This document shows positions 1-64,000 of a stretch of 64,000 nt of DNA, in pieces. Numbering within the stretch: position 1 is the first letter of the stretch; each line of letters starts with the position of its first letter. A program made the translations under genes and the position numbers. The stretch comes from Hondaea fermentalgiana (taxonomy: Eukaryota; Sar; Bigyra; Thraustochytrida; Thraustochytriidae). The stretch covers positions 193,714 to 257,713 of the forward strand of contig NPFB01000029.1 of NCBI GenBank assembly GCA_014084085.1. Reading direction: 5' to 3'. Under the pieces are notes generated by a model. The model was not told where the DNA came from, did not search any database, and saw only the letters and a program-made list of their open reading frames with translations.

Positions 1-174
1 CCCGCCCCGCCCCGCGCCGAGCCGCGCCGAGGTCCCCCCTTGCGCGCTTGCGCACGCGCGGTCGCCTGCACGTCTTGAGCAGGCGCGCGTGTGCCTCTTG
101 TTTTCGCGACGAGGGCGCGGCACCGTCATCTTCTTGACAGGGTCGCGGCTACGCTTCTCGCAGGCGAGTGAGGC
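1..174. other. 5' flank of the PH-DysF-PH-VASt gene
   Basis: Very GC-rich sequence (CCCGCC and GCGCGC runs) immediately upstream of the start codon at 175. It presumably holds the 5' UTR and part of the promoter. I see no TATA-like box and no other gene. The window edge truncates the promoter. Confidence 0.5.
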
Positions 175-2913
175 ATGGAAAGCAAGCCGCGAGCCTCTGC
201 TGCAGCTACGCAAGCGGGAGGGAAGAAGCCACTGATGGCCAAGATGCCGGCGCGCAAGCTCAGCAAGGCCGCCACGAACCGCACATCTCGGGAAAGAGAG
301 ATGATTCGCGCCTCGATGCGAAACCTTCGAGGGACCCTCTCCTTCAAGCAAAAGGCACTCTCCAACGAGGAGGTCGATCTTGAACGCCGCGTCGACGACA
401 TGCTATGGGAAGGCATGGTCCTCGGTATCAGCGACGAGTACGGTCTCAAGTGGCGCTTCGGGAGCGCCGATGAACCTCGCGAAGCCATTGGCGGATGGCT
501 CTTTCAAGTCTCCCGCGATGCCGTCACAAAGAAAAAGCAAAAGGGTAGGCTCGCATTCTTTGTCATTGACGACATTGCGGAAAACCTTTGCCAAGTCAAA
601 GACGAGTGGGCTACCTCCACCCAACGCCAAATCTCCTTTTCCGAAATTATTGCTGTTCGCGCCCGCATTTCAACCTCTGGATTCGTCTACGTGCGCGTCT
701 ACACGCGGCGCAATCACGACTGGCTCATGATGCCTGTTCAGAGCGACAACGAGGACATTGTCGTGCGCTGGGTCGCTGCATTACGCCATCGTGCTCGAAT
801 TCTCAACGCCGAGCAGGAACGGGATCTCGAAGACGCCACGCGAGTCGCCATATGGGCCCAGTCCATCGCGCGCATGCGCAATGCGCAGGCCAAGGCCGAC
901 CGTCGCAGGGAGCGACGCAATGGTCTCCTCAAGCGCCTCGGGGCCGCCATCTACGGCTATCCCGACACGGACTCTGAGGACGAAGGCGAAGACGAGGATC
1001 TCGTCCCTCGCCGTCCCATGCAAGCCGTCTCTTCAATCTACGAACGCGGGTCTACGCGCGTATCCTCAACGCGTCGAACCTTTACACGCGCCACGAGGAC
1101 TTCGACGGTGCGCACCGCGCCCCCTGCCGAGCCTGCGAGCCCCTTTCTCGTTACCTTTGTCTCTGCTCTTGCTGCCGACTGGTACGATCTTGCCTTTGGT
1201 GCCGCATCAGCTTCTGATGCTACAAACCAAGCTGGTACGGGCGCGCGAAGCACGCAAAAGTCCCCGCGTCGATCTGTTTTCAAGCCAAAGCTTACCCTCT
1301 CCGAAGCTGCGTGGAACCAAATCTCGCAATTCGACGACAGTTATGATGAGGACGAAGAAGATCTCGAGACCGACGAAGACCACCAGCGCGGCACCTTGCT
1401 CTCGAACCCTACCTTTGTTCAAGACACCTTTACGATCAAGCCTCTCGAGGCCGGCGAGATCGAGGATGAGCTCTGGGAAAACGAGCGTTATGGTCTGAAA
1501 AAGGGATGGTCTGCGGAGGCGCTCCTGGCCACCGACCGGTGGCACTTTACCGATCGCATCGGTCGCGGCCAGCTGGAGAGTCTCGATGAACTCGAGGTCC
1601 CCGAGGGCTTTGAGATCACCACGGACTGGACACTCGACGTAAGCGGATCTATCAGTGGTCAATGCGGCGCCGATGGATGGACCTACGCCATGGACTTTGG
1701 ACCCCTCGACTCGAATCTGGCAAAGGGAACCCCGCGCATCGCCACCACGATTAGCACAGTGGTTCGCCATCGTCGCTGGTACCGCCGCCGCATGCCCATT
1801 CGTCAGAGCCGCATCGAATCTCCCGTGATCTGGCATGGGTGGCTCGGGCGTAGGAGCTCTGGAACGGGTCGCTGGCAATGCCGCTACTTTGTCCTCACCC
1901 AAGGACTGCGTCTCCATGGCAAGATTACCGGTATCGCGCTCTCGTACTTTCGCTTCGACTTTCCCAACCACCTCGAGCTTGTTGGATCACTCGACCTCGA
2001 TGCGTGGAACCAGCTCACGCGACATGAGCTCCGCACCTGGTCCCTTGACGGCGCTGTCGTCATCAACAAGAACGACCCGAGTCAGCAGCAGACGACCGGG
2101 CCGTACATTTTCGAGGTCTCTCTTCCGCAGGAAAAGCAGCCCGTCAAGTTCACAACCAACTCGCTCATTTCTCGCGAAAACTGGATTGGGGCCATCGAAT
2201 TTGCCCTCCGCGATCAGGTCAAGCGCTTCACCCTCACAAAGTCCATGGAGCTTCCTCTTGAGGGAGCCTTTCTTGACACGCCGCAATACTGCAACCTCAT
2301 TCTCGATCGTTTGCTTCCCTTGCGCGTCGATGAATGTTTTGACCTCCTCTACTTTGACGACGAGTTTCATGAAAACTTTTTCGAGTCGTGCAAGTTTGAA
2401 GTCGAGCTCGAGGAACCTTGGTCACTGGATACGCAGATTGGCTCGCGTCGGAAAATCGTATACCGAACACCCAAGCGAAAGGTCTACGCCGGGCACGAGG
2501 TCATCGCCAAAGACAAGCTCGTACGCTCAGATCCGGGTGCCGGCTATCAAGTAGACTCTTCTCTACAGAGTCCCGAGTCTCCCTACGGCAACATCTACCA
2601 GGACGAAATTCGCGTCGTTCTCGTCGACTGGAAAAACAAGATGACGCGCATCATCATCACGCACCAAGTCGATCTACGCGCCGAGGATGAGTCGGTCCGC
2701 GTCTTTGTCGAGTCCAACGCGCGCAGACAAGTCCTTGCTCATTACGTCGAAGATTGGCTTCCCTATGTTCAGACTGTGCTCAAGCGTCGCCGTCACGAGC
2801 AGCAGCAGCAGCAAGTTACCCAGCTCACAATCGCAAGTCCATCCGGTATTGCCTATCGCGTTGACGAAGAGGTGTCCTCGATTCGCCCCGTCAATCCTCG
2901 CTACAATTACTAA
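175..2913 (+). CDS. PH-DysF-PH-VASt multidomain lipid-binding protein
   Basis: A single uninterrupted frame of 912 residues starting at an ATG at 175 (an alternative in-frame ATG lies at 235). Domains read from the translation: a PH-like fold at about residues 74-211; an acidic low-complexity linker (about 265-400); a dysferlin-type DysF module at about 416-545, recognised by an ENERYG box, the GWS..LL.TDR motif, a DGWTYAMDF core and a closing VVRHRRWYRRR stretch; a second, clearer PH domain at about 549-682 (WHGWLGRR...RYFVLTQ...NWIGAIEFAL); and a VASt-like domain at about 692-876 (GAFLDTP... through a HYVEDWLPY C-terminal helix). PH and VASt families bind phosphoinositides and sterols, so a peripheral membrane or contact-site role is likely. 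DysF occurs in ferlins, Pex24-type peroxins and TECPR1. No transmembrane helix is evident. The domain calls are by eye. The VASt call is good but the first PH-like domain is weaker. Confidence 0.8.
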   Translation: MESKPRASAAATQAGGKKPLMAKMPARKLSKAATNRTSREREMIRASMRNLRGTLSFKQKALSNEEVDLERRVDDMLWEGMVLGISDEYGLKWRFGSADEPREAIGGWLFQVSRDAVTKKKQKGRLAFFVIDDIAENLCQVKDEWATSTQRQISFSEIIAVRARISTSGFVYVRVYTRRNHDWLMMPVQSDNEDIVVRWVAALRHRARILNAEQERDLEDATRVAIWAQSIARMRNAQAKADRRRERRNGLLKRLGAAIYGYPDTDSEDEGEDEDLVPRRPMQAVSSIYERGSTRVSSTRRTFTRATRTSTVRTAPPAEPASPFLVTFVSALAADWYDLAFGAASASDATNQAGTGARSTQKSPRRSVFKPKLTLSEAAWNQISQFDDSYDEDEEDLETDEDHQRGTLLSNPTFVQDTFTIKPLEAGEIEDELWENERYGLKKGWSAEALLATDRWHFTDRIGRGQLESLDELEVPEGFEITTDWTLDVSGSISGQCGADGWTYAMDFGPLDSNLAKGTPRIATTISTVVRHRRWYRRRMPIRQSRIESPVIWHGWLGRRSSGTGRWQCRYFVLTQGLRLHGKITGIALSYFRFDFPNHLELVGSLDLDAWNQLTRHELRTWSLDGAVVINKNDPSQQQTTGPYIFEVSLPQEKQPVKFTTNSLISRENWIGAIEFALRDQVKRFTLTKSMELPLEGAFLDTPQYCNLILDRLLPLRVDECFDLLYFDDEFHENFFESCKFEVELEEPWSLDTQIGSRRKIVYRTPKRKVYAGHEVIAKDKLVRSDPGAGYQVDSSLQSPESPYGNIYQDEIRVVLVDWKNKMTRIIITHQVDLRAEDESVRVFVESNARRQVLAHYVEDWLPYVQTVLKRRRHEQQQQQVTQLTIASPSGIAYRVDEEVSSIRPVNPRYNY

Positions 2914-3984
2914 GAGGGAGAGGAGGGAGGGGGAGGAGGCTTTTCCCTGTCCAGCAAGGCGCGAGACAAGCAACATTCTTTGTGTTCTTGCAAGGTCACG
3001 GAGGGCTGTTTCTGTTGGCATTAGCAGGACGCTATTCGTTTCGTGTCTCTGCCCCGCATCAATGGAGCATCTGCCGCGCGTGCGTCCTCGCCTCACGGAT
3101 TTGTATAAGGGTCTGCATGCCAAAATACTTTACGTATTATGGGATTATACGATTGTATTCTGGCACACCCCGACGCCGCAGGTGTTCGATTCATCAGACA
3201 TATCGCGATTCAATCGTGTGGTATCACGACAAAAGTATTCTGGGCACTCTCCTTCCTCGCCATTCTGTCAACAGCGAGGTCGCCTTTTTGAATCGAGCAG
3301 TCATAAACGTTCGAAAAGTCAACGAGGCATCACGAGACCAAGAGTAACATCTTTGTGAGACCACACGCGCGTGTCTTGACGGCCAAGATGTCCGTCTTTT
3401 GGGGAAAGAGGGGAAAACGTACGCATCGTCCCTTGGCACTGCGCCGCGCCGCCCCTTCCCAACCTATTTTGTTTCATTTGTATTTTATCACCACAATTAT
3501 GATGTTTACGATTTCATTTTGACGCGCGTTTTCTCGTCCGGCACACCGAGCCGCGCGTACCTTTGTTCATTCGATAAGAAGAAAACGGTACATGCCGGTA
3601 CGTACAAGTTTGGCCTTCATCTATGCCTCCGTTCATTCATCCATTCACACCGACGGAGAGGAGAGAAAAAGAGAGAGTGATCAATAGACGGGGAGTGGAT
3701 GACGTTGATTTTTTCCCTCTTCAGCGCATTCCTGCGCCTCGTTTGCAACGAGAATTGCCCGCTCCCCTTCCTCTTGTTGCTATTTAATCACTTTTGTCGT
3801 CGGGGTCCACAGACGCCGACCGCGGTCCTCAACTGACTTTGATATGCGCGCGAATGATTCGCTGTCCTTGTCCATTATTTAGTGCAGCATCTTCGTCTTC
3901 GTCTCGGATGACAAGAGTATGTTGGTGCGACAGCTCATCAATGCCTCAGTTGCGAGATTGCCATTGTTGTCCAGCATTCGCGTG
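2914..3984. other. Convergent 3' intergenic region
   Basis: 1.07 kb between two converging stop codons. Base composition becomes more balanced than in the genes. Short frames here have no recognisable protein features. It probably contains the two 3' UTRs. I see nothing else in it. Confidence 0.5.
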
Positions 3985-4953
3985 CTAAACCTCAATAATG
4001 TTGTTGTTCTTGCGCAGCATTTCGCTCACGCTCGTCGCGTCTGATGAAGATGAGGAAGAGCACGAATGTTCGCTTGCAATATCACCTTCTGCTTCGTGCT
4101 CTGCATCTGAATCAGTGTCGATACCAGAACTGTCGCGCATGCTTTCCAGAGAAGATGTTGCATTGCGTAAATCCTCCAGAAGCGGGTGACGCAGACGACG
4201 TCTGCTGCTTGTTCCCTGACGAGAAAAGGCCGGCGTGCGAAGCGGGGCGCGCCACGTGTTTACATCGCGGGACAGTAGGCCTTCATGCAACGACGTCCCC
4301 TCCTCACTTTCAAAGGTGGCAGATCGGGACCGGGATCGCGCTGCGCTCGATGCCGGGACCACGCCAAGCTCTGCGTCAGGCCCGCCTTCGATGATTACTC
4401 CTGCGTGCGAGCAGTCGTGCACGAAGGATCCTGGGTCTTCGGGCTGAAATGCAAATCCGTACCAGTACCTTGGTCCCGCCGTGGGCACGAGCACAAAGAC
4501 CTCGTCGCGGGTCTTGTCCGTGATAACGTTGCAAAAGACACCAAGACTGTCGTTCCAGTGCACGCGCCGTCGGATCATGGTCACGCCATTGTTGGATGCG
4601 TCGAGAGCCTTGGTGCAGCATCCCATGATGACGACGATTTGGCCGTCGCTCTGAAAGCGGACCTCTTCCGGCCACACGCCGCACTCACGAATCTTGTACA
4701 GCAGGAGTCCCCACATGACCACGACGAGAGCGCCAAGAAACACGAGAACCCAGCCCATGATGACAATGCCTCCTTCTTCCGTCGGTGTTTCGCCAGCGTC
4801 CATGATGTAATTGAGGAGAAAGGAGCCCGCGAAGACGCTGAGCAGCATGAGGTTCATCTGGCCCTGCGTCAGCATCGAGGCGCTCTGGCTCGCCCGGTGC
4901 ACTGCCCACGCGTCCGTCCCGTCGTTCATCTGGCCATAGTTCTGCGGCTCCAT
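3985..4953 (-). CDS. Predicted two-helix membrane protein, function unknown
   Basis: 322 residues, with an ATG at 4953-4951 and stop at 3985. After about 30 polar residues come two hydrophobic helices at about 34-50 and 62-86, with a short loop containing acidic residues between them. A soluble stretch follows (about 90-195), containing repeated beta-strand-like segments with a VIMGCC motif and a closing WYGFAFQPEDP segment. This could be a PH- or GRAM-like fold, but I cannot confirm it. The last 120 residues are Ser- and Asp/Glu-rich and likely disordered, a common phosphorylated tail. I do not recognise the family. Coding quality is supported by uninterrupted length, sensible composition and position convergent with the gene at 175. 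Confidence 0.65.
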   Translation of the reverse strand: MEPQNYGQMNDGTDAWAVHRASQSASMLTQGQMNLMLLSVFAGSFLLNYIMDAGETPTEEGGIVIMGWVLVFLGALVVVMWGLLLYKIRECGVWPEEVRFQSDGQIVVIMGCCTKALDASNNGVTMIRRRVHWNDSLGVFCNVITDKTRDEVFVLVPTAGPRYWYGFAFQPEDPGSFVHDCSHAGVIIEGGPDAELGVVPASSAARSRSRSATFESEEGTSLHEGLLSRDVNTWRAPLRTPAFSRQGTSSRRRLRHPLLEDLRNATSSLESMRDSSGIDTDSDAEHEAEGDIASEHSCSSSSSSDATSVSEMLRKNNNIIEV

Positions 4954-6978
4954 CGCTGCGCTGTGCTACGCTGCACCCGCACGCGGCTGAGCGGGCCCGC
5001 TCGAGTTCGAGCACGAGGCCGGGTCTGCAGAGGGCCGAACGGCGCGCCTCGGGCCGGCAGTCGGAGAACGCAGACCTCGTGCGCTTGTGCGTCTGCGCGT
5101 GCGTGGCTGCAGGCAGGCAGGCAGGCAGGCAGGAGGGCAGGATCGCGGCCCAGGGCTGCCGCCGAGCGCGGGCTCTGCGAGGCGGAGCTGCTCGCGCGGG
5201 CGCGCGCGCGGGGGCGCCGCGTCCGCACGGCGTCGCTCGAGGTCTGCTGGCACCGGCACTTGCACCAGTAGCAAGCTCGGCCTCATTTGATAGACTTGCG
5301 AAGGCCCGGCCGCAAGTGGGCGACCGGCCATTTGCAAATAGGCTATCGAGCGCACCAAGGGCAGAATTTCCTCTGCGTGAACATTGTCAGCCAGACTCTT
5401 CGTGAAGTGTAGTAGATGCACGTCACACTCGGCGTCTCTACGCAAAGCTTAGGAGAACGAGAGAAAAGATCGCTCGAAAGGTTTGACCAAAGTGACAGGG
5501 TTGGCTAATTTTCAACGAGTCGTCCATCATCCGCAAAAGGATTGTCTCGAACAAGAATTTTGAACAATTTACTTCTTTCTGGTTTGGAGGCGGACGAGCT
5601 CTTGAATGGATGTTGGCACTCACCAATAAATTTCAATCTCTACCTGTCTGCTCGTGACACTGGTACCGCACAAATACATACGCCTACCAACCATTTGATA
5701 ATACTTATTTCTTCAAGAAGTCGTCTTGAAAAACCTGCGAAGCCTTGGTCTCTCTCTACTTTGCTTGAGAATGAAACGGAATGAAAGGTGTACAACGCGC
5801 TACATTTGGAAAGCACAACAGCACGATGGAATGAGAAACGGCCCTCGCATTAGACGAGTGAGAACATCGTATCATTCATCTAACTCTGCGAGACGCTGCT
5901 TGCAAATCAGTCGGCCTGTGAGCTAGCTCACTCACCCTCCCAGTCACGCAGCGACTCATTATCCACTCGCACGCTGGCCGCAGGCGCGTTTCCTCCTGCC
6001 AGTGTCTCGCCATCTTTGCAACGGCGAACTTGGCGCGCACCGCAGGAAGGGCCCGCCTGCCACGCTCCCACAAACAGCCAGACCAGCTCGCTCAGCCTAC
6101 TACTCCTCCACAGAATGAACGCAAGAAAAGAACGTAAACCCAGGGCGTCTTCGAGTTCGCGCGCCCTCTGCCCTGACCCGGCCGAGGCACGCTCAAGCGC
6201 TCGTCGCGCGAGCGCTGGATCGCTCGAGCGAGCGCGTGGTGCTGCCTGCGTGCCGAGCACGTGCGCGTAACAACCGCGGTGTGCGCGCCGAGAGAACACA
6301 CATGGCCGTCGCGGCATCTTCGAGTCGAAGCAAACAACCGTGGAGAGCGCCTTGCGAGGGCAGCGCGCTCGCACGCAAGCAGGCGCGAGCTCGCGGAGGC
6401 AGCCCTCCCTCCTTCCCTCCCTCCCTCCCTCTCTCTGCGAACGCGCCGCGCCCCCAGGCCCCGCGAGCGCGGACGCCCTGCCCGCGAGGCGCGAGATCGC
6501 AGCAGGATCAGGCGGGTTATACAAGCGGTGGCTGCGGACCCGGCATCTTCATCCATCCCCCAATCGTCCCCGCCCGCCCGCGGAGCGGCGCAGAGCGGGC
6601 GCGAAGCCGCCAGCCGTCCGCCGAGGCGTCCTCGCGCGCAGGCCTGGCCGCCGCGCGGCTCGCTCGCTCCGTTGGTTCGTCCATCCATCCATCCATCCAT
6701 CCATCCATCGCGCCCGCCCGCCGCGCATCCCGTCGATCCAAACGCCCATCCCGCCCATCCATCGCAGCCAGCCACCCGCGCGAGGCTGGCGGCGGCCGCA
6801 GCCGGCTTCGAGGCAGGCCGCGGGGCCCGCCGGGCGCGCGGGCGCGCGGGGACGGCGGCGCGGCGGCGGCTCCCGCTGCCCCCTCGCGCGCGGGGAGAGG
6901 CGCGCGGCGAGAGCGGAGAGCGAGGCGTCGACGCCCAGCCAGCCAGAGAAGGACGCGCGAGTCCGTCGCTCCTCCGCG

Positions 6979-7013
<35 letters not shown>

Positions 7014-7185
7014 CAGGAGCTGGCAGAGGCTAGCCGAGGCGCGTCGCGTGGGCTTGGCGAGACGAGACGAGACGCGACGCGACGCGACGCGACGCGACGG
7101 CCGCTTCTTTTTCTACTGCTTGTCGCACAACTTCATCGTCGTCCACATCTTTTGCGTTATCTTCTTCGACGTTCACGAAGGAGCA
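4954..7185. other. Divergent intergenic region with simple repeats
   Basis: 2.2 kb between divergent start codons. It contains a (CAGG)n run at about 5108-5133, a more AT-rich core at about 5400-5900, a CT-rich tract near 6405-6432, (CATC)n at about 6680-6709, ten CAG units at 6981-7010 and a GACGC/GACGA array at about 7059-7099. CACTTGC at 5258 and GCAAGTG at 5312 match a motif seen in other upstream regions. Long frames crossing 6236-7186 are low-complexity GC-rich shadows. I could not support a gene here. It probably provides both promoters and a long 5' UTR. Confidence 0.5.
6981..7010 (+). repeat. (CAG)10 microsatellite in the 5' flank
   Basis: Ten uninterrupted CAG units, about 175 bp upstream of the start codon at 7186. 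They could lie within the 5' UTR. A pentanucleotide GACGC/GACGA array follows at about 7059-7099. Confidence 0.9.
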
Positions 7186-9552
7186 ATGATGGCGCTCGCT
7201 GTCGCCGGAAGCGCGGCGATTGCGGAGCAGGTGTTTGTCAACGCCATGGAGCTCCTGGGTGCCATGGTGCTCATGCTTGTTCTGGACACCACCTATCGCT
7301 ATGTCGCAAGGAGAATGAGCGCGCGGGATACCAAGGTTGAAGACGTGCTGCCGTGCCAGCAAAAGGGCCTCCACGAGCCAACGTCTGCGCAAAACATCGA
7401 CCAGGACACTGACGCGGCGCAGGGCGACTCTGCCTCGGCGCGCCACAACGGTGATTCTGTTGCGGAGAAAGCAGTTTCTACGATAAATGCGACCACAGTT
7501 GCTTCAAAACCAGACTCCCATGCCCCCACTTCAAATCGCGCTGCGAGCTTCGTAAGCGAGCCGTCAACACAGACAAAAGCTGACGATTCGCTGACGGCGC
7601 GCCTCCTGACCCGCATTACCGCCTGGGCATCTGCCCCACGCCGACGCACGCGTCAAGGTGATGCGCCGCTGCGCACGCTTCTCGAATTTCTCGAACCCCA
7701 AGATATTGCCAACATCCACTACGCATCGCCGCTGCTGTGGCGCGACCTCGTCGGACATGTCAGCGAGGCGCCTAAGCCATGTCAAGCGCACGCTCGCGCG
7801 CGTACTTTGGCCAGCGGGGACGCTGACCTCGACGCCATGCTCAAGGTGCTCGGCACCAAGGGTCTCCACGATGATCTCGGTTCTACAGCTTGCGCGCGCA
7901 TTTGCGACGCTGCGCTGCACGCCGCTTTCTCGCGAGACTGCCCTGCGTATGCCAAAAAAGCTCTACAGATTCTAACACCCAGCATGAGCGCCACCGATGT
8001 GCAGCACGCCCGCCAGGTCATTTGCGAGGAGCTTTTGGCGTGCGGGCTCGTCGAGGATGCCGAAATGTACATGCGCGAAATGGTGGCGACTCACAGCTGT
8101 CGCGTCCCCGCCAGTCTTTGTCTGCGCTTGTGTCTCGCCCATCTCTCGCAGTCATTCGCGGAAGCATGTCTCGCGGCGCCGTCATCGGGTTCATCTCCTT
8201 TCCGGAGCACCTCAAGTCTGTATTCTCTTATTACCATTTCGGACCGCAAGGCGCGCGCAAATTTTTCGCAGCGCCTCCAGCAATTTATTGACTATTGCGC
8301 AACATCTGCGGCCGGCGTTGGACTCTTTGCTGAGCCTGCTACGCTGTCGCTATGCGCCGTGCTTGAAGCCGAACATCGCATGTGCTCTCTCGACTTTTCT
8401 CCAGCGAGCACGGCCGGCGAGGCTTCTGATCAAAATTGTCACGACGAGCATGTCAACGTCAAGGACTCGAGCGCTGAGCCAGAGATTGCCGCTGTGAGCT
8501 CCCCGCAGCAGCAGTGGATTACGCCTGAGCGCTCGCGCAATGCAGCGCGTCTACGCTCACGCCGCACGAACTCCAACTTTTCCTCGGAAGGTATTGTCAC
8601 CACCACCGCCACCGCCCAGCAACACTCGCGTCGCCGCAATAACAGCGGCAGCACCGCCAGTACAACCAGCACAGGATCATGCAAGAAATCAGGACCGACA
8701 ACGCCAACGGCGGGGAGTGCTCGTCAGATTTCTCGCGCGACAGGCTCACAGCACAACCTGCATCAGCACCAGCACCAGCACCAGCACCAGCACCAGCAAT
8801 CACAGCAGCAAGGAACGACCACACCTCACCGTCAAAATGGTAAAAAGACACGTCGAGGCAAGCGAGGGGGCGGCGGAAATCGAGCTTCGCAGCATACTCA
8901 AGCAGGAACGCCTAACAAGCGTCCTTTGCACCTGCAACAACCAAAAGTCAAGTCCCATCCTGATGTTCATGCCCAATTCCATGCCCATCCTGATCGCAAG
9001 TCCCCTTTGCCGACCAATGTCCACTTACCGCCCCCGCCAATGCCAATGCCAACGCCAATGCCGTCTCAGACTCCGACTCAGACTCGGGTACAATCGCCAA
9101 TGCAATCGCCTCCGCAGTCACTGTCACATCCGCAAGTCGGATTTCGCCAACATGTTGCTCCTTCTTCTTCTTCTTCTTCTTCCGTGAATTCGCTCTCGTT
9201 TGCGGGTTCTGCGAGGCCGGTCTCTCTTTCCCCATTGCCTTCGGCTCAGTCCACCAAGCCCACCGTCGATACGGCTGCCACGCCGTGGTCGCTCTCAAGC
9301 TTTGAGCCGCCCTGCTTTTCGCCTGCCGCGACGTCTTCACCTTCGACAGCGTCGACAGTGTCGTCTTCGGATGCTTTCTTCGACAGCAAGATCTTTGCGA
9401 ATAAACTTTCGACGAGCAATGTCACGCCATCGGCTAGAGCGCCCAGCTTTGCACCTGCGCCTGCGCCAACAAGGCCTACAATGCTTTCTTCTTCGCCCTC
9501 GTCCTCGGAAATCAACGTGTCGCTTGATCTGTCCTTTCTCGACGAGCAATGA
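7186..9552 (+). CDS. Unknown protein with N-terminal hydrophobic segment and Ser/Gln/His-rich tail
   Basis: 788 residues from the ATG at 7186. The frame is open further upstream to 6340, but that part is Arg/Pro/Ser low-complexity derived from simple repeats, so the tandem ATG-ATG at 7186/7189 is preferred. A hydrophobic segment at about residues 20-37 could be a signal anchor. Residues about 130-400 are ordinary globular sequence with alpha-helical segments, including a Cys/Ala-rich part around nt 7880-8170 that resembles helical-repeat sequence but matches no family I can name. From about residue 430 onward the protein is low complexity: (His-Gln)n around nt 8761-8800, poly-Ser around nt 9160-9182, and Pro/Met/Gln-rich stretches. 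Function unknown. Confidence 0.65.
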   Translation: MMALAVAGSAAIAEQVFVNAMELLGAMVLMLVLDTTYRYVARRMSARDTKVEDVLPCQQKGLHEPTSAQNIDQDTDAAQGDSASARHNGDSVAEKAVSTINATTVASKPDSHAPTSNRAASFVSEPSTQTKADDSLTARLLTRITAWASAPRRRTRQGDAPLRTLLEFLEPQDIANIHYASPLLWRDLVGHVSEAPKPCQAHARARTLASGDADLDAMLKVLGTKGLHDDLGSTACARICDAALHAAFSRDCPAYAKKALQILTPSMSATDVQHARQVICEELLACGLVEDAEMYMREMVATHSCRVPASLCLRLCLAHLSQSFAEACLAAPSSGSSPFRSTSSLYSLITISDRKARANFSQRLQQFIDYCATSAAGVGLFAEPATLSLCAVLEAEHRMCSLDFSPASTAGEASDQNCHDEHVNVKDSSAEPEIAAVSSPQQQWITPERSRNAARLRSRRTNSNFSSEGIVTTTATAQQHSRRRNNSGSTASTTSTGSCKKSGPTTPTAGSARQISRATGSQHNLHQHQHQHQHQHQQSQQQGTTTPHRQNGKKTRRGKRGGGGNRASQHTQAGTPNKRPLHLQQPKVKSHPDVHAQFHAHPDRKSPLPTNVHLPPPPMPMPTPMPSQTPTQTRVQSPMQSPPQSLSHPQVGFRQHVAPSSSSSSSVNSLSFAGSARPVSLSPLPSAQSTKPTVDTAATPWSLSSFEPPCFSPAATSSPSTASTVSSSDAFFDSKIFANKLSTSNVTPSARAPSFAPAPAPTRPTMLSSSPSSSEINVSLDLSFLDEQ

Positions 9553-11142
9553 GTCGGACTCCTCCGTCTGGACCACCACCAGCCATAGATGGTTCTGCTC
9601 TGCACTGATCGGTGACTTGGACGAGAGTGAAGCCTTGTCGAGGCGAAGGCGAGTCGGGGCACGTACAATGTGTGTACGGCCGTGCACCGCGTGCGCGTGC
9701 AAGGATGACCGACGCTTTTCGTACGTCCCACCAGCCAGCTTTGCGCACTCCCTGGAGCCAGCCTTTTGCTCTGCTCACCTGTCAACTACCATACTATAAA
9801 CGAAAAAGAGTTCCAGAGTTAAACCCATTGCCCTTGGCGGTCGCTGTCGCCCGCGTCCGCTGGACGCAGACGCTGGCAGCAGCAGCAGCAGCAGGTCGCT
9901 CCTCCTCCGCGCGCGCCGTGCGCGAGTCAAGGCTTCGCGATCTGTGTTTCCCCTCCTTCCAAAGCAGCGGGAAAAGTCGTCCCCTGCGTGCGCGAGCTGT
10001 CTCCTCGACTGGCCAGGTCACATCTCTGCACTGCTCACTACTCACCCTCGCTGCTCCAGGTGTGAACCCTCCTCCCTCGGAGCTTTGTCAGCACGCAAAG
10101 CGGGCTGCAGACGCGCGGACTCGCGACCTTGGCGAGGCACGTCCGTCCTCGCGGGGAACGGCGACGTTCTCCTCCTTGTTGCGTGCACGAGCTCGCCGTC
10201 GCTTTCTGAGAGATGGAGCGAGAAAGCGAGAAGGAAAGCAACGAAGAAACAGAGACGACTCGATGGAGCAAAGGAGAGGGAAGGAAAAAGGAAAGGAAAG
10301 AAACAGTGGCAGAAAGGAAAAGCCGCGCCGACCAAGTGGAGTATCGCGGCGCGGCAAGTGAAGCAAGGCGCGCGCAAGTGGGGCAGAGCGCGGCGGCGGG
10401 GCCGCGGCAGAACCCGAACTCGCGTGGCCACGCGAGGCCGAGTCGGTCCGGCGCGCGGGAGGCCCTGCCGNNNNNNNNNNNNNNNNNNNNNNNNNNNNNN
10501 NNNNNNNNNNNNNNNNNNNNNNNNNNNNNNNNNNNNNNNNNNNNNNNNNNNNNNNNNNNNNNNNNNNNNNCGTCTGCCGTCTGTCTGCCGCGCCGCGCCG
10601 CGCCGCGCCAGCTGCTGCTGCTGCTGCTGCGCGCTCGGCGTCGGGATTTGGGTTTGAAAACCAATCCATTTCGGCTCGAGGCCCCAGCGCGAGCCGCGCG
10701 GAAGCGGCGGCCCCAGAGCGGGCCGGGCGCCGCGGAGCGCCAGGCGCCAAGCGCGGGTCGCGCCGGAGGAAGGAGGGGAAGGGCGCGAGGCGCGAGTCGC
10801 GGCGGGGCGCGGCGCGCGGGACGCACACCCGTGGAGAAGCAAACATCTTGCCCGCCAAAGTAAAGCTCTCTTTGGACTGCGGCCGGCCGGCCGACCGACC
10901 GACCAACTGCCCCGGCAGCTGGCCAGTACGTCGCTGTCGGTCGTGCGCGGAAGAGAACCCAGAGGAAGAGGGAGGAAGGGAGGCAGCGCGTCGAGAAAAA
11001 AAAAGCTCTGTCAGCAAGAAAGAGCCCGCGTACGTGCGTTGCCTGCGTTCCTGCGTACTCTTCCTCTGCTTCGCTTCCCTTGAATTTTGCCCCCATTTGA
11101 ATCTTCAAACAAGTAAGGACCGTCGACGACTTGCACGTCTGC
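9553..11142. other. Intergenic region containing an assembly gap
   Basis: 1.6 kb between two genes on the same strand. It contains the 3' flank of the upstream gene, GC-rich repeats, a purine-rich stretch (10200-10330) and a 100-N gap at 10471-10570. Three copies of a CAAGTG core lie at 10332-10380 (CCAAGTGG, GCAAGTGA, GCAAGTGG). No coding sequence is supportable; frames that read through the Ns are artefacts. Confidence 0.5.
10471..10570. other. Assembly gap (100 N)
   Basis: Exactly 100 N, the usual scaffold placeholder of unknown true length. Flanks are extremely GC-rich (GCGCGCGGGAGG and CGCCGCGCCGCG), which probably caused the break. Confidence 0.99.
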
Positions 11143-14100
11143 ATGGGTGGCAGCGGCGTTGAGGTTGCCAGGTTGACGTCGTCATCGTCACCGCCACTCA
11201 TGTCGATGTCTGCGGTCCCACCGCCCGTCCCTGCGCGTGTCGCAACAAGCGCTCGCGCAGAAGTCATTTCCGGAGACCTGCTCTTTCGCATGCTCGAAGG
11301 CTGCAAGCGCAAATACAAGGCCGGAGGTCGTCGACGAAGAGTCTCGTACACTCACCCACTTTTCAAGGAGCTTCTCGAGGCCTTTAGCGCGCTCACTGAG
11401 CGTGGCGGTAAATGCGCCCGCGTCGAAGTGTGGCGACTGGTCGCGCTGCGCGCCGAGGCCGAGATGGCCCAGGATACTGGGTACTTTTGGAAACTCGACG
11501 TCTCTGACGAAAACGTCGACGAGGCCTCTCGCATTCAGATCGAAAAGGACATTGCACGGTCTGGCTCGCTGTGGGACAGCTTGCCCGAAGAGCAAGCTCT
11601 CGCTTGGCGGGGGCGTCTTCGTCATATTTTACGCGCTTACGCCGTGCACGACCGGCGCAATGGGTACACGCAGGGAATGAACCTTTTTGCGGCGGAGTTT
11701 CTCTTTGTTACCGCGAGCGAAGAGCTCTCTTTTTGGCTTGTCATGCACGTCTGCTACACGAGCCGCATCGCTCCAGACTATTTTACCTCCGACATCGCTG
11801 GTCTCAAGCGCGATGTCTGGGTCGTGCAGCAACTCCTCGAGCAGTATTTCCCAGAGCTGATGGCGCATTTGAAAAAGTGTGACCTCGACGTCTCGTATCT
11901 CTTTATTGGCCCTCTGCTCAGCCTCTTTTGCAGCGTCCTGCCCCCTGGCAGCTCGCGCCTGCACCAATTTTACGATGTTATGCTCGCAAATGGCGAAACT
12001 ACACTATTTGCAGCGCTCCTCTCACTCTTCAAGATGAGCGAGCCGTCGCTTATGCAGCAGACCGACTCTGGCTCACTCATGGACACGCTCAATCTCAGTC
12101 TCGAGACCATGCAAAGCAGCGATCCAGCATTTATTGAGACCTTTCACCGTTCCCTCTTGCAATGGTGCATGGCGCTCGACCCGGGGACGATTGCGGATTT
12201 TCGAAAGAGTGCCCCCATGCACTGGTGTAACATGGATGTCCTCTTGCAAATGGCGCGCGAGCGCGACCAAGAACTTCTTTCTGCGCACACGTCTTCGGGA
12301 CGGCGGACCTCGAATGCCCCGTCCGCGCTGCAGCCGTCGACCGTTTCGTCTTCTACCCCTTTGACATCCTCGTCGACGTCTTCTCCGCTGTCCTTTGGTG
12401 GGTCGCGGTACCGGCTCAAATTGTTCTCGAATCAGAGCCAGAGCCAGAGCCAGAATTTTCAACGTAACAGCACTGGCGACGGAGGAAACGCGGCTTTGCA
12501 ACAAAACGGGGCATCTCCGCACGGACTCTCTGGCACAGAAGATGCAAGCTCACGTCAGCTGAATCTTCGCATTGTTTGGATTGTTTCAAATTTGCGACAC
12601 CCCTTTGCGAACGCAACAGCTGAAGAGTACCGCCAAGCAGCCATCGCCACATGCACGGACATTCTCAAACGTAACGGGTACGCTGAGATTTTGCTACAAC
12701 AGCACTCCGATCTCGGACGTGGACCTGGTCCGCCCACCAGTGCCTCGCCGCTCTTGCCTGGGACCATGACCAACTCTGACGGCGGAGCTACTTTGCAGCA
12801 CAAAAAGGACGCGTCGCGTGTAAATATTGCAGTCACAGGAGAAGGGGGAGGGTCAGGGAAACGTCGAACCTCGCGAGCAGCGCCAGCCGTGCCTCCTCCC
12901 CCTCCTCCTCCTCCTGCGGCTGCCGCTTCGCCTTCTGCTGCGGAGCCGATACTCATACAAGCCTTGTCGAGTTCGAGCCTCTCGACGCCACCTTCCAGCG
13001 CCGATGGCGGTGTTTCTTCCTTGAATCGAGATGCAAGCAGCGACCATTTTGGAGACGTTTCGAGCACGGATGTCTGGCGCGCCCCGGACAGCTACCTCGG
13101 CATGCGTGCTTTGCTTGAAGGACTCATGGATGCTCTCCTAGAAGCCTCGCGAGATGTGAGCGAGGAGAACTCACTCATGTTACTTCTCGATCGATTGTAT
13201 CAATGTATTCGCACCTCACGAGACGCAATTCCGCTTTACAAGAATTCAAGTGCACTGTTGGACGAACTCTTCAAGCTCATTGCGCCCTCTGGTGCAGAGA
13301 CCGTTGCCAAGGTGGTACCGTGGCGTAAAAAACTTCGCAACGTCTTTTTGCCGCGACGCTCCTCGGGTACATCCTCCAGTGCTACCCCCAGCGCAGCAAG
13401 CGCGCAGGCTGCATCACCGACTGCGTCCCTGACGGCCACAGCGGGGTCGGCACCTGGATTGGGCACGGGGCCAGGAGCCGGAGCTGGAGGTGCGTCATCC
13501 TCGCTCTCGGCATCGTTGCCATCGTCATCTTCTTCTCCTTCATCATCTTCTTTGCTCAAGCAACGCCTGCTGCCACCTGGCGCAAGGTCCGGGGGCGCAG
13601 GTCGGAGAGGTCGCTTCGACAGCCTCGAAGATGCAGGACTGGGCAGCGCTGGTATTGGTAGCGGCGGTCTTTTAGGTTCCTTGGGTTCCGACCCCGAGGT
13701 GGAGGACAAGGACCGTCAAGAGTGGCGCACGCACCTTGTTTTGCTACTCTTGGCGCGCAAAGTGCACGCCGAGAACCAGGAAATCCGTCTCTATGAGACG
13801 CTTGACGCAGAAACGGGCACGCGCATTTCCTCCTTGTATGACCAAATTGCTGAGGCACTGCGCGGGGACATTGACGCTGCCATCTTGAATGCTTCTTCCT
13901 CCCCGACTGACGCAAGCGCCGGGCCGCAAGCGACGCGGAACGGGCGCAGGCCGCAAAGATCCATGTCGCCCGCGGAAGAGGCGGCCACACCTCTGCAGTC
14001 GAGCGATACCGAGGAGGATGCCGACACCTTGGCACCAACTGCAGAGTTTAACCATGCTTTCGACTACCAGCTCCGTGTCTGGAGCCTCGATCGTGGCGCA

Positions 14101-14913
14101 ACGTTGTACCTCGCGACGTGGGCGCACGCGCGCGAGATGGATTTACGATCAACGCAAAAGGCTCTTGGCGCACATCGTCGATTTAAGAGCTATGCGCCGG
14201 GACGCGGCGATTCGTTTTCACCCTCAATGCGCAGCCACTCGCGACGATCCGTCGCTGGCTCGGGGAGAAATGAGCTTTCGTCAGCAGGATCGAGCGCCCG
14301 AGGAGATACCTCTGGATCAGGCCAGAGCACCGGAGGTCTTGGACTGGACGAAGCCGTCGCCGATGGGCTCGGGCCGCCTTTTGGAGTGAAAAAGTCGCGT
14401 TCACGCAGCAGTCCTCTAGGCGCGCAAACCTCTGTGGAGCGAGGAGGAGAGGTCCCGCGGTTGTCTCGCGAGGTGCCCGTTACGGTGCGCTCACTGCAAC
14501 ACCTGGATGTGCACAAGGTACGCGAGATTAGTTTGAGCAACAGCCAGCACTGGCGCGCATTGTACTGGGCGTTGCGAAGTAACTATCATTTGACATTGGA
14601 AATGTCGCAGCTCGCAGACGTGGCCGCGACAGTCTCGTGCCGTGCGCTCATCAAGGAGCTGGCATCGTACCTGCACACCTCTACGTACAATATGCAGGCC
14701 AAGCTCTGTGACGCAGCGCGCGTTGACCATATCGCACTGCAAATCGAGACGTTTGACGGCTTGCTGTCGGGCCAGTCTGCGGACGCTGAGTCCCACGCGA
14801 ACCAAGTTCTGTTGGACGACCTTTCCGATCAAGTCAAGCTTTGTCACGTGGAGGCGTGGCGAGTTCATTTTGGCGATCAGCTCGCAACAATTCAAGGCCA
14901 GATCATTCTGTAG
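11143..14913 (+). CDS. TBC-domain Rab GTPase-activating protein
   Basis: 1,256 residues from the first ATG at 11143 (a second in-frame ATG lies at 11200). The open frame extends to a TTG at 11131, which is not a plausible start. The TBC domain spans about residues 110-345. Both catalytic fingers are visible: the arginine finger in IEKDIARS at about residue 139, and the glutamine finger in NGYTQGMN at about residue 175. TBC proteins stimulate GTP hydrolysis by Rab GTPases through these two residues, so this one should be active. The region after 370 contains Ser-rich, Pro-rich and Gly-rich low-complexity segments interspersed with helical segments. The last 150 residues look globular again. 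The Rab substrate cannot be deduced; the Rab11-like gene at 33.5 kb is one candidate but only by proximity. AATAAA follows the stop closely (14930-14935). Confidence 0.9.
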   Translation: MGGSGVEVARLTSSSSPPLMSMSAVPPPVPARVATSARAEVISGDLLFRMLEGCKRKYKAGGRRRRVSYTHPLFKELLEAFSALTERGGKCARVEVWRLVALRAEAEMAQDTGYFWKLDVSDENVDEASRIQIEKDIARSGSLWDSLPEEQALAWRGRLRHILRAYAVHDRRNGYTQGMNLFAAEFLFVTASEELSFWLVMHVCYTSRIAPDYFTSDIAGLKRDVWVVQQLLEQYFPELMAHLKKCDLDVSYLFIGPLLSLFCSVLPPGSSRLHQFYDVMLANGETTLFAALLSLFKMSEPSLMQQTDSGSLMDTLNLSLETMQSSDPAFIETFHRSLLQWCMALDPGTIADFRKSAPMHWCNMDVLLQMARERDQELLSAHTSSGRRTSNAPSALQPSTVSSSTPLTSSSTSSPLSFGGSRYRLKLFSNQSQSQSQNFQRNSTGDGGNAALQQNGASPHGLSGTEDASSRQLNLRIVWIVSNLRHPFANATAEEYRQAAIATCTDILKRNGYAEILLQQHSDLGRGPGPPTSASPLLPGTMTNSDGGATLQHKKDASRVNIAVTGEGGGSGKRRTSRAAPAVPPPPPPPPAAAASPSAAEPILIQALSSSSLSTPPSSADGGVSSLNRDASSDHFGDVSSTDVWRAPDSYLGMRALLEGLMDALLEASRDVSEENSLMLLLDRLYQCIRTSRDAIPLYKNSSALLDELFKLIAPSGAETVAKVVPWRKKLRNVFLPRRSSGTSSSATPSAASAQAASPTASLTATAGSAPGLGTGPGAGAGGASSSLSASLPSSSSSPSSSSLLKQRLLPPGARSGGAGRRGRFDSLEDAGLGSAGIGSGGLLGSLGSDPEVEDKDRQEWRTHLVLLLLARKVHAENQEIRLYETLDAETGTRISSLYDQIAEALRGDIDAAILNASSSPTDASAGPQATRNGRRPQRSMSPAEEAATPLQSSDTEEDADTLAPTAEFNHAFDYQLRVWSLDRGATLYLATWAHAREMDLRSTQKALGAHRRFKSYAPGRGDSFSPSMRSHSRRSVAGSGRNELSSAGSSARGDTSGSGQSTGGLGLDEAVADGLGPPFGVKKSRSRSSPLGAQTSVERGGEVPRLSREVPVTVRSLQHLDVHKVREISLSNSQHWRALYWALRSNYHLTLEMSQLADVAATVSCRALIKELASYLHTSTYNMQAKLCDAARVDHIALQIETFDGLLSGQSADAESHANQVLLDDLSDQVKLCHVEAWRVHFGDQLATIQGQIIL

Positions 14914-15279
14914 ATCTCAACAAAAGAGAAATAAAGGAGAAAGAAGATGAATGCTTTTCTTGGTTTGGCCACCTTGGGTCGAAAATTTGACGAAGAAGAA
15001 GCAGAAGAGAAGGAGAAGAGATCATCGCACGAAGCATCGCAATGGCTTTTATTTGCTTGCATACAACTCCGAGGTCCTCTTTCGCTTGCTGATCTTTGTG
15101 TGTTGGGCCTGAGGCAACAGAAAGAAGGGAAAGTGTTGAGAGGAGACGTGGAGCGTAGCAAAGAACCACATTGATTGAACGCACTGAAGAAAGGGTACAA
15201 GAAAGAGGCCACATTGGAGTATTTCTTTGACCACGAAAAGAGAGAACAACGCCAAGAGCCAGAGGTGGGGAATAACTAA
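14914..15279. other. Convergent 3' intergenic region
   Basis: 366 bp between converging stop codons of the TBC and SH3 genes. A possible polyadenylation signal AATAAA lies at 14930-14935. I see nothing else. Confidence 0.5.
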
Positions 15280-16695
15280 CTACGCGTCAGTGTCGTCCGC
15301 TGCGTCGTCCGCTCCGTCTTGCTTGAGGACAGCAAGTTCGTTGCGCAGCCATTCTTCATTTTCGAGAGCGGCAATCTTGGCTTGTAGCTCCTTGACCTTT
15401 TGCTCAAAGGCGGCAATTTGCCTGGCCTTGTCATCATTGTCGGCGCGAAGAGCTTCGACCTCGTCTGGGGCATGGCCTGCAGAGAGTCTGTCGACCTCGT
15501 CGAGTAGGAAACGAATGTCACGATCGGCCTCCTCGCGCACTGCGGCCGCTGCTGCCTTTGTGGTGGCTTCCTGTTCTTTGCTCCTTCTCTCGAACTCTTG
15601 AAGAACGAGTAGGGCGAAGCTTCGGGAGCAGTGCCGACGAATGTGGTCAAAGACCTCTTTTGTGAGCTCATTCGTGACGGGAATCTCTTCGCGCAGCTTG
15701 GCAATAAGCGCAAGAGCCTCTTCAGAGAGAGCAGGGGTCGAAGTCACCGCCGATGCGGAAGCTCGATGGTGGTGGTGTTTTGCCATGGGCGGCCTGGCGG
15801 ACGCATGCAATTGAGAAGAAGCGGATGAGCTTGCCGAGGAGGCCGAAGACCGACGGCGTCGATGCGTGGTCTGTTGTGAATGTTTCTCCAGCGACTTATC
15901 GGACGCGTCGACATGGAGGCCGTCCTCGTCGTCGAGTGCGCTGTCGTGTGTCTTTGCATGGCGACCATAGGGAAGAGACCTGTTTGCATGTTTTGAGTGA
16001 TTGCCTGGTGAGGAGGGGTGCGCGGCCTGGCGAGAGTTGTCTTCCGATGCAGTGGTAACATTTCTGTGAGACGGCTTTGTTTTGGTCACGCGTTTGGCCT
16101 CTTGTTTTGGCGTCTTTTCTGCATGCTTGGACGTGCCGTCTTCGTCAACTTGGACAAAGGACTTGGGGAATATACCCGAGGCGGCTGTCCGCGCGTTCTT
16201 TCCAAAGTACCACGCCTGTTGATGACCGAGCACGATGACTTTGTCGCCGACTTGAAGTTCGAGACCGGATGGAACCTTTTGACTGGCTGGATCAAAGGGG
16301 TAAAGGGCATGCGCAGGTGTGGAGACGCTCGCGACACTGAACCCAGGTGGCAGCCGAGGTTTGTCTTTGGCTGATTTTGCGCCTTTATGCTTTTCTTCGG
16401 CCACGCCAGGGTCTAAAGTGCCGTGTTTTGCTTCCTCTTCTTGGTCTTTTTCCTCTTCTTCTTGATCTCCTCCTCCTTTCGATGCCTTTTTGTGAAAGCT
16501 GAGGACGTCTTTCTCGAGCCACACCGGCGAGCCATCCTGTTCGAGACGGCCATAATATGCGGTCTTGTACTCGTGCGTGAGTCTGACAAGACTGCCTTTG
16601 CGAACGCGCTGACGCGGTTCCTGGGACCCTGGCACACCGAGCGCCAGACAGTCCTCTGCGACGCGCGCGCGCACGGGCTTAATGACGTGCGCCAT
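15280..16695 (-). CDS. SH3-domain and coiled-coil protein
   Basis: 471 residues. The ATG at 16695 gives an N-terminus beginning MAHVIKPV. The frame is open upstream to 16788, but the extra 31 residues look non-coding. An SH3-like segment may begin at about residue 30 (GSLVRLTHEYKTAYYGRL). A clear SH3 domain lies at about residues 125-190, with ALYPFDP, a GDKVIVLG turn, the WYFGK tryptophan and GIFPKSFV at the end, all hallmark positions. A basic/Ser-rich linker follows, then a helical segment (ALIAKLREEIP...) and a C-terminal coiled coil (about 400-460) rich in Glu, Lys, Leu and Ala. SH3 domains bind proline-rich peptides, so this is likely an adaptor in actin or membrane trafficking. The exact family is not recognisable. 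Confidence 0.8.
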   Translation of the reverse strand: MAHVIKPVRARVAEDCLALGVPGSQEPRQRVRKGSLVRLTHEYKTAYYGRLEQDGSPVWLEKDVLSFHKKASKGGGDQEEEEKDQEEEAKHGTLDPGVAEEKHKGAKSAKDKPRLPPGFSVASVSTPAHALYPFDPASQKVPSGLELQVGDKVIVLGHQQAWYFGKNARTAASGIFPKSFVQVDEDGTSKHAEKTPKQEAKRVTKTKPSHRNVTTASEDNSRQAAHPSSPGNHSKHANRSLPYGRHAKTHDSALDDEDGLHVDASDKSLEKHSQQTTHRRRRSSASSASSSASSQLHASARPPMAKHHHHRASASAVTSTPALSEEALALIAKLREEIPVTNELTKEVFDHIRRHCSRSFALLVLQEFERRSKEQEATTKAAAAAVREEADRDIRFLLDEVDRLSAGHAPDEVEALRADNDDKARQIAAFEQKVKELQAKIAALENEEWLRNELAVLKQDGADDAADDTDA

Positions 16696-18016
16696 GTGCC
16701 CTCGTTGTAATGGATGTATGGCCTGCTGACGATTGTCTGCTTCTCGGCAGGCAAACAAGCAAGGGTTAGCTAGGCAGCTAGGTAGCACGTGGTTCCCGCT
16801 GCAATGCGTGTGGGCAAAAAAGGTGTGTATGTGTGTGTGTGTCGGAAAACAAAGGAAAACATTACTTGGACATCACGGGCAGGCTGCCCCCGAGGGTTTT
16901 TATGAGCGATGCTTGGCTCGACTGTCGACCGCAGGTAAATCCAGCAAATGGCGCGGCGGCTGCGTCTCGCTTTATGAAAATTGCATGTGGCTTCCTAATG
17001 CAGCCAGGCAAACGCGCACGCACGCTTTACATTGCAAGGGGACTTGGTCTTTTCAGAGAGCCGAGCCTCTTTTTTTTCTTGTTTGACTCAACGGCTCAAG
17101 TGGGTGCGCAAGCGCACGTTCGCGCACCGACCTTTCTCTCCTGAAAAGCACACACCCCTCCCGGTGAGAACGTCATCGGTGAATACATGTGCAAAAAGGC
17201 CGCTCGTGCATGTCCCGAAAGGACCGTGGAAGCGGCCGTGCTGCCGGAGCAGCCAGAACCGGAAAGCCCAAGAGAAGCTCGTCCAGCGGGCAAGAGCAGC
17301 AAGAACAAGTAGCCGAGCTCGAGTTCGCTTCGCGACTTTTGGCTTGTAGCGCCTGAGCGGCGAGAGGACAATGGTCTGACTGCTGATCGATGCGGTCTCC
17401 TTTGTGGCGACCAAGGTCCAGGCGTACCTGCACCCCGAGGCAGCGCGACGACAGCTCGCAGAAGGCACGGCGACGGCAACAAGAAAGACTTGCAGCGGGC
17501 CTATGTGTAGCCTTGGCTTTGACCGCCGCGTGAACGACGGCGGCCCAATCAAAGAAACACTAGCCAATGGCGCTGGCGCCGCCACCTCGGTGGGTCACGA
17601 TCCTCCCGCCAAGGTCGAAAGTTCTCAGGAACAGCGACAGCTCGTTCAAGAATAGACCGACCACCCCAGTTGGTTCAGCAGTCTAGGAGAGAGTGTCGTG
17701 ATTTGCGCATGAGCGCTGAGTTGATGACGATGTCGTGGCCTTTGAAAAGCAGAATCGGGCCTCTTGTGCAGCAATTTGCACATGCCCAGGGTCACTGACG
17801 TCTGACACGAGCTTTGCCGCAATCGTTTGCTGGTCAAGGCGCTCGTGCAATCACACATTTTTTCTCATAATGGATAATTTTAAAAGTCTCTTTCCTTTGT
17901 TCATTCTCCAAGACTTTGCAAAGAACGTTGGGTTTCTCACCATTTGAGACTCATGCTGTCGCTTCCTGCCTCTTTTTATTTTCGAAACTTGTGGCAATTG
18001 ATTTCTCAACACGAGG
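16696..18016. other. Upstream region of the SH3 gene; no supportable gene
   Basis: 1.3 kb containing a (GT)n run near 16827-16842 and several short frames on both strands. One stretch at about 17380-17655 (+) reads like ordinary protein (a segment AYLHPEAARRQL) but has no ATG and no obvious splice acceptor, so it is not called. The rest looks like promoter and 5' UTR sequence. Confidence 0.4.
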
Positions 18017-18690
18017 GCGACAGCTGCGTGAATTGGGTTCTCTTGGGCAAGGAATACAGTCACCTCAAGAAAGCACAAGACCGTGTACATTGAGCAAGAA
18101 GAGCGATTAAGTTGGCGCAACTTGCATTCAACTGCAAAGGACAATCGAGGGTCTCTCTACCACAAGCGTGGAGGCATTCGCGATCTCCCATGCTCTCCCT
18201 CAGGGATTGTTCACCTTGATTGTCGATGGAAAGATGCTGTACTTGACCAACATCTCCTTCGCTCGCTCTCCTGCAATCAGGAGGTTACAAGAGACATCCG
18301 GCAAGGAAAAAGCAAGACTTTTGCGATCAAGAGGGAGGAGGTGATGACCTCGGGCGACAGCTGCGTGAATTAGGTGCTCTTGAGCAAGGAATACAGTTAC
18401 CTCAAGAAAGCATAAGACCGTGTACATTGAGCAAGAAGAGCGATTAAGTTGGCGCAACTTGCATTCAACTGCCAAGGACAATCGAGGGTCTCTCTACCAC
18501 AAACGTGGAGGCATTCGCGATCTCCCATGCTCTCCCTCAGAGATTTTTCACCTTGATTGTCGATGGAAAGATGCTGTACTTGACCAACATCTGCTTCGCT
18601 CGCTCTCCTGCAATCAGGAGGTTACAAGAGACATCCGGCAAGGAAAAAAGCAAGACTTTTGCGATCAAGAGGGAGGAGGTGATGACCTCG
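18017..18690. repeat. Two-copy 337-bp direct tandem duplication
   Basis: The unit beginning GCGACAGCTGCGTGAATT at 18017 starts again at 18354 and continues to about 18690. By eye the copies differ at about a dozen positions (roughly 96% identity), including one extra A in the second copy. Both copies keep short frames on each strand, for example a reverse frame containing VECKLRQLNRSSCSMYTV. No known protein or RNA is recognised. The array lies between the SH3 gene's upstream region and the 3' end of the eL43 gene. Confidence 0.95.
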
Positions 18691-18779
18691 ATCTGGTCTT
18701 GAATTTGGACAATCAGAAACAGAGCAGAATGGATGGGTGGGTTTGGGATGGGGGGAATAGTGGAGATCTGCAGTTATAT

Positions 18780-19442
18780 TTATGCGAGACGCTCGGCGTT
18801 CCTCTTAACACGGGTAAGCGTGGTCCGGACATCGGCGGCCGCTGGTGTGCTGAGAACGTAGGCACCACCTGCCATGCGCTTCTTGCACGCACGGCAGTCC
18901 CAGATGCCGACAGCCTTGCGCTTGACGGTCATCTTGCCGCAGAACGGGCACTCATACTTGGAGTGCTGCGAGATCTCAATACCCTTGATGATCTTACGGA
19001 GCGAGGCACCATAACGGGTACCGAACTTGCCGACAATGCCGGCCTTCTTCGTGCGCTTGCCCTGTATAATGAACGCGTTTCAATCATTGTGCGTCTCGTC
19101 AGTCACCATGTTCAAGCTCTTTTTCACCTCTGCCTCCGCTCTTGTTCTCTTTTCCGATGCTAGCGCCAGGACAATAAAGGACGCCAGCAAGACCACGGCA
19201 GCGTACGTGCACGTCTTACGTCTTGCTTCTCCTCCACGTCCTCATCGCCCGCGGCCTGCTGCCCGCTCGTTCACGCCGTCCACCAGCCAGCGAGCGGTGC
19301 GCCCGTCGCTGCATCATCGCCATCCATCCATCCATCCATCCATCCAAGCTCCCCCGACCGCGCTCCTCGCCGCGACCGGCGCGCGACCTCGCGGGCCTGC
19401 TGCGGCTCCGCGCCGCGCCGCGCCGCGCCGCGCACGTACCAT
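18780..19442 (-). CDS. RPL43: 60S ribosomal protein eL43 (L37Ae), two exons
   Basis: Spliced gene: exon 1 is only the ATG (19442-19440), followed by a 378-bp intron (19439-19062; donor GTACGTGC, acceptor TATACAG), then exon 2 (19061-18780). The product is 94 residues, close to the roughly 92 usual for the family. It carries the conserved [18 protein letters not shown] start and a C4 zinc ribbon (Cys39, Cys42, Cys57, Cys60), then the [13 protein letters not shown] segment. eL43 is a zinc-binding protein of the large ribosomal subunit. An intron directly after the initiator codon also occurs in some other eukaryotic genes of this family. The intron holds a (CATC)n microsatellite. About 200-240 bp upstream are a telo-box and a GGCCCA element (described separately). 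This gene is easy to miss because no long single frame displays its start. Confidence 0.95.
19319..19347 (+). repeat. (CATC)n microsatellite in the eL43 intron
   Basis: About seven CATC units inside the eL43 intron. A similar CATC run lies at 6680-6709 in another 5' flank. Confidence 0.9.
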
Positions 19443-19642
19443 TGTTGACGACGGAGAGGCGAAGGCTGCGTCTGCTCGCGAGCTAACCTCGTTTGGTCTT
19501 CTGCCCGCGGCCTCCGCCCTCCCTTCCCGCCTCCCTCCCTTCCTCTCCTTTCTCTCCCCTCCCCCCTTCCCGCCTCTCCCCCTCTCTCCCTTCCTCTCCG
19601 CGCCCTGCTTGCGCCCTTGCAAGCAGTGGCCGCGAGCAAAGA

Positions 19643-19682
19643 GGCCCATCCGGGGAAGAGGCCTATCGGGCTAGGGTTAGGG
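19643..19682. promoter_or_regulatory. Telo-box plus site-II-like element upstream of eL43
   Basis: TAGGGTTAGGG (19672-19682; complement CCCTAACCCTA) lies about 230 bp upstream of the eL43 start codon. GGCCCA (19643-19648; complement TGGGCC) lies 24 bp closer to the gene. In plant ribosomal protein promoters the telo-box (AAACCCTAA) and site II (TGGGCC/T) commonly co-occur. Function here is inferred from the match and position. Confidence 0.45.
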
Positions 19683-22600
19683 CTTTGCCGGGGGGCAGCT
19701 GGCGCCGGAGGGGCGCGAGTCAGAGAGGGGGAGAGCAGGGAGCGAGGAGGGGCGGAGGAGGGCGGCCGCGCACCCTGCCCTCCCGTGGTGGAGAAGGGCG
19801 AAGAAGGGAAGGGAAGGGAAGGGATTGGATGGGATGGGGTCATTGGCGGGAAGCTTTGAGAGGGAGAGGATGCTGCATGACGATGGAGAATGGGTGACGA
19901 TGATTTGGGAGATGGAGTGACTAGCCTAGATCTTTCTTTGTGAGATGTTGCGAAGAGAACCTGTGCGCTCAAGAATGTGCTTTGCATGGACGAAGATCTC
20001 GAGTCGAAGTAAGAATCTGATGGTAAAGATCCAGCGGGTTACAAGAGACTTCTTCTTGCGACGGCTATGCACTTCACTTGCGTACTATGCGTCTATTGAT
20101 GGTCGGTTTTCTGCCTTCCCTATCCTCCTGAGCCAGAAAGCGCAGCAGACCGAAATGCTGTGCATGAAAGCATTTGAGTGCAGTGCGTGCTCCCTCGCAA
20201 ATCGAGCAGGAAGAGTGTTCGCACGAAGGGATAGATGTGCGATGAGAGAACTTGGTCTGTTGCGAATGGAAAATTACAGCGGCCTTGCATACTGCAGCTA
20301 GCATTTAATGTGGAAAAAGAGGTATTATAATGTCCCAACGCTCAGAATCAAACCTTGACGATCTTTGCAGCTTTTGAGGGACAAGGTCGAACAAGGGAGA
20401 AAATGCGAGATGAACGCATTGTTCGGCAAATGCCTCGCCATGTACGCCCTTGTGCTCATCTCCACTTGTATGACTTCACCACGGACAAGAAGCTTGCTTG
20501 GACACAGAAGGTGACGTTTCTCAGAAGAGTCATCAAAAGCAATGCCTAAACTTCCCATTTTCAGCCACGAGATGCAGTTTCTGTGACAGAAAAGCATTCG
20601 CTATTCCGAAGACGTAGATTACGTCCCTATTCCAAACGTTTGCGAACATGATGAAAGACAATTTTTTTGTTGCCAATTTTCATTTGTATCGCCAGGGTTG
20701 CAATGGCAAACTTCTCGGTCTCCGGAGAAGAATTCTTGACGAGAAATGTAGCGACGTCACGTATTGGCTCTCCGTCAAAGAATGCCCTGCCCCTTCCTGA
20801 AGCTCTTCGGCAAACGAGATCGACGAACTACATTGTGAAGGGCATCGTCGATTATATCTGGTCAGAACAATCTTTGCAGATTTCGAGCCCACGGCATTTG
20901 GCGCCAGCGAGCTACGAGACTGCGATTGTTCTTGAAGAGTTGCACTTTGCCATATTGCGAGAAACCGCTGCTCTGTGATCAAGATCCAAACAAAGTGTCG
21001 CTCGAGGCGCGCGCAATGTGCTTTGTCCTCAATGTTCCCTTTCCGTCAACGGAGGATGCCTTGGTTGCTCAAAAAAGGGGACGACGCCCTGAAAAGTTTC
21101 GGAAAAGCACTGGCCGGGACATGAGTCAAGCCCGATTGAAGCTTACGCTGTTAGTGAACAAGGGCTTACGGGCTCACTGTAAAACAGCATTCGCCTTGCC
21201 AGCCAAGAGGTTGCTTGGGAGTGAATGTGCACTTTGCGTCCTAGGTATAACCAACAACCGGAAACGAAATCGAGGTACTTTCGGTGCTTGCGATGTCAAC
21301 ATCAAGTCTTGAGTAGCGGAAGGTGCGTTGAGCTTTGTTCCATGCGAGCACATTCCAACGATTTGCAATGGGAACAGCCCACTCGGCTCGAGGTGTTGTG
21401 CACGCTTCCCGAGCAAAAAGATGCAAACAGAAACGCTCCCTACTTCCCCTTCCCCCCTCCCTCCCTCCCTCACTCACCCACCCACTCACTCACTTGCTGT
21501 CACTTATTATTTTTTAATTTCTAACGCCTTGTTCTCTCCATCCGACCGGCCCCAACCCTATACATAGCAACATGCAACTAGCAGTTGCGTGTCTAACGTC
21601 AGCGCGTTACGTCTGCGCTCTTGCAGCAGCCTGCACTACTGCTATCGACATGCGAGCGGGGAAGGCTTGCTTCCCCCGATCGCGAACAATCGCGCCGCCA
21701 GCCTCGTGCTGGTCTCGCCGACGAGCTCTGCCGTCGCGTTACGTCTGCGCGTGCAGCTGGCGAGCCCAATCGCCGTTCAAGCTCAAGCTCAAGCTCAGTA
21801 GCCCGAGGTCGGCGCGGCACGGCACGGCGGTGGCGGGTCGCCCCTAGAGGAAGGTCTCTCCGTGGGTGCCCGCCTGTCACCGCAGAAGGGGACCATCCGC
21901 CTTGAAAATCCCCGTCGCCTACCGTAACCAACAAAACCTTCCTCTCCTTCCTCCTGGCTGGCGGATTGGGTCCCAAAGAAGTTGCTTTCTTTCTTTCCGT
22001 GCCTCCCGGCGGCGAAGCGAGGCGAGGGAAGGAAAGACAAGTTCTTCGTCTGCCATGCTGCAGCTTTCCCGCTTTTCTTTTCCCCTTATTTCTCTCGGTT
22101 TTCTTTCTTTCTATTTTTTCTTTGTTTTTTTGTTTTTTCTGATTTTCTTTTCCTTTCTTTTGCTGGGCAGGCCAACTCGATTTCTCCAAAAGACGCGCGC
22201 GACTTCCATGTTCGACATGTGCTCCCGCTGCGGGCGTGGTACTGGAAGACGGACGGCGTCGTCTGACGGTCTCGCTGCGCGCGCGCCCGACCCGGCAGCG
22301 CAAGTTGAGAGAAAGGCCCCAGTCGGCACGGCACGATCGGCGCTGTCTGCGGCCGCCGCTGTCTGCGGCTGCCACAGGTGCTGGACAGGATCGTCAGGCG
22401 TGTCAGCCTATGGCCGGCCAACAGGCAGGTGACAAGCCGTCGGCGAGGCCGTCAGGGACGCCGGTATGCAAGCAGAGAAGCGCGCGCGAGCGGTGACGTT
22501 TCTTCTTCTTTTTCCCCCAATATGATCTTTTCTTCTTCCCCTTTTCGAGTTCCCATTTTCCCCAGAACGACTGTGGTGGCGTGTGGTTTTGTGTGGCGTT

Positions 22601-23200
22601 GGAAAGATGACCCTTTATTGTTTTTCTTTCTTTTTTCTTTCTTTCTCTCCCTTTTTTTTTTCTTTTCTCTGCTCCTTCCCTTCCTCCCCTCCCTTCCTTC
22701 CCTCCGTGCTCGTCGCTCTCGCCGCTTTCGCCTTCGCCCAATGCGCCCTTCTCGCGTAGCGCCCTTGTCGCCGCGTCGCCTCGCCTCATCTCGCCTCTGC
22801 AGGCCCTCGCCCGCCCGCGCCAGGTAGCCAGCCACAGCGAGCGGCTCTGCAGCCACGGCAGCTGCAGCCAGGTGCAGTTGCGTCGATCGATCTTTTCTCC
22901 CCTGCAGCCAGCACGGACCCTCGGAGGCACGGAGCTCGCGTCACCCGCGCTTCAAGTTGCCGCGCCGAGCCCGCGAGTCGAGGCGACTCGACCCGACTCC
23001 AGGCGACGCGACGCGATGCGAGTCGACGCGAGGACCGAGAGAGCGCCGCGGCTCGTCGCCTGTCGCCACGGGCAGCACAGGGCAGCACAGCGCGGATGGC
23101 TGGCCTGCACAATCTGGTGAGGCGAAGCGAACAGAGAAATGAAGAAATAAATTGATCATCGCGGGCGCCTGTCGGTCGCCTGGTCGCTGTCGCTCTTTCT

Positions 23201-23226
23201 CTCTTTCGATCGATGGATCGAAAGAG
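23201..23226. repeat. Perfect 11-bp inverted repeat with 4-nt loop
   Basis: CTCTTTCGATC (23201-23211), loop GATG, then GATCGAAAGAG (23216-23226). This can form a stable hairpin or act as a palindromic binding site. No associated gene is evident. Confidence 0.85.
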
Positions 23227-26009
23227 CGATCGTGCCCTCCTTCGTTCCTTCGTTCGTTTGCGTCTCCCGCGAGCGCGCAGTGCAGCGGCAGGCTCCTGCA
23301 TCGGGGCCCGGCGGGCTGTGCCTGCTGGGTCACGAGATTGGCCAGATGGAACGAAGGCCGGGAAGGTTCAACTTGCCAGGCACCTGCCATGCAACAGAAG
23401 CAGCTGCAGCTGCAGCTGCCAGCAGCAGGCTGCAGCAGCCATGGCAGGCAGCAATGGCAGTGCAGCTCGCGCCCGCACGCTGCAGCTGCCGCCTTGCAAG
23501 AGGCAGAAGCCGTAGGGTCTGTCCCGACCGCGCCGCGCTGGCCGCACTCCCGTGCCCCGAACCAGGAAAGAGCGGCACGGCTGCGGCGGCGGCCGGACCA
23601 AGTCGGCCGGGGGATTCGAAGAGGGGGGCTGAAATTGCCAAAGCGAGGCGGGCGGGGCAGGCAGGCAGGCAAGCAGGCAGACCGACAGAAGCCAGGCTTG
23701 GGTGACGCCAGACGCGCGAAACGGACGGCCGTCACTGTCGATGGCTGGCTGGCAGGCTGGCGTAACACAGCACGGCATGCATGGCTGGGGCGGATAGACG
23801 GCGAGTATGCTGCTGGTTGCCTGACTCGCGGCACGGCTGATGGCTGCAAGAATAAAAAGGAAAGAAAGGAAAGCAGACTTTACGGGACCGTTTCGTCTTC
23901 ATCCAGTTACTTGGCAGCTGTCAGATGAGTGTGATGAAAGCTGAAGTGAACGGCATTCTAACGCTGGTTTGCATACAATCATGGCTATGGCCCGGTGGAT
24001 GACCCCGGTCGGCCACGAGTTCCTCGTCAAGTAACGCTCGCTACGTCGTCCGGCGTCCAAGCACCTCGCAAGCACCAACCTCTCGACTGCTCGGTTGCGC
24101 GCTGCAGCGGCCAGCCAGGACAAAAAAAAAAAAAAAAAGAGGAAAAAAAAAGAGGAAGTCAGAGGTTCACTTTCTTGTCGGCAAGCCAACCATGTCATCA
24201 TCTGCAGCTCCGCAGATACGCTCTGATAGCGCGCTCTTGACATACCGTGCCGCTAGCACTAGCAATTGTCCGGGGTTTCGTGCGATGCCCCGGTTAGCTT
24301 TGCTTTGCAACAGCCACGAAGCTAGGCAGCTCATGGCTCGAATATTCTTCTATTTCTATTTTCGTTATTTTTTTCAGAAAATTAAAATCCGGAGAACTTT
24401 TACTATATGACATAGGTGAGGCCTAGCAAGCAAAGAACTCATCACAATTCACAGATGCATCACCGCGTAACCATCGTGCCACCTCCACACGACGCTGCAA
24501 CCTTGAATTTGCCGACGCAAGCAATGGCCTTTAGCGGTTGGATGGGGAGAGAGAGGCGCCGCGCCACCGCTCGTGATCGCAGCCGCTTCCACAGGCCGGC
24601 GGTCAGGCTGGTAGACGAACAAGCAGTGCAGGTAGCACGAAAGAGGCCTTTCCAAAGAAGAAGGAGTTAGATCGTGATAAGGAAGAAGAGGGAAAAGGAA
24701 GAACTTGAAATACGGCAGTAGCGATGGCAGAAGCGGCGAAGAGACTCGCCACGTTTGCGGCGGCCGTTCATTCCAATCAACCACGAGATGTCTCCTCAGC
24801 CGACCTTGCTTTGTTGGGTGCTGCATCGTGGTTGCGAGCCATTGGTGCAGTCTCGACGCCACCGCCGAGACTTGATCTAAGACTAGTGGCCGGTCCGGAC
24901 CAACCAAGCCTTCCGCGTTCAGGGACCAAGGGGCACGATGGCGCGGCACGGCGCGACGTGTCAGGAAAATGAAAAGAGCGACAACGTCATTGGCTTCGCT
25001 GCGCAAGCCAGCAAGAAAGCCTTTACGCTAGAGTGCAAGCAAGCAAACAAACAAATAAAAGAGCTAAGAGCCATAATTTTCCAATGACACCTGCAGTAGC
25101 GGCTGCGGCGCACAGCGCAGCCGCGGATTTTGTTTACAGCGCAGTGGTGCGTGAGTTTTCGGTCCTCCGAGCCGTCGTCTCCTTGATTTGTGGTGGTTTC
25201 TCTTGGAGCCCTCGCCTTCCATCGCTTGCGAGCTCGCTTCCTCCGCATGGTCGCGGCGTCCGCGCAGCAGCTGCAGACGCAGACGCAGAGCTGCCAAGGA
25301 GCCACGGGTGGAGCGTCGGGAGCAGCGGATGGACGGAGCGGGTGGAAGCGAGGGCCCCGGCGAGAGAAAGGACTCCTCCCTCCCTCCCTCCCTCTGCTGC
25401 GCGCAAGAATCAGCGGCCGCAACTCGCAACAGCAACCATCGCTTGCAGCTGCAGCTGCAGCTTGCAAGCACGAATGGATGATGAGCGAGAATACGACGCG
25501 GCAGCGAGCTGATGGATGATCCGGCGCACCGACTGACGAAAGCAAGCCTCGACCAGCACCAGATGGGCTGCTGCCATGTCTGGTTCGAGCTTGGAAATTC
25601 GCGCGAGCGAGCGAGCGAGCGAGCGAGCTAGCGAGCGTCTTGTCTCGAGGAACTTGCAAGCAACGAAGAAAACACACGCCTCGCCTTGCTTCGCCTCGCC
25701 TCGGCTTGAGCCAGCCGTGCCGCGCGCTGCCAGCGCGCAGGCGCAGGCAAACAAGCGCAAGCGAGAGCACGCACGCCGCACGCACGCACGCTCGCACGCG
25801 CATGCACGGCCGCGCCAGCGCAGGGCGATGAGAGGAGAGAGTGCGCGCTTGCTCTCATCGCGTGCCTCGGCGCGGGCGCACGGTGCACTCACATCCGGCC
25901 CTGCATGCAGGCGCCCCGGCATCGGCCAGTCTTCGCGGCCCCGGCAGCGGCCCGCCCCCACAGCCCCATCCCAGCGGCCCGCAGCGGCGCCTCCGTCCGT
26001 GACGGCGCG

Positions 26010-26109
26010 NNNNNNNNNNNNNNNNNNNNNNNNNNNNNNNNNNNNNNNNNNNNNNNNNNNNNNNNNNNNNNNNNNNNNNNNNNNNNNNNNNNNNNNNNNN
26101 NNNNNNNNN
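26010..26109. other. Assembly gap (100 N)
   Basis: Exactly 100 N between GC-rich flanks. True length unknown. Confidence 0.99.
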
Positions 26110-26638
26110 ATCGGGGGGTGGGGTGGTCGGGCCCGGACGCCCTCGCTGGGCGCAAGGTGCGAGCGAGCGAAGGTGCGAGCGAGCGAGACCGACGGACTGC
26201 GTCGGGCGGCGTCCAGACAGAAGAAAAGCGCATGCGCTGCGATGCGATGCGATGCGATGGCGATGATGCGATGGCGATGGCGATGGCGAAGCGAAGCGGG
26301 GCGGAGCGACGCGACGTAGTGCGCCTTGAAGGTGAGCGCTGGCAGGCAGGAGAAAAAGGCTGGGCGAGGGAAAAAAAGGGGGAGGACCAGAAAGGCCAGC
26401 TGTGGGAATAACGTGGGAACTCTGTGGCACGCACCCGCGGAAAGCAGCGTCGCGTCGCCGCTGGTAGGCCCGCAGTCGTGAGGAGGCGCCCACATTTATA
26501 GCTGATGCGGGACTCGACGAAAAGGTATGTACCTAGCCACACTCCTATGCGCTAGCGCGGGGTAGCGCACTCTTAGGCTGCAGCCGGGCAAGTCTCGCTC
26601 AAGCATGTGTGGGAAACAAAACTTTTCAGATCCCGTAA

Positions 26639-26694
26639 AGAAAGAATGAAAGAATGAAAGAATGAAAGAATGAAAGAATGAAAGAAAGAAAGAA
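26639..26694 (+). repeat. AAAGAATG tandem repeat grading into (AAAG)n
   Basis: About five copies of an 8-bp unit AAAGAATG followed by AAAG units, giving a 56-bp purine-rich strand. Confidence 0.9.
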
Positions 26695-27535
26695 GTTGCA
26701 GGCCTACCTGGGAAGGGCGAGAGAGTTAAAAAAAATGATGCACCATCCAGCAGCAGACAGACACCGTGGCGGCGGCGTGTCGGCGAGTGGCGCGGCCGCT
26801 TTGCGCGAGTTCGCGCGGCGCGGCGCAAGTGGGGAGTGCGCGGCGGCAAGTGGGGCAAGCGTCGGCGCGCGCGGCGGCGCGCGGCGCGTGCGCGCGGGGG
26901 CGGCGCGACTACAAGTCGAGGTGCGCGCGCGCGGCGGCTCGTAGCCGCCACAGAAGGGGCGCGCCAAGTGGAAGCGAGAGCCGACGGCAGGAAGGCCGAC
27001 AAGGAAGGCGCGGCGCCAGCAAAAACTCTTCTGCGGCCCGGGCAGCCAGCCAGCCAGCCAGCCAGCGGCGAGCGAGCGAGCGCGCGACCAGAGGCGGCGC
27101 AGAGGAGGGGCCGCGAGGAGAAGGCCGCGGCGCGAGCGCGGCCCGGCGGCCGGAGCGCGCGGCGCCGGGGCGGAGGCGGAGAGCGCGGCCGGACGGCCCG
27201 GGGCAGGAGCGAGCGAAGGCCTGCGGAAGCCGGGCGAGGCGAGCTTGCTTGCGTGCGTGCGTGCGTGCGTGCGGGCGTGCGGGCGTGCTTGGCCTGCCAG
27301 CTCGGAAGGAAGGGCGTGGAGCCTGCCTGCTTGCCTGCGTGCCTGCCTGCCTGACTGTTTGTCTGTCGCGGAGAAGCAAAGTCCGGTCGAGCGAGAGAGC
27401 GGGAGGGCGAGACGGCCTGCTGCCTGCCTGCCTGCGTGCGTGCGTGCGTGAGTCCGGTTTATCTGTGGCTGTTTTCTGCCCGAACAACCGAGCGATCTCC
27501 CCGCCAGGCGAGCAGACTGGTGACCCTTCGCTAAC

Positions 27536-27544
27536 ACCCTAACC
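27536..27544 (+). promoter_or_regulatory. Telo-box-like ACCCTAACC
   Basis: ACCCTAACC lies about 222 bp upstream of the start codon at 27766. That distance and sequence resemble the telo-box upstream of eL43. Role inferred only. Confidence 0.3.
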
Positions 27545-27765
27545 TTTCTCCACGACCACCCCACCCCTTTTCTCCTTTCGCAGCGGCGCGAGCGAGCGCG
27601 CGAGGGAGACTCAAGGGCCACGTAGCGAAGGCGCAACGAGCACGGACGCAGTTGTCTTGTTCGCCGAGAGAACCACCACCACCGTCACCACCCACGACAT
27701 CGACAACAACCGTCGTCGCAGGAGGGAAAAAAAAGAAAAAGAACAAGAGTAAATAACAGCACGGC

Positions 27766-29658
27766 ATGCAGCAGGACCAGGAACCCGACGCTGCGCTCAT
27801 GCTGCACCTGCAGCAGCAGCACAACCAACTCCAACACGGCATGCCCCCCTTCCCCCAAGCCGTCGCCGGCATGGGCCAGGGTGGACACGGCAACGTGGAC
27901 CTGAGCACATTTCAGCAACTCAGTGCCCACCAGCACAACCAACAGCACCAGCAACGGCAGCACCAGCAGCACCAGCACCAGCAGCACCAGCAGCAAAAGG
28001 ACGCTAGCGACAGCAGCAAGATCAATGCCGACTCCAACGGTAGCACGCCGCAGCCCAAGAAACGAAACAGCAAGCGAAAGACCGTGTCCAGCGGCCGCAC
28101 GACCGTGTACGTGTCCCAGGATTCGTCCCGCAAGCGCGATACTACCCTCGGCGAAGGCGACAAAATTGCCGTCGTCAAGGGCCGCTTCTCCGATGAAGAG
28201 AAACGAATGCTCTTCCGCCTCATCCGCGAAGACGAAGGACTCTTCCAGTCCTTTCTTCACCAGCGCAAGGAGCGCATGTACGGCACGAAGAGCTGGATGC
28301 ACGAGATCACTCGCCGCTACAACGAGCTCACCACGAACAAGCGCTCGCTCGAAGCCGTCCGGCACCATCTCATGTTCCGCCGCGTACCCGCTCAACCCGG
28401 CAAGCAAAGCACCGATCAAATGTTAGAAGAACACGCCGGCAGCTGTGAGGCGCCCGGCACATGCACTAAGTGCCTCATTTTCCAGCGCGTATGTGTCCAA
28501 ACTGGTATCGCACGCTGTGGACACGTCGAGTGTACTGACTGCAAGCCCGACCTTCCCCACGTTGACCACTTTGTCGTCCTTAGCCCCGAGGATGCCCCCA
28601 AGCGCATGCAGCGTCAGTCCAACACTCACAACCCCGCGGCCATGCAGGGTGGACACCACCGCGGATCGGCCGCAGCCGCCGCGGCAGCCAACGGTCTCTT
28701 CCGCCACGGCGACCCCAACTCTGCCGCCACGCGCCACCTTCTCCAGCAAGCTGGGTTCATGAACGGTGTTCACGGCTTTGACGCCCACGAGAACTCAAGC
28801 GACTCCACCGTGCCCGTCGACCCCAACGCTGCTGCCCACATGGGCTCTGGGGAGGACGCCTTTGGCCTCAGTTCGAACCCGTACAACCGTCAGCAAAAGG
28901 GACTCAAGCCGTCCGTGCTCCCGCACTACATGCAGGGCTCCGCATCCAACCCCATGTTCAACATGATCCACGGATTCAGTGCAGGCCACCATGCTGCCGC
29001 AGCAGCAGCAGCTGCCGCCAATGGCGGTAGTCAAAAGTTCCTCGGGGCATCGCCCGGATCCTCGCCTTCGCAGCAGCGTCGCTTTGACGCCATGGCTGCG
29101 CTCGAGTCGAGCCACGGTGCGCGCTCGTTTGCGCCCGGTGCCCTCAACAACCTCCTTAGTAGCGAGTCTGTCGCGCTCTCGGACGCTACGCAGAGCACGA
29201 ACTCGACGCCCTCGAACGTCACGCTTCAGGGTCTCGCTGGCTCCGGGTCCGGTGCCGGCAACAAGAAGCGGCGCACCGCTTCGAACGAACAGCGCTCCGG
29301 TGTGCAGCAGCAGCAACAGCAGCAGCAACAACAACAACAGGGCCGCTTCGACTCGAGTGATCTCGCGCAGCAGGGGCTCCGCCATCACCAGCAGCAGTCG
29401 CACCAGCCGGAGCACCAGGACTACTTTCATTATTCCAACTCGAACTTCCAGCAGCACCAGCACCCCCAGCAACATGCCCAGTACCAGGGCGGCTCTCAGG
29501 CCGCCTCGCAGTTCCCCTCGTATCAACAGCAATTTCAGGCCGCAAACCGCAACGCTGCAGGTCATCTCACTCAGGCACCACCTCCTCCGCCACCTGTCTC
29601 GCACCTCCAACGCGCGGGCGCTGGACTGTCCAACGTGCTCGAGTGGCAATCCTCCTAG
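27766..29658 (+). CDS. Poly-Gln protein with SANT/Myb-like segment and Cys-rich motif; putative transcription regulator
   Basis: 630 residues from the ATG at 27766 to TAG. The N-terminal 85 residues are Gln/His-rich. Residues about 140-210 contain GRFSDEEKRMLFRLI, then a tryptophan (KSWMHEITRRYN) and SLEAVRHHLMFRRV. This layout recalls a SANT/Myb-like three-helix domain with a basic third helix. Next, at about 220-265, is a Cys/His cluster (SCEAPGTCTKCLIF...RCGHVECTDC) that could bind zinc. The rest is Ala-, Gln-, His- and Ser-rich, with poly-Ala near nt 28670-28690 and 28990-29020 and poly-Gln near nt 29305-29340, plus a KKRR-like basic patch near nt 29265. Nuclear DNA- or chromatin-binding is plausible but not demonstrated. 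It is preceded by a telo-box-like motif and followed by a 138-bp tandem array. Confidence 0.75.
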   Translation: MQQDQEPDAALMLHLQQQHNQLQHGMPPFPQAVAGMGQGGHGNVDLSTFQQLSAHQHNQQHQQRQHQQHQHQQHQQQKDASDSSKINADSNGSTPQPKKRNSKRKTVSSGRTTVYVSQDSSRKRDTTLGEGDKIAVVKGRFSDEEKRMLFRLIREDEGLFQSFLHQRKERMYGTKSWMHEITRRYNELTTNKRSLEAVRHHLMFRRVPAQPGKQSTDQMLEEHAGSCEAPGTCTKCLIFQRVCVQTGIARCGHVECTDCKPDLPHVDHFVVLSPEDAPKRMQRQSNTHNPAAMQGGHHRGSAAAAAAANGLFRHGDPNSAATRHLLQQAGFMNGVHGFDAHENSSDSTVPVDPNAAAHMGSGEDAFGLSSNPYNRQQKGLKPSVLPHYMQGSASNPMFNMIHGFSAGHHAAAAAAAAANGGSQKFLGASPGSSPSQQRRFDAMAALESSHGARSFAPGALNNLLSSESVALSDATQSTNSTPSNVTLQGLAGSGSGAGNKKRRTASNEQRSGVQQQQQQQQQQQQGRFDSSDLAQQGLRHHQQQSHQPEHQDYFHYSNSNFQQHQHPQQHAQYQGGSQAASQFPSYQQQFQAANRNAAGHLTQAPPPPPPVSHLQRAGAGLSNVLEWQSS

Positions 29659-31557
29659 CTGGATTTCTGAGTTTTGCTATACTGCCCTCTTCCTAGTTTT
29701 TGACGCGCTAGAGCGTTATGTCGATAACTATCATTGCTTTGGACTTGATTCACGAATTTCCTTTCTTTGCTCTTGTGTGTTCACCACGCTCTTGCTTCCT
29801 CCGTCATCGAATCATCCATTCATCACCGTAAGACCTGCTTGCAAAGCGTTGTCTTCACCTTTTGGGGGATTACGCTCTGGACTTGATTCACGAATTTACT
29901 TTCTTTGCTCTTGTGTGTTCACCACGCTCTTGCTTCCTCCGTCATCGAATCATCCATTCATCACCGTAAGACCTGCTTGCAAAGCGTTGTCTTCACCTTT
30001 TGGGGGATTACGCTCTGGACTTGATTCACGAATTTACTTTCTTTGCTCTTGTGTGTTCACCACGCTCTTGCTTCCTCCGTCATCGAATCATCCATTCATC
30101 ACCGTAAGACCTGCTTGCAAAGCGTTGTCTTCACCTTTTGGGGGATTACGCTCTCTCCAAGCTGGAGGAGTGATTCGATGAAATCTTCTTGTGTGGCCAC
30201 GGACACGGACGGAGACATAGTTTACAACTCGATCGTCCATTGACCGGATTCTCTTAATTTGTATAGGACTCTTCGGTGATCGAGTCCGATCTTCATTCTA
30301 GAAAGTTTTTGTCGGCAACGTCCACAATGAGTGTGGCCTTTGACCAACTTTTCAGAAGCATGCACAACGACTAGGCCTACCACCGAAGACAGAGATTTAC
30401 TGCTTGACTCACAACTTTAGAACTAAACGCATAAATTGTTGCGGAGAAAGGTTGACAAATCAAAAAATGGCTCATTGCGGTGCAGATTTCTCACGCGTAC
30501 AACATTGATTGCTGGCAAAGTCAATTTTTTTTTATGAAAATGTGTAACTTACATTCTACCAATGCTTTTTAAAAATACCAGCCACGATGGTCTGAGCTTT
30601 ACGAGACAAGTAAAGTCGGCAAGAGAGACAAGTACATTCGACAATTAAGACAACTTGGGCCCACAAGGGGAACGGCAGTTTCTTGGTGCCAGATTCAACA
30701 CCTTTCACAGAAAAGAATGAACCGTCCCGAAATAGCGGCAAGGCCATTAGCATTCATGAGACTTCAGAGTAAATACAATGCATATAAGTAAGATGACCTG
30801 TTTCAAATTGTGAAAACAGCGCATCGAGTTGCGAAAGATTGACAAAAACGAGTGATCTTGCCTCCTCTCGTTACCAGAGTGGTTATTCTAACGCAAACAT
30901 CGATTCGAAGAGAGTTTTAAAGTTAGTCTTTGCATATTCTTCGCAAAAAAAGTGATCATGCCAAGTAAAGATCAAGAATTTGGCGTTCATCATCGTGATG
31001 GGCATCCTCGATTACACGGTCATGAGTCGGTACACAGCATGTTTGCAACTTTTCACTTTGCAGTCCATCAACCTCCTGCTGGCCCGGGGACAAATCAAGA
31101 GGCAAGAGTCGTCGGCCTCGATCATATCCTCTTTGTAATACTCGATCGATCAAGAAGGAGAAGATTAAATTCGATGGCGCAAAAGAATCGCAGACATGAT
31201 GCTCCTTATTGAATTATGAACAAGCATCTACCTCTCAACAACTAACACGGTGCTCCACGAAGAAAATAACGAGCCTTGAAGTCCACAGGGAAAGTCCCCA
31301 TGCTCGCCATGAGACTTGGCAGGCAGTTTGTGGGGCAGCTCGTTGCAGATCGCTCAAATTGACATCGGGAAAAAAAAGTCTCACAGAACGAGCACGCATG
31401 CCCCTCCAAGGCCCTTTGGGGAAAGCTAGAGCGCGCATGCGCGCGTGCGGTCGACGCCTAGGCACGTTGGCACACGCACAGGTCGCCACAAAGGATCGAA
31501 TACGCTACGATAAATCGGATAAAAGAGAGTGAGCACTAGGTAGTTTGAAGGCGAAAT
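29659..31557. other. Convergent intergenic region, AT-richer
   Basis: 1.9 kb between converging genes. After the 138-bp array (29741-30154) come 1.4 kb of relatively AT-rich DNA with only short frames, none of which I recognise. I see no RNA gene here. Confidence 0.5.
29741..30154 (+). repeat. Three tandem 138-bp repeats downstream of the poly-Gln gene
   Basis: The unit starting GGACTTGATTCACGAATTT begins at 29741, 29879 and 30017 and the third copy ends at about 30154. Copies are nearly identical (the first has TTTCC where the others have TTTAC). The unit is 46 codons long, so one frame stays open through all three copies, but that frame is not joined to the upstream gene, whose stop is at 29658. 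Each copy includes ATCACCGTAAGACC, which resembles a 5' splice donor. It is probably in the 3' UTR or 3' flank. Confidence 0.95.
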
Positions 31558-32133
31558 TTAGTCATTGGTGGTGCGGAACTCCGAGGAAGCCTGGTTAATG
31601 TCGAAGGAGTTCTGGCCCACGGAGTCGACCAGCGTGCTTGTGTCTAGGTAGCCCGAGCCACCAAGCGTGGCAGAGACTGGCGGCGGCACGGCGCGCTCGA
31701 CGGGACCAGCCGCGGCCTGGGAAGTTTCTGAGATCTTCTGCGTAAGCCAAATGGACATGCCCTCGATACCGGCCAAAAGAGCGCCGCCAATGAGCGCGTG
31801 CTGCGCCATGGCGCGAGGACCCATGCGGGCGGCGAGCACACCACCCGTGGCCGCGCCGGCAAAGATGGAGTTGTACGGGTCCTCACGTTTCCGGATGGCC
31901 GCAAGCGTGCAATCAAAAGAGGCGAAAAGCAGGCCCCAGACGGCGAAGCTGCCGCCCATCACGGGCGCGCGCGTCTTGATCGAGGTCATCATGCCGGCCA
32001 GCCGCTCGCCGCGGGGCGAGTTCCTCAGGCCCTTGCCCGCAAACCATATTGAGCCGCCGCCCGCGCCGATGGCGAAGGCGCCGCCCACATCGTCCAGGAT
32101 GCGGTACGGGCACGGGTCCCGGCCGTGCTCCAT
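31558..32133 (-). CDS. TIM17: Mitochondrial import inner membrane translocase subunit Tim17
   Basis: 191 residues from an ATG at 32133-32131. The frame is open further upstream, but that extension is repeat-derived, whereas MEHGRDPCPYRILDD matches the conserved Tim17 start. Other family hallmarks visible are GGAFAIGAGGG, IKTRAPVMGGSFAVWG, the DCTLAAIR region, REDPYNSIFAGAATGG and LAARMGP. These form the four hydrophobic helices of the Tim17/22/23 fold. Tim17 is the core of the TIM23 complex that moves presequence proteins across the inner mitochondrial membrane. Conserved Cys and Asp/Glu positions near the N-terminus are retained. The C-terminal 50 residues are a polar extension rich in Ser/Thr/Asn. 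The promoter region is shared with the Rab11-like gene and contains three CACTTGC/GCAAGTG motifs (32463-32508). Confidence 0.95.
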   Translation of the reverse strand: MEHGRDPCPYRILDDVGGAFAIGAGGGSIWFAGKGLRNSPRGERLAGMMTSIKTRAPVMGGSFAVWGLLFASFDCTLAAIRKREDPYNSIFAGAATGGVLAARMGPRAMAQHALIGGALLAGIEGMSIWLTQKISETSQAAAGPVERAVPPPVSATLGGSGYLDTSTLVDSVGQNSFDINQASSEFRTTND

Positions 32134-32353
32134 CTTCTCGCGCCCAAAGCCCCCGCCTCGCACGCGCTCGTCTGCCCCGGCCCCGCTCCGTTCCGCAAGG
32201 CCCAGCCCTGCTCGATCACGCTCTGCTCCGCGCCGCCGCCTCCTGCGCCACCCACTGCACGCCGCCTCTGCTCCTCCTGCTTGCGCCTGCTTACTCCTAG
32301 TATCAGCACAGATCACTCGGCAGGCCCGGACGAGAGAAAGCACGAGACCAGCC

Positions 32354-32394
<41 letters not shown>

Positions 32395-33555
32395 GGCAGG
32401 CACTGAGGCAGACGCAGACAGACAGCCGGCAGACAGACAGACAGACGCGGCAACAAATGCTACACTTGCGCACGGGCCAGCGCGCACTTGCGGCGGGAGG
32501 CGCAAGTGGACTTTCTCGAAGGATGGGCCAATGGCGAGGGCGCAGGAGAGATAAATAAATCGAAAAGGAAAGCAAGAAAGCAGGAAAGCAAGAAGGAAAG
32601 AAAGAAAGAAAGAAAGAAAGAAAGCAAGCTGGGAAGATAGATGGACGAGTTGTCTGATGTGAGAGGAGAGGAGACGACGACCTGCGAACGCAGAGACGGA
32701 GCGTGGCGCCGTCGCCAGCGAGGCCGGGCGACGTAGCAGCGGGCGGTGGCCGAAGAAGAAAAGCCAAGGGCCCATCGACTCCGCGGAGAGGCGGCGCCGA
32801 TAAGAAAGTGGGAGAGAGAATGGAAAGAGGAGGGAAAGGAAAGAAGAGGGAGGGAGGCGAGTGCCTCGCGCAGCGCTGCTGCGCCGGCGTCAATGATCTC
32901 ATCTCCTTCTTTTCCTTCCTTTTCTTTTCTTTTCCTTCTTCTTTTCTTTTCTTTTCCCTTCCCTTCTTTTCTTTCCTTTTCTTTTCTTTTCTTTTTCTTT
33001 CGCGGTGATGTGAGTCACTGTCAGTAGTGCAGCATCGTCGTCGTCGTCGGCCGGGCCCTTTACTTGGGTCTCTTTTCACCACCTTTGGGCCTCTTGTGAG
33101 AAAGATGCACCCTTGCGCGGCCGAAAGATCCCTGCCCAGCCGCCTTAACTACGCCGAACGGGACGCGGGCGCGGAAGCAGGCGGGTAAGGCGGGCAGCGC
33201 GAGAGACGACCCGGACGAAGAAGGAGGCGCAGAGCGTAAAGAGCAGAGCAGAGCAGAGTAGGCGCAGCACTTGCTTGACCGGCCTCGGCGCGACGCTGCG
33301 GAGGGCGACGCGCGGCGGGGCGCAGCGACGCGGGAGAGACGTGGCCACGGCCAAGCCGACCCGGCTCGAGCCGAGGTGTCGCTGAGGCGAGGCCAGTCCG
33401 GCACGGCACGGCGCAACCGAGGCCAGCCCACTCGGCAATCAATCGAGACCCCGCCGAACTTGCCAACGGAGAAGCAGGAGAAGAAGAAAGAAGGGGGAAA
33501 ACGGGCCTGGGCAGACGGATAAGAGCGGTCCGCCGCGGCGTCTAATTACGTAACC
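32134..33555. promoter_or_regulatory. Divergent promoter region of TIM17 and Rab11-like genes
   Basis: 1.4 kb between divergent start codons. It contains (CAGA)n (about 32353-32394), (GAAA)n (about 32597-32624), a TTTTC-rich pyrimidine tract (about 32905-33003), and E-box-like motifs CACTTGC at 32463 and 32485, GCAAGTG at 32502 and CACTTGC at 33268. Long antisense frames are GC-driven shadows. No extra gene is supported. Confidence 0.5.
32353..32394 (+). repeat. (CAGA)n microsatellite
   Basis: About ten CAGA units roughly 220-260 bp upstream of the TIM17 start. Confidence 0.9.
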
Positions 33556-34475
33556 ATGGCACTTCAAAACGCTGTGAAGCGCGACTATGATTATTTGTTC
33601 AAGGTAAGTCACTTGCAGGCAGAACCGTTCCTGCTCACGAACGAGCAAGCCATGGCTTCCCGCAGGCAGAAACGTGCGAGACGAGGAAGAACGAGAGAAG
33701 AAAAACAAAATTAAAAAACACTTGTACACGCATAAAACAGCAGGCCGAGTAGGAGACGCTGTCTTCTCGCTTTTTCCCCAAATAGACTCACTAACGCTTC
33801 GTGCTGGCCTCGCTCGCACACGGACTGCTCTTGTTTCTTCACCACGAACAGCTCGTTCTTGTTGGCGACAGCGGTGTCGGCAAGACCTGCTTGTTGAGCC
33901 AATACAGACGCGGCGAATTCAACTACGACACCAAACACACCATTGGCGTTGAGTTTGCCACCAAAGAGCTCCAGGTTCAGGACAAGACCATCAAGTGCCA
34001 AATTTGGGACACCGCTGGTCAGGAAAGGTACCGCGCCATCACCAAGGCGTACTACCGCGGTGCCGTGGCCGCCCTCCTCGTGTACGATATCACAGACAGG
34101 GAAACCTTCACAAACCTTAAGCGATGGCTTTCCGAGGTCCAGTCCCACGCAGACAGGGACATCAAGCTTATGGTGGTTGGTAACAAGAGCGACATGGAGG
34201 ACTCGCGCGCGGTCTCCCCCGATGAGGGTCGCGCCTTTGCCGAGCAGCACAACCTGTACTTTGTCGAAGCCTCGGCGCTCAAGGGTGATGCTGTCAGCTT
34301 TGCTTTTGAGAGCCTCGTGGAAAAGGTCTTTGAGCACCACGTCACGCGCGTGCGCGCCCTCGAGGCCGAAAGCAAACCGGGCGACGACGGCGAGGTCCGT
34401 CTCGAGGGCGAGACCGTCGATATCTCCAAAGAGTCTGCCGCTGGCCAGAATGCCGCAGCTGGGTCGTGCTGCTAA
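33556..34475 (+). CDS. Rab11/RabA-type small GTPase, two exons
   Basis: Exon 1 is 33556-33603 ([16 protein letters not shown]). The intron is 33604-33851 (donor GTAAGTCA, acceptor GAACAG, CTAAC at 33791-33795). Exon 2 is 33852-34475. The product is 223 residues. G motifs are all present: GDSGVGKT (P-loop), the Thr of [12 protein letters not shown] (switch I/effector), [13 protein letters not shown] (switch II), NKSD and EASAL. The [10 protein letters not shown] and [14 protein letters not shown] segments are typical of the Rab11/RabA family. The protein ends GSCC, a double-Cys geranylgeranylation signal. Rab11 GTPases control recycling-endosome and trans-Golgi traffic. Candidate polyadenylation AATAAA lies near 34559. 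Confidence 0.93.
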
Positions 34476-35186
34476 TGTCGCTAGCTTCTTTCTTCGTTGA
34501 AACCTTTACCATGCCACCTTTAGTTCTCGTTCTCTTCAAATCTCCACATTTTTCAAAAAATAAAAATAAAACACGCGGACGTCTCCTGAGGTCAGTGCTG
34601 GTGCGTTTCACTTGCTAGCTCCCCAAGTTTCTTGTAAAGCAACGTCATTCATCTTCGTCTTCAATTGATTAGTCCGAGGTAACCAAGCTGCCTGGCCACC
34701 TTGCAAACAAGACTAACGTATCAACGAATTGCTTTCCTCTCTCTCTTGCGTTTCTTGCATGAGCCCATCTGTCGTCGACAAGCAAGTTCCCTTATCCGAT
34801 CGTAGGCTAACCAGTTTTTTTTTGAGTAGATTCTTGCTGTCTCGGCGTCTGCCATGCCAATGTTGATGGGACTCAACCTTCAGAGTCTGAAAATGGACCA
34901 CTCTCTCTCTCTCTCATACCATCGATCGATGCGTCTCGCGACAAATCATTCCCTGCAGTGAGGTGCTGCAACGTGACAAGGGAAACCTGACAAACCAAAC
35001 CAAAGAGGAAAAAAAGATTGTTTCACAGGGTTTTAAGGTAAAAATAGACAGTGAGCCACGCATTGTATACAGTTGCTGCTCCCGTTCAAAGCAGCCGCTG
35101 CTAGGCTATCGGGAAAAGGAGAGGGGATCTTGAGACAAAATCTGCGGAAGGTTCTTTTGTATCATCAGCGCCAGGGCATCGAGAAT
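34476..35186. other. Convergent 3' intergenic region
   Basis: 711 bp between the converging Rab11-like and DUF1664 stop codons. AATAAA-like signals occur at 34559-34570 and a (CT)n run at about 34903-34914. Nothing else is recognised. Confidence 0.5.
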
Positions 35187-36272
35187 TTACACGTCTTGGA
35201 CGTCCTCCACGGGAAGCGCTCCGTCCGAGGGCACGCGGAACGTGTTGGCCGACAGCATCTCGCGAAATGATGGCACCACGTCCAGCGCCGAACTCGGGGC
35301 TGGCCCGCCCGGAGTCAAATACGGTCCAGTGGAAGCCACGGTCATGTCATCACGTCCATCGTTCGATGAGCCACCACGGACCGTCGACGCAAGGTTCGAC
35401 ATCGCACCTCGCGTGTACGCGACAAGCTCTGCGTACAGAGCAGCGCCGCGCGATGGGTGACCACTGTTCTGGTTGCTGCTTCCGCCCTTGCCCTTGACAG
35501 CACCACCCATGTTCTCAGCCACAACGTTGCACAGCAAGTAAATGCCGCGGTTCGCCGTGTTAAGCTGGTCGCCGACGCCTTCCATTCGAGACTCGATCGA
35601 GTCGATCTGCGTCTCGATGCTCTGCACGAGACCATGAACCTGCTCCTGCGCGCGAGAGATCCCCTTGACGTCATTGCCAACAACACCGAGGTCCTTCTTC
35701 ACATCGCCGACCTCTTCGGTGATCTTCTTCTCGAGGGATTCACGCGTCTCGTCAACCTTGTCCTCGAGGAGGCCAAGCTTGTACGAGAGCTCGCGCTTGG
35801 CCGCCTCGAGGGCAACGCCAAGGTTCTCGATACCCTCCTCGAGGGCTTCAACCGCCACGGCCAAAGCCTTCTTCGTCACGTACATAAAGTCGGCGAAAGA
35901 GTAGCCCTTCATGTACAGGAACAGGACCCCCACGCCGCCTGCGGTGGCAATCGTCGTCCAGCTCAGGCCCCAGCCTTGCGAGTACGCGAACCCGTGGCCA
36001 TATTGGCCATGGATTCGCATCCGGGCGACCTCGGTGGAAAGCTCCGCCATTTGGTCCGCCAGCGGCTTCAGGTACGCCGGGACCTGCTCCGCGGACGCGG
36101 CCTGGGCGCCCTGGCCGTTTCCGTTCGCCGAGGACATCTGCGCTGCCATCCGCGCGATGTCCTGCGCCGACATCAGCGGCGACGGCCCGTTCGCGTACAA
36201 GTACAGGCTGCCCGCGCCGGCGGAAAGCGCCATGAGCGCCCCGCGGCTGATCTGCACCGCCGCGCCCGACAT
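35187..36272 (-). CDS. DUF1664-family membrane/coiled-coil protein
   Basis: 361 residues from the ATG at 36272-36270. The N-terminus has a short hydrophobic segment (ALMALSAGAGSLYLYANG), then a linker, then a second hydrophobic helix (TTIATAGGVGVLFLYMKG) followed directly by YSFADFMYVTKKALAVAVE. That junction is characteristic of DUF1664 proteins, known mainly from plants, algae and related protists. A long amphipathic coiled coil follows (about 150-265: AKRELSYKLGLLEDKVDET and IETQIDSIESRMEGVGDQL), then NTANRGIYLLCNVVAE, another family hallmark. The remaining C-terminus is Ser/Gly-rich. Function is unknown; the family is suspected to be organellar. N-terminal targeting cannot be confirmed by eye. 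Confidence 0.85.
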   Translation of the reverse strand: MSGAAVQISRGALMALSAGAGSLYLYANGPSPLMSAQDIARMAAQMSSANGNGQGAQAASAEQVPAYLKPLADQMAELSTEVARMRIHGQYGHGFAYSQGWGLSWTTIATAGGVGVLFLYMKGYSFADFMYVTKKALAVAVEALEEGIENLGVALEAAKRELSYKLGLLEDKVDETRESLEKKITEEVGDVKKDLGVVGNDVKGISRAQEQVHGLVQSIETQIDSIESRMEGVGDQLNTANRGIYLLCNVVAENMGGAVKGKGGSSNQNSGHPSRGAALYAELVAYTRGAMSNLASTVRGGSSNDGRDDMTVASTGPYLTPGGPAPSSALDVVPSFREMLSANTFRVPSDGALPVEDVQDV

Positions 36273-37405
36273 CGCGCCGAGCCCTGCGCTGCGCTGCCCT
36301 TCCCTGCCCTTCCGCGCCCCGCTCGCCGCCGCGCGCCCGCTCGCTCGCCGCCCGCTCCGCTCCGCTCGCTCGCTCTCCGCTCCGCTCGCGCGCTCGCTCG
36401 CTCGGCCTCGCGCGTTTCTCCGGTTAGAGGTTTGTGTCTCGGCCCGGACGGCTGGCAGTGGACGCAGAGCTCGCTAGTAGTTCTAATCTCGCCGTGCCTG
36501 CACTGCAGTGCTAGTCGCCTTCGCTTGCACAGCGAATGAAGGAGAGAGAGAGAGAAGAAGCGAGGGAGAAACGGGCCCCAGCCGCCACCGGCAGCGCGCC
36601 AGCCCTCGCGCGCGCCTGTCTTTCTCGCCGCGGCCGCCGCGGCCGCCCGGAGAGAGAGGCGCAAGGAAGGCGGGCGCGAAGGCGAAGGCGGCGCCGATGC
36701 CGGCGGGCAGGGAGACGGGCAGGCAGGCCGCGCGCGGCGGAAGCGGCCTGCCGTGCCTGCCTGTGCTGGCGGCGGAGAAAGGAGGCGAGGCCGAGCGCGG
36801 AGGAAAACGGCAGTGGGGCCGGGGGGAGGTGCGGGCCAGTGCCGGGAGAGGGGCGGCGGCGCCAGTGGAGGCGCGCGAGGCAGGTCGTGTAACGGCGATA
36901 GAGCACTTGCGCCGCGAGGCAGAAAGTGCGGAATCGCCGCGGAAGCAGTTCGGTCGGAATCTCGGCCGCTTCGGCGCGCGTTCCTGTGGAGCAGTCCGCT
37001 GCACTGGAGGAAAAGTACTCCTCCTAAAGCCACCGGGACCTGCGGGGAGATGTTGAGAGGAGGGCGGACAAGAGAGGGGAGCCTAAGCCGCGCCAATAAC
37101 CCGGAATACCGGTATTGAAGTCCGGAAATACGGAACAAGCATAGTGTGTACTGCCTGGTCTGGTGCTTGGAACCGGGGGTCCGTTGATGCCCGTCCTGTA
37201 CTACTCGTACATGCACAAGATTGTCGCGATCGCAAAGGCCTCGCTCGTTCCACCTTCATAGAGAGCCAGGTTCTGCGGGATTGGAAAGCGTGCGTGCAGC
37301 GCATTTTGCTTTGACGTGTGTGCTCCCTCGCATCGCTCGCCAGCCTTGGCTGGTCGAGGCGACTGCCTGACGCAGACGAACGGCGACGCCTCGAGGCATG
37401 CCACC
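36273..37405. promoter_or_regulatory. Divergent promoter region (DUF1664 / large unknown gene)
   Basis: 1.13 kb between divergent start codons, very GC-rich, with GCTCGCTC runs near 36360-36410 and a CACTTGC at 36904-36910. The last 200 bp before 37406 become more balanced. No additional gene is supported. Confidence 0.45.
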
Positions 37406-40400
37406 ATGTCGTTCGCATCCTCGTCGGCAGCTTCCGGAGGAAAATTCCGTCTGCGTGCCCGCATGCGCACGCTAGGACGCGGCGCCACAAGCAATGGCTT
37501 CGGACCTCAAAACGGAGAAACGCAGCATCAAGGCGAACCCTGCTTCAGTTTGGCCCTTGTCGACGAAGACGACGAAGGCGCGCAGCAGCAAGCTCGTCGC
37601 GCCGGGAAGAACGGCACCCATGACGAAATCATCCTCCACCGAGAGCACCTCACAGATACCGCAAACGAGACCAAGACACACCAGCGCAAGGGTCAGCTCA
37701 GTAGGAAACGCACCCGACGCACCGCCGACCTGCAACCCAGCGACGCCTCACTCCGATTTAAAACGCTCGACGCACTATATAAATTCATTGAGCTCAGCTG
37801 TCCTGGTACACCAAGTCTTCAGGATGCAGCCAAAGTCGACTTTTTCGTCGACGTTGATGCGCTCGGCCTCGACACACAGCGCGCATTTGCATTCCTCGAA
37901 CTCACTGACCACCGGCACAAGATTGCCGGGCACCTGCTGCGCATCACATCAGCAAATTGGCTCCCCGTCGTCTCGGACAAGAACTTTTGCGCCGTGCTTC
38001 AGCGCTGGCTGCTCAATGCGCCCAACCGCCGCGCGGCAAAGCTTCGCGCAGCATTTACCCAAATCGATCGTTTTCTCTTGGGCAAAGGCAAACTCCGTTA
38101 TGCCGTGCTTCGCCTTAATGCGGGCGAAACACACTTCCAAGCCGACCCGTCACAACAACTGCAAGACGTTCGGGATCATCACGCCCAAGGCCTTCATGAG
38201 CTCTGGGAACTAGCGCTTCATGCTGAAAATCACGCATCCTTTTCCGACGAACGTCTTGAGCAGATACTCACCTTTCTTGAACGCGCAGAGCGCAACCATC
38301 CCACGCAGGCCATTGCTGCGGGCGCACTCCAGGCACTCGCACTGACCACGACCGGTACGTATCAGCGTCTCAAGCAACTCGAGGCACCGCAACGTGCCTT
38401 CCACGTGATCCACAACAACATTTCCAACCTCGTGTCCTATCCCCCTCCACAAGCCGCGCTTTTGCTCTTGCGCATGCTCGCTCATTTCGCCTCTGACCCC
38501 ATGTGCATCGCGCCAGCGCTCGATCAGCTCGGATTCTTCGCCGCATGTGTACAGTCTGGCGCATCGCCGGAAATCTGCGAAGCTATTCTCGGCGTTTATT
38601 TGCCAATTCTCAACGTTTCTGCGGCATTGTCTGCCACGGTTGCGGACGAGGCGAAACCGGCTCACAACGCTGGCACTGGCGCTGGAGATTACCCCACTGT
38701 CTCTGCGCCCTGTGAGCTGCAATCCTACTCTTGCACCGAGCTCACGCGCGAATTGTCGAGCTCAAGGCGACGCCGAACAAAGCGAAAACGTGCCAGCTCC
38801 GTCAAGTCAGTTACGATCGGCAACGCAAGAGCAAGTACCGCCGCGCTCGGTGAGTTCTTGCGAGAAATTACTCAGCGCGCCGCAACACCTGCCTGTACCG
38901 ACGTAGCCTGCAAACTTGGCGCCGCAGTTCTCGTCGCGCAAATCGCCCATGGCGCAGAACTGCAAGATAAGCTTTGTCGCGCTAAAAAATGCACAGGGAG
39001 GGTTCATATCCAGACAAAGCACGATCCCAACACGTTGCCCATTTTGCATCCTCTGCGAGACTTTCTTCTCGCATCAAAAGTCGTCCCTTCCGGAGTTGTC
39101 GGGCTTGGCCGCTGGGCCCTGGCCAAGATCGCTCGGCGTGTTGAGGCTCGCGTATCCCACTTCGCACCTTCGCTGCGCAGACTTCGAGACCTCGTCCTAG
39201 GAACCGAGGCACACTCGCTCGACGCAAGCTCCGCGGGTGAAGGCACATTTCATCGGGTGGGTTCGCAAGCTTCGATTGCGTCTGCATCTATTGCTGTTGC
39301 TGGTCTTGGAGACGAGCCACGGAGTTTCTCGTCAAAGCCAGAAACAAGTATTCCTGCCAAGGGATATCTCGGCGAAGTCTATGGGGAGACCAATGAGCTT
39401 TCTGCTTCCAAAGGAATACAGTGGATGTCGTACGAGACCAAGGATCATCTCCCCAACTCTACGGACGCATACGTGCTTGAAGTCATATTTCATGTCATCA
39501 ATTCCTGCTCTGCCTGGTCCATCGCCATGAACAAACAATGTGTCAGCAGTCGTGACCTTTTCGTACGATGCAAAACGCATGCTTCCTCCGTTCAGGATCG
39601 TGAGCTCGACGCAGTTTTCAACTTTCTTGCCCATTTCCTCGGCTTCGGACATGAGGGCTGGCTGCGCTTATACCTTGTTGAGACATCCCAGCATTGCCCC
39701 AAGACGCAACATCGCCTCGAAGAGGCGCTTTGTCTGGCCGCTATTGCCACAGAGCGACTCCTCGACGTGCCGCAAATTGCTGCCCGCTTACTTCGCAGGG
39801 GAACTTCAGCGGCAGTGTCCGACGTAGCGCAAAGTCACGAAACCCACGAGGACGCCTCAAGACTCTTGAACAGCTTTCGTCGCAGAGCCACGTTCAAATT
39901 TAAATCTGCGCGGCGCGTATGCAGAGACGATGCGGATGCAGAAGTGAATGCACGAAACCAATTATTCTCGAATGGTAAGTGCGGCAATCTTTCTGTTCAA
40001 GACGACATTGCACTTCATCGAGTCAATGTTCCGCAGCCTCAAGCTTCGCCCTTTCCTTATTGGCCTGCACTGCCGGTGCTCACTCCAATTGCTGTGCAAA
40101 ATGCGACGAGCGCAGCTGTCGAAGAGTCCATGGCTCGCAGTCTCATCAACCTGCTTGCAAAAACGCAGCAGGGTCATGATCTCGTCGACTCAAATGGCGG
40201 ACTTCCCATGCTTCTATCTCATCTCACCACGTGCCGTTCGTCCTGGCAATTTGCGCGAAGCAAAACGACCCATGTCCTCTTAGCCGGGGCCATCATGCTC
40301 TTTACTTTCGGGCCAGTGCTCCCTGACGCTAATGCAGACACTGTTGACTTGAACAGACCACTTGAAGCTTTACCAAAGAATACCTTGCAGCAGCCAAGTG

Positions 40401-43400
40401 CGCCAGCATCACCGGCGCTCGCCGCCGTAGCGGCAAGAAAAAGTGACATTGTTGCAGCCGCAACTGCTACATCTGCTCTTAGTGCAGCCGCTACTGGTTC
40501 TGGCTCTGGTACGGGAACAAGCGATGTCTCGGCCTTTTTAGAGGCAGCGTCGAAATCAAGAGCGCCGTCGTCGCCCCAGAAGCCGTCCATGTCAAAGAAG
40601 CCACTCTCGCCCGACGCATCGCAAAGACCAGCTGCAACGACTGCGGTAGTACCCGAAGCGAAGCTCGACGCCGCCTCGGATGCATTGACGTCGAACAATC
40701 ATCTCAAGCCGGTGTCAAGCGACGTCATCTCTACCCTGATCTATCAACTTGCTGCGTTTGCAGCAAATGATGAGCTACATTTCGCGAAGTGCGTCTCGAG
40801 TCTTGCCATGGCAACGTGGTGTCTTGCGCGACATCAAGAAAATGCCACTCTCTTCATCTCTCAGCAAAATGCGGTCGGAACTTTGTTGGGAATCATTCAC
40901 CGAGCGGTCAGTGACATCGCAAAGGCAGGACCAGAAGTAGCTGAGAGAAGTCTCGCGCGACTCGAAAATATAGAAGCGAGTCTAAGCGCTTTGTGGCTTC
41001 TCGTATTTCAGGGTGATACTCTTCGTCAAGCGTCCGTCCGTGCTTCACTATTCGAGGAGTTGCTCCTGCACAGAGCCGTGCAGACGGCCTGCGATATTCT
41101 CGATACTATTGTCGCCGCGCGTGAACGTTGCGGACGGGTAGCCCGACAGTCGGTACAGCCTGCTGGTCCCGCCAAGGACATCATGCAACGAATTGCCTTG
41201 CAGGCTCTTAACCTCTTGTGGCTGACAGTGGACTTCTCGCCTGTTCTTCTCACCATCCCTGCCAAACCGGCAAATGCCTTCATGCTCGATATTCTGTACA
41301 AATGCAGTTATTCGCGCGCAATGTGCCCTCAGGTTCGTGAGCGGAGTACAAACCTCCTCGCGCATCTTGCGCACAGAATTCGAACCCTCAAAGACCCGCG
41401 TGTCATTACGCAAAGAGGCGTTCTCAAGCAAAAGCTTCGAGCCTCCAATTTGCTCAAACTCGCCATACAACACCTCGATGAAGACACCGAGGTTCTGCGG
41501 ACCACTGGCGCAACCCTTATGGCTCGGCTGCCGCTCTCCGAGGAGCATCAGCAGCTCCTCAAAAACAGTGGACGGGCGACGCAGCTTCTCGAACTAGCCA
41601 CCGAAAGCTCGCACAAGGAACGTCGGGCCGCGCTCCTCGCCCTTCTCAAGTATGCAGAATCGGATGTTGGACAAAAGGAGATCGCAAAACTTGGGTTCTA
41701 CCGCCTTCTCGTCGGATGCTGGGTTGCTGCTGATTCCCAGACACCCGACCTGCAGGATCTCCTTTCCGCGCTCTTGCAACTTCTGGCCGAAAACACTGCC
41801 AACCGACCCAAAATATATCAAGCAGAGCTCCGTGCCAAAGAAATATCGGGATGGGCCGCGCTATCGGATGCAGACTGGCAGGCAACCCTGGCCCAGGCCA
41901 CAGAAGAGGATGATCGCAGCGACGTCGGCAGCGCTCGGATTGCAAAAGCAGTCACAAACTCTAGAAGGGACGTTCGTTGCGCCTTTACTCGCTGGCTCGC
42001 CGAGCTCGAGTCAAGTCTGCGCGAAGACGCTTCCAACAATCTGCTTCCGAAAGCATCTCGCTCTTCTTCGGACCGTGAATCCCAGGATACTATGCGTCAA
42101 AGCGGGCGAGGACCTTGTTCAAAGGAAGAAGACGATTTCTGCAAAGCCATGAGCGCCTTTCGAGCGCATCGTCTTGTCCTCGAGACTTCCCCGCAAAGAA
42201 TTACCTCTCCGGACCGCTCCCTACTTTGGCCTTTTCGGTCCATCATTTTCGCCCCGAATGCGTCGCCACTGAATGCAGCCCCTTCGAAAAGTCAAGGAGC
42301 CAAATCGGCTTTGCGTGCCAACGACCATCTTGCTCGCGACATGACTTCTTCCCTCATTCCATACGAGCGCGACAATGCAAATCCGGAGTCTTTTGACGAA
42401 GAGCATGATCTCGAAATGCAGTTTCGTCTCGCGAAAGAACGTGCATGGGCCCGCACCAACAAGACAGATACGCGTGGCTCACCGACGGCTTGGTCACCGG
42501 GGGCAAACAGCGCAGCAAGAGTGAAGACTAGCGCAGCAAGAACACCCAAGCCTACTCCACCAAAGTCTACCAAGCGACCCTTTGCCGCAGCTGGCTCGCC
42601 ACTTCTCTTGCCTCCTTGGAAGTCTTCCTCAATTGGCCCCGACGAAAAGAGCGGAAATCGTGTTTGGTTTCATGAGACTGTTGCAGGGCCGACAAACCGG
42701 CACTCCAGGTTCACAGCATTTTCTCGTGCGCAATTTGCTGCGGCCAACGAAAAACTTCATCACCGTTTGCGCTCCCCTGTCAAGTCCCTTTGGCAAGAAG
42801 CAGACCAGGCTGCGAAATTATCGGTGGACCCCTGGGCGCCCAACATTAAAGACATTGGCGTGACGTCTGTCACCGTTGAACGCGAAACCTTTTGCTTTGC
42901 GCCAGCGGGCAGCGAGGTTGCTGCAGCTCAAGAGACACCCGCACAATTTGTTGCTCGCGCTCTTCAGCATCCTCGCAACTCGCAGCGTCTCAAGCGCGAC
43001 AAAATGGCGCTCTTTGGGCATGTAGAAGGCGCGCGCGTCCATGAAGAACTCACACTCTATGAGGCACCCGAGGGTCGCCGTGGATACGTATTTTACAATG
43101 GCCCACGTAACATCATTGACCTTTACCTGGACTTTGACAAGCTCGGTGCGCCTCCGTCCCCCCATGACCTCATCCATCTTGGGAGAATCGACGTGGATGC
43201 CTCCCTTCAACATGACGAAAACGAGGACGACGTTAAAAGTGCGGTTGACGTGCATCTCTCCGCGCGACAGATTCTCGATGCGTTGCCAGGGCTTCCAGAC
43301 GGTGGAAGTGGGATGCTCGTTGACACACGTTCACTTGTGGGCAAACTCGAGCCAAAGGTCTTCCAGAAAATTCAACAACCCGAGCCTCCCCAGGTGTATA

Positions 43401-45577
43401 GTCAAAATCACGAAGACGGTGCTCGCATCCCTCCTCCTGTGCTTGGCGAGCCGCTCAAGGAACTCGCTCATCTCGAGCGAGGTCAGGCCGAAACGGGTGT
43501 ATGTTGGACTCCCAATGGATGCGTACTTGACGATACGCTACCGTTCGCTATTCGGGTTCCTGGGCGTATCGTGCGTCTCATTGAGGGCGCCCAGGAGGAA
43601 GACGAAGGCCCGCAGCTATGCGTTGAAGCTTTTGATGGCCGGCGGGCATTTCTCGACGAGAATCCCATCGCAAAGGCATGCGCGAGCGTCGACTGGGAAC
43701 TGAACATGAAAAAGAAGGGCTTCCGCGATTTTCTCGACCACTTTGACCCCGAGGATGCCGAGATCGCCAGAGATCTCCTCATTGGTGCTTCGCCGCTGCT
43801 TCTCTCAATTTATCGCTTTTATTGCGCTCTCACTCCACAGAATCCCTTTGCGATGCTGCCTCCCTCCTTTTTACGGCTTCTCACGGACATTCACGTCCTC
43901 GAAAAAAAGGGATCCACGTTCACACATGATTGTATGAACATTTTCATTCGTGTAGCAAGCATGGTCCCTGACGACAAGGATGCCAAGGTACGTCGTCTTA
44001 ACGAGCAGTGTGATCCCCTCAGCCTCAAGCGGTGCCGCAGACTCATGCGTCATGAGTTTCTCGACGTTATCCTTCGCATCGCGCACGCCAAGTACTGCAG
44101 CTCGGAAAATCCTTCAATTGCTGCTGCTCTCGATCATTTCATTCAGGTACATGTGGTTCGCTATCTCGGGCCCGAGACTGTTCTCGACTTTGATAGCTGG
44201 CGTGTTCGGTATCTTTACACAGAGGATGTCTCTGCCGTGATTCAAGCGCACCGCTCCATGCTTATACAGTGGTTCACAGAAATGGCTGGCACAACGCAAC
44301 GTTCTTCGCGTTGGGGAGGGCTGGAAAAGGAACGACTTGCGATTCAAGAGTGGAATCAAGGGCTTCGTAATCTGGGGCTCTTCACAGCCAATTTTACAAT
44401 TCGTGAGTCCACCTTTGCGTTTGTGCTTTCGACTACGAACGTTGTTAATTGGGTTGCAGAGTGGGAACCGATGATTGCGCTCAGCTATCAAGACTTTCTT
44501 GAAGCCCTCGGCCGCGTTGCGGAACTCATTAGCATCCCGACCCCCGAGCAACTCGAGTTCTTTGGTGTGGAGACCATCGTCGAGTTTTACTCCCTTATGG
44601 AACGTACAAATCTGTGGTCTGCCCTCGACCACTCCTCTACGCAAGCTCAAACGCGCCTCAAAATTTGGCAAAAGAGCTCCGACGAAGACGGCGCCGACGA
44701 CTCCACTGCGGAGGAGGGCACCAAGACTGACGAGCGTTCGCTTTCCGAGAAGCTGACCTTGCTTCTCGAGCTGCTCGAATCACGCAACTCGATCGACGCT
44801 CGGCGCGAAGCCGAGCTCAGCTTTTGGATTTCCAAAAAGAAGCGGCGCTCCAGCCAAGACAGAACTGTGCTCGCGAACAACGATTCGCATCACGATAACA
44901 CGCACGAAGAGCATGCTGGCCCAACTCAAGAGAGCGAGCTGGACTCCGATGGTGAGGTTGATGACGCCAAGACTTCTTCGACCAAGAGCTCAACGGGACG
45001 GCGTCGCCGATCATCAGCTACAGAGCTCTTCACACTGGACGAGGAAGAAATGGCTGAGCTCGATGAGGAAGACGTGACTGCTGTCTCGGATGATCTTGAA
45101 ACCTTTGAAATATCAACGGCGACCAAGCTCCATGAAATGTGGCGATCAAAGCGTGCTCGTCTCAGCGACGGAAGATTCGAGCCTCGCATCAAGGTCATCA
45201 ACAATACCGAGTATGACATTGCGAACCTTGAATTTCATCAGTTGCCGGACTACTTTAAGCTAGAAAACTTGCTTGCCTCGCACGCTGCCTGCGAGTCCAT
45301 TCGCCGCTGCTGGAACCAAACCATGGGCGACACTCGCGCAGAGAGATTGCGCAACCTTCGGAAAACGCTCAAGACCCCGAATTTCATCGAAAAGGCCAGC
45401 GCGGAACAGCATGATAATTGGCTCAAGCGCAATGGCAAGCTTCCTTGGGTCACTGACGAGCAGCGTGGCCGTTACGAAGATCTTTCCGAAGATGAGAAAC
45501 AAAAGGATCGCGATATCGTTCTCGTTGGCATTGAAGTCTACCTTGAGACCCAGTTTTCAGACGAGAAGGCGGTTTAA
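37406..45577 (+). CDS. Very large (2,723-residue) protein, helical-repeat-like N-terminal half, function unknown
   Basis: Single 8.2-kb frame. The ATG at 37406 sits in a good context (GCCACCATGT); the frame is open 30 codons further upstream without an ATG. Residues about 100-1550 are Leu/Ala-rich amphipathic helices reminiscent of armadillo/HEAT repeats (for example LEQILTFLERAERNHPTQAIAAG), interrupted by an Ala/Ser/Pro-rich disordered segment near nt 40380-40680. The C-terminal part contains a globular region around nt 43560-44250 with RGFRDFLDHFDPE-like and LPPSFLRLLTDIHVLEKKG segments, a conserved-looking MRHEFLDVILRIAHAKY, and a highly acidic segment near nt 45020-45080. It ends with a charged Trp/Asp-containing tail. 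I do not recognise the family. Its size, and repeats followed by a conserved C-terminal part, suggest a scaffold; a flagellar or cytoskeletal role is only speculation. Confidence 0.85.
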   Translation: MSFASSSAASGGKFRLRARMRTLGRGATSNGFGPQNGETQHQGEPCFSLALVDEDDEGAQQQARRAGKNGTHDEIILHREHLTDTANETKTHQRKGQLSRKRTRRTADLQPSDASLRFKTLDALYKFIELSCPGTPSLQDAAKVDFFVDVDALGLDTQRAFAFLELTDHRHKIAGHLLRITSANWLPVVSDKNFCAVLQRWLLNAPNRRAAKLRAAFTQIDRFLLGKGKLRYAVLRLNAGETHFQADPSQQLQDVRDHHAQGLHELWELALHAENHASFSDERLEQILTFLERAERNHPTQAIAAGALQALALTTTGTYQRLKQLEAPQRAFHVIHNNISNLVSYPPPQAALLLLRMLAHFASDPMCIAPALDQLGFFAACVQSGASPEICEAILGVYLPILNVSAALSATVADEAKPAHNAGTGAGDYPTVSAPCELQSYSCTELTRELSSSRRRRTKRKRASSVKSVTIGNARASTAALGEFLREITQRAATPACTDVACKLGAAVLVAQIAHGAELQDKLCRAKKCTGRVHIQTKHDPNTLPILHPLRDFLLASKVVPSGVVGLGRWALAKIARRVEARVSHFAPSLRRLRDLVLGTEAHSLDASSAGEGTFHRVGSQASIASASIAVAGLGDEPRSFSSKPETSIPAKGYLGEVYGETNELSASKGIQWMSYETKDHLPNSTDAYVLEVIFHVINSCSAWSIAMNKQCVSSRDLFVRCKTHASSVQDRELDAVFNFLAHFLGFGHEGWLRLYLVETSQHCPKTQHRLEEALCLAAIATERLLDVPQIAARLLRRGTSAAVSDVAQSHETHEDASRLLNSFRRRATFKFKSARRVCRDDADAEVNARNQLFSNGKCGNLSVQDDIALHRVNVPQPQASPFPYWPALPVLTPIAVQNATSAAVEESMARSLINLLAKTQQGHDLVDSNGGLPMLLSHLTTCRSSWQFARSKTTHVLLAGAIMLFTFGPVLPDANADTVDLNRPLEALPKNTLQQPSAPASPALAAVAARKSDIVAAATATSALSAAATGSGSGTGTSDVSAFLEAASKSRAPSSPQKPSMSKKPLSPDASQRPAATTAVVPEAKLDAASDALTSNNHLKPVSSDVISTLIYQLAAFAANDELHFAKCVSSLAMATWCLARHQENATLFISQQNAVGTLLGIIHRAVSDIAKAGPEVAERSLARLENIEASLSALWLLVFQGDTLRQASVRASLFEELLLHRAVQTACDILDTIVAARERCGRVARQSVQPAGPAKDIMQRIALQALNLLWLTVDFSPVLLTIPAKPANAFMLDILYKCSYSRAMCPQVRERSTNLLAHLAHRIRTLKDPRVITQRGVLKQKLRASNLLKLAIQHLDEDTEVLRTTGATLMARLPLSEEHQQLLKNSGRATQLLELATESSHKERRAALLALLKYAESDVGQKEIAKLGFYRLLVGCWVAADSQTPDLQDLLSALLQLLAENTANRPKIYQAELRAKEISGWAALSDADWQATLAQATEEDDRSDVGSARIAKAVTNSRRDVRCAFTRWLAELESSLREDASNNLLPKASRSSSDRESQDTMRQSGRGPCSKEEDDFCKAMSAFRAHRLVLETSPQRITSPDRSLLWPFRSIIFAPNASPLNAAPSKSQGAKSALRANDHLARDMTSSLIPYERDNANPESFDEEHDLEMQFRLAKERAWARTNKTDTRGSPTAWSPGANSAARVKTSAARTPKPTPPKSTKRPFAAAGSPLLLPPWKSSSIGPDEKSGNRVWFHETVAGPTNRHSRFTAFSRAQFAAANEKLHHRLRSPVKSLWQEADQAAKLSVDPWAPNIKDIGVTSVTVERETFCFAPAGSEVAAAQETPAQFVARALQHPRNSQRLKRDKMALFGHVEGARVHEELTLYEAPEGRRGYVFYNGPRNIIDLYLDFDKLGAPPSPHDLIHLGRIDVDASLQHDENEDDVKSAVDVHLSARQILDALPGLPDGGSGMLVDTRSLVGKLEPKVFQKIQQPEPPQVYSQNHEDGARIPPPVLGEPLKELAHLERGQAETGVCWTPNGCVLDDTLPFAIRVPGRIVRLIEGAQEEDEGPQLCVEAFDGRRAFLDENPIAKACASVDWELNMKKKGFRDFLDHFDPEDAEIARDLLIGASPLLLSIYRFYCALTPQNPFAMLPPSFLRLLTDIHVLEKKGSTFTHDCMNIFIRVASMVPDDKDAKVRRLNEQCDPLSLKRCRRLMRHEFLDVILRIAHAKYCSSENPSIAAALDHFIQVHVVRYLGPETVLDFDSWRVRYLYTEDVSAVIQAHRSMLIQWFTEMAGTTQRSSRWGGLEKERLAIQEWNQGLRNLGLFTANFTIRESTFAFVLSTTNVVNWVAEWEPMIALSYQDFLEALGRVAELISIPTPEQLEFFGVETIVEFYSLMERTNLWSALDHSSTQAQTRLKIWQKSSDEDGADDSTAEEGTKTDERSLSEKLTLLLELLESRNSIDARREAELSFWISKKKRRSSQDRTVLANNDSHHDNTHEEHAGPTQESELDSDGEVDDAKTSSTKSSTGRRRRSSATELFTLDEEEMAELDEEDVTAVSDDLETFEISTATKLHEMWRSKRARLSDGRFEPRIKVINNTEYDIANLEFHQLPDYFKLENLLASHAACESIRRCWNQTMGDTRAERLRNLRKTLKTPNFIEKASAEQHDNWLKRNGKLPWVTDEQRGRYEDLSEDEKQKDRDIVLVGIEVYLETQFSDEKAV

Positions 45578-45947
45578 AGTTTCAAGGCTTAGAAGCGAAA
45601 AGGATCGTCTTTCACCCGAGAAGTAGGCTCACCTGAATAGTTGAAATGATTCGGCTCACAATCAAGTATTCCCCTTTGTACGATCAATGATGCCCGTTTT
45701 GATCTCCAGCGGAGTCCCTCTGATGCGCAAAGAAAGTATGGGGAAGCAACACTCGCGGAAAAGCAAGTTTGTACACGTTTCTCCTTCAAATGTCGAAAGA
45801 TCCGCCATCGATGGAAAGATTGTGAATAGAATTGAAATAAAGAAAAAGGATAGGCTTGAAAAAAAAATCTGCTCTTTGGCGTGTGACCAAGGTTGGAACG
45901 ATCTACATAAAGACGAGGTATCGGATGGTAGAAACACAAAACGTGTC
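45578..45947. other. Convergent 3' intergenic region
   Basis: 370 bp between the converging stop codons of the large gene and RABL6, AT-richer than its neighbours. AATAAA occurs at about 45835-45840. Nothing else is seen. Confidence 0.5.
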
Positions 45948-47282
45948 TCATCGCGTGTACTTTTCAACGAGACTTCGAGAGGCTTGCTGTTCGCGATAGT
46001 AGTCGTTTGAATCACAGTCCTCGTCACTCTCGACGTCGTCCAAGAATGCCTCCAAAGCATCCTTGGCGCGCGAATTCTCCTTGTCCTGCGGTACTTTTTT
46101 GCGCTCGACGCCAGACTTGTCGCTTGCAAGCTTCTTGCTGTGCGAAAGCTTTAGTGCACTAGAACTTGAAGAACTGTTGGTGCCGGTCGAGGAATGGTGT
46201 ACAAGCCTCAGGGCATGCGATGGGGATTTCTCCGTTTGAGCTTGGGTTGCCACGCTTGTTGAAGATGACGCCTGCCCGAGAACCGAGGAGGAGTGATTTG
46301 CAGCCGATATGGGCGGCTTCGTTTGGATTGGAGCAAGCGAGGATAGAGATGTAAGAAAATGAGCATAATCTTGCTCTTGTACCTTTGTGGAGAGAGATGC
46401 GCTTGCCTCTTGAAGTCTGGCTTCTGTCAACCGAAGCTGGTCCGCAAGGGTCTGGCGTCTTCGTCGCAAAAAGGGGACCGAGAAGAACGAGTAGAGCAGA
46501 TCAAGCCCAAATGAGTCCTTGAGCGAGCATCGAAAGTGCTGCAAGATGCCGAGACCGCTTTCACCTGCACCATCAAGCTCACGGACCTCCTGAAGTGCTG
46601 TCTCAGCCTCTTCCATGGTGACTAGGTCATCGTGACTCGCCGAGGAGTGGTACGTCTGACCTTCCAGGTCTGCGAAGTTGCGAAGAACAACGCATGGAAG
46701 ATATGCCGGGGCAGCGCGAACAATTTCGAGGGCCTCTTGCCACGAAGAACGTTTTAGTGGGTTGTACAAGACGACGATGCCATCTGCGTCCCGATAAACG
46801 TCAACCTGGCGTGCATCGAGCGGGACGATTTTGGTGGCTCCGGACGAAGGTCGACGTCGCAACATTTGGAAGTGCGCGTCCGCAAGCGCAGCAGGGGCGT
46901 CTTCGTCGAGATTCGACGCCCGCTCACGTGCGATCTCAGCAAGCTCCTCCTCACTCGCGCCATTTGGGTCTGTCAGAGCGATATCAACAACATCCCAGGC
47001 CTCGAGTTTGACGATTTCCTCTGAAATGCGGTTGCGCCAGTGGACGTGTCCGACCGAAATCTCTGGCGTCGGGTGGTAGTCTACAAAGCTTTGCGGAGAC
47101 TTTCCGCGAAGGCGCAGGAGGAGTGTTGTTTTCCCAGATCTCCTCGCGCCGCGCAGGAGAATCTTCACGTTGCAGTTCACGCCTTGGCGCAGCCGCGCCT
47201 GCAGCCTTGGGTCAAGCTTAGAGAACGCGGGAGACCCTTCTCCTGACGCTGACGCCGACGTCGACGAGGTTGTGGCGCCCAT
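45948..47282 (-). CDS. RABL6: RABL6-like GTPase (Rab-like protein 6)
   Basis: 444 residues from the ATG at 47282-47280. The N-terminus MGATTSS fits an N-myristoylation signal (Gly2, Ser6). Residues about 28-55 contain RLRQGVNCNVKILLRGARRSGKTTLL, with the P-loop GARRSGKT. YHPTPEISVGHVHW and KLEAWDVVD correspond to RABL6 switch regions. VYRDADGIVVLYNP and VVLRNFAD follow, where canonical Rabs have NKxD. CSLKDSFGLDLLYSFFSVPFL and a helical segment (RRRRQTLADQLRLTEARLQE) match the conserved post-GTPase part. The tail is Ser-rich and charged, as in human RABL6, which has a long disordered C-terminus. RABL6 is an atypical Rab implicated in proliferation control in animals; its role in protists is unknown. 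Divergent from the glycosyltransferase gene with 137 bp between start codons. Confidence 0.9.
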   Translation of the reverse strand: MGATTSSTSASASGEGSPAFSKLDPRLQARLRQGVNCNVKILLRGARRSGKTTLLLRLRGKSPQSFVDYHPTPEISVGHVHWRNRISEEIVKLEAWDVVDIALTDPNGASEEELAEIARERASNLDEDAPAALADAHFQMLRRRPSSGATKIVPLDARQVDVYRDADGIVVLYNPLKRSSWQEALEIVRAAPAYLPCVVLRNFADLEGQTYHSSASHDDLVTMEEAETALQEVRELDGAGESGLGILQHFRCSLKDSFGLDLLYSFFSVPFLRRRRQTLADQLRLTEARLQEASASLSTKVQEQDYAHFLTSLSSLAPIQTKPPISAANHSSSVLGQASSSTSVATQAQTEKSPSHALRLVHHSSTGTNSSSSSSALKLSHSKKLASDKSGVERKKVPQDKENSRAKDALEAFLDDVESDEDCDSNDYYREQQASRSLVEKYTR

Positions 47283-47419
47283 GGCTGCTTCTACGCAATT
47301 GTTTGGTTTGTTTTGCCCGGCGAGGCGCGGTGAACGACCCCTTTCGTCTGCTTTCCAACAAAGTGAACCTGCTGTAGCCTGGCAAAGGCTAGACCGTGAC
47401 TTCCACTCGGTGGGACTCC
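47283..47419. promoter_or_regulatory. Compact bidirectional promoter (RABL6 / glycosyltransferase)
   Basis: Only 137 bp separate the two divergent ATGs, so the promoters must overlap or the 5' UTRs must be very short. The segment near RABL6 is T-rich (TTGTTTGGTTTGTTTTG). Confidence 0.6.
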
Positions 47420-48430
47420 ATGCGCCGCGCCGTGCGATGGCTGCCGGCAGCGGCAGTCGCGGTCACGGGCATCTACGTGGCTCCGTTCTTGCCGGGGCCA
47501 GACTGCTGGCCCCTCGCGCTCAAACGAGTAGCAACACGTACTTCGCTCCCGGAGCACCGCCTTGGAGACCCTCAGCCAAAGCGACAGCAGCGAGAACACG
47601 AGCAACAAAAGGAGCAAGAGCAGGGTCTGCAGCATCTGCGAGATGAGTCTTCATCAATTAATCGACTGAGCGTTGTCGTGCCCGTGTACAATGAAGGCGC
47701 GCAAGGCGTACGTACATTGGTAGAATCCTTGTACAGTGCTGCCCAGGATCCCCGTCGACTGGAGATCGTCTTGATCGACGCGAACTGCAAGGATGATTCC
47801 TTCGCTGATGGACAGGACGCCTTGCAGCGCAAGGCTCCCAACGCGACACTGAGAATCGAGAAATCGACCTCTGGAAGAGGTCAGGCACTTCAGCGCGGAG
47901 CTCAAGTGGCTTCTGCAGAAAAATTGCTCTTTGTTCATTCCGATTGTGTCCTTCCTCTTGGGTATGATGTAGAAGTTTGTAACGCGCTGGCAAATGAGCG
48001 CATATTGATGACTGCATTCTCCTTTGGAATCAACGACGCTCTACTTGACGAGTCTCGAGAAGATACTGCCCATTTGAAACGTCGATTCCGCCGCCTCGAG
48101 CGCTTGACCAATATGAGAGCGCGGTGGCTGTGGCTGCCGTATGGAGACCAGACTTTTGGAATTCGTCGTGATGAATATCATCGTCTTGGCGGATTCGAGG
48201 CCATGCCGATGATGGAAGACTTCGCGCTGGTGACAAAAGCAAGAGGCGTGGCTCTACATGAAGGATCATGCGTTTGTATCCTCGAAAGCAGCGCACTTTG
48301 CTCGCCTCGCCGCTGGCAGGATAAAGGCATCCTCGCTAATTCTCTACGCAATTGGATGTTCGTGGCAGCATTTGTTCTCGGCGGCCTAACCCCAGAGGAA
48401 ATCTTTCGCATGTACTACCGGTCGAGCTAG
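47420..48430 (+). CDS. Family 2 glycosyltransferase (TIGR04283-like) with N-terminal signal anchor
   Basis: 336 residues from the ATG at 47420; the open frame extends 8 codons to a GTG. An N-terminal hydrophobic helix (about 6-24, LPAAAVAVTGIYVAPFLPG) is followed by a Gln/Glu-rich stalk, giving a type II membrane topology typical of Golgi or ER enzymes. The catalytic GT-A fold starts at LSVVVPVYNEG. LEIVLIDANCKDDS is the nucleotide-sugar-binding Asp region, STSGRGQALQRGA follows, and LLFVHSDCVLP carries the metal-binding DxD-like position (here HSD). LWLPYGDQTFGIRRDEYHRLGGF, MPMMEDFALV and SPRRWQDKGILANSLRNW are hallmarks of the TIGR04283 bacterial-type group. The substrate is unknown. The close match in motif layout to a mainly bacterial subfamily raises the possibility of ancient gene transfer. 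Confidence 0.88.
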   Translation: MRRAVRWLPAAAVAVTGIYVAPFLPGPDCWPLALKRVATRTSLPEHRLGDPQPKRQQREHEQQKEQEQGLQHLRDESSSINRLSVVVPVYNEGAQGVRTLVESLYSAAQDPRRLEIVLIDANCKDDSFADGQDALQRKAPNATLRIEKSTSGRGQALQRGAQVASAEKLLFVHSDCVLPLGYDVEVCNALANERILMTAFSFGINDALLDESREDTAHLKRRFRRLERLTNMRARWLWLPYGDQTFGIRRDEYHRLGGFEAMPMMEDFALVTKARGVALHEGSCVCILESSALCSPRRWQDKGILANSLRNWMFVAAFVLGGLTPEEIFRMYYRSS

Positions 48431-48772
48431 GCCAAGCTGTGCTCGAATGACGTCCTACCGCTGGATCAATACGTCGCCATCTAGCCAATTATAGGTAAAA
48501 ACTCGCTGCTCGCTCAATTCGTCAATGTTCCCTTTTTTCCTTCCGTGGTCCTCGCCGCCTTTCCTTCAAGCTCGCGGCTGGCTTGCTGGCTGGTCTCCCT
48601 TCCCCTTTGCTCCTTCCCTCCTCGCGGCGGCTCCCTTATAAAGGAGGTTACCCGCCCCTTCGCTAGGACTATTTTGCACACGCGGGTGGTGCGAACGTTA
48701 GCGCCTCCGGGCGCGGCGTCAGTCTTGTACGCGCTGCCTCAGCCTCTGAGCGGCGTGTGCGTGATACCGGAA
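48431..48772. other. Upstream region of the tRNA-Leu gene
   Basis: 342 bp between the glycosyltransferase stop and the tRNA. It has a pyrimidine-rich stretch (48525-48620) followed by TATAAA at 48637-48642, 131 bp before the mature tRNA start. A short inverted repeat CTCAG-CCT-CTGAG lies near 48738-48750. No protein-coding frame is supported. Confidence 0.5.
48637..48642 (+). promoter_or_regulatory. TATA box candidate upstream of tRNA-Leu
   Basis: TATAAA within CTTATAAAGG. If used by Pol II-type machinery, initiation would be near 48667 and would give a leader of about 105 nt before the tRNA. Its relation to the tRNA is inferred from position only. Confidence 0.35.
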
Positions 48773-48810
48773 GCAGGGTTGTCCGAGTGGTCTAAGGAGT
48801 CGCACTTAAG

Positions 48811-48829
48811 CGCCTTAATCGGCGAGTCT
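48811..48829 (+). other. Canonical 19-nt tRNA anticodon-loop intron
   Basis: Lies directly 3' of position 37, the standard eukaryotic tRNA intron site. It contains CCTTAA, which can pair with the TTAAG of the anticodon loop, the usual anticodon-intron pairing used by tRNA endonuclease. Confidence 0.85.
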
Positions 48830-48855
48830 ATGCGATGGCGAGAGCCTCGCGGGTT

Positions 48856-48920
48856 GTACGTGAGAACACACTGGTAATGGTCATATGGGCGAAATCCTAA
48901 CACTGCTATCGACTCTACAG
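48856..48920 (+). other. 65-nt GT-AG insert within the tRNA T loop
   Basis: Begins GTACGTGAG, ends CTACAG, and has CCTAAC at 48896-48901 with the last A 20 nt from the 3' end. These match spliceosomal donor, branch site and acceptor. The donor shares its first seven bases with the eL43 intron donor (GTACGTG). The exact exon boundaries are fixed by the need to rebuild the T loop TTCGAAC. I could not draw a convincing bulge-helix-bulge around the junctions. Confidence 0.8.
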
Positions 48921-48938
48921 CGAACCCCGTACTCTGCA

Positions 48939-49263
48939 CCTTAAAAAAAACACCATCCCCAGAGCGCAAGTGGCAAGAGCGCTCTCGGGTTTCTTTTTTG
49001 TTTTTTGTTGAGCTCTTCTTTCTCGTGGGGGTGATGGGCCGCAACTCGGGAGATCGTTGGTTGCTTTCATTCACGTCGATCAGTGAGTGGGCTGGAGAGT
49101 CGGGCGCCCGCATGCACGGAGGGGGAGTGGGAAAAGCGGGGGAACTGCGAGAAGCCAGTCAGACCAATAGGGAATACAAAGGAAGGAATATGGATTGACA
49201 GACAGAGAGGATAGCTGAGACAAGACCATGGTCAGATCAGTCGCTCTTGCTCTTAGCAAGGAA
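48939..49263. other. Intergenic region between tRNA-Leu and BRCA2 3' end
   Basis: 325 bp containing the hairpin/T-tract and, beyond it, sequence without recognisable genes. It presumably includes the BRCA2 3' UTR on the minus strand. Confidence 0.5.
48961..49006 (+). terminator. Hairpin plus T-tract downstream of tRNA-Leu
   Basis: AGAGCGC (48961-48967) and GCGCTCT (48979-48985) form a 7-bp perfect stem. Two T6 runs follow (48994-48999 and 49001-49006). These are the first runs of at least four T on the sense strand after the tRNA end, so Pol III would be expected to stop here, leaving a roughly 55-nt 3' trailer. Confidence 0.55.
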
Positions 49264-52200
49264 TCATTTTACGGGCGACTTGAAGGCAGCCGAGATGGCA
49301 GAGGCAGACGCAGAAGTGGTGGCCCAATCCGGCTGCGAGAGAGGGTTGTCGGCCACGTCGAAGTGAAGCGCATAGACAGCCTCATCAGCATTGATGTGCT
49401 TCGAAATTAGCTCCAAGGCTTCCGCAGGATGAGCCATCTGAGGGTACAATTTGGCCAGAGGCTCGTGCTCCAGCGCTGTCTGCACATCTTGGTAGGGGAT
49501 AGCGGCCTTGATACGTACAATACATGTCTGATGCGCGCCTCTGAACCGAATCAGGTCTCCTGTACGCAGGCCTTGAATCGCTTCGGTGGTGCGTCGGATG
49601 TCGATCGTCTTCCTCGCGACCATGATGCTTGACATTTCGTCACTTCGTGTGAAGAGAGTCAATAGACTTTCATCGTCGTGCGCAACAGTCTTGTGTTGTA
49701 TCTGTGGGGGCTGGTGCTGGCGCTGATAGACTCGTTGCTGGTGCTGGTGCTGGTACTGCTGAAGTGGTTGTTTTTGTTGTTGTTGTTGTTGTTGTTGTTG
49801 TTGATGATGATGATGATGATACTGGCGGTAAGTCTGCTGCTGCTGCTGCTGCTGCTGCTGGATTTGTTTTTGTTGCTGCTGCTTTTGAGCCGCCAGTCTC
49901 GCCTTGTGCTGCTCACGCCATTGCGCCTGCTTTTCTTGCTGCAAACGAAGTCGCTCCTGTCGTTGAAGTTCATAAGGCGTAGGTTGCGTACTCATAGCGC
50001 CCACCCTTGACGATGCCTGCGAGACTTGTTGCGGGGTCGCTCGTCCTCGCGTTCCCGAAATCGGGGCCTTCAGCCGCACCTGGGTTTTGGACATCCCTGG
50101 TGTCATAGGTGTTCCTGGCGTCATAGGCACCCCTGAAGTAGTTGGTATTCCTGACATCTTCGCTGGCGTCTTCGCCGGCGTCTCCGTTGAGGTTTTCACT
50201 GGCGTCTTCGCCAGCGTCTCCTCTGAGGTTCTTACTGGCGTCTTCGCCCGCATCTGCATCGGCACTGCAGTGGCAGCAATGAAGGATTTTACAGTCTCTG
50301 CAGCTCGAGCAAGCGTGTCTTGACTCGCTGGACTTTGCAAGAATGCACAAAGACTCGCAACCTGCGAATCGAACGCGCGCCACCGAGCTTCAGCGAGTAC
50401 CGTGCTGCTTGGATTCAAAACAAGAGCGCTATGATGGTACTCGCCACAGGCGAAGAATTTCGAGGTCGGGTCCCGTGGCTGCACAACCAGATCCCGGCCG
50501 CAGACAATAGGCATTGAGTCCTTTTCAATTCCATATGTTCGAATGTGCGTCACGTCAAGTGCCGAATGGGGTCCTAGATTTACTGACACAATGTCAGACG
50601 CTCCAGCGGGACCACAAAGGAAGGCATGGCGACCCGTAATGTGGACAAGCACGCCAACAAGGTCGATAAAGGGGCAACCGATATCCTGGGCACGACACAA
50701 ATCCGTCACAGTCAACACCGAGCGAGTCTGCACAGCGTTCGCGTCCGGATACACCTTTTCGAGCAACTTGAACCGGGTCTCCTTGCCTGCATTCAGCGAA
50801 ATCGTCCGAGCTAGGCTCGGCTTGCTTGTCCTGACTACCGTGAGAGCGTGCAGCGCTAAATACGAGCCTTCAGGATACATGCGCGCAAAGTCGCGAGGTG
50901 GATTCCACATGGCGAGCTCTGCGAAGTTGTCAAACCCCGGCTGCTGCAATAGAACTCGAAGCTTTGTTTTAATTTCCCGACGACCAGGCACCCTGGGATC
51001 ATCGAGCAGCGCATTAGAAACGGCATCCCTTCGACGCTGGACAATGGCTTCACGCGCGCGCATTTTTGCAGACCCGCCAGATCCCTGCGAAAGATCTTCC
51101 CACGAATTCTCGTGCTCTGCAATGATGGCGTCTCGCGCCTGGCACACGGACTCCTCGTACTTGCGTCGCGCTGCATCCTCTTCTTCTGCAGTCCGTGTAA
51201 TCCAGTGTCCGCTTTGAGCATCGCGCTCACAATACAAAAGGGCAAAGTGCCGCACCAGAACAGCTCGCAACCCGGGCACGCTCGTCCCAGCCGATGGCTG
51301 CACATGCCTGAGCTGCTTATAGAGAACAGGCTCTGCCTGGAAGCCTAGCTTTGTTTGCCAGGCAGCAGGAAAGGTACAATTTTGCGACAGACGTAATCTT
51401 GGTTCAGGACGCGCGCCTGGCGCTGGTTCGATGAGAGGGTTGTTTGTCGCTACCTCGAGGGGGCTCACGCCTTCTTCATTGTTGATCATCACCGCGCCAC
51501 AGACATGAATTTTACTGCCAACAGAAATTCGCTTTTTCGCGATGTACCGTTGAAGACAGGAGTCCACGGAGACTTGCACTGCATACCAGCCATCCGTGAG
51601 GACGAGGTGATGCGCGGATCCGGGGCGTGCGATGGATGCGACACAGAGCACCATATGCATTGCAACCGGTGCGTCTTTTTCAAGCACCTTGCGCAGCGCT
51701 GGCCTTTCTGCGCGGACCAGCTCGCGGTCATACCGATATTTGAGATCAAAGACGACATTGCCAAGGGTACAGGCGTCAGCAAGAGCAGGCGACGCTGCAC
51801 CAAGGACCCGCTGATACGCAGCAAGCTTCCAGACGATCCATCGATAGTGATTTGCCGTCCACGCATCCGTCACGAGCTCTTCATCGACGCCATCCGTGTC
51901 AAGAAGGACGCGCCGAGCAACTTGGTAGGTACCTTCTGCAGATGCAGTCGGCGCCACACTCTCGATATCGCCAGAATCCGGATTGAAGCGAACCCGGCCC
52001 GAAGTTTCTGCATTCAGCGCAAGTAGCCAACGAGGCGACCCCAATTCGAGAGCAGCCTCACGGATGCTGGTTGTCGACGGTCGTTTGTCCATGACGAATC
52101 CGGCATGCTCCTCGAGATTTTGGCGACTGGCTCGTTTGACAGCATCGTAGACGCCCAGCGACGCCTTGCATTGCTCATTGTGGCTTGTCTTGCGTTTCTT

Positions 52201-54468
52201 GGAGTCACTCGACAATGCATCACAGTTGCCATACATTATACCTTTCAATTTCGGCGGCGCACTCGCTGACGATAAATTGCCAGAGGCCTCTCGGTAACCC
52301 TTCTTGAATGGAGTTACGAATGCACGCGGCCGTTTAGGACGCCTATTTTCACTCAGCGACACTCGCGTCTTGGGTCGCAATTCCGGCAAGCGAGGGTTCC
52401 CGCCTGGTGTCCTTTGCAACGTAGCACCTGCACTTGCATTTGCGCGCGATCGAAGCGGCGTTGCAGCCCCAGCCGTAGCCCTGTCTTCCATGCTCGCGCT
52501 GACCTCGACTTTTGAAGCAGTTGTTGGAGAAGGACCCATGCTCTTTTCGGCATTCCTTAGAGCCGCCTCGTTAATGTTGACCTTCATCCCTGCGCCCGTG
52601 GAGAAAAGGCTGGGGGTTGATGATGATGCGAGGGATTTTTGAGCATTGTCGAGCGCCGTTTGACTAATGTTNNNNNNNNNNNNNNNNNNNNNNNNNNNNN
52701 NNNNNNNNNNNNNNNNNNNNNNNNNNNNNNNNNNNNNNNNNNNNNNNNNNNNNNNNNNNNNNNNNNNNNNNGATGATGATGCGAGGGACTTTTGAGCATT
52801 GTCGAGCGCCGTTTGACTAATGTTGACTTTCTTCCCTGCGCCCGTGGAAAAGAGACTGGGGGTCGATGATGCAGGAAGCGGCCCATTTGCAGTCTGTAGA
52901 GAAAGCTGTTCATTCACGGTCTGCAAAGGTTGACGATGGACGCCAGCAGTTCCACTCTCAGCTCCTGCAGCTGGTAATTGCGGGGACGATGTCAATGCAA
53001 GTAATTTTTTTGCCTTTTTCAATGACTGTCGGTCAATGATGATCCTCTTTCCTGCACCCGTTGAGAACAGGCTTGGTGTGGTGGTCTCGGCAGATGGAAC
53101 ATTAGAATTTGACACGGTCGTGGATCGACTAAAATCGGTAGCGCGGAGAGAAGTCGAGGCAGCGAGCGCAGAAGCTGCCTTGGCGCTGTCGGCCCCGTCC
53201 CCAGCAGCATCTTCGTGCACTTCGTCCGAAGTCTGCCCGCGATTCCAATGCTTCTTGAATGCGCTTGTAGCTAGCGTTGGAGTCTGCGAACCCTCAGATG
53301 CGCCTTCATTTGATACTGAGGCCAAAGGTGCATTGAGGCGTCGTATCGCATCATTCAGCGACGAGGTCTTCAGATGTACCCTTTTGCCAGCTCCAGTTGA
53401 AAATAAACTTGCTGTCATCATGGACAACGCAGGTTCCTGACACGTCTGAGGAGGCTTGTGTGAGCTTTTGTCCGCTTCGACCAAACGTTCGTGACAACTT
53501 GCACTTGCATTCTCTGCACCGGCATTTAAAGGGAGACCACTTGTCTGTTCACTATTTCTACATGTGACACGACGTGTCGCAGCCGATGGTGGGGCCATGC
53601 CTTGCGCAGCGCGGATCGGGTTCCCGGTTTTGTCCGAATCTTCGGTCTGCGAAGCGTCCGAGCCGGTATCGAGCTTAAGACCATGAGAACTAGACACTTC
53701 TGAGTTACAATCACCATTTTCCTTGTCGTTGGCGCGAGAGATCCCAGTGTGTTTCCCACGCGGCGCATGGCGGATCGTGTCTTCTTCATCAAGAAGAACC
53801 TCATCCTGATGATCACTCGTGGCGTGACGTTCTTGCAGTCCTTCAAACTCCGAATCAGGCGACGCTGCAGTAGCCAATGCTGATGCAGACGAGACAGCAC
53901 GGCCCGACCGTGGTCTCTTCAATCCTTTCGATGTCGATGAGGACATAGCCCAGGCCGTGGGAAGAGAGGAAGAGGCGATGGCGGACTCGTTGTTGGCTGC
54001 GCCGAGCGGTGACCTGACGCTGCAAGAATCTTCATTTCCTTCCTGTGAAGAATAAGGCGATTGGCTCAATTCAAAGTCGTAGCGAAACTGAACAATTGGC
54101 GTGCGCTGACGCAATGGAGTCCACGAAGGTGCCTCAGGTGAGTTTAACGGGTTGTCGGCGCGATCTGACTTGCTTTTTATGGACTCGGATTGTGCGCACG
54201 TTTTATCGCTTCCGTGACAATCGTCATCTTTTGTCTTGCATATGTGCTGGTCGTTGGCGTCATGACTCTGTTTATGATCGCCGTATGGTACATTGGGGCG
54301 CGCTCGTGAGTGTCCTTCGAGACTTGCGTCGTGCACAACCTCGTCACCATTTTTGGCGTCTTGGTGGTCCTCTTGATTCTCATTCTCAAGCTCATCGTCG
54401 CTGAGATCTGCCAAAAGATCCGGGCTTTGTGAACCACTTTCCGCGGCAGTCTCCTCGAGCCGGGCCAT
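49264..54468 (-). CDS. BRCA2: BRCA2 homologue with BRC repeats, helical/OB DNA-binding domain and C-terminal ASCH-like domain
   Basis: 1,734 codons in the assembled frame, with the ATG at 54468-54466. A 100-N gap (52672-52771) lies inside, so length and frame across it are provisional. After an acidic N-terminus come BRC repeats (near residues 350, 465, 540, a copy broken by the gap, and 620) of the form LFSTGAGK(K/R)V followed by an ALxxAxxxL helix; these bind Rad51. The BRCA2 helical domain begins at about 857 (TANHYRWIVWKLAAYQR). OB1 follows (about 926-996, VLTDGWYAVQVSVD), then OB2 with a charged helical insertion resembling a short tower (about 1063-1150), and OB3 (about 1260-1330). A Thr-Pro-rich linker (about 1406-1459) and Gln/His tracts (about 1505-1590) lead to an ASCH-like domain at about 1605-1715. 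Role: loading Rad51 on single-stranded DNA in homologous recombination. Confidence 0.92.
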   Translation of the reverse strand: MARLEETAAESGSQSPDLLADLSDDELENENQEDHQDAKNGDEVVHDASLEGHSRARPNVPYGDHKQSHDANDQHICKTKDDDCHGSDKTCAQSESIKSKSDRADNPLNSPEAPSWTPLRQRTPIVQFRYDFELSQSPYSSQEGNEDSCSVRSPLGAANNESAIASSSLPTAWAMSSSTSKGLKRPRSGRAVSSASALATAASPDSEFEGLQERHATSDHQDEVLLDEEDTIRHAPRGKHTGISRANDKENGDCNSEVSSSHGLKLDTGSDASQTEDSDKTGNPIRAAQGMAPPSAATRRVTCRNSEQTSGLPLNAGAENASASCHERLVEADKSSHKPPQTCQEPALSMMTASLFSTGAGKRVHLKTSSLNDAIRRLNAPLASVSNEGASEGSQTPTLATSAFKKHWNRGQTSDEVHEDAAGDGADSAKAASALAASTSLRATDFSRSTTVSNSNVPSAETTTPSLFSTGAGKRIIIDRQSLKKAKKLLALTSSPQLPAAGAESGTAGVHRQPLQTVNEQLSLQTANGPLPASSTPSLFSTGAGKKVNISQTALDNAQKSLASSXXXXXXXXXXXXXXXXXXXXXXXXXXXXXXXXXXNISQTALDNAQKSLASSSTPSLFSTGAGMKVNINEAALRNAEKSMGPSPTTASKVEVSASMEDRATAGAATPLRSRANASAGATLQRTPGGNPRLPELRPKTRVSLSENRRPKRPRAFVTPFKKGYREASGNLSSASAPPKLKGIMYGNCDALSSDSKKRKTSHNEQCKASLGVYDAVKRASRQNLEEHAGFVMDKRPSTTSIREAALELGSPRWLLALNAETSGRVRFNPDSGDIESVAPTASAEGTYQVARRVLLDTDGVDEELVTDAWTANHYRWIVWKLAAYQRVLGAASPALADACTLGNVVFDLKYRYDRELVRAERPALRKVLEKDAPVAMHMVLCVASIARPGSAHHLVLTDGWYAVQVSVDSCLQRYIAKKRISVGSKIHVCGAVMINNEEGVSPLEVATNNPLIEPAPGARPEPRLRLSQNCTFPAAWQTKLGFQAEPVLYKQLRHVQPSAGTSVPGLRAVLVRHFALLYCERDAQSGHWITRTAEEEDAARRKYEESVCQARDAIIAEHENSWEDLSQGSGGSAKMRAREAIVQRRRDAVSNALLDDPRVPGRREIKTKLRVLLQQPGFDNFAELAMWNPPRDFARMYPEGSYLALHALTVVRTSKPSLARTISLNAGKETRFKLLEKVYPDANAVQTRSVLTVTDLCRAQDIGCPFIDLVGVLVHITGRHAFLCGPAGASDIVSVNLGPHSALDVTHIRTYGIEKDSMPIVCGRDLVVQPRDPTSKFFACGEYHHSALVLNPSSTVLAEARWRAFDSQVASLCAFLQSPASQDTLARAAETVKSFIAATAVPMQMRAKTPVRTSEETLAKTPVKTSTETPAKTPAKMSGIPTTSGVPMTPGTPMTPGMSKTQVRLKAPISGTRGRATPQQVSQASSRVGAMSTQPTPYELQRQERLRLQQEKQAQWREQHKARLAAQKQQQQKQIQQQQQQQQQTYRQYHHHHHQQQQQQQQQQKQPLQQYQHQHQQRVYQRQHQPPQIQHKTVAHDDESLLTLFTRSDEMSSIMVARKTIDIRRTTEAIQGLRTGDLIRFRGAHQTCIVRIKAAIPYQDVQTALEHEPLAKLYPQMAHPAEALELISKHINADEAVYALHFDVADNPLSQPDWATTSASASAISAAFKSPVK
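52560..53430 (-). repeat. BRC repeat array, interrupted by an assembly gap
   Basis: At least four complete BRC units and one broken unit are encoded. The sequences on both sides of the N run are almost identical for about 60 bp (GCGAGGGA.TTTTGAGCATTGTCG... through GACTAATGTT), so the gap lies inside a nearly perfect tandem of units of roughly 100 bp. True copy number is unknown. Confidence 0.85.
52672..52771. other. Assembly gap (100 N) inside BRCA2
   Basis: Exactly 100 N within the BRC array. The open frame reads across it, but 100 is not a multiple of three, so the apparent continuity has no meaning by itself. Confidence 0.99.
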
Positions 54469-55397
54469 CCCCAGGAGCGCGTCCCCAAGGTCTTCTTTTC
54501 AAAGCGTTTGGCGTGCACGTGAGCAATGGCGAATCCGCGGCGATCCGAGGGATCCCGCGCCTCTTGGCCTCACAGCACGTCCCTGACGCGGCGATAGTCC
54601 ACGTTGACACCGTGTGAGTAAGTGCGGGGCAATGACGATGCTCCCAGCACCCCCTCCCGACGTTGCCACGACCCTGCCCTGCCCTGCCCTGCCCTGCGCG
54701 CTGCGCTGTCTCGCGCCGCGGCGCTGCTCGCTTCTTCACCGCTTCGACTATTTCAAACTGTTGCTCTCTCCCCCGCCTCTCTGCTCTGATTGGCAAGTAG
54801 CCGCAAATTTACTACACATGCCCTTGCGCAAATCAGGCAAACGGAGACCACAAGTCGAGTTATTCAACAAGCAAAGTACATCAACGTTCCCGTTCTGCCC
54901 CTGCATAGTAGTACTACTACTCAAGCACGCCTCCTAACGACCAGGCAGGGGCGGCCTATCACGATGAAGCAAAAAGGTCTATTTCAAACTGCGGCGGCGG
55001 GCGGCGCCGCCGGCGCCTTGCGCCTGTTCTAGGAAAGGGTTTCGCAGAAAATTTTCTGGAAAGTTGAGAACGACTAGAACTTTTCTCGGCCACGTTCAGG
55101 TTGTAGTTCACGGGAGCGAACGTTCTCGAAAAATGCGGCGCAAGTGATGGGAACGCCCGCAAGTAGAAAATACGCGGCGCCAAAAGTCGAGAATGGCGAC
55201 ACAAGTCGGGAATCCAAGGCCCGCCCGCGGTGCCAGTGGTGGGTGGCGCGGCGGGCTCGGCCACTGGCAGCAACAGGAGCCGCCAGGAGAAAAGTGACGA
55301 GGCCAGACCCGAAAGCCCAGGAAGCGAACGCCACGGCCAACGAGGAGGAGCGCGAGGTGGGAAAGTACGAAAGCAGCAAGCGAAGGACACAAGTTGC

Positions 55398-55434
<37 letters not shown>

Positions 55435-55518
55435 AACGTGCGTGCGAACGTGAGTTTTCACGTTCATTCCGAGGAGTGCGAGATCTCTCCGACGAGCTTC
55501 TAGTTGAAATCGGGCACC
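54469..55518. promoter_or_regulatory. Divergent promoter region of BRCA2 and ZPR1
   Basis: 1.05 kb between divergent ATGs. It contains a (CCCTG)n run near 54675-54698, GCAAGTG at 55140-55146, several CAAGT variants (54792, 54852, 55159, 55202, 55390) and (TGCG)n at about 55396-55434, 85 bp upstream of the ZPR1 ATG. No gene is supported. Confidence 0.5.
55396..55434 (+). repeat. (TGCG)n microsatellite upstream of ZPR1
   Basis: About nine TGCG units ending about 85 bp before the ZPR1 start codon, probably in its 5' UTR. Confidence 0.9.
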
Positions 55519-57384
55519 ATGTCTTTGGAACAAGAGCAGCAAGTGCAAGAGGAGCAGCAGCAGCAGCAACAGCAGCAGCAGGAACAAAAACAGGATGATG
55601 CGGAAAACATGTACCCAAAGATCGGCGATGTTGTGACGGTCGACAAGGACATGCCGACCGAGATGGAAAGCCTGTGCATGGAGTGCCACAAGAAGGGCAC
55701 AACTCGGCTCCTTTTCACAGACATTCCGTTTTTCCGAGAAATCATTCTGATGAGCTTTCGCTGCCCGCACTGCGGATGGTCCAACAATGAAATCCAGAGC
55801 GGATCCCGCGTACAGGACCGCGGCACCAAGTACCGACTGCGTCTCGAGTCCGAGGAGGACTTTCAGCGCCAGCTTGTCAAATCAGATCATGCCACGCTTA
55901 CAGTGGAAGAGCTCGAATTTGAGATCCCCAAAGGCAAAGGGTGCTTCTCCACAATCGAAGGCATCTTGCGCACTGCGCTCGATGAGCTTAAAGATAGTCA
56001 GGAACAGCGTCGGCTCGTGGCGCCCGAGGTCGCAGCCCAGGTCGACGAGTTCATTGGTCGTTTTGCCTTGCTCCTCAGCGGCCTGTCTTTTCCTGTACAC
56101 CTGGTCCTCGATGATCCTACGGGAAACTCCTTTCTCGAGAACCCGAATGCTCCAAAGGCCGACCCGAAGCTCCATGTCAACCGATACGTGCGGACCAAGG
56201 AGCAAAACGAGGCGCTTGGCCTTCAGCTCGAATCATACGAGAACGAGGAGGAGATGCTTGCAGGGGAGCTCGACAAAACGCAGACCGAGCTCGAAGCGGA
56301 GGCTACACTCGAACAGCGTCGCCAGGAGCTAGCGGCCTCCTTCCACGCACCGGAAGGCTCGACGATCGCTCGGGACAAGGCTGACGATGCGCTCGCACGC
56401 ATCATGGAAAAGGAAGTCTTCCAGATTCCCACTAACTGTCCCAACTGCGGCACCGAGGGAACCTCCAAGACCTGCATCACTGACATTCCTTTCTTCAAGG
56501 AGGTCATTATTATGGCCTTTGACTGCCCAAGCGACGCCTGCGGTTACCGCACCAGCGAGGTCAAGGGCGGCGGCGCGATTCCTGACAAGGGCAAGGAGAT
56601 CCGTCTTTTTGTGCCTGCGCAAGAGGAGCTGGGTCGCGTGGCGTGGCAGGAGGACATGAGTCGCGACGTTGTCAAAAGCAACTCGTCGGGCGTTTTCATT
56701 CCCGAGCTCGAAATCGAGGTCACCCAGGGCTCGTTGGGAGGCATGTACACCACCGTGGAGGGACTCCTGACGCTTGTAAAGGAGACCCTCTTTGAAGGTC
56801 AAGCGGCAGATTTCTCGACTGGCGACTCTGCGCAGGATTCTGTGCGTGGCAAATTTCAAGAGCTTGAGACGCGCTTCGAGGGTATGATCGCTGGCGAGGA
56901 GGCTTTCACTCTTGTCATTCGCGACCCGCTCGCCAATTCTTACATTTACAGTCCAACTGCCCCCGAGCCTGAAGAGCGCCTCACCGAGATTCTCTACGAT
57001 CGTTCTTTCGATGACAATGAGGAACTCGGCCTTAACGACATGCGCACGGAGGATTACGAGGATTCCGCGGAGACGGAGCCCGCCATGTCTCCCGGTGCGG
57101 TCACTGCAACACCTGCTCCTGTGCCGGTTGTCCCGGCGATTGACTATGCGAAGAGCTCCTTTGACGGACCATTCACTTCTTTCCAAGGCGCGCGTGCTGG
57201 TATGGTCTTTCGTCTTGGCGACCGGGGGTTGGGTTATTACTCTGATGCCTCGCAGCAGAACTTGGTGCGCAGCGAGGCTGCGCATGAGGCACAGTCCAAG
57301 TTTCGCAACCTGCAAAAGGACGGCAAGGAGGCACATCCGCAAGCTTCGATTCTTACTCCCCCGGACGCTGTCGACCGCCAATGA
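55519..57384 (+). CDS. ZPR1: Zinc finger protein ZPR1
   Basis: 621 residues from the ATG at 55519 (CACCATGT context; the frame extends 5 codons to a TTG). After a Gln/Glu-rich N-terminus come two ZPR1 modules, each a C4 zinc finger plus a beta-rich domain. Module 1: SLCMECHKKGTTRLLFTDIPFF...FRCPHCGWSNNEIQSG. Module 2: TNCPNCGTEGTSKTCITDIPFFKEVIIMAFDCPSDACGYRTSEVKGGGAI. Both continue into the conserved TIEGIL/TTVEGLL segments and the LDDPTGNSFLENP and IRDPLANSYIYSP motifs. ZPR1 binds eEF1A and assists its folding and assembly, and links to growth signalling. The second half-site of finger 2 has C-x4-C rather than the usual C-x2-C. The C-terminus beyond about 530 is divergent low-complexity sequence. 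Confidence 0.95.
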   Translation: MSLEQEQQVQEEQQQQQQQQQEQKQDDAENMYPKIGDVVTVDKDMPTEMESLCMECHKKGTTRLLFTDIPFFREIILMSFRCPHCGWSNNEIQSGSRVQDRGTKYRLRLESEEDFQRQLVKSDHATLTVEELEFEIPKGKGCFSTIEGILRTALDELKDSQEQRRLVAPEVAAQVDEFIGRFALLLSGLSFPVHLVLDDPTGNSFLENPNAPKADPKLHVNRYVRTKEQNEALGLQLESYENEEEMLAGELDKTQTELEAEATLEQRRQELAASFHAPEGSTIARDKADDALARIMEKEVFQIPTNCPNCGTEGTSKTCITDIPFFKEVIIMAFDCPSDACGYRTSEVKGGGAIPDKGKEIRLFVPAQEELGRVAWQEDMSRDVVKSNSSGVFIPELEIEVTQGSLGGMYTTVEGLLTLVKETLFEGQAADFSTGDSAQDSVRGKFQELETRFEGMIAGEEAFTLVIRDPLANSYIYSPTAPEPEERLTEILYDRSFDDNEELGLNDMRTEDYEDSAETEPAMSPGAVTATPAPVPVVPAIDYAKSSFDGPFTSFQGARAGMVFRLGDRGLGYYSDASQQNLVRSEAAHEAQSKFRNLQKDGKEAHPQASILTPPDAVDRQ

Positions 57385-57506
57385 TTACATTCTCTATCGA
57401 ATGTGCACGAGGTGGAAAAAAGTCTTTCTTCGTTTTCCTTTTATATGTTGTATGGACTGCCCCTGAACAGAGTCATGCGTATACCACACTAGTCTTCATG
57501 TATTGC
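57385..57506. other. Short convergent intergenic region
   Basis: 122 bp between converging stop codons, so the 3' UTRs of ZPR1 and the acidic gene probably overlap. Confidence 0.5.
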
Positions 57507-57926
57507 TCAAAGCATCTCGGATGTGCCATAATCAATCATCGATTCCATCGTATCTCCAGGGAAATCATCCTTGCACTCCTCCTCGCTGTGGTCCTCGCGT
57601 AGGAACTCTTTGCATTTTATAGAATTCGTGAACACCTCGTCATAGTGAGCAGACGTGCTTTCCGAAACCCTAAGCAGTCCGCAAAGTGGGGGTTGCCGGT
57701 TCAAAACGTCTGCATTCTCTTCGTCATCAAGAAAGCCGAGCTTGTCCACCTCACAGTCCTTTTCTTCACGGAAGACCTTGTTGTGCAGGTCGAATCTTTC
57801 CTGATATTCTGGGACTTTGCCTTCGTGACAGTCCATCTCGAGAGTACCGTTCATGCTCCACTGTTGCCTTTTATATAAATCAAAAGCTGGCAAATTATCA
57901 GCGATCATGCCCTCCTCCTCGTTGTG

Positions 57927-57959
<33 letters not shown>

Positions 57960-58841
57960 TTTGTCTTTCTCGGCGCCGAGAACATCCTCATCCCCATAGT
58001 CGGTCATGTCGCGCAAATAGCACACCCTCTTCTCCCCGGGAGCTGCGCCCTCCCAAGGGGGATATGCCTCGGTCAAATATTCATCACTTTGCTCGAGGTC
58101 ATCATCGAGCATGAAGGACTCCCGAGATGCGCTTTGACGCGCGGCTCGCTCGCGCTCAAGCAATAATAACGAGGTTTGCAAGGTGAGAGCGTACTCTTGG
58201 AGCTGCTGCTGAGAAAGCGCGCTCAACGCGCTCGCGATTCCGTTGACGAGCACGATTCTCACGGCGTCGAGAACATAACTTCGCGTTCGTGTCGTTATGG
58301 CTTCAATACATTTGCAGCAACGAGCGGCAACGTTGTCAAAAATAAAGTCAAACAGCGCGGAACCAAGGTTCTCTCCAGACAAACTTCTTGTCTCTAGCCG
58401 ATTGACTCGTTTTTCTGGTGCTGCTTGTGCTTCGTCGTGTGCAGTGTCCGACGCGTCGGCCGAGGCGTGGACAGCCAGGCGGACCGCTAGAAAAGCCTCT
58501 AGAACGCGCAGTCGAGGCAGAATCGTGGCGGCATATCGCATGACCCCCAAGCAGCACCATGCCTTCAAGAGGTCGCTTCTTTGCGTACGGCCTGCTTGCA
58601 TTTGCATTTGCTTGAACGTAAAGTATGCAGCGAGCAAGTAGCTACTTCCGGAGACCACCCCGGCGGCGCGGAACACGATGCCCTCTCCTCCTCTGTTTGC
58701 TCTGCGCCATCGTTCTTGATGCCCTGCAGCCTCTGGCATGACGTACACGACGCGCTCGTTGATGCTTGCTGGTGAACTTGAGGTATGGCTGTCCATGATG
58801 ATCTCTGCGCGAGTCAGTGAAGTGCTCGGATCGATCGTCAT
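57507..58841 (-). CDS. Acidic protein with poly-Asp tract, function unknown
   Basis: 444 residues from the ATG at 58841-58839 (the frame extends upstream only to a GTG; another ATG lies at 58796-58794). The N-terminal half has helical, fairly hydrophobic segments (FRAAGVVSGSSYLLAAYFTF, LLKAWCCLGVMRYAATILPRL, ALFDFIFDNVAARCCKCIEA) that could associate with membranes; no clear long transmembrane helix is certain. The C-terminal half is strongly acidic, with a run of eleven Asp (near nt 57925-57960) and several Glu/Asp-rich patches, and appears disordered. No family is recognised. Coding is supported by length and composition. Confidence 0.65.
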
Positions 58842-60180
58842 CGCCCGTTCTGCAGACTTTGGAATTTGGACTTTGCAGGCGGTCTTCGCACGCGAAGCCG
58901 GCTCTCGGGCCGACCTCGCTTCGAGTATTCGCACCACGAGAAACTGACCGCCCGCCGCCTTGGACAGGATCGCTTCTCGAGACCCGCGCGGGGTCCCGAA
59001 GACGACGGCCTGTCAGCCGTCGCAAAAAGGTTCCGTGCTCGGCTGCTTTTGGGGCAGCCCTTGCGTTGTAGTGTGTAGTGCAGTGGGCCTAGTTAGTAAT
59101 ACGATCTACCTCCATCACATGCATGCAGTGGCGACCACCGTTTCTTTCATGAGGTTTGAAGGTAGCGGCGGTTGCGGCGGCGGCGGCGGCAAAATAACAA
59201 TGAGGAGGCAAAGGCTGTTATGTCTGGCGCCCTTGGTGACATGCAAGCAGAAATAGCAGAAACAGCTGCGCTTAGTGTCGGTAAGAACTCCGGGGATGCC
59301 CCGGCGGTCGGGATATGAGGTTGTTCCGACTTGAACTAAAGGGGTTATTATTGGCAATAAAATCTACCGACTCGTTCTCAAATGTATAATGTTAGTGGAT
59401 ATTCGGACTAATTTTTTGTCTACACTACCCCTCTAACCTCCGAAAGGAGACAGCGTAGTGACCGTTACGGTGTCCCGCTGGAAGTGCAGTGCGGCCAACG
59501 CCAGTCGCCAGAGCCCCGTGCCAGCGCCGCTCCGGCTGGCTGGTTGGCTGGCTGGTCGGCTAGCTAGCTAGCTAGCTTTCGGGCTGCGCTACGCTCTTGC
59601 TGTTTCACCTGGGCCAAATGCCACGTGTTGCGTGCGAGCTCGGGCTTAGGTAAAGGCGCTGCAAGCATGCAAGCAAGCCAGCCGCTCTTCAATCTGTGAG
59701 AGGGCAGGTTCTTTGTAGCCTCCCTCATCTGCCTCCAGACAGAATAATAGTGGCTAGCAAGTAAGCCTGAGAACGGCCGTCGTGGACTCGCGCTTTTCAA
59801 GTTGCTCGTTGGTTTGATAATCAATATTATTAGCTGAACAGACAGAGCATGTAAAAAAGTAGGAAAAACCAAGAACTCAAGACGAAGTGACGACCTGCGC
59901 AAGCCTGCAGAGACCTTTAATTGTTTGTTTCTTTGTTTGTTTGCTCGCTCGGGCGAGCTGTTGCTGGCGCGCGTAGGCTGACCGACGGCAAGAAGTGTCG
60001 CCGACGAGGAGGCAAACAGGTAGACGAGCAGAACAACGAGCGCCTGGACTGTCGCTGGGCAAGGCCATTTGTCGCACGCATCTGGTGCGGCAAAGAGAGG
60101 GAGAGAGAGCACAGAATTGGAGAGCACAGAACTGTCCTTGAGCGCGTTTGGTAAACCAGCACAAGAGCTGAAGAGATAAG
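58842..60180. promoter_or_regulatory. Divergent promoter region (acidic protein / kinesin)
   Basis: 1.34 kb. It contains a (GGC)n run near 59167-59190, GGCT/TAGC tetranucleotide repeats at about 59534-59577, and an AT-richer segment (59330-59430) with an AATTTTTTG that resembles an Sm site but without other snRNA features. A GTTT-rich stretch lies at about 59919-59943. No gene is supported. Confidence 0.45.
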
Positions 60181-63100
60181 ATGGCGGAGGCTGTTCGAGT
60201 CGCGGTACGGGTCCGGCCCTTTATTCACGAGTATGAAAAGGCTAAAGGCGTGCGAAACATTATCAAAATGGACAAAAACACCCAGCAAACTATCATCGTA
60301 AATCCCGACACGGGCGCTGAAAAGGTGTACACATTTGACTACTCGTACAATTCCTTTGTCCCTGCAGACCATCCGGACCATGCAGACCAAGAAACTGTCT
60401 GGCAGGATCTAGGTGTGGATGTTCTCGACAATGCTTGGAAGGGCTTCAACGTAAGCCTGTTTGCATACGGCCAGACTGGAGCTGGAAAATCACATTCCAT
60501 GGTAAGTATAAACGGTCGTCCGCTGAGCCAATGCCAAGAATAGTGATGGCTTTTTGGAAAAGGTGACTGACGAGATAGAAATTGCGCTCAACTTTCGATT
60601 TGTCTTCTAGATTGGATACCCTGGCGCTGAAGGCATCGTGCCGCGCGCCTGCAGACAGATATTTGAGCGGATTGCCAACAACATGAGCAGCGACACGACA
60701 TTCAAAGTGGAAGCCAGCATGCTCGAGATTTACAATGAAAAGGTGCGTGATCTCTTCAATCCCACGGCCGGTGACGCCAAAGGGCTCAAAGTTCGCGACC
60801 ACCCCAAAACAGGCCCCTACGTGCAAGGGCTTACAAAGAGCGCGGTTGGGAGCTATGATGAGATTTCCAAAGCCATGGATGCAGGAACACGCGCCCGAAC
60901 TGTGGCGGCAACAGCCATGAACGCCACCTCTTCGCGCGCACATACCATTTTCCAGGTTGTGGTGACGCAAACGACCGTGGACAAGGATGCTGGAAAAGCA
61001 ATGGACAAGGTTTCGACCGTCAGTCTGATCGATCTTGCTGGAAGCGAACGTGCCGATCGGACGGGTGCAAGCGGCGACCGACTCAAGGAAGGCTGCGCCA
61101 TCAACCAGAGTCTTTCCGCACTCGGCAATGTCATTTCCGCGCTGGCCGAGCGCGCCACGAATGCCAAGAAGAAAGGCGTTTTGGTCCCTTATCGCGACTC
61201 CGTCCTCACTCATTTGCTAAAGAACTCGCTCGGTGGCAATGCAAAGACCGTCATGATTGCGGCCATTAGCCCTTCATGCGTCAACTACGACGAGACGCTG
61301 AGCACGCTGCGGTATGCAGACAGAGCCAAGCAGATCAAGAACAAGGCTGTTGTGAACGAGGATCCAAACCAAAAGCTCATTCGAGGTCTTAAGGAGGAAA
61401 TCGAGGAGCTGAGGCGCATGCTCGCGCAAGGGACTGCTCCAGGCGCAGCCGGCGCGGCCCGGCCCGGCACGGCCGAAGTTCGACGGATCAAGGAAGAAAT
61501 GTCCGAGAACGAGCGCCTCTTGCGCGAGTCTGAAATGACCTGGGAAGAGCGACTCAAGGAGTCTCAAGACCATATGGTACAGCGGGACGCTGCGCTTGCG
61601 AAACTTGGCATGGGCGTCGACCAGGAGAAGGCCCACAGTACGCCTCACATCCTGAACGTGAACCAGGACCCGCTCATGTCTGGCGTTCTCATGTATTTTT
61701 TCGAGGAAGGCTTGACAAGAGCGGGTCGCGCCGACGCTCCGCAGCCGCAAACCATCGTTCTGAGCGGTCTCAGCATTCAAAAGGAGCACTGCGTTGTCTC
61801 TCGCGTCGGAAATGAGCTGTCCATGGAGGCTTGTAGAGAAGCAAAGGTTTTTGTGAATGGCAAGCGCGTAGCCGCGGAGGGTACGGTCAAGCTGATGCAC
61901 GGCGATCGCATCGTCGTTGGAAACAACTATGTCTTCATCTGCGTGATTCCTGGAGCCTGTACAGGAGGCTATGGTGCGACAGAGAAAGAAGCTCTTTTGG
62001 CCAAGAATTCTTGGGATAGCGCTATGCTCGAGCTGAACGAGGCTCAGATGAGCAGTCTCACGGAGGGTGAACGCGAGGCTCGTGAGCGTGCCGAGCGCGA
62101 AGCGCGAGCCATGCAGGAAAAGGTGCGCGCTCTCGAGGCGCAAATGGCACAGGAGCGACGTCGGGCCGAAGAGGAGGCCCGCGCCGCCACAGATGCCGAG
62201 CGAGAACGCATGGTTCAAGAGCAGCGCGCGCTCGAGGCCAAGCTGCAGGCTCAAATCGATACGACTTACCGATTGCAGGCGGCAAAGGATGATGAACGCC
62301 GGAAGCGCGCCGTGCTTGAAGGCGAAATTCTGAGGACCCTTCCCTTGGTCTCCGAGGCAAATGCCATTTCCGACGAGCTCAATAAGGGCAAAGACTTTGG
62401 TCTGCAGCTCGTGGCGGCAACCACCGCATCGTCGAGCGTCGCATCAGGATCAGCGTCCGCGAATCCAGCGCGCCTTGAAAAGCAGACGGATGCAGATGCC
62501 ATTGCCAGTGCCATGGAAACAACCGTGTGGATTCGCGTCAGCCACGGGGAGGACGATATTCCCAACATGTGGTCTCTGGAAAAGTTTGTCAATCGCTTGT
62601 ACCTGATGCGAGAGATGTACGAAGATTTTGTGGACGCAGGAAGGGACCTCGCCGAGGTGGAAGAAATATACGGCGAAGAGTACGACCCCTTTTTTGATCC
62701 GCCGGAAGAGCAGCTCATTGGTAAAGCTTACGTAATGCTTGCGCCCCTGGGATTCTTTATCAATATTGACGATACACCGCCCGTTATTCAGTTCCAGGGC
62801 AAGACGGACGGCGCTCTGCACGTCTCGGTAACTTTGGATGAGAAGCAAGTTGAGGCACTCGAACAATTCGACACCGATGAGGAAACCACGCTGGCAGACA
62901 TTCAGGGGACCGAGCTGCGCGTCGCCGTCACAGTCCACGCTGCGGATGGTCTTCCCAAGAAGCTTTCCAACCAGGTCGCCGTCTCGTACAAGTTCTACAA
63001 CGAGGAGGCACATCGCACGCCCGCTTGCGAGACCGTGTCAATTAATCCACGCTTTGATCATGTGACTCGATTTAAAATACGCGTCGATGAAGCCTTTGCA

Positions 63101-63607
63101 TCCTATGTGCAGACGCAACCGCTCGAGTTTCAGGTTTGGGGAAGTCCAGATCCCGAGATTGCCTCGATGCGTAAGGCCAGGTACGCTGCGCCTCCCGAGA
63201 CGAAGGAAGAGGCAGAGCCAGATCGTGAGCCGCGCCGCGGCTCGCGGCGATCTGTCAAGTTCTCAAACAAAGGCGCAATTGAAGAAAATAGCGACTCGAA
63301 TCCTGTCGAGGACGACGGCAGTGGCGAGGTGACGAGAAACGAGGTCGACTCTCATTATCTGATGATGGAGCAAAAGCTCGAAGACATGCAAGGACAGCTT
63401 CAAGAGGCAGAATTGAAAACGCAAGCTGCAGAGCATGCGAAAAAGGATCTCGAAGACAAGATTCAGATGCTTACAAACGAGCTGACCAAGCGGAATGATG
63501 ACATCAAGGAGCTGGAAAGCAAGACGAAGGCGCTCGAGGCGACGCAGGAATTTGGAAACCAGTCTGTGGGCGCAGCTTCGTCATCCAAGGCCTGTGAAAT
63601 TATGTAA
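60181..63607 (+). CDS. Kinesin-3 family motor (motor-FHA-coiled coil) with C-terminal CaaX box, two exons
   Basis: Exon 1 is 60181-60501, the intron is 60502-60610 (GTAAGTAT...TCTTCTAG), and exon 2 is 60611-63607. The product is 1,105 residues. The motor domain (about 1-360) has the P-loop GQTGAGKSHSM cut by the intron right after its Met, switch I NATSSRAH (about 209) and switch II DLAGSERADRTGA (about 247), with LKEGCAINQSLSALGNVI. An FHA domain at about 465-565 (LSIQKEHCVVSR...FVNGKRV...MHGDRIVVGNNYVF) identifies kinesin-3 (KIF1/Unc-104). Coiled coil follows at about 573-680, then the KIF1-type region with DPFFDPPEEQLIGKAYVML, a C2-like segment (about 873-956) and a terminal coiled coil. 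Kinesin-3 motors carry vesicles toward microtubule plus ends. The last four residues are CEIM, a CaaX prenylation signal. No PH domain is seen. Confidence 0.93.
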
Positions 63608-63913
63608 GAGCATGCTGCATGAATATCAGTCCAATTTTGCAAGGGGAAAAAGAAGTCTTCATCATCTCGTTTCCACATTTCACATCTCACTCATGAGCCA
63701 CATTTCGGATGTCGGAAATTCTTTTATCTTTACTTCACGGTTTGTTCGTTTGTTTGCATGCTTGTTTGTTAGTTTGTTTTGGGCGCCATCTTCCCCAGAA
63801 AAATAAGCGCTTTGGGTGACAGGCGCTTGATCAGCATCTATTTTGATTCCCTTCAACACATTTCCACAGGCAGATCCACGCGCAAGCCATGGATCTTCTA
63901 TCCAATCGATTTG
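63608..63913. other. Convergent 3' intergenic region
   Basis: About 306 bp between the kinesin stop and the stop of the partial minus-strand gene. It contains a TTTG-rich stretch near 63740-63780. Nothing else is recognised. Confidence 0.4.
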
Positions 63914-64000
63914 CTAATGCTGGCGAATAAAGTCCTGCTTGTATTGCACAAAGTCCTCGCCATTGCTCAACACTAGCGCAACGACCTGGGGATCGATGCG
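63914..64000 (-). CDS. C-terminal end of an unidentified protein (partial)
   Basis: Reading the minus strand from the window edge gives 28 residues (RIDPQVVALVLSNGEDFVQY and eight more) ending at TAG (63916-63914). The composition and helical pattern look like a real protein C-terminus, and the distance from the kinesin stop fits a convergent neighbour. The fragment is too short to assign a family, and the frame is only inferred. Confidence 0.4.
   Translation of the reverse strand, partial: RIDPQVVALVLSNGEDFVQYKQDFIRQH

Follow-up and report, generated by a model that had tools for sequence, protein, structure and literature searches.

Which enzyme would remove an intron-like insert from the T loop of a nuclear tRNA? 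A tRNA-Leu(UAA) gene of Hondaea fermentalgiana, found within the 64-kb stretch of DNA that was analysed (the window), raises this question. The initial annotation had proposed that the gene yields a complete tRNA once two segments are cut out, and had considered both the spliceosome and a new type of endonuclease substrate for the segment in the T loop. Here, we examine the structure of the gene, the signals of its insert and a second gene of the same genome that is split in a comparable way.

A tRNA-Leu(UAA) gene with two interruptions

The gene occupies positions 48773-48938 of the plus strand, G1 being 48773 and A73 being 48938, and its split nature is real. Taking out 48811-48829 and 48856-48920, the two cuts proposed at the outset, leaves an 82-nt type II tRNA with the anticodon TAA, in which all 20 stem pairs are standard and the cloverleaf is complete once both inserts are removed. 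The seven acceptor pairs (GCAGGGT/ACTCTGC, with one G-U), the five-pair T stem (GCGGG/CCCGT, also with one G-U) and the T loop TTCGAAC agree with the initial description. The same holds for the insert of 65 nt between T55 and C56, which starts with GTACGT, has a CTAAC 20 nt before its end and ends with CAG. Its junction is fixed and allows no one-base shift, since the flanking bases differ from the end bases of the insert. The features of the locus are collected in Table 1.

Table 1. Features of the tRNA-Leu(UAA) locus, in positions of the window
Feature	Position	Strand
TATAAA, 136 nt upstream of tRNA-Leu(UAA); possible promoter element, inferred	48637..48642	+
tRNA-Leu(UAA) exon 1 (acceptor 5' strand, D arm, anticodon loop up to 37)	48773..48810	+
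19-nt intron at 37/38, ordinary; fits a relaxed bulge-helix-bulge	48811..48829	+
tRNA-Leu(UAA) exon 2 (38 through T55)	48830..48855	+
65-nt GT-AG insert in the T loop at T55/C56; read as a spliceosomal intron	48856..48920	+
Donor GTACGT of the 65-nt insert	48856..48861	+
Branch-like CTAAC of the 65-nt insert; second A at 48900, insert end 20 nt further	48897..48901	+
Acceptor CAG of the 65-nt insert	48918..48920	+
tRNA-Leu(UAA) exon 3 (C56 through A73)	48921..48938	+
T6 run (48994-48999) and 7-bp inverted repeat with arms 48961-48967 and 48979-48985; candidate terminator	48961..48999	+

Standard searches do not see this gene. ARAGORN reported no tRNA in the window, no Rfam family, the tRNA family included, matched the window at the gathering threshold, and the locus is absent from the matches of an RF00005 search of the whole genome. 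The gene sits in a gap of 833 bases between two reading frames. The upstream one, in the same orientation as the tRNA, ends at 48430 and encodes a glycosyltransferase domain of family 2, and the downstream one (49264-54468, opposite strand) encodes BRCA2 domains. Pfam assigns OB1 and helical domains as well as BRCA2 repeats to the latter gene, which has a masked run of N inside it.

A second split gene encodes tRNA-Lys(UUU)

In the genome-wide tRNA search one nuclear match, on contig C187 (locus L030), was partial and covered model positions 9-63. This locus is a tRNA-Lys with the anticodon TTT, in which an insert of 77 nt follows position 9 (9/10). Exon 1 (TCCGGCTTA) lies at 256-264 of L030, the insert at 265-341 and the remaining tRNA at 342-404. 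The insert reads GTAAGTCTTA ... GCTAAC ... CTCAG, with the donor GTAAGT, a CTAAC 30 nt from its end and a terminal CAG. Since the insert and exon 2 both start with G, the junction may shift by one base to the right. All 21 stem pairs of the spliced tRNA are standard, and it aligns without gaps to the intact tRNA-Lys(CUU) of the same genome, being 85-86% identical to the six tRNA-Lys(CUU) gene copies over the whole tRNA. The two inserts are independent of each other: they interrupt unrelated tRNA genes on different contigs and at different positions, and have like signals.

The length of the inserts bears on the idea that they could be self-splicing introns of group I or group II. What speaks for this explanation is that tRNA genes of bacteria and organelles contain such introns. 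These ribozymes need more than 65 or 77 nt, however, and at the Leu locus the Rfam result given above includes no such family. We therefore see practically no chance that the inserts are self-splicing.

The inserts carry the signals of protein-gene introns

Kinship between the T-loop insert and two protein-gene introns of the window had been suggested before, and it holds, since the signals are present in both introns. The one in the Rab11-like gene reads GTAAGTCACT...CTAAC...AACAG, and the one in eL43, on the minus strand, reads ATG/GTACGTGC...TTATACAG/GGCAAGCGC. Nine protein-gene introns of the genome were compared in total. Eight were delimited by reading frame in Ras-family genes and in the Rab11-like gene of the window, and the ninth is the eL43 intron. 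The Ras-family search gave 74 matches, from which ten stretches were taken, mostly ones with a broken domain match. The count leaves aside L087 (a near-copy of one intron), L083 (donor GTACGT, not delimited), the third intron of L082 (donor not fixed) and L088 and L090 (no intron delimited).

The donors of the nine introns are GTACGT (five), GTAAGT (three) and GTGAGT (one), and a CTAAC or CTGAC is found at most 60 nt from the intron end in seven of the nine (eL43 being judged by eye). Boundaries were set at in-frame GT and AG, which makes these two ends a matter of construction, unlike the branch-like motif and the other donor positions. The eight measured introns are 73-408 nt long, and the tRNA inserts (65 and 77 nt) are similar in length to the shortest of them. 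Both tRNA inserts show the hallmarks of U2-type introns, namely the extended GT donor of this genome, a CAG acceptor and, as a putative branch site, a CTAAC 20 or 30 nt from the end.

How often would such signals be expected by chance? With the base composition of the window, one of GTACGT, GTAAGT or GTGAGT at a fixed place together with AG at a fixed end has a probability of about 3 × 10−5 per insert. For both inserts the value is about 2 × 10−9, including a factor of two for the ambiguous Lys junction; since the set of donors was known before these values were computed, they are a guide and not a test. A CTAAC 16-55 nt upstream is found for 67 of the 8326 AGs of the window (0.8%). Among seven 37/38 tRNA introns of the same genome (one each from Leu(UAA), Ser(CGA), Ser(UGA) and Asn, and three from Ser(GCU)), none has GT...AG ends: one starts with GT and none ends with AG.

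These comparisons bear on an explanation that takes the inserts for ectopic tRNA introns and their GT...AG ends for a coincidence, the cutting being done by the tRNA splicing endonuclease or another nuclease of the tRNA type. Their positions, 55/56 in Leu and 9/10 in Lys, are not the ordinary 37/38. Excerpts of the literature report ectopic introns in the T or D arm of tRNAs from some eukaryotes. In the nuclear tRNA-Ile(UAU) of Cyanidioschyzon merolae introns are described at 53/54 in the T arm and at 12/13 in the D arm, with several introns per gene (PMC9602550), and the ectopic introns of this alga are presented as part of the bulge-helix-bulge world (PMC3978253). In the nucleomorph of Guillardia theta many tRNA inserts in the T or D arm are without a defined bulge-helix-bulge and their removal was shown by RT-PCR, again as far as the excerpts go (PMC4090602, PMC3978253). 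A substrate of the endonuclease should have a bulge-helix-bulge, and our own scan for one, strict or relaxed, found none at the insert junctions, a result of little weight because the relaxed scan recovers just one of the seven ordinary 37/38 introns. Moreover, given the Guillardia inserts that are removed without a defined fold, its absence here counts for little against a tRNA-type nuclease. What does speak against it is that two inserts combine the mRNA donor of the genome with CTAAC and CAG, the chance value above covering donor and AG alone, and that such ends are missing from all seven 37/38 introns. We consider a tRNA-type nuclease with coincidental GT...AG ends very unlikely. Between the two possibilities raised at the outset, the signals shared with mRNA introns, the second tRNA case and the ends of the 37/38 introns favour the spliceosome over a new endonuclease substrate.

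Linked base changes across the inserts and the search for intact copies

In the comparison of spliced tRNA-Lys(UUU) with tRNA-Lys(CUU), 21 of 21 pairs are standard in both, and the acceptor pairs 4-68 and 6-66, as well as two T-stem pairs, are changed on both sides. The pairs 4-68 and 6-66 span the 77-nt insert. This covariation, which is based on two sequences only, was reached by 35 of 500 shuffles. When tRNA-Leu(UAA) was aligned with tRNA-Leu(CAA) and tRNA-Leu(AAG), all 60 cells were paired and 10 of the 20 pairs had changed on both sides, a result reached by none of 500 shuffles. At the acceptor pairs 4-78 and 7-75 and the T-stem pair 59-73, tRNA-Leu(UAA) is the deviant sequence, and these pairs span the T-loop insert. 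The structure used in both cases was the expected tRNA fold, and the covariation score is thus partly by design. That pairs are kept across the inserts means that the exons belong together, and an unused copy is not expected to keep such pairs.

A copy of tRNA-Leu(UAA) that is intact and lies elsewhere, which the initial annotation had named as the result that would speak against it, was looked for and not found, within the gaps of the assembly and the limited sensitivity of the searches. BLAST with the unspliced Leu(UAA) gene matched only the gene itself in this gapped assembly. BLAST with the two spliced tRNAs returned no full-length copy; it missed known tRNAs of lower similarity, such as tRNA-Leu(CAA), and did recover the tRNA-Lys(CUU) genes at 85-86% similarity. 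Two D-arm patterns picked up one Leu(UAA). Furthermore, UUA is used 21 times and AAA 127 times in the 8246 codons of six long reading frames of the window, so both tRNAs should be needed.

These results have to be weighed against the possibility that the two loci are dead or non-functional, as insertion pseudogenes or products of misassembly, and that the assembly lacks the parts in which the intact genes lie. The assembly of 36.0 Mb is in 238 contigs, with runs of N near some tRNA genes, and the copy search had the blind spot just mentioned. In addition, a review, as excerpted, holds that inserts in the D or T arm of eukaryotic tRNA genes mostly mark pseudogenes among many synonymous copies (PMC4090602). 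On the other hand, neither spliced tRNA has a broken stem pair, linked changes are seen across the inserts, and a near-identical copy should have appeared in a search that recovers genes of 85-86% similarity. This explanation would also require two dead genes and, for each of them, an intact copy that is absent from the assembly. We regard non-functional loci as unlikely, if slightly less so than a tRNA-type nuclease.

Extent of the tRNA survey

About 60 nuclear tRNA genes were seen in total, two of which have a GT-AG insert outside 37/38. This number is made up of 44 of the 63 matches of the genome tRNA search, the other 19 being on contig C53, and 16 further genes, which include two Asn genes, one of them known from a pattern match alone. 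Searching with the tRNA family at an E-value of 10 gave the same 63 matches. Among the 12 type II genes seen (Leu: one CAA, two AAG, one UAA; Ser: one CGA, one UGA, three GCU, three AGA), a T-loop insert is found in Leu(UAA) only. The check for further T-loop inserts suggested by the initial annotation was run with a GT...AG pattern of 30-60 variable bases, which returned this gene alone, and a looser pattern gave 2003 matches, compared to 3051 in the reversed control. The survey is incomplete: it yielded no nuclear genes for Met, Trp, Cys, Tyr, Glu, Leu(CAG) and some others, and its patterns miss some D-loop lengths; the D-arm pattern for Glu, Gly and Val, which is unfit for short D loops, found no nuclear tRNA, and ARAGORN at very permissive settings gave noise.

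Pattern scans for relatives produced one match in viral_contigs and none in genome_contigs. On an IMG/VR contig (L102, 3486-3590) there is a tRNA-Leu(UAA) whose D arm is very similar and whose T arm is intact; an insert-like stretch follows its anticodon. The survey also showed that tRNA genes of one isotype are tightly clustered in both orientations (L015, L013, L014, L023), for instance eight Ala genes in about 4.2 kb. Finally, in a gene called as Ile(UAU) (L031, 323-398), inspection by eye showed that the first acceptor pair is mispaired, that the anticodon stem contains a U-U mismatch and that position 54 of the T loop is A, oddities that make it a candidate for hidden processing.

Promoter elements and flanking sequences

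The Leu insert splits the B box (GGTT/CGAACCC), and the Lys insert moves exon 1 to a place about 80 nt upstream of the A box. If Pol III kept its normal spacing from this box, it would start within the Lys intron; for both genes, transcription should therefore begin further upstream than usual. With the B box divided in one gene and the A box separated from exon 1 in the other, the promoters may be unusual. A split B box and a displaced A box leave transcription unexplained by a spliceosomal reading of the inserts, which weighs against it.

Both genes have a TATA-like sequence upstream, at a distance of 136 nt from tRNA-Leu(UAA) and of 79 nt from tRNA-Lys(UUU). The idea of a long leader was dropped, since TATA positions vary among ordinary tRNA genes of this genome and two of the six tRNA-Lys(CUU) genes have a TATA at −80 to −76, compared to −79 in tRNA-Lys(UUU). 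On the other side of the genes, the first run of five T follows the tRNA after 56 nt (Leu) and 21 nt (Lys), which amounts to long 3' trailers. Such a run is found within 15 nt in 49 of 54 other tRNA rows (in which a few loci are repeated), and Arg(UCU) with 26 nt and Ile(UAU) with 43 nt are also long. A 7-bp inverted repeat lies within the trailer of the Leu gene (48961-48999 of the window) and overlaps the tRNA end of the Lys gene (401-434 of L030).

The mitochondrial genome and its relatives

Contig C53 (29.7 kb) is the mitochondrial genome. In the five genes of this contig that were inspected, whose names apart from cox1 were assigned by eye, TTA occurs only before the first M (codon 2 of nad1, codon 2 of cob and codon 5 of nad5, counted from 0) or near the C-terminus. 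TTA thus looks as if it behaves as a stop codon in this genome, and a code with TTA as a stop is known from Thraustochytrium mitochondria. The tRNA genes found on C53 (L032-L034) include Leu(CAA) and Leu(UAG) and no Leu(UAA). Among the named relatives of its cox1 are those of Labyrinthula sp. (84%) and Mucochytrium quahogii (83%); together with the behaviour of TTA, this marks the organism as a labyrinthulomycete. The best cox1 match (P0121, 93%) is on a contig of 29,465 bases filed under a Phycisphaerae bacterium MAG, which is probably a misbinned labyrinthulomycete mitochondrion. For the ZPR1 protein, the named matches nearest the top are from oomycetes, beneath unnamed and transcript-only ones.

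Discussion

The two inserts are probably U2-type spliceosomal introns in nuclear tRNA genes, a reading that is strengthened by the independent Lys case and by signals specific to this genome. They have donors of the GTACGT/GTAAGT type, the CTAAC/CTGAC motif and the AG end in common with its own protein-gene introns, and differ from these in being near the short end of the lengths and in the tiny size of the tRNA exons. For both genes we infer removal by the spliceosome, the order of the steps and the mode of transcription from the DNA sequence. The tRNA-Leu(UAA) precursor would contain two kinds of intron, the one at 37/38 being left to the tRNA splicing endonuclease and the one in the T loop to the spliceosome. 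On the T-loop intron, U1 would bind at GTACGT and branching would occur at A48900, so that T55 is joined to C56. In the tRNA-Lys(UUU) precursor, the spliceosome would join the first 9 nt to the remainder, presumably before trimming by RNase P, because exon 1 would otherwise be only 9 nt long.

Apart from the question of transcription, several points weigh against spliceosomal introns. The covariation of the Lys gene is based on two sequences, and the review cited above regards inserts of this kind mostly as a mark of pseudogenes. The two genes are the only cases among the approximately 60 nuclear tRNA genes seen, most of the introns used for comparison come from loci chosen for a broken Ras domain and have ends that are partly set by construction, and gaps in the assembly could hide intact copies of both tRNAs.

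The closest functional precedent, in the excerpt of the source, is the U6 snRNA gene of Schizosaccharomyces pombe, which has an mRNA-type intron (PMC10484740). What the two cases have in common is that a short, non-coding transcript of Pol III contains a spliceosomal intron. In S. pombe the host is a spliceosomal RNA near the catalytic centre, whereas here the hosts are tRNAs from two different genes, and the origin by reverse splicing proposed for U6 therefore does not transfer simply. C. merolae is, in the parts of the literature cited above, among the closest precedents by position, with introns outside 37/38 that include the T arm. There the introns are of the bulge-helix-bulge kind, whereas here they have GT...AG ends with the signals of mRNA introns, and an insensitive scan found no such fold. 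The Guillardia inserts, in the same excerpts, resemble ours in their non-canonical positions and in that many are without a defined bulge-helix-bulge. They are 3-24 nt long, however, compared to 65 and 77 nt here, and spliceosomal signals cannot fit into 3-24 nt. Within the openly licensed literature, none of the matches listed describes spliceosomal introns in tRNA genes of the nucleus, and a 2026 review, as excerpted, continues to treat tRNA splicing as a spliceosome-independent process (PMC13149111).

Introns of tRNAs and of mRNAs are treated as separate systems with separate enzymes, and our reading, if true, would join them in nuclear tRNA genes. The spliceosome would then act on tRNA precursors, and the capacity for splicing would limit how much of the two tRNAs is available. 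Our reading would also provide a clean example of non-coding genes entered by spliceosomal introns, and could explain why isoacceptors are missed by tRNA scanners in some protists. For this organism it appears reasonably likely, if less so than the nature of the introns as such, that the sole tRNA-Leu(UAA) and the sole tRNA-Lys(UUU) are made only via the spliceosome. Decoding of UUA and AAA would thus be tied to mRNA splicing, the Leu precursor would need both splicing systems, other tRNA genes of the lineage that escape scanners may be built alike, and the promoters of the two split genes may be unusual.
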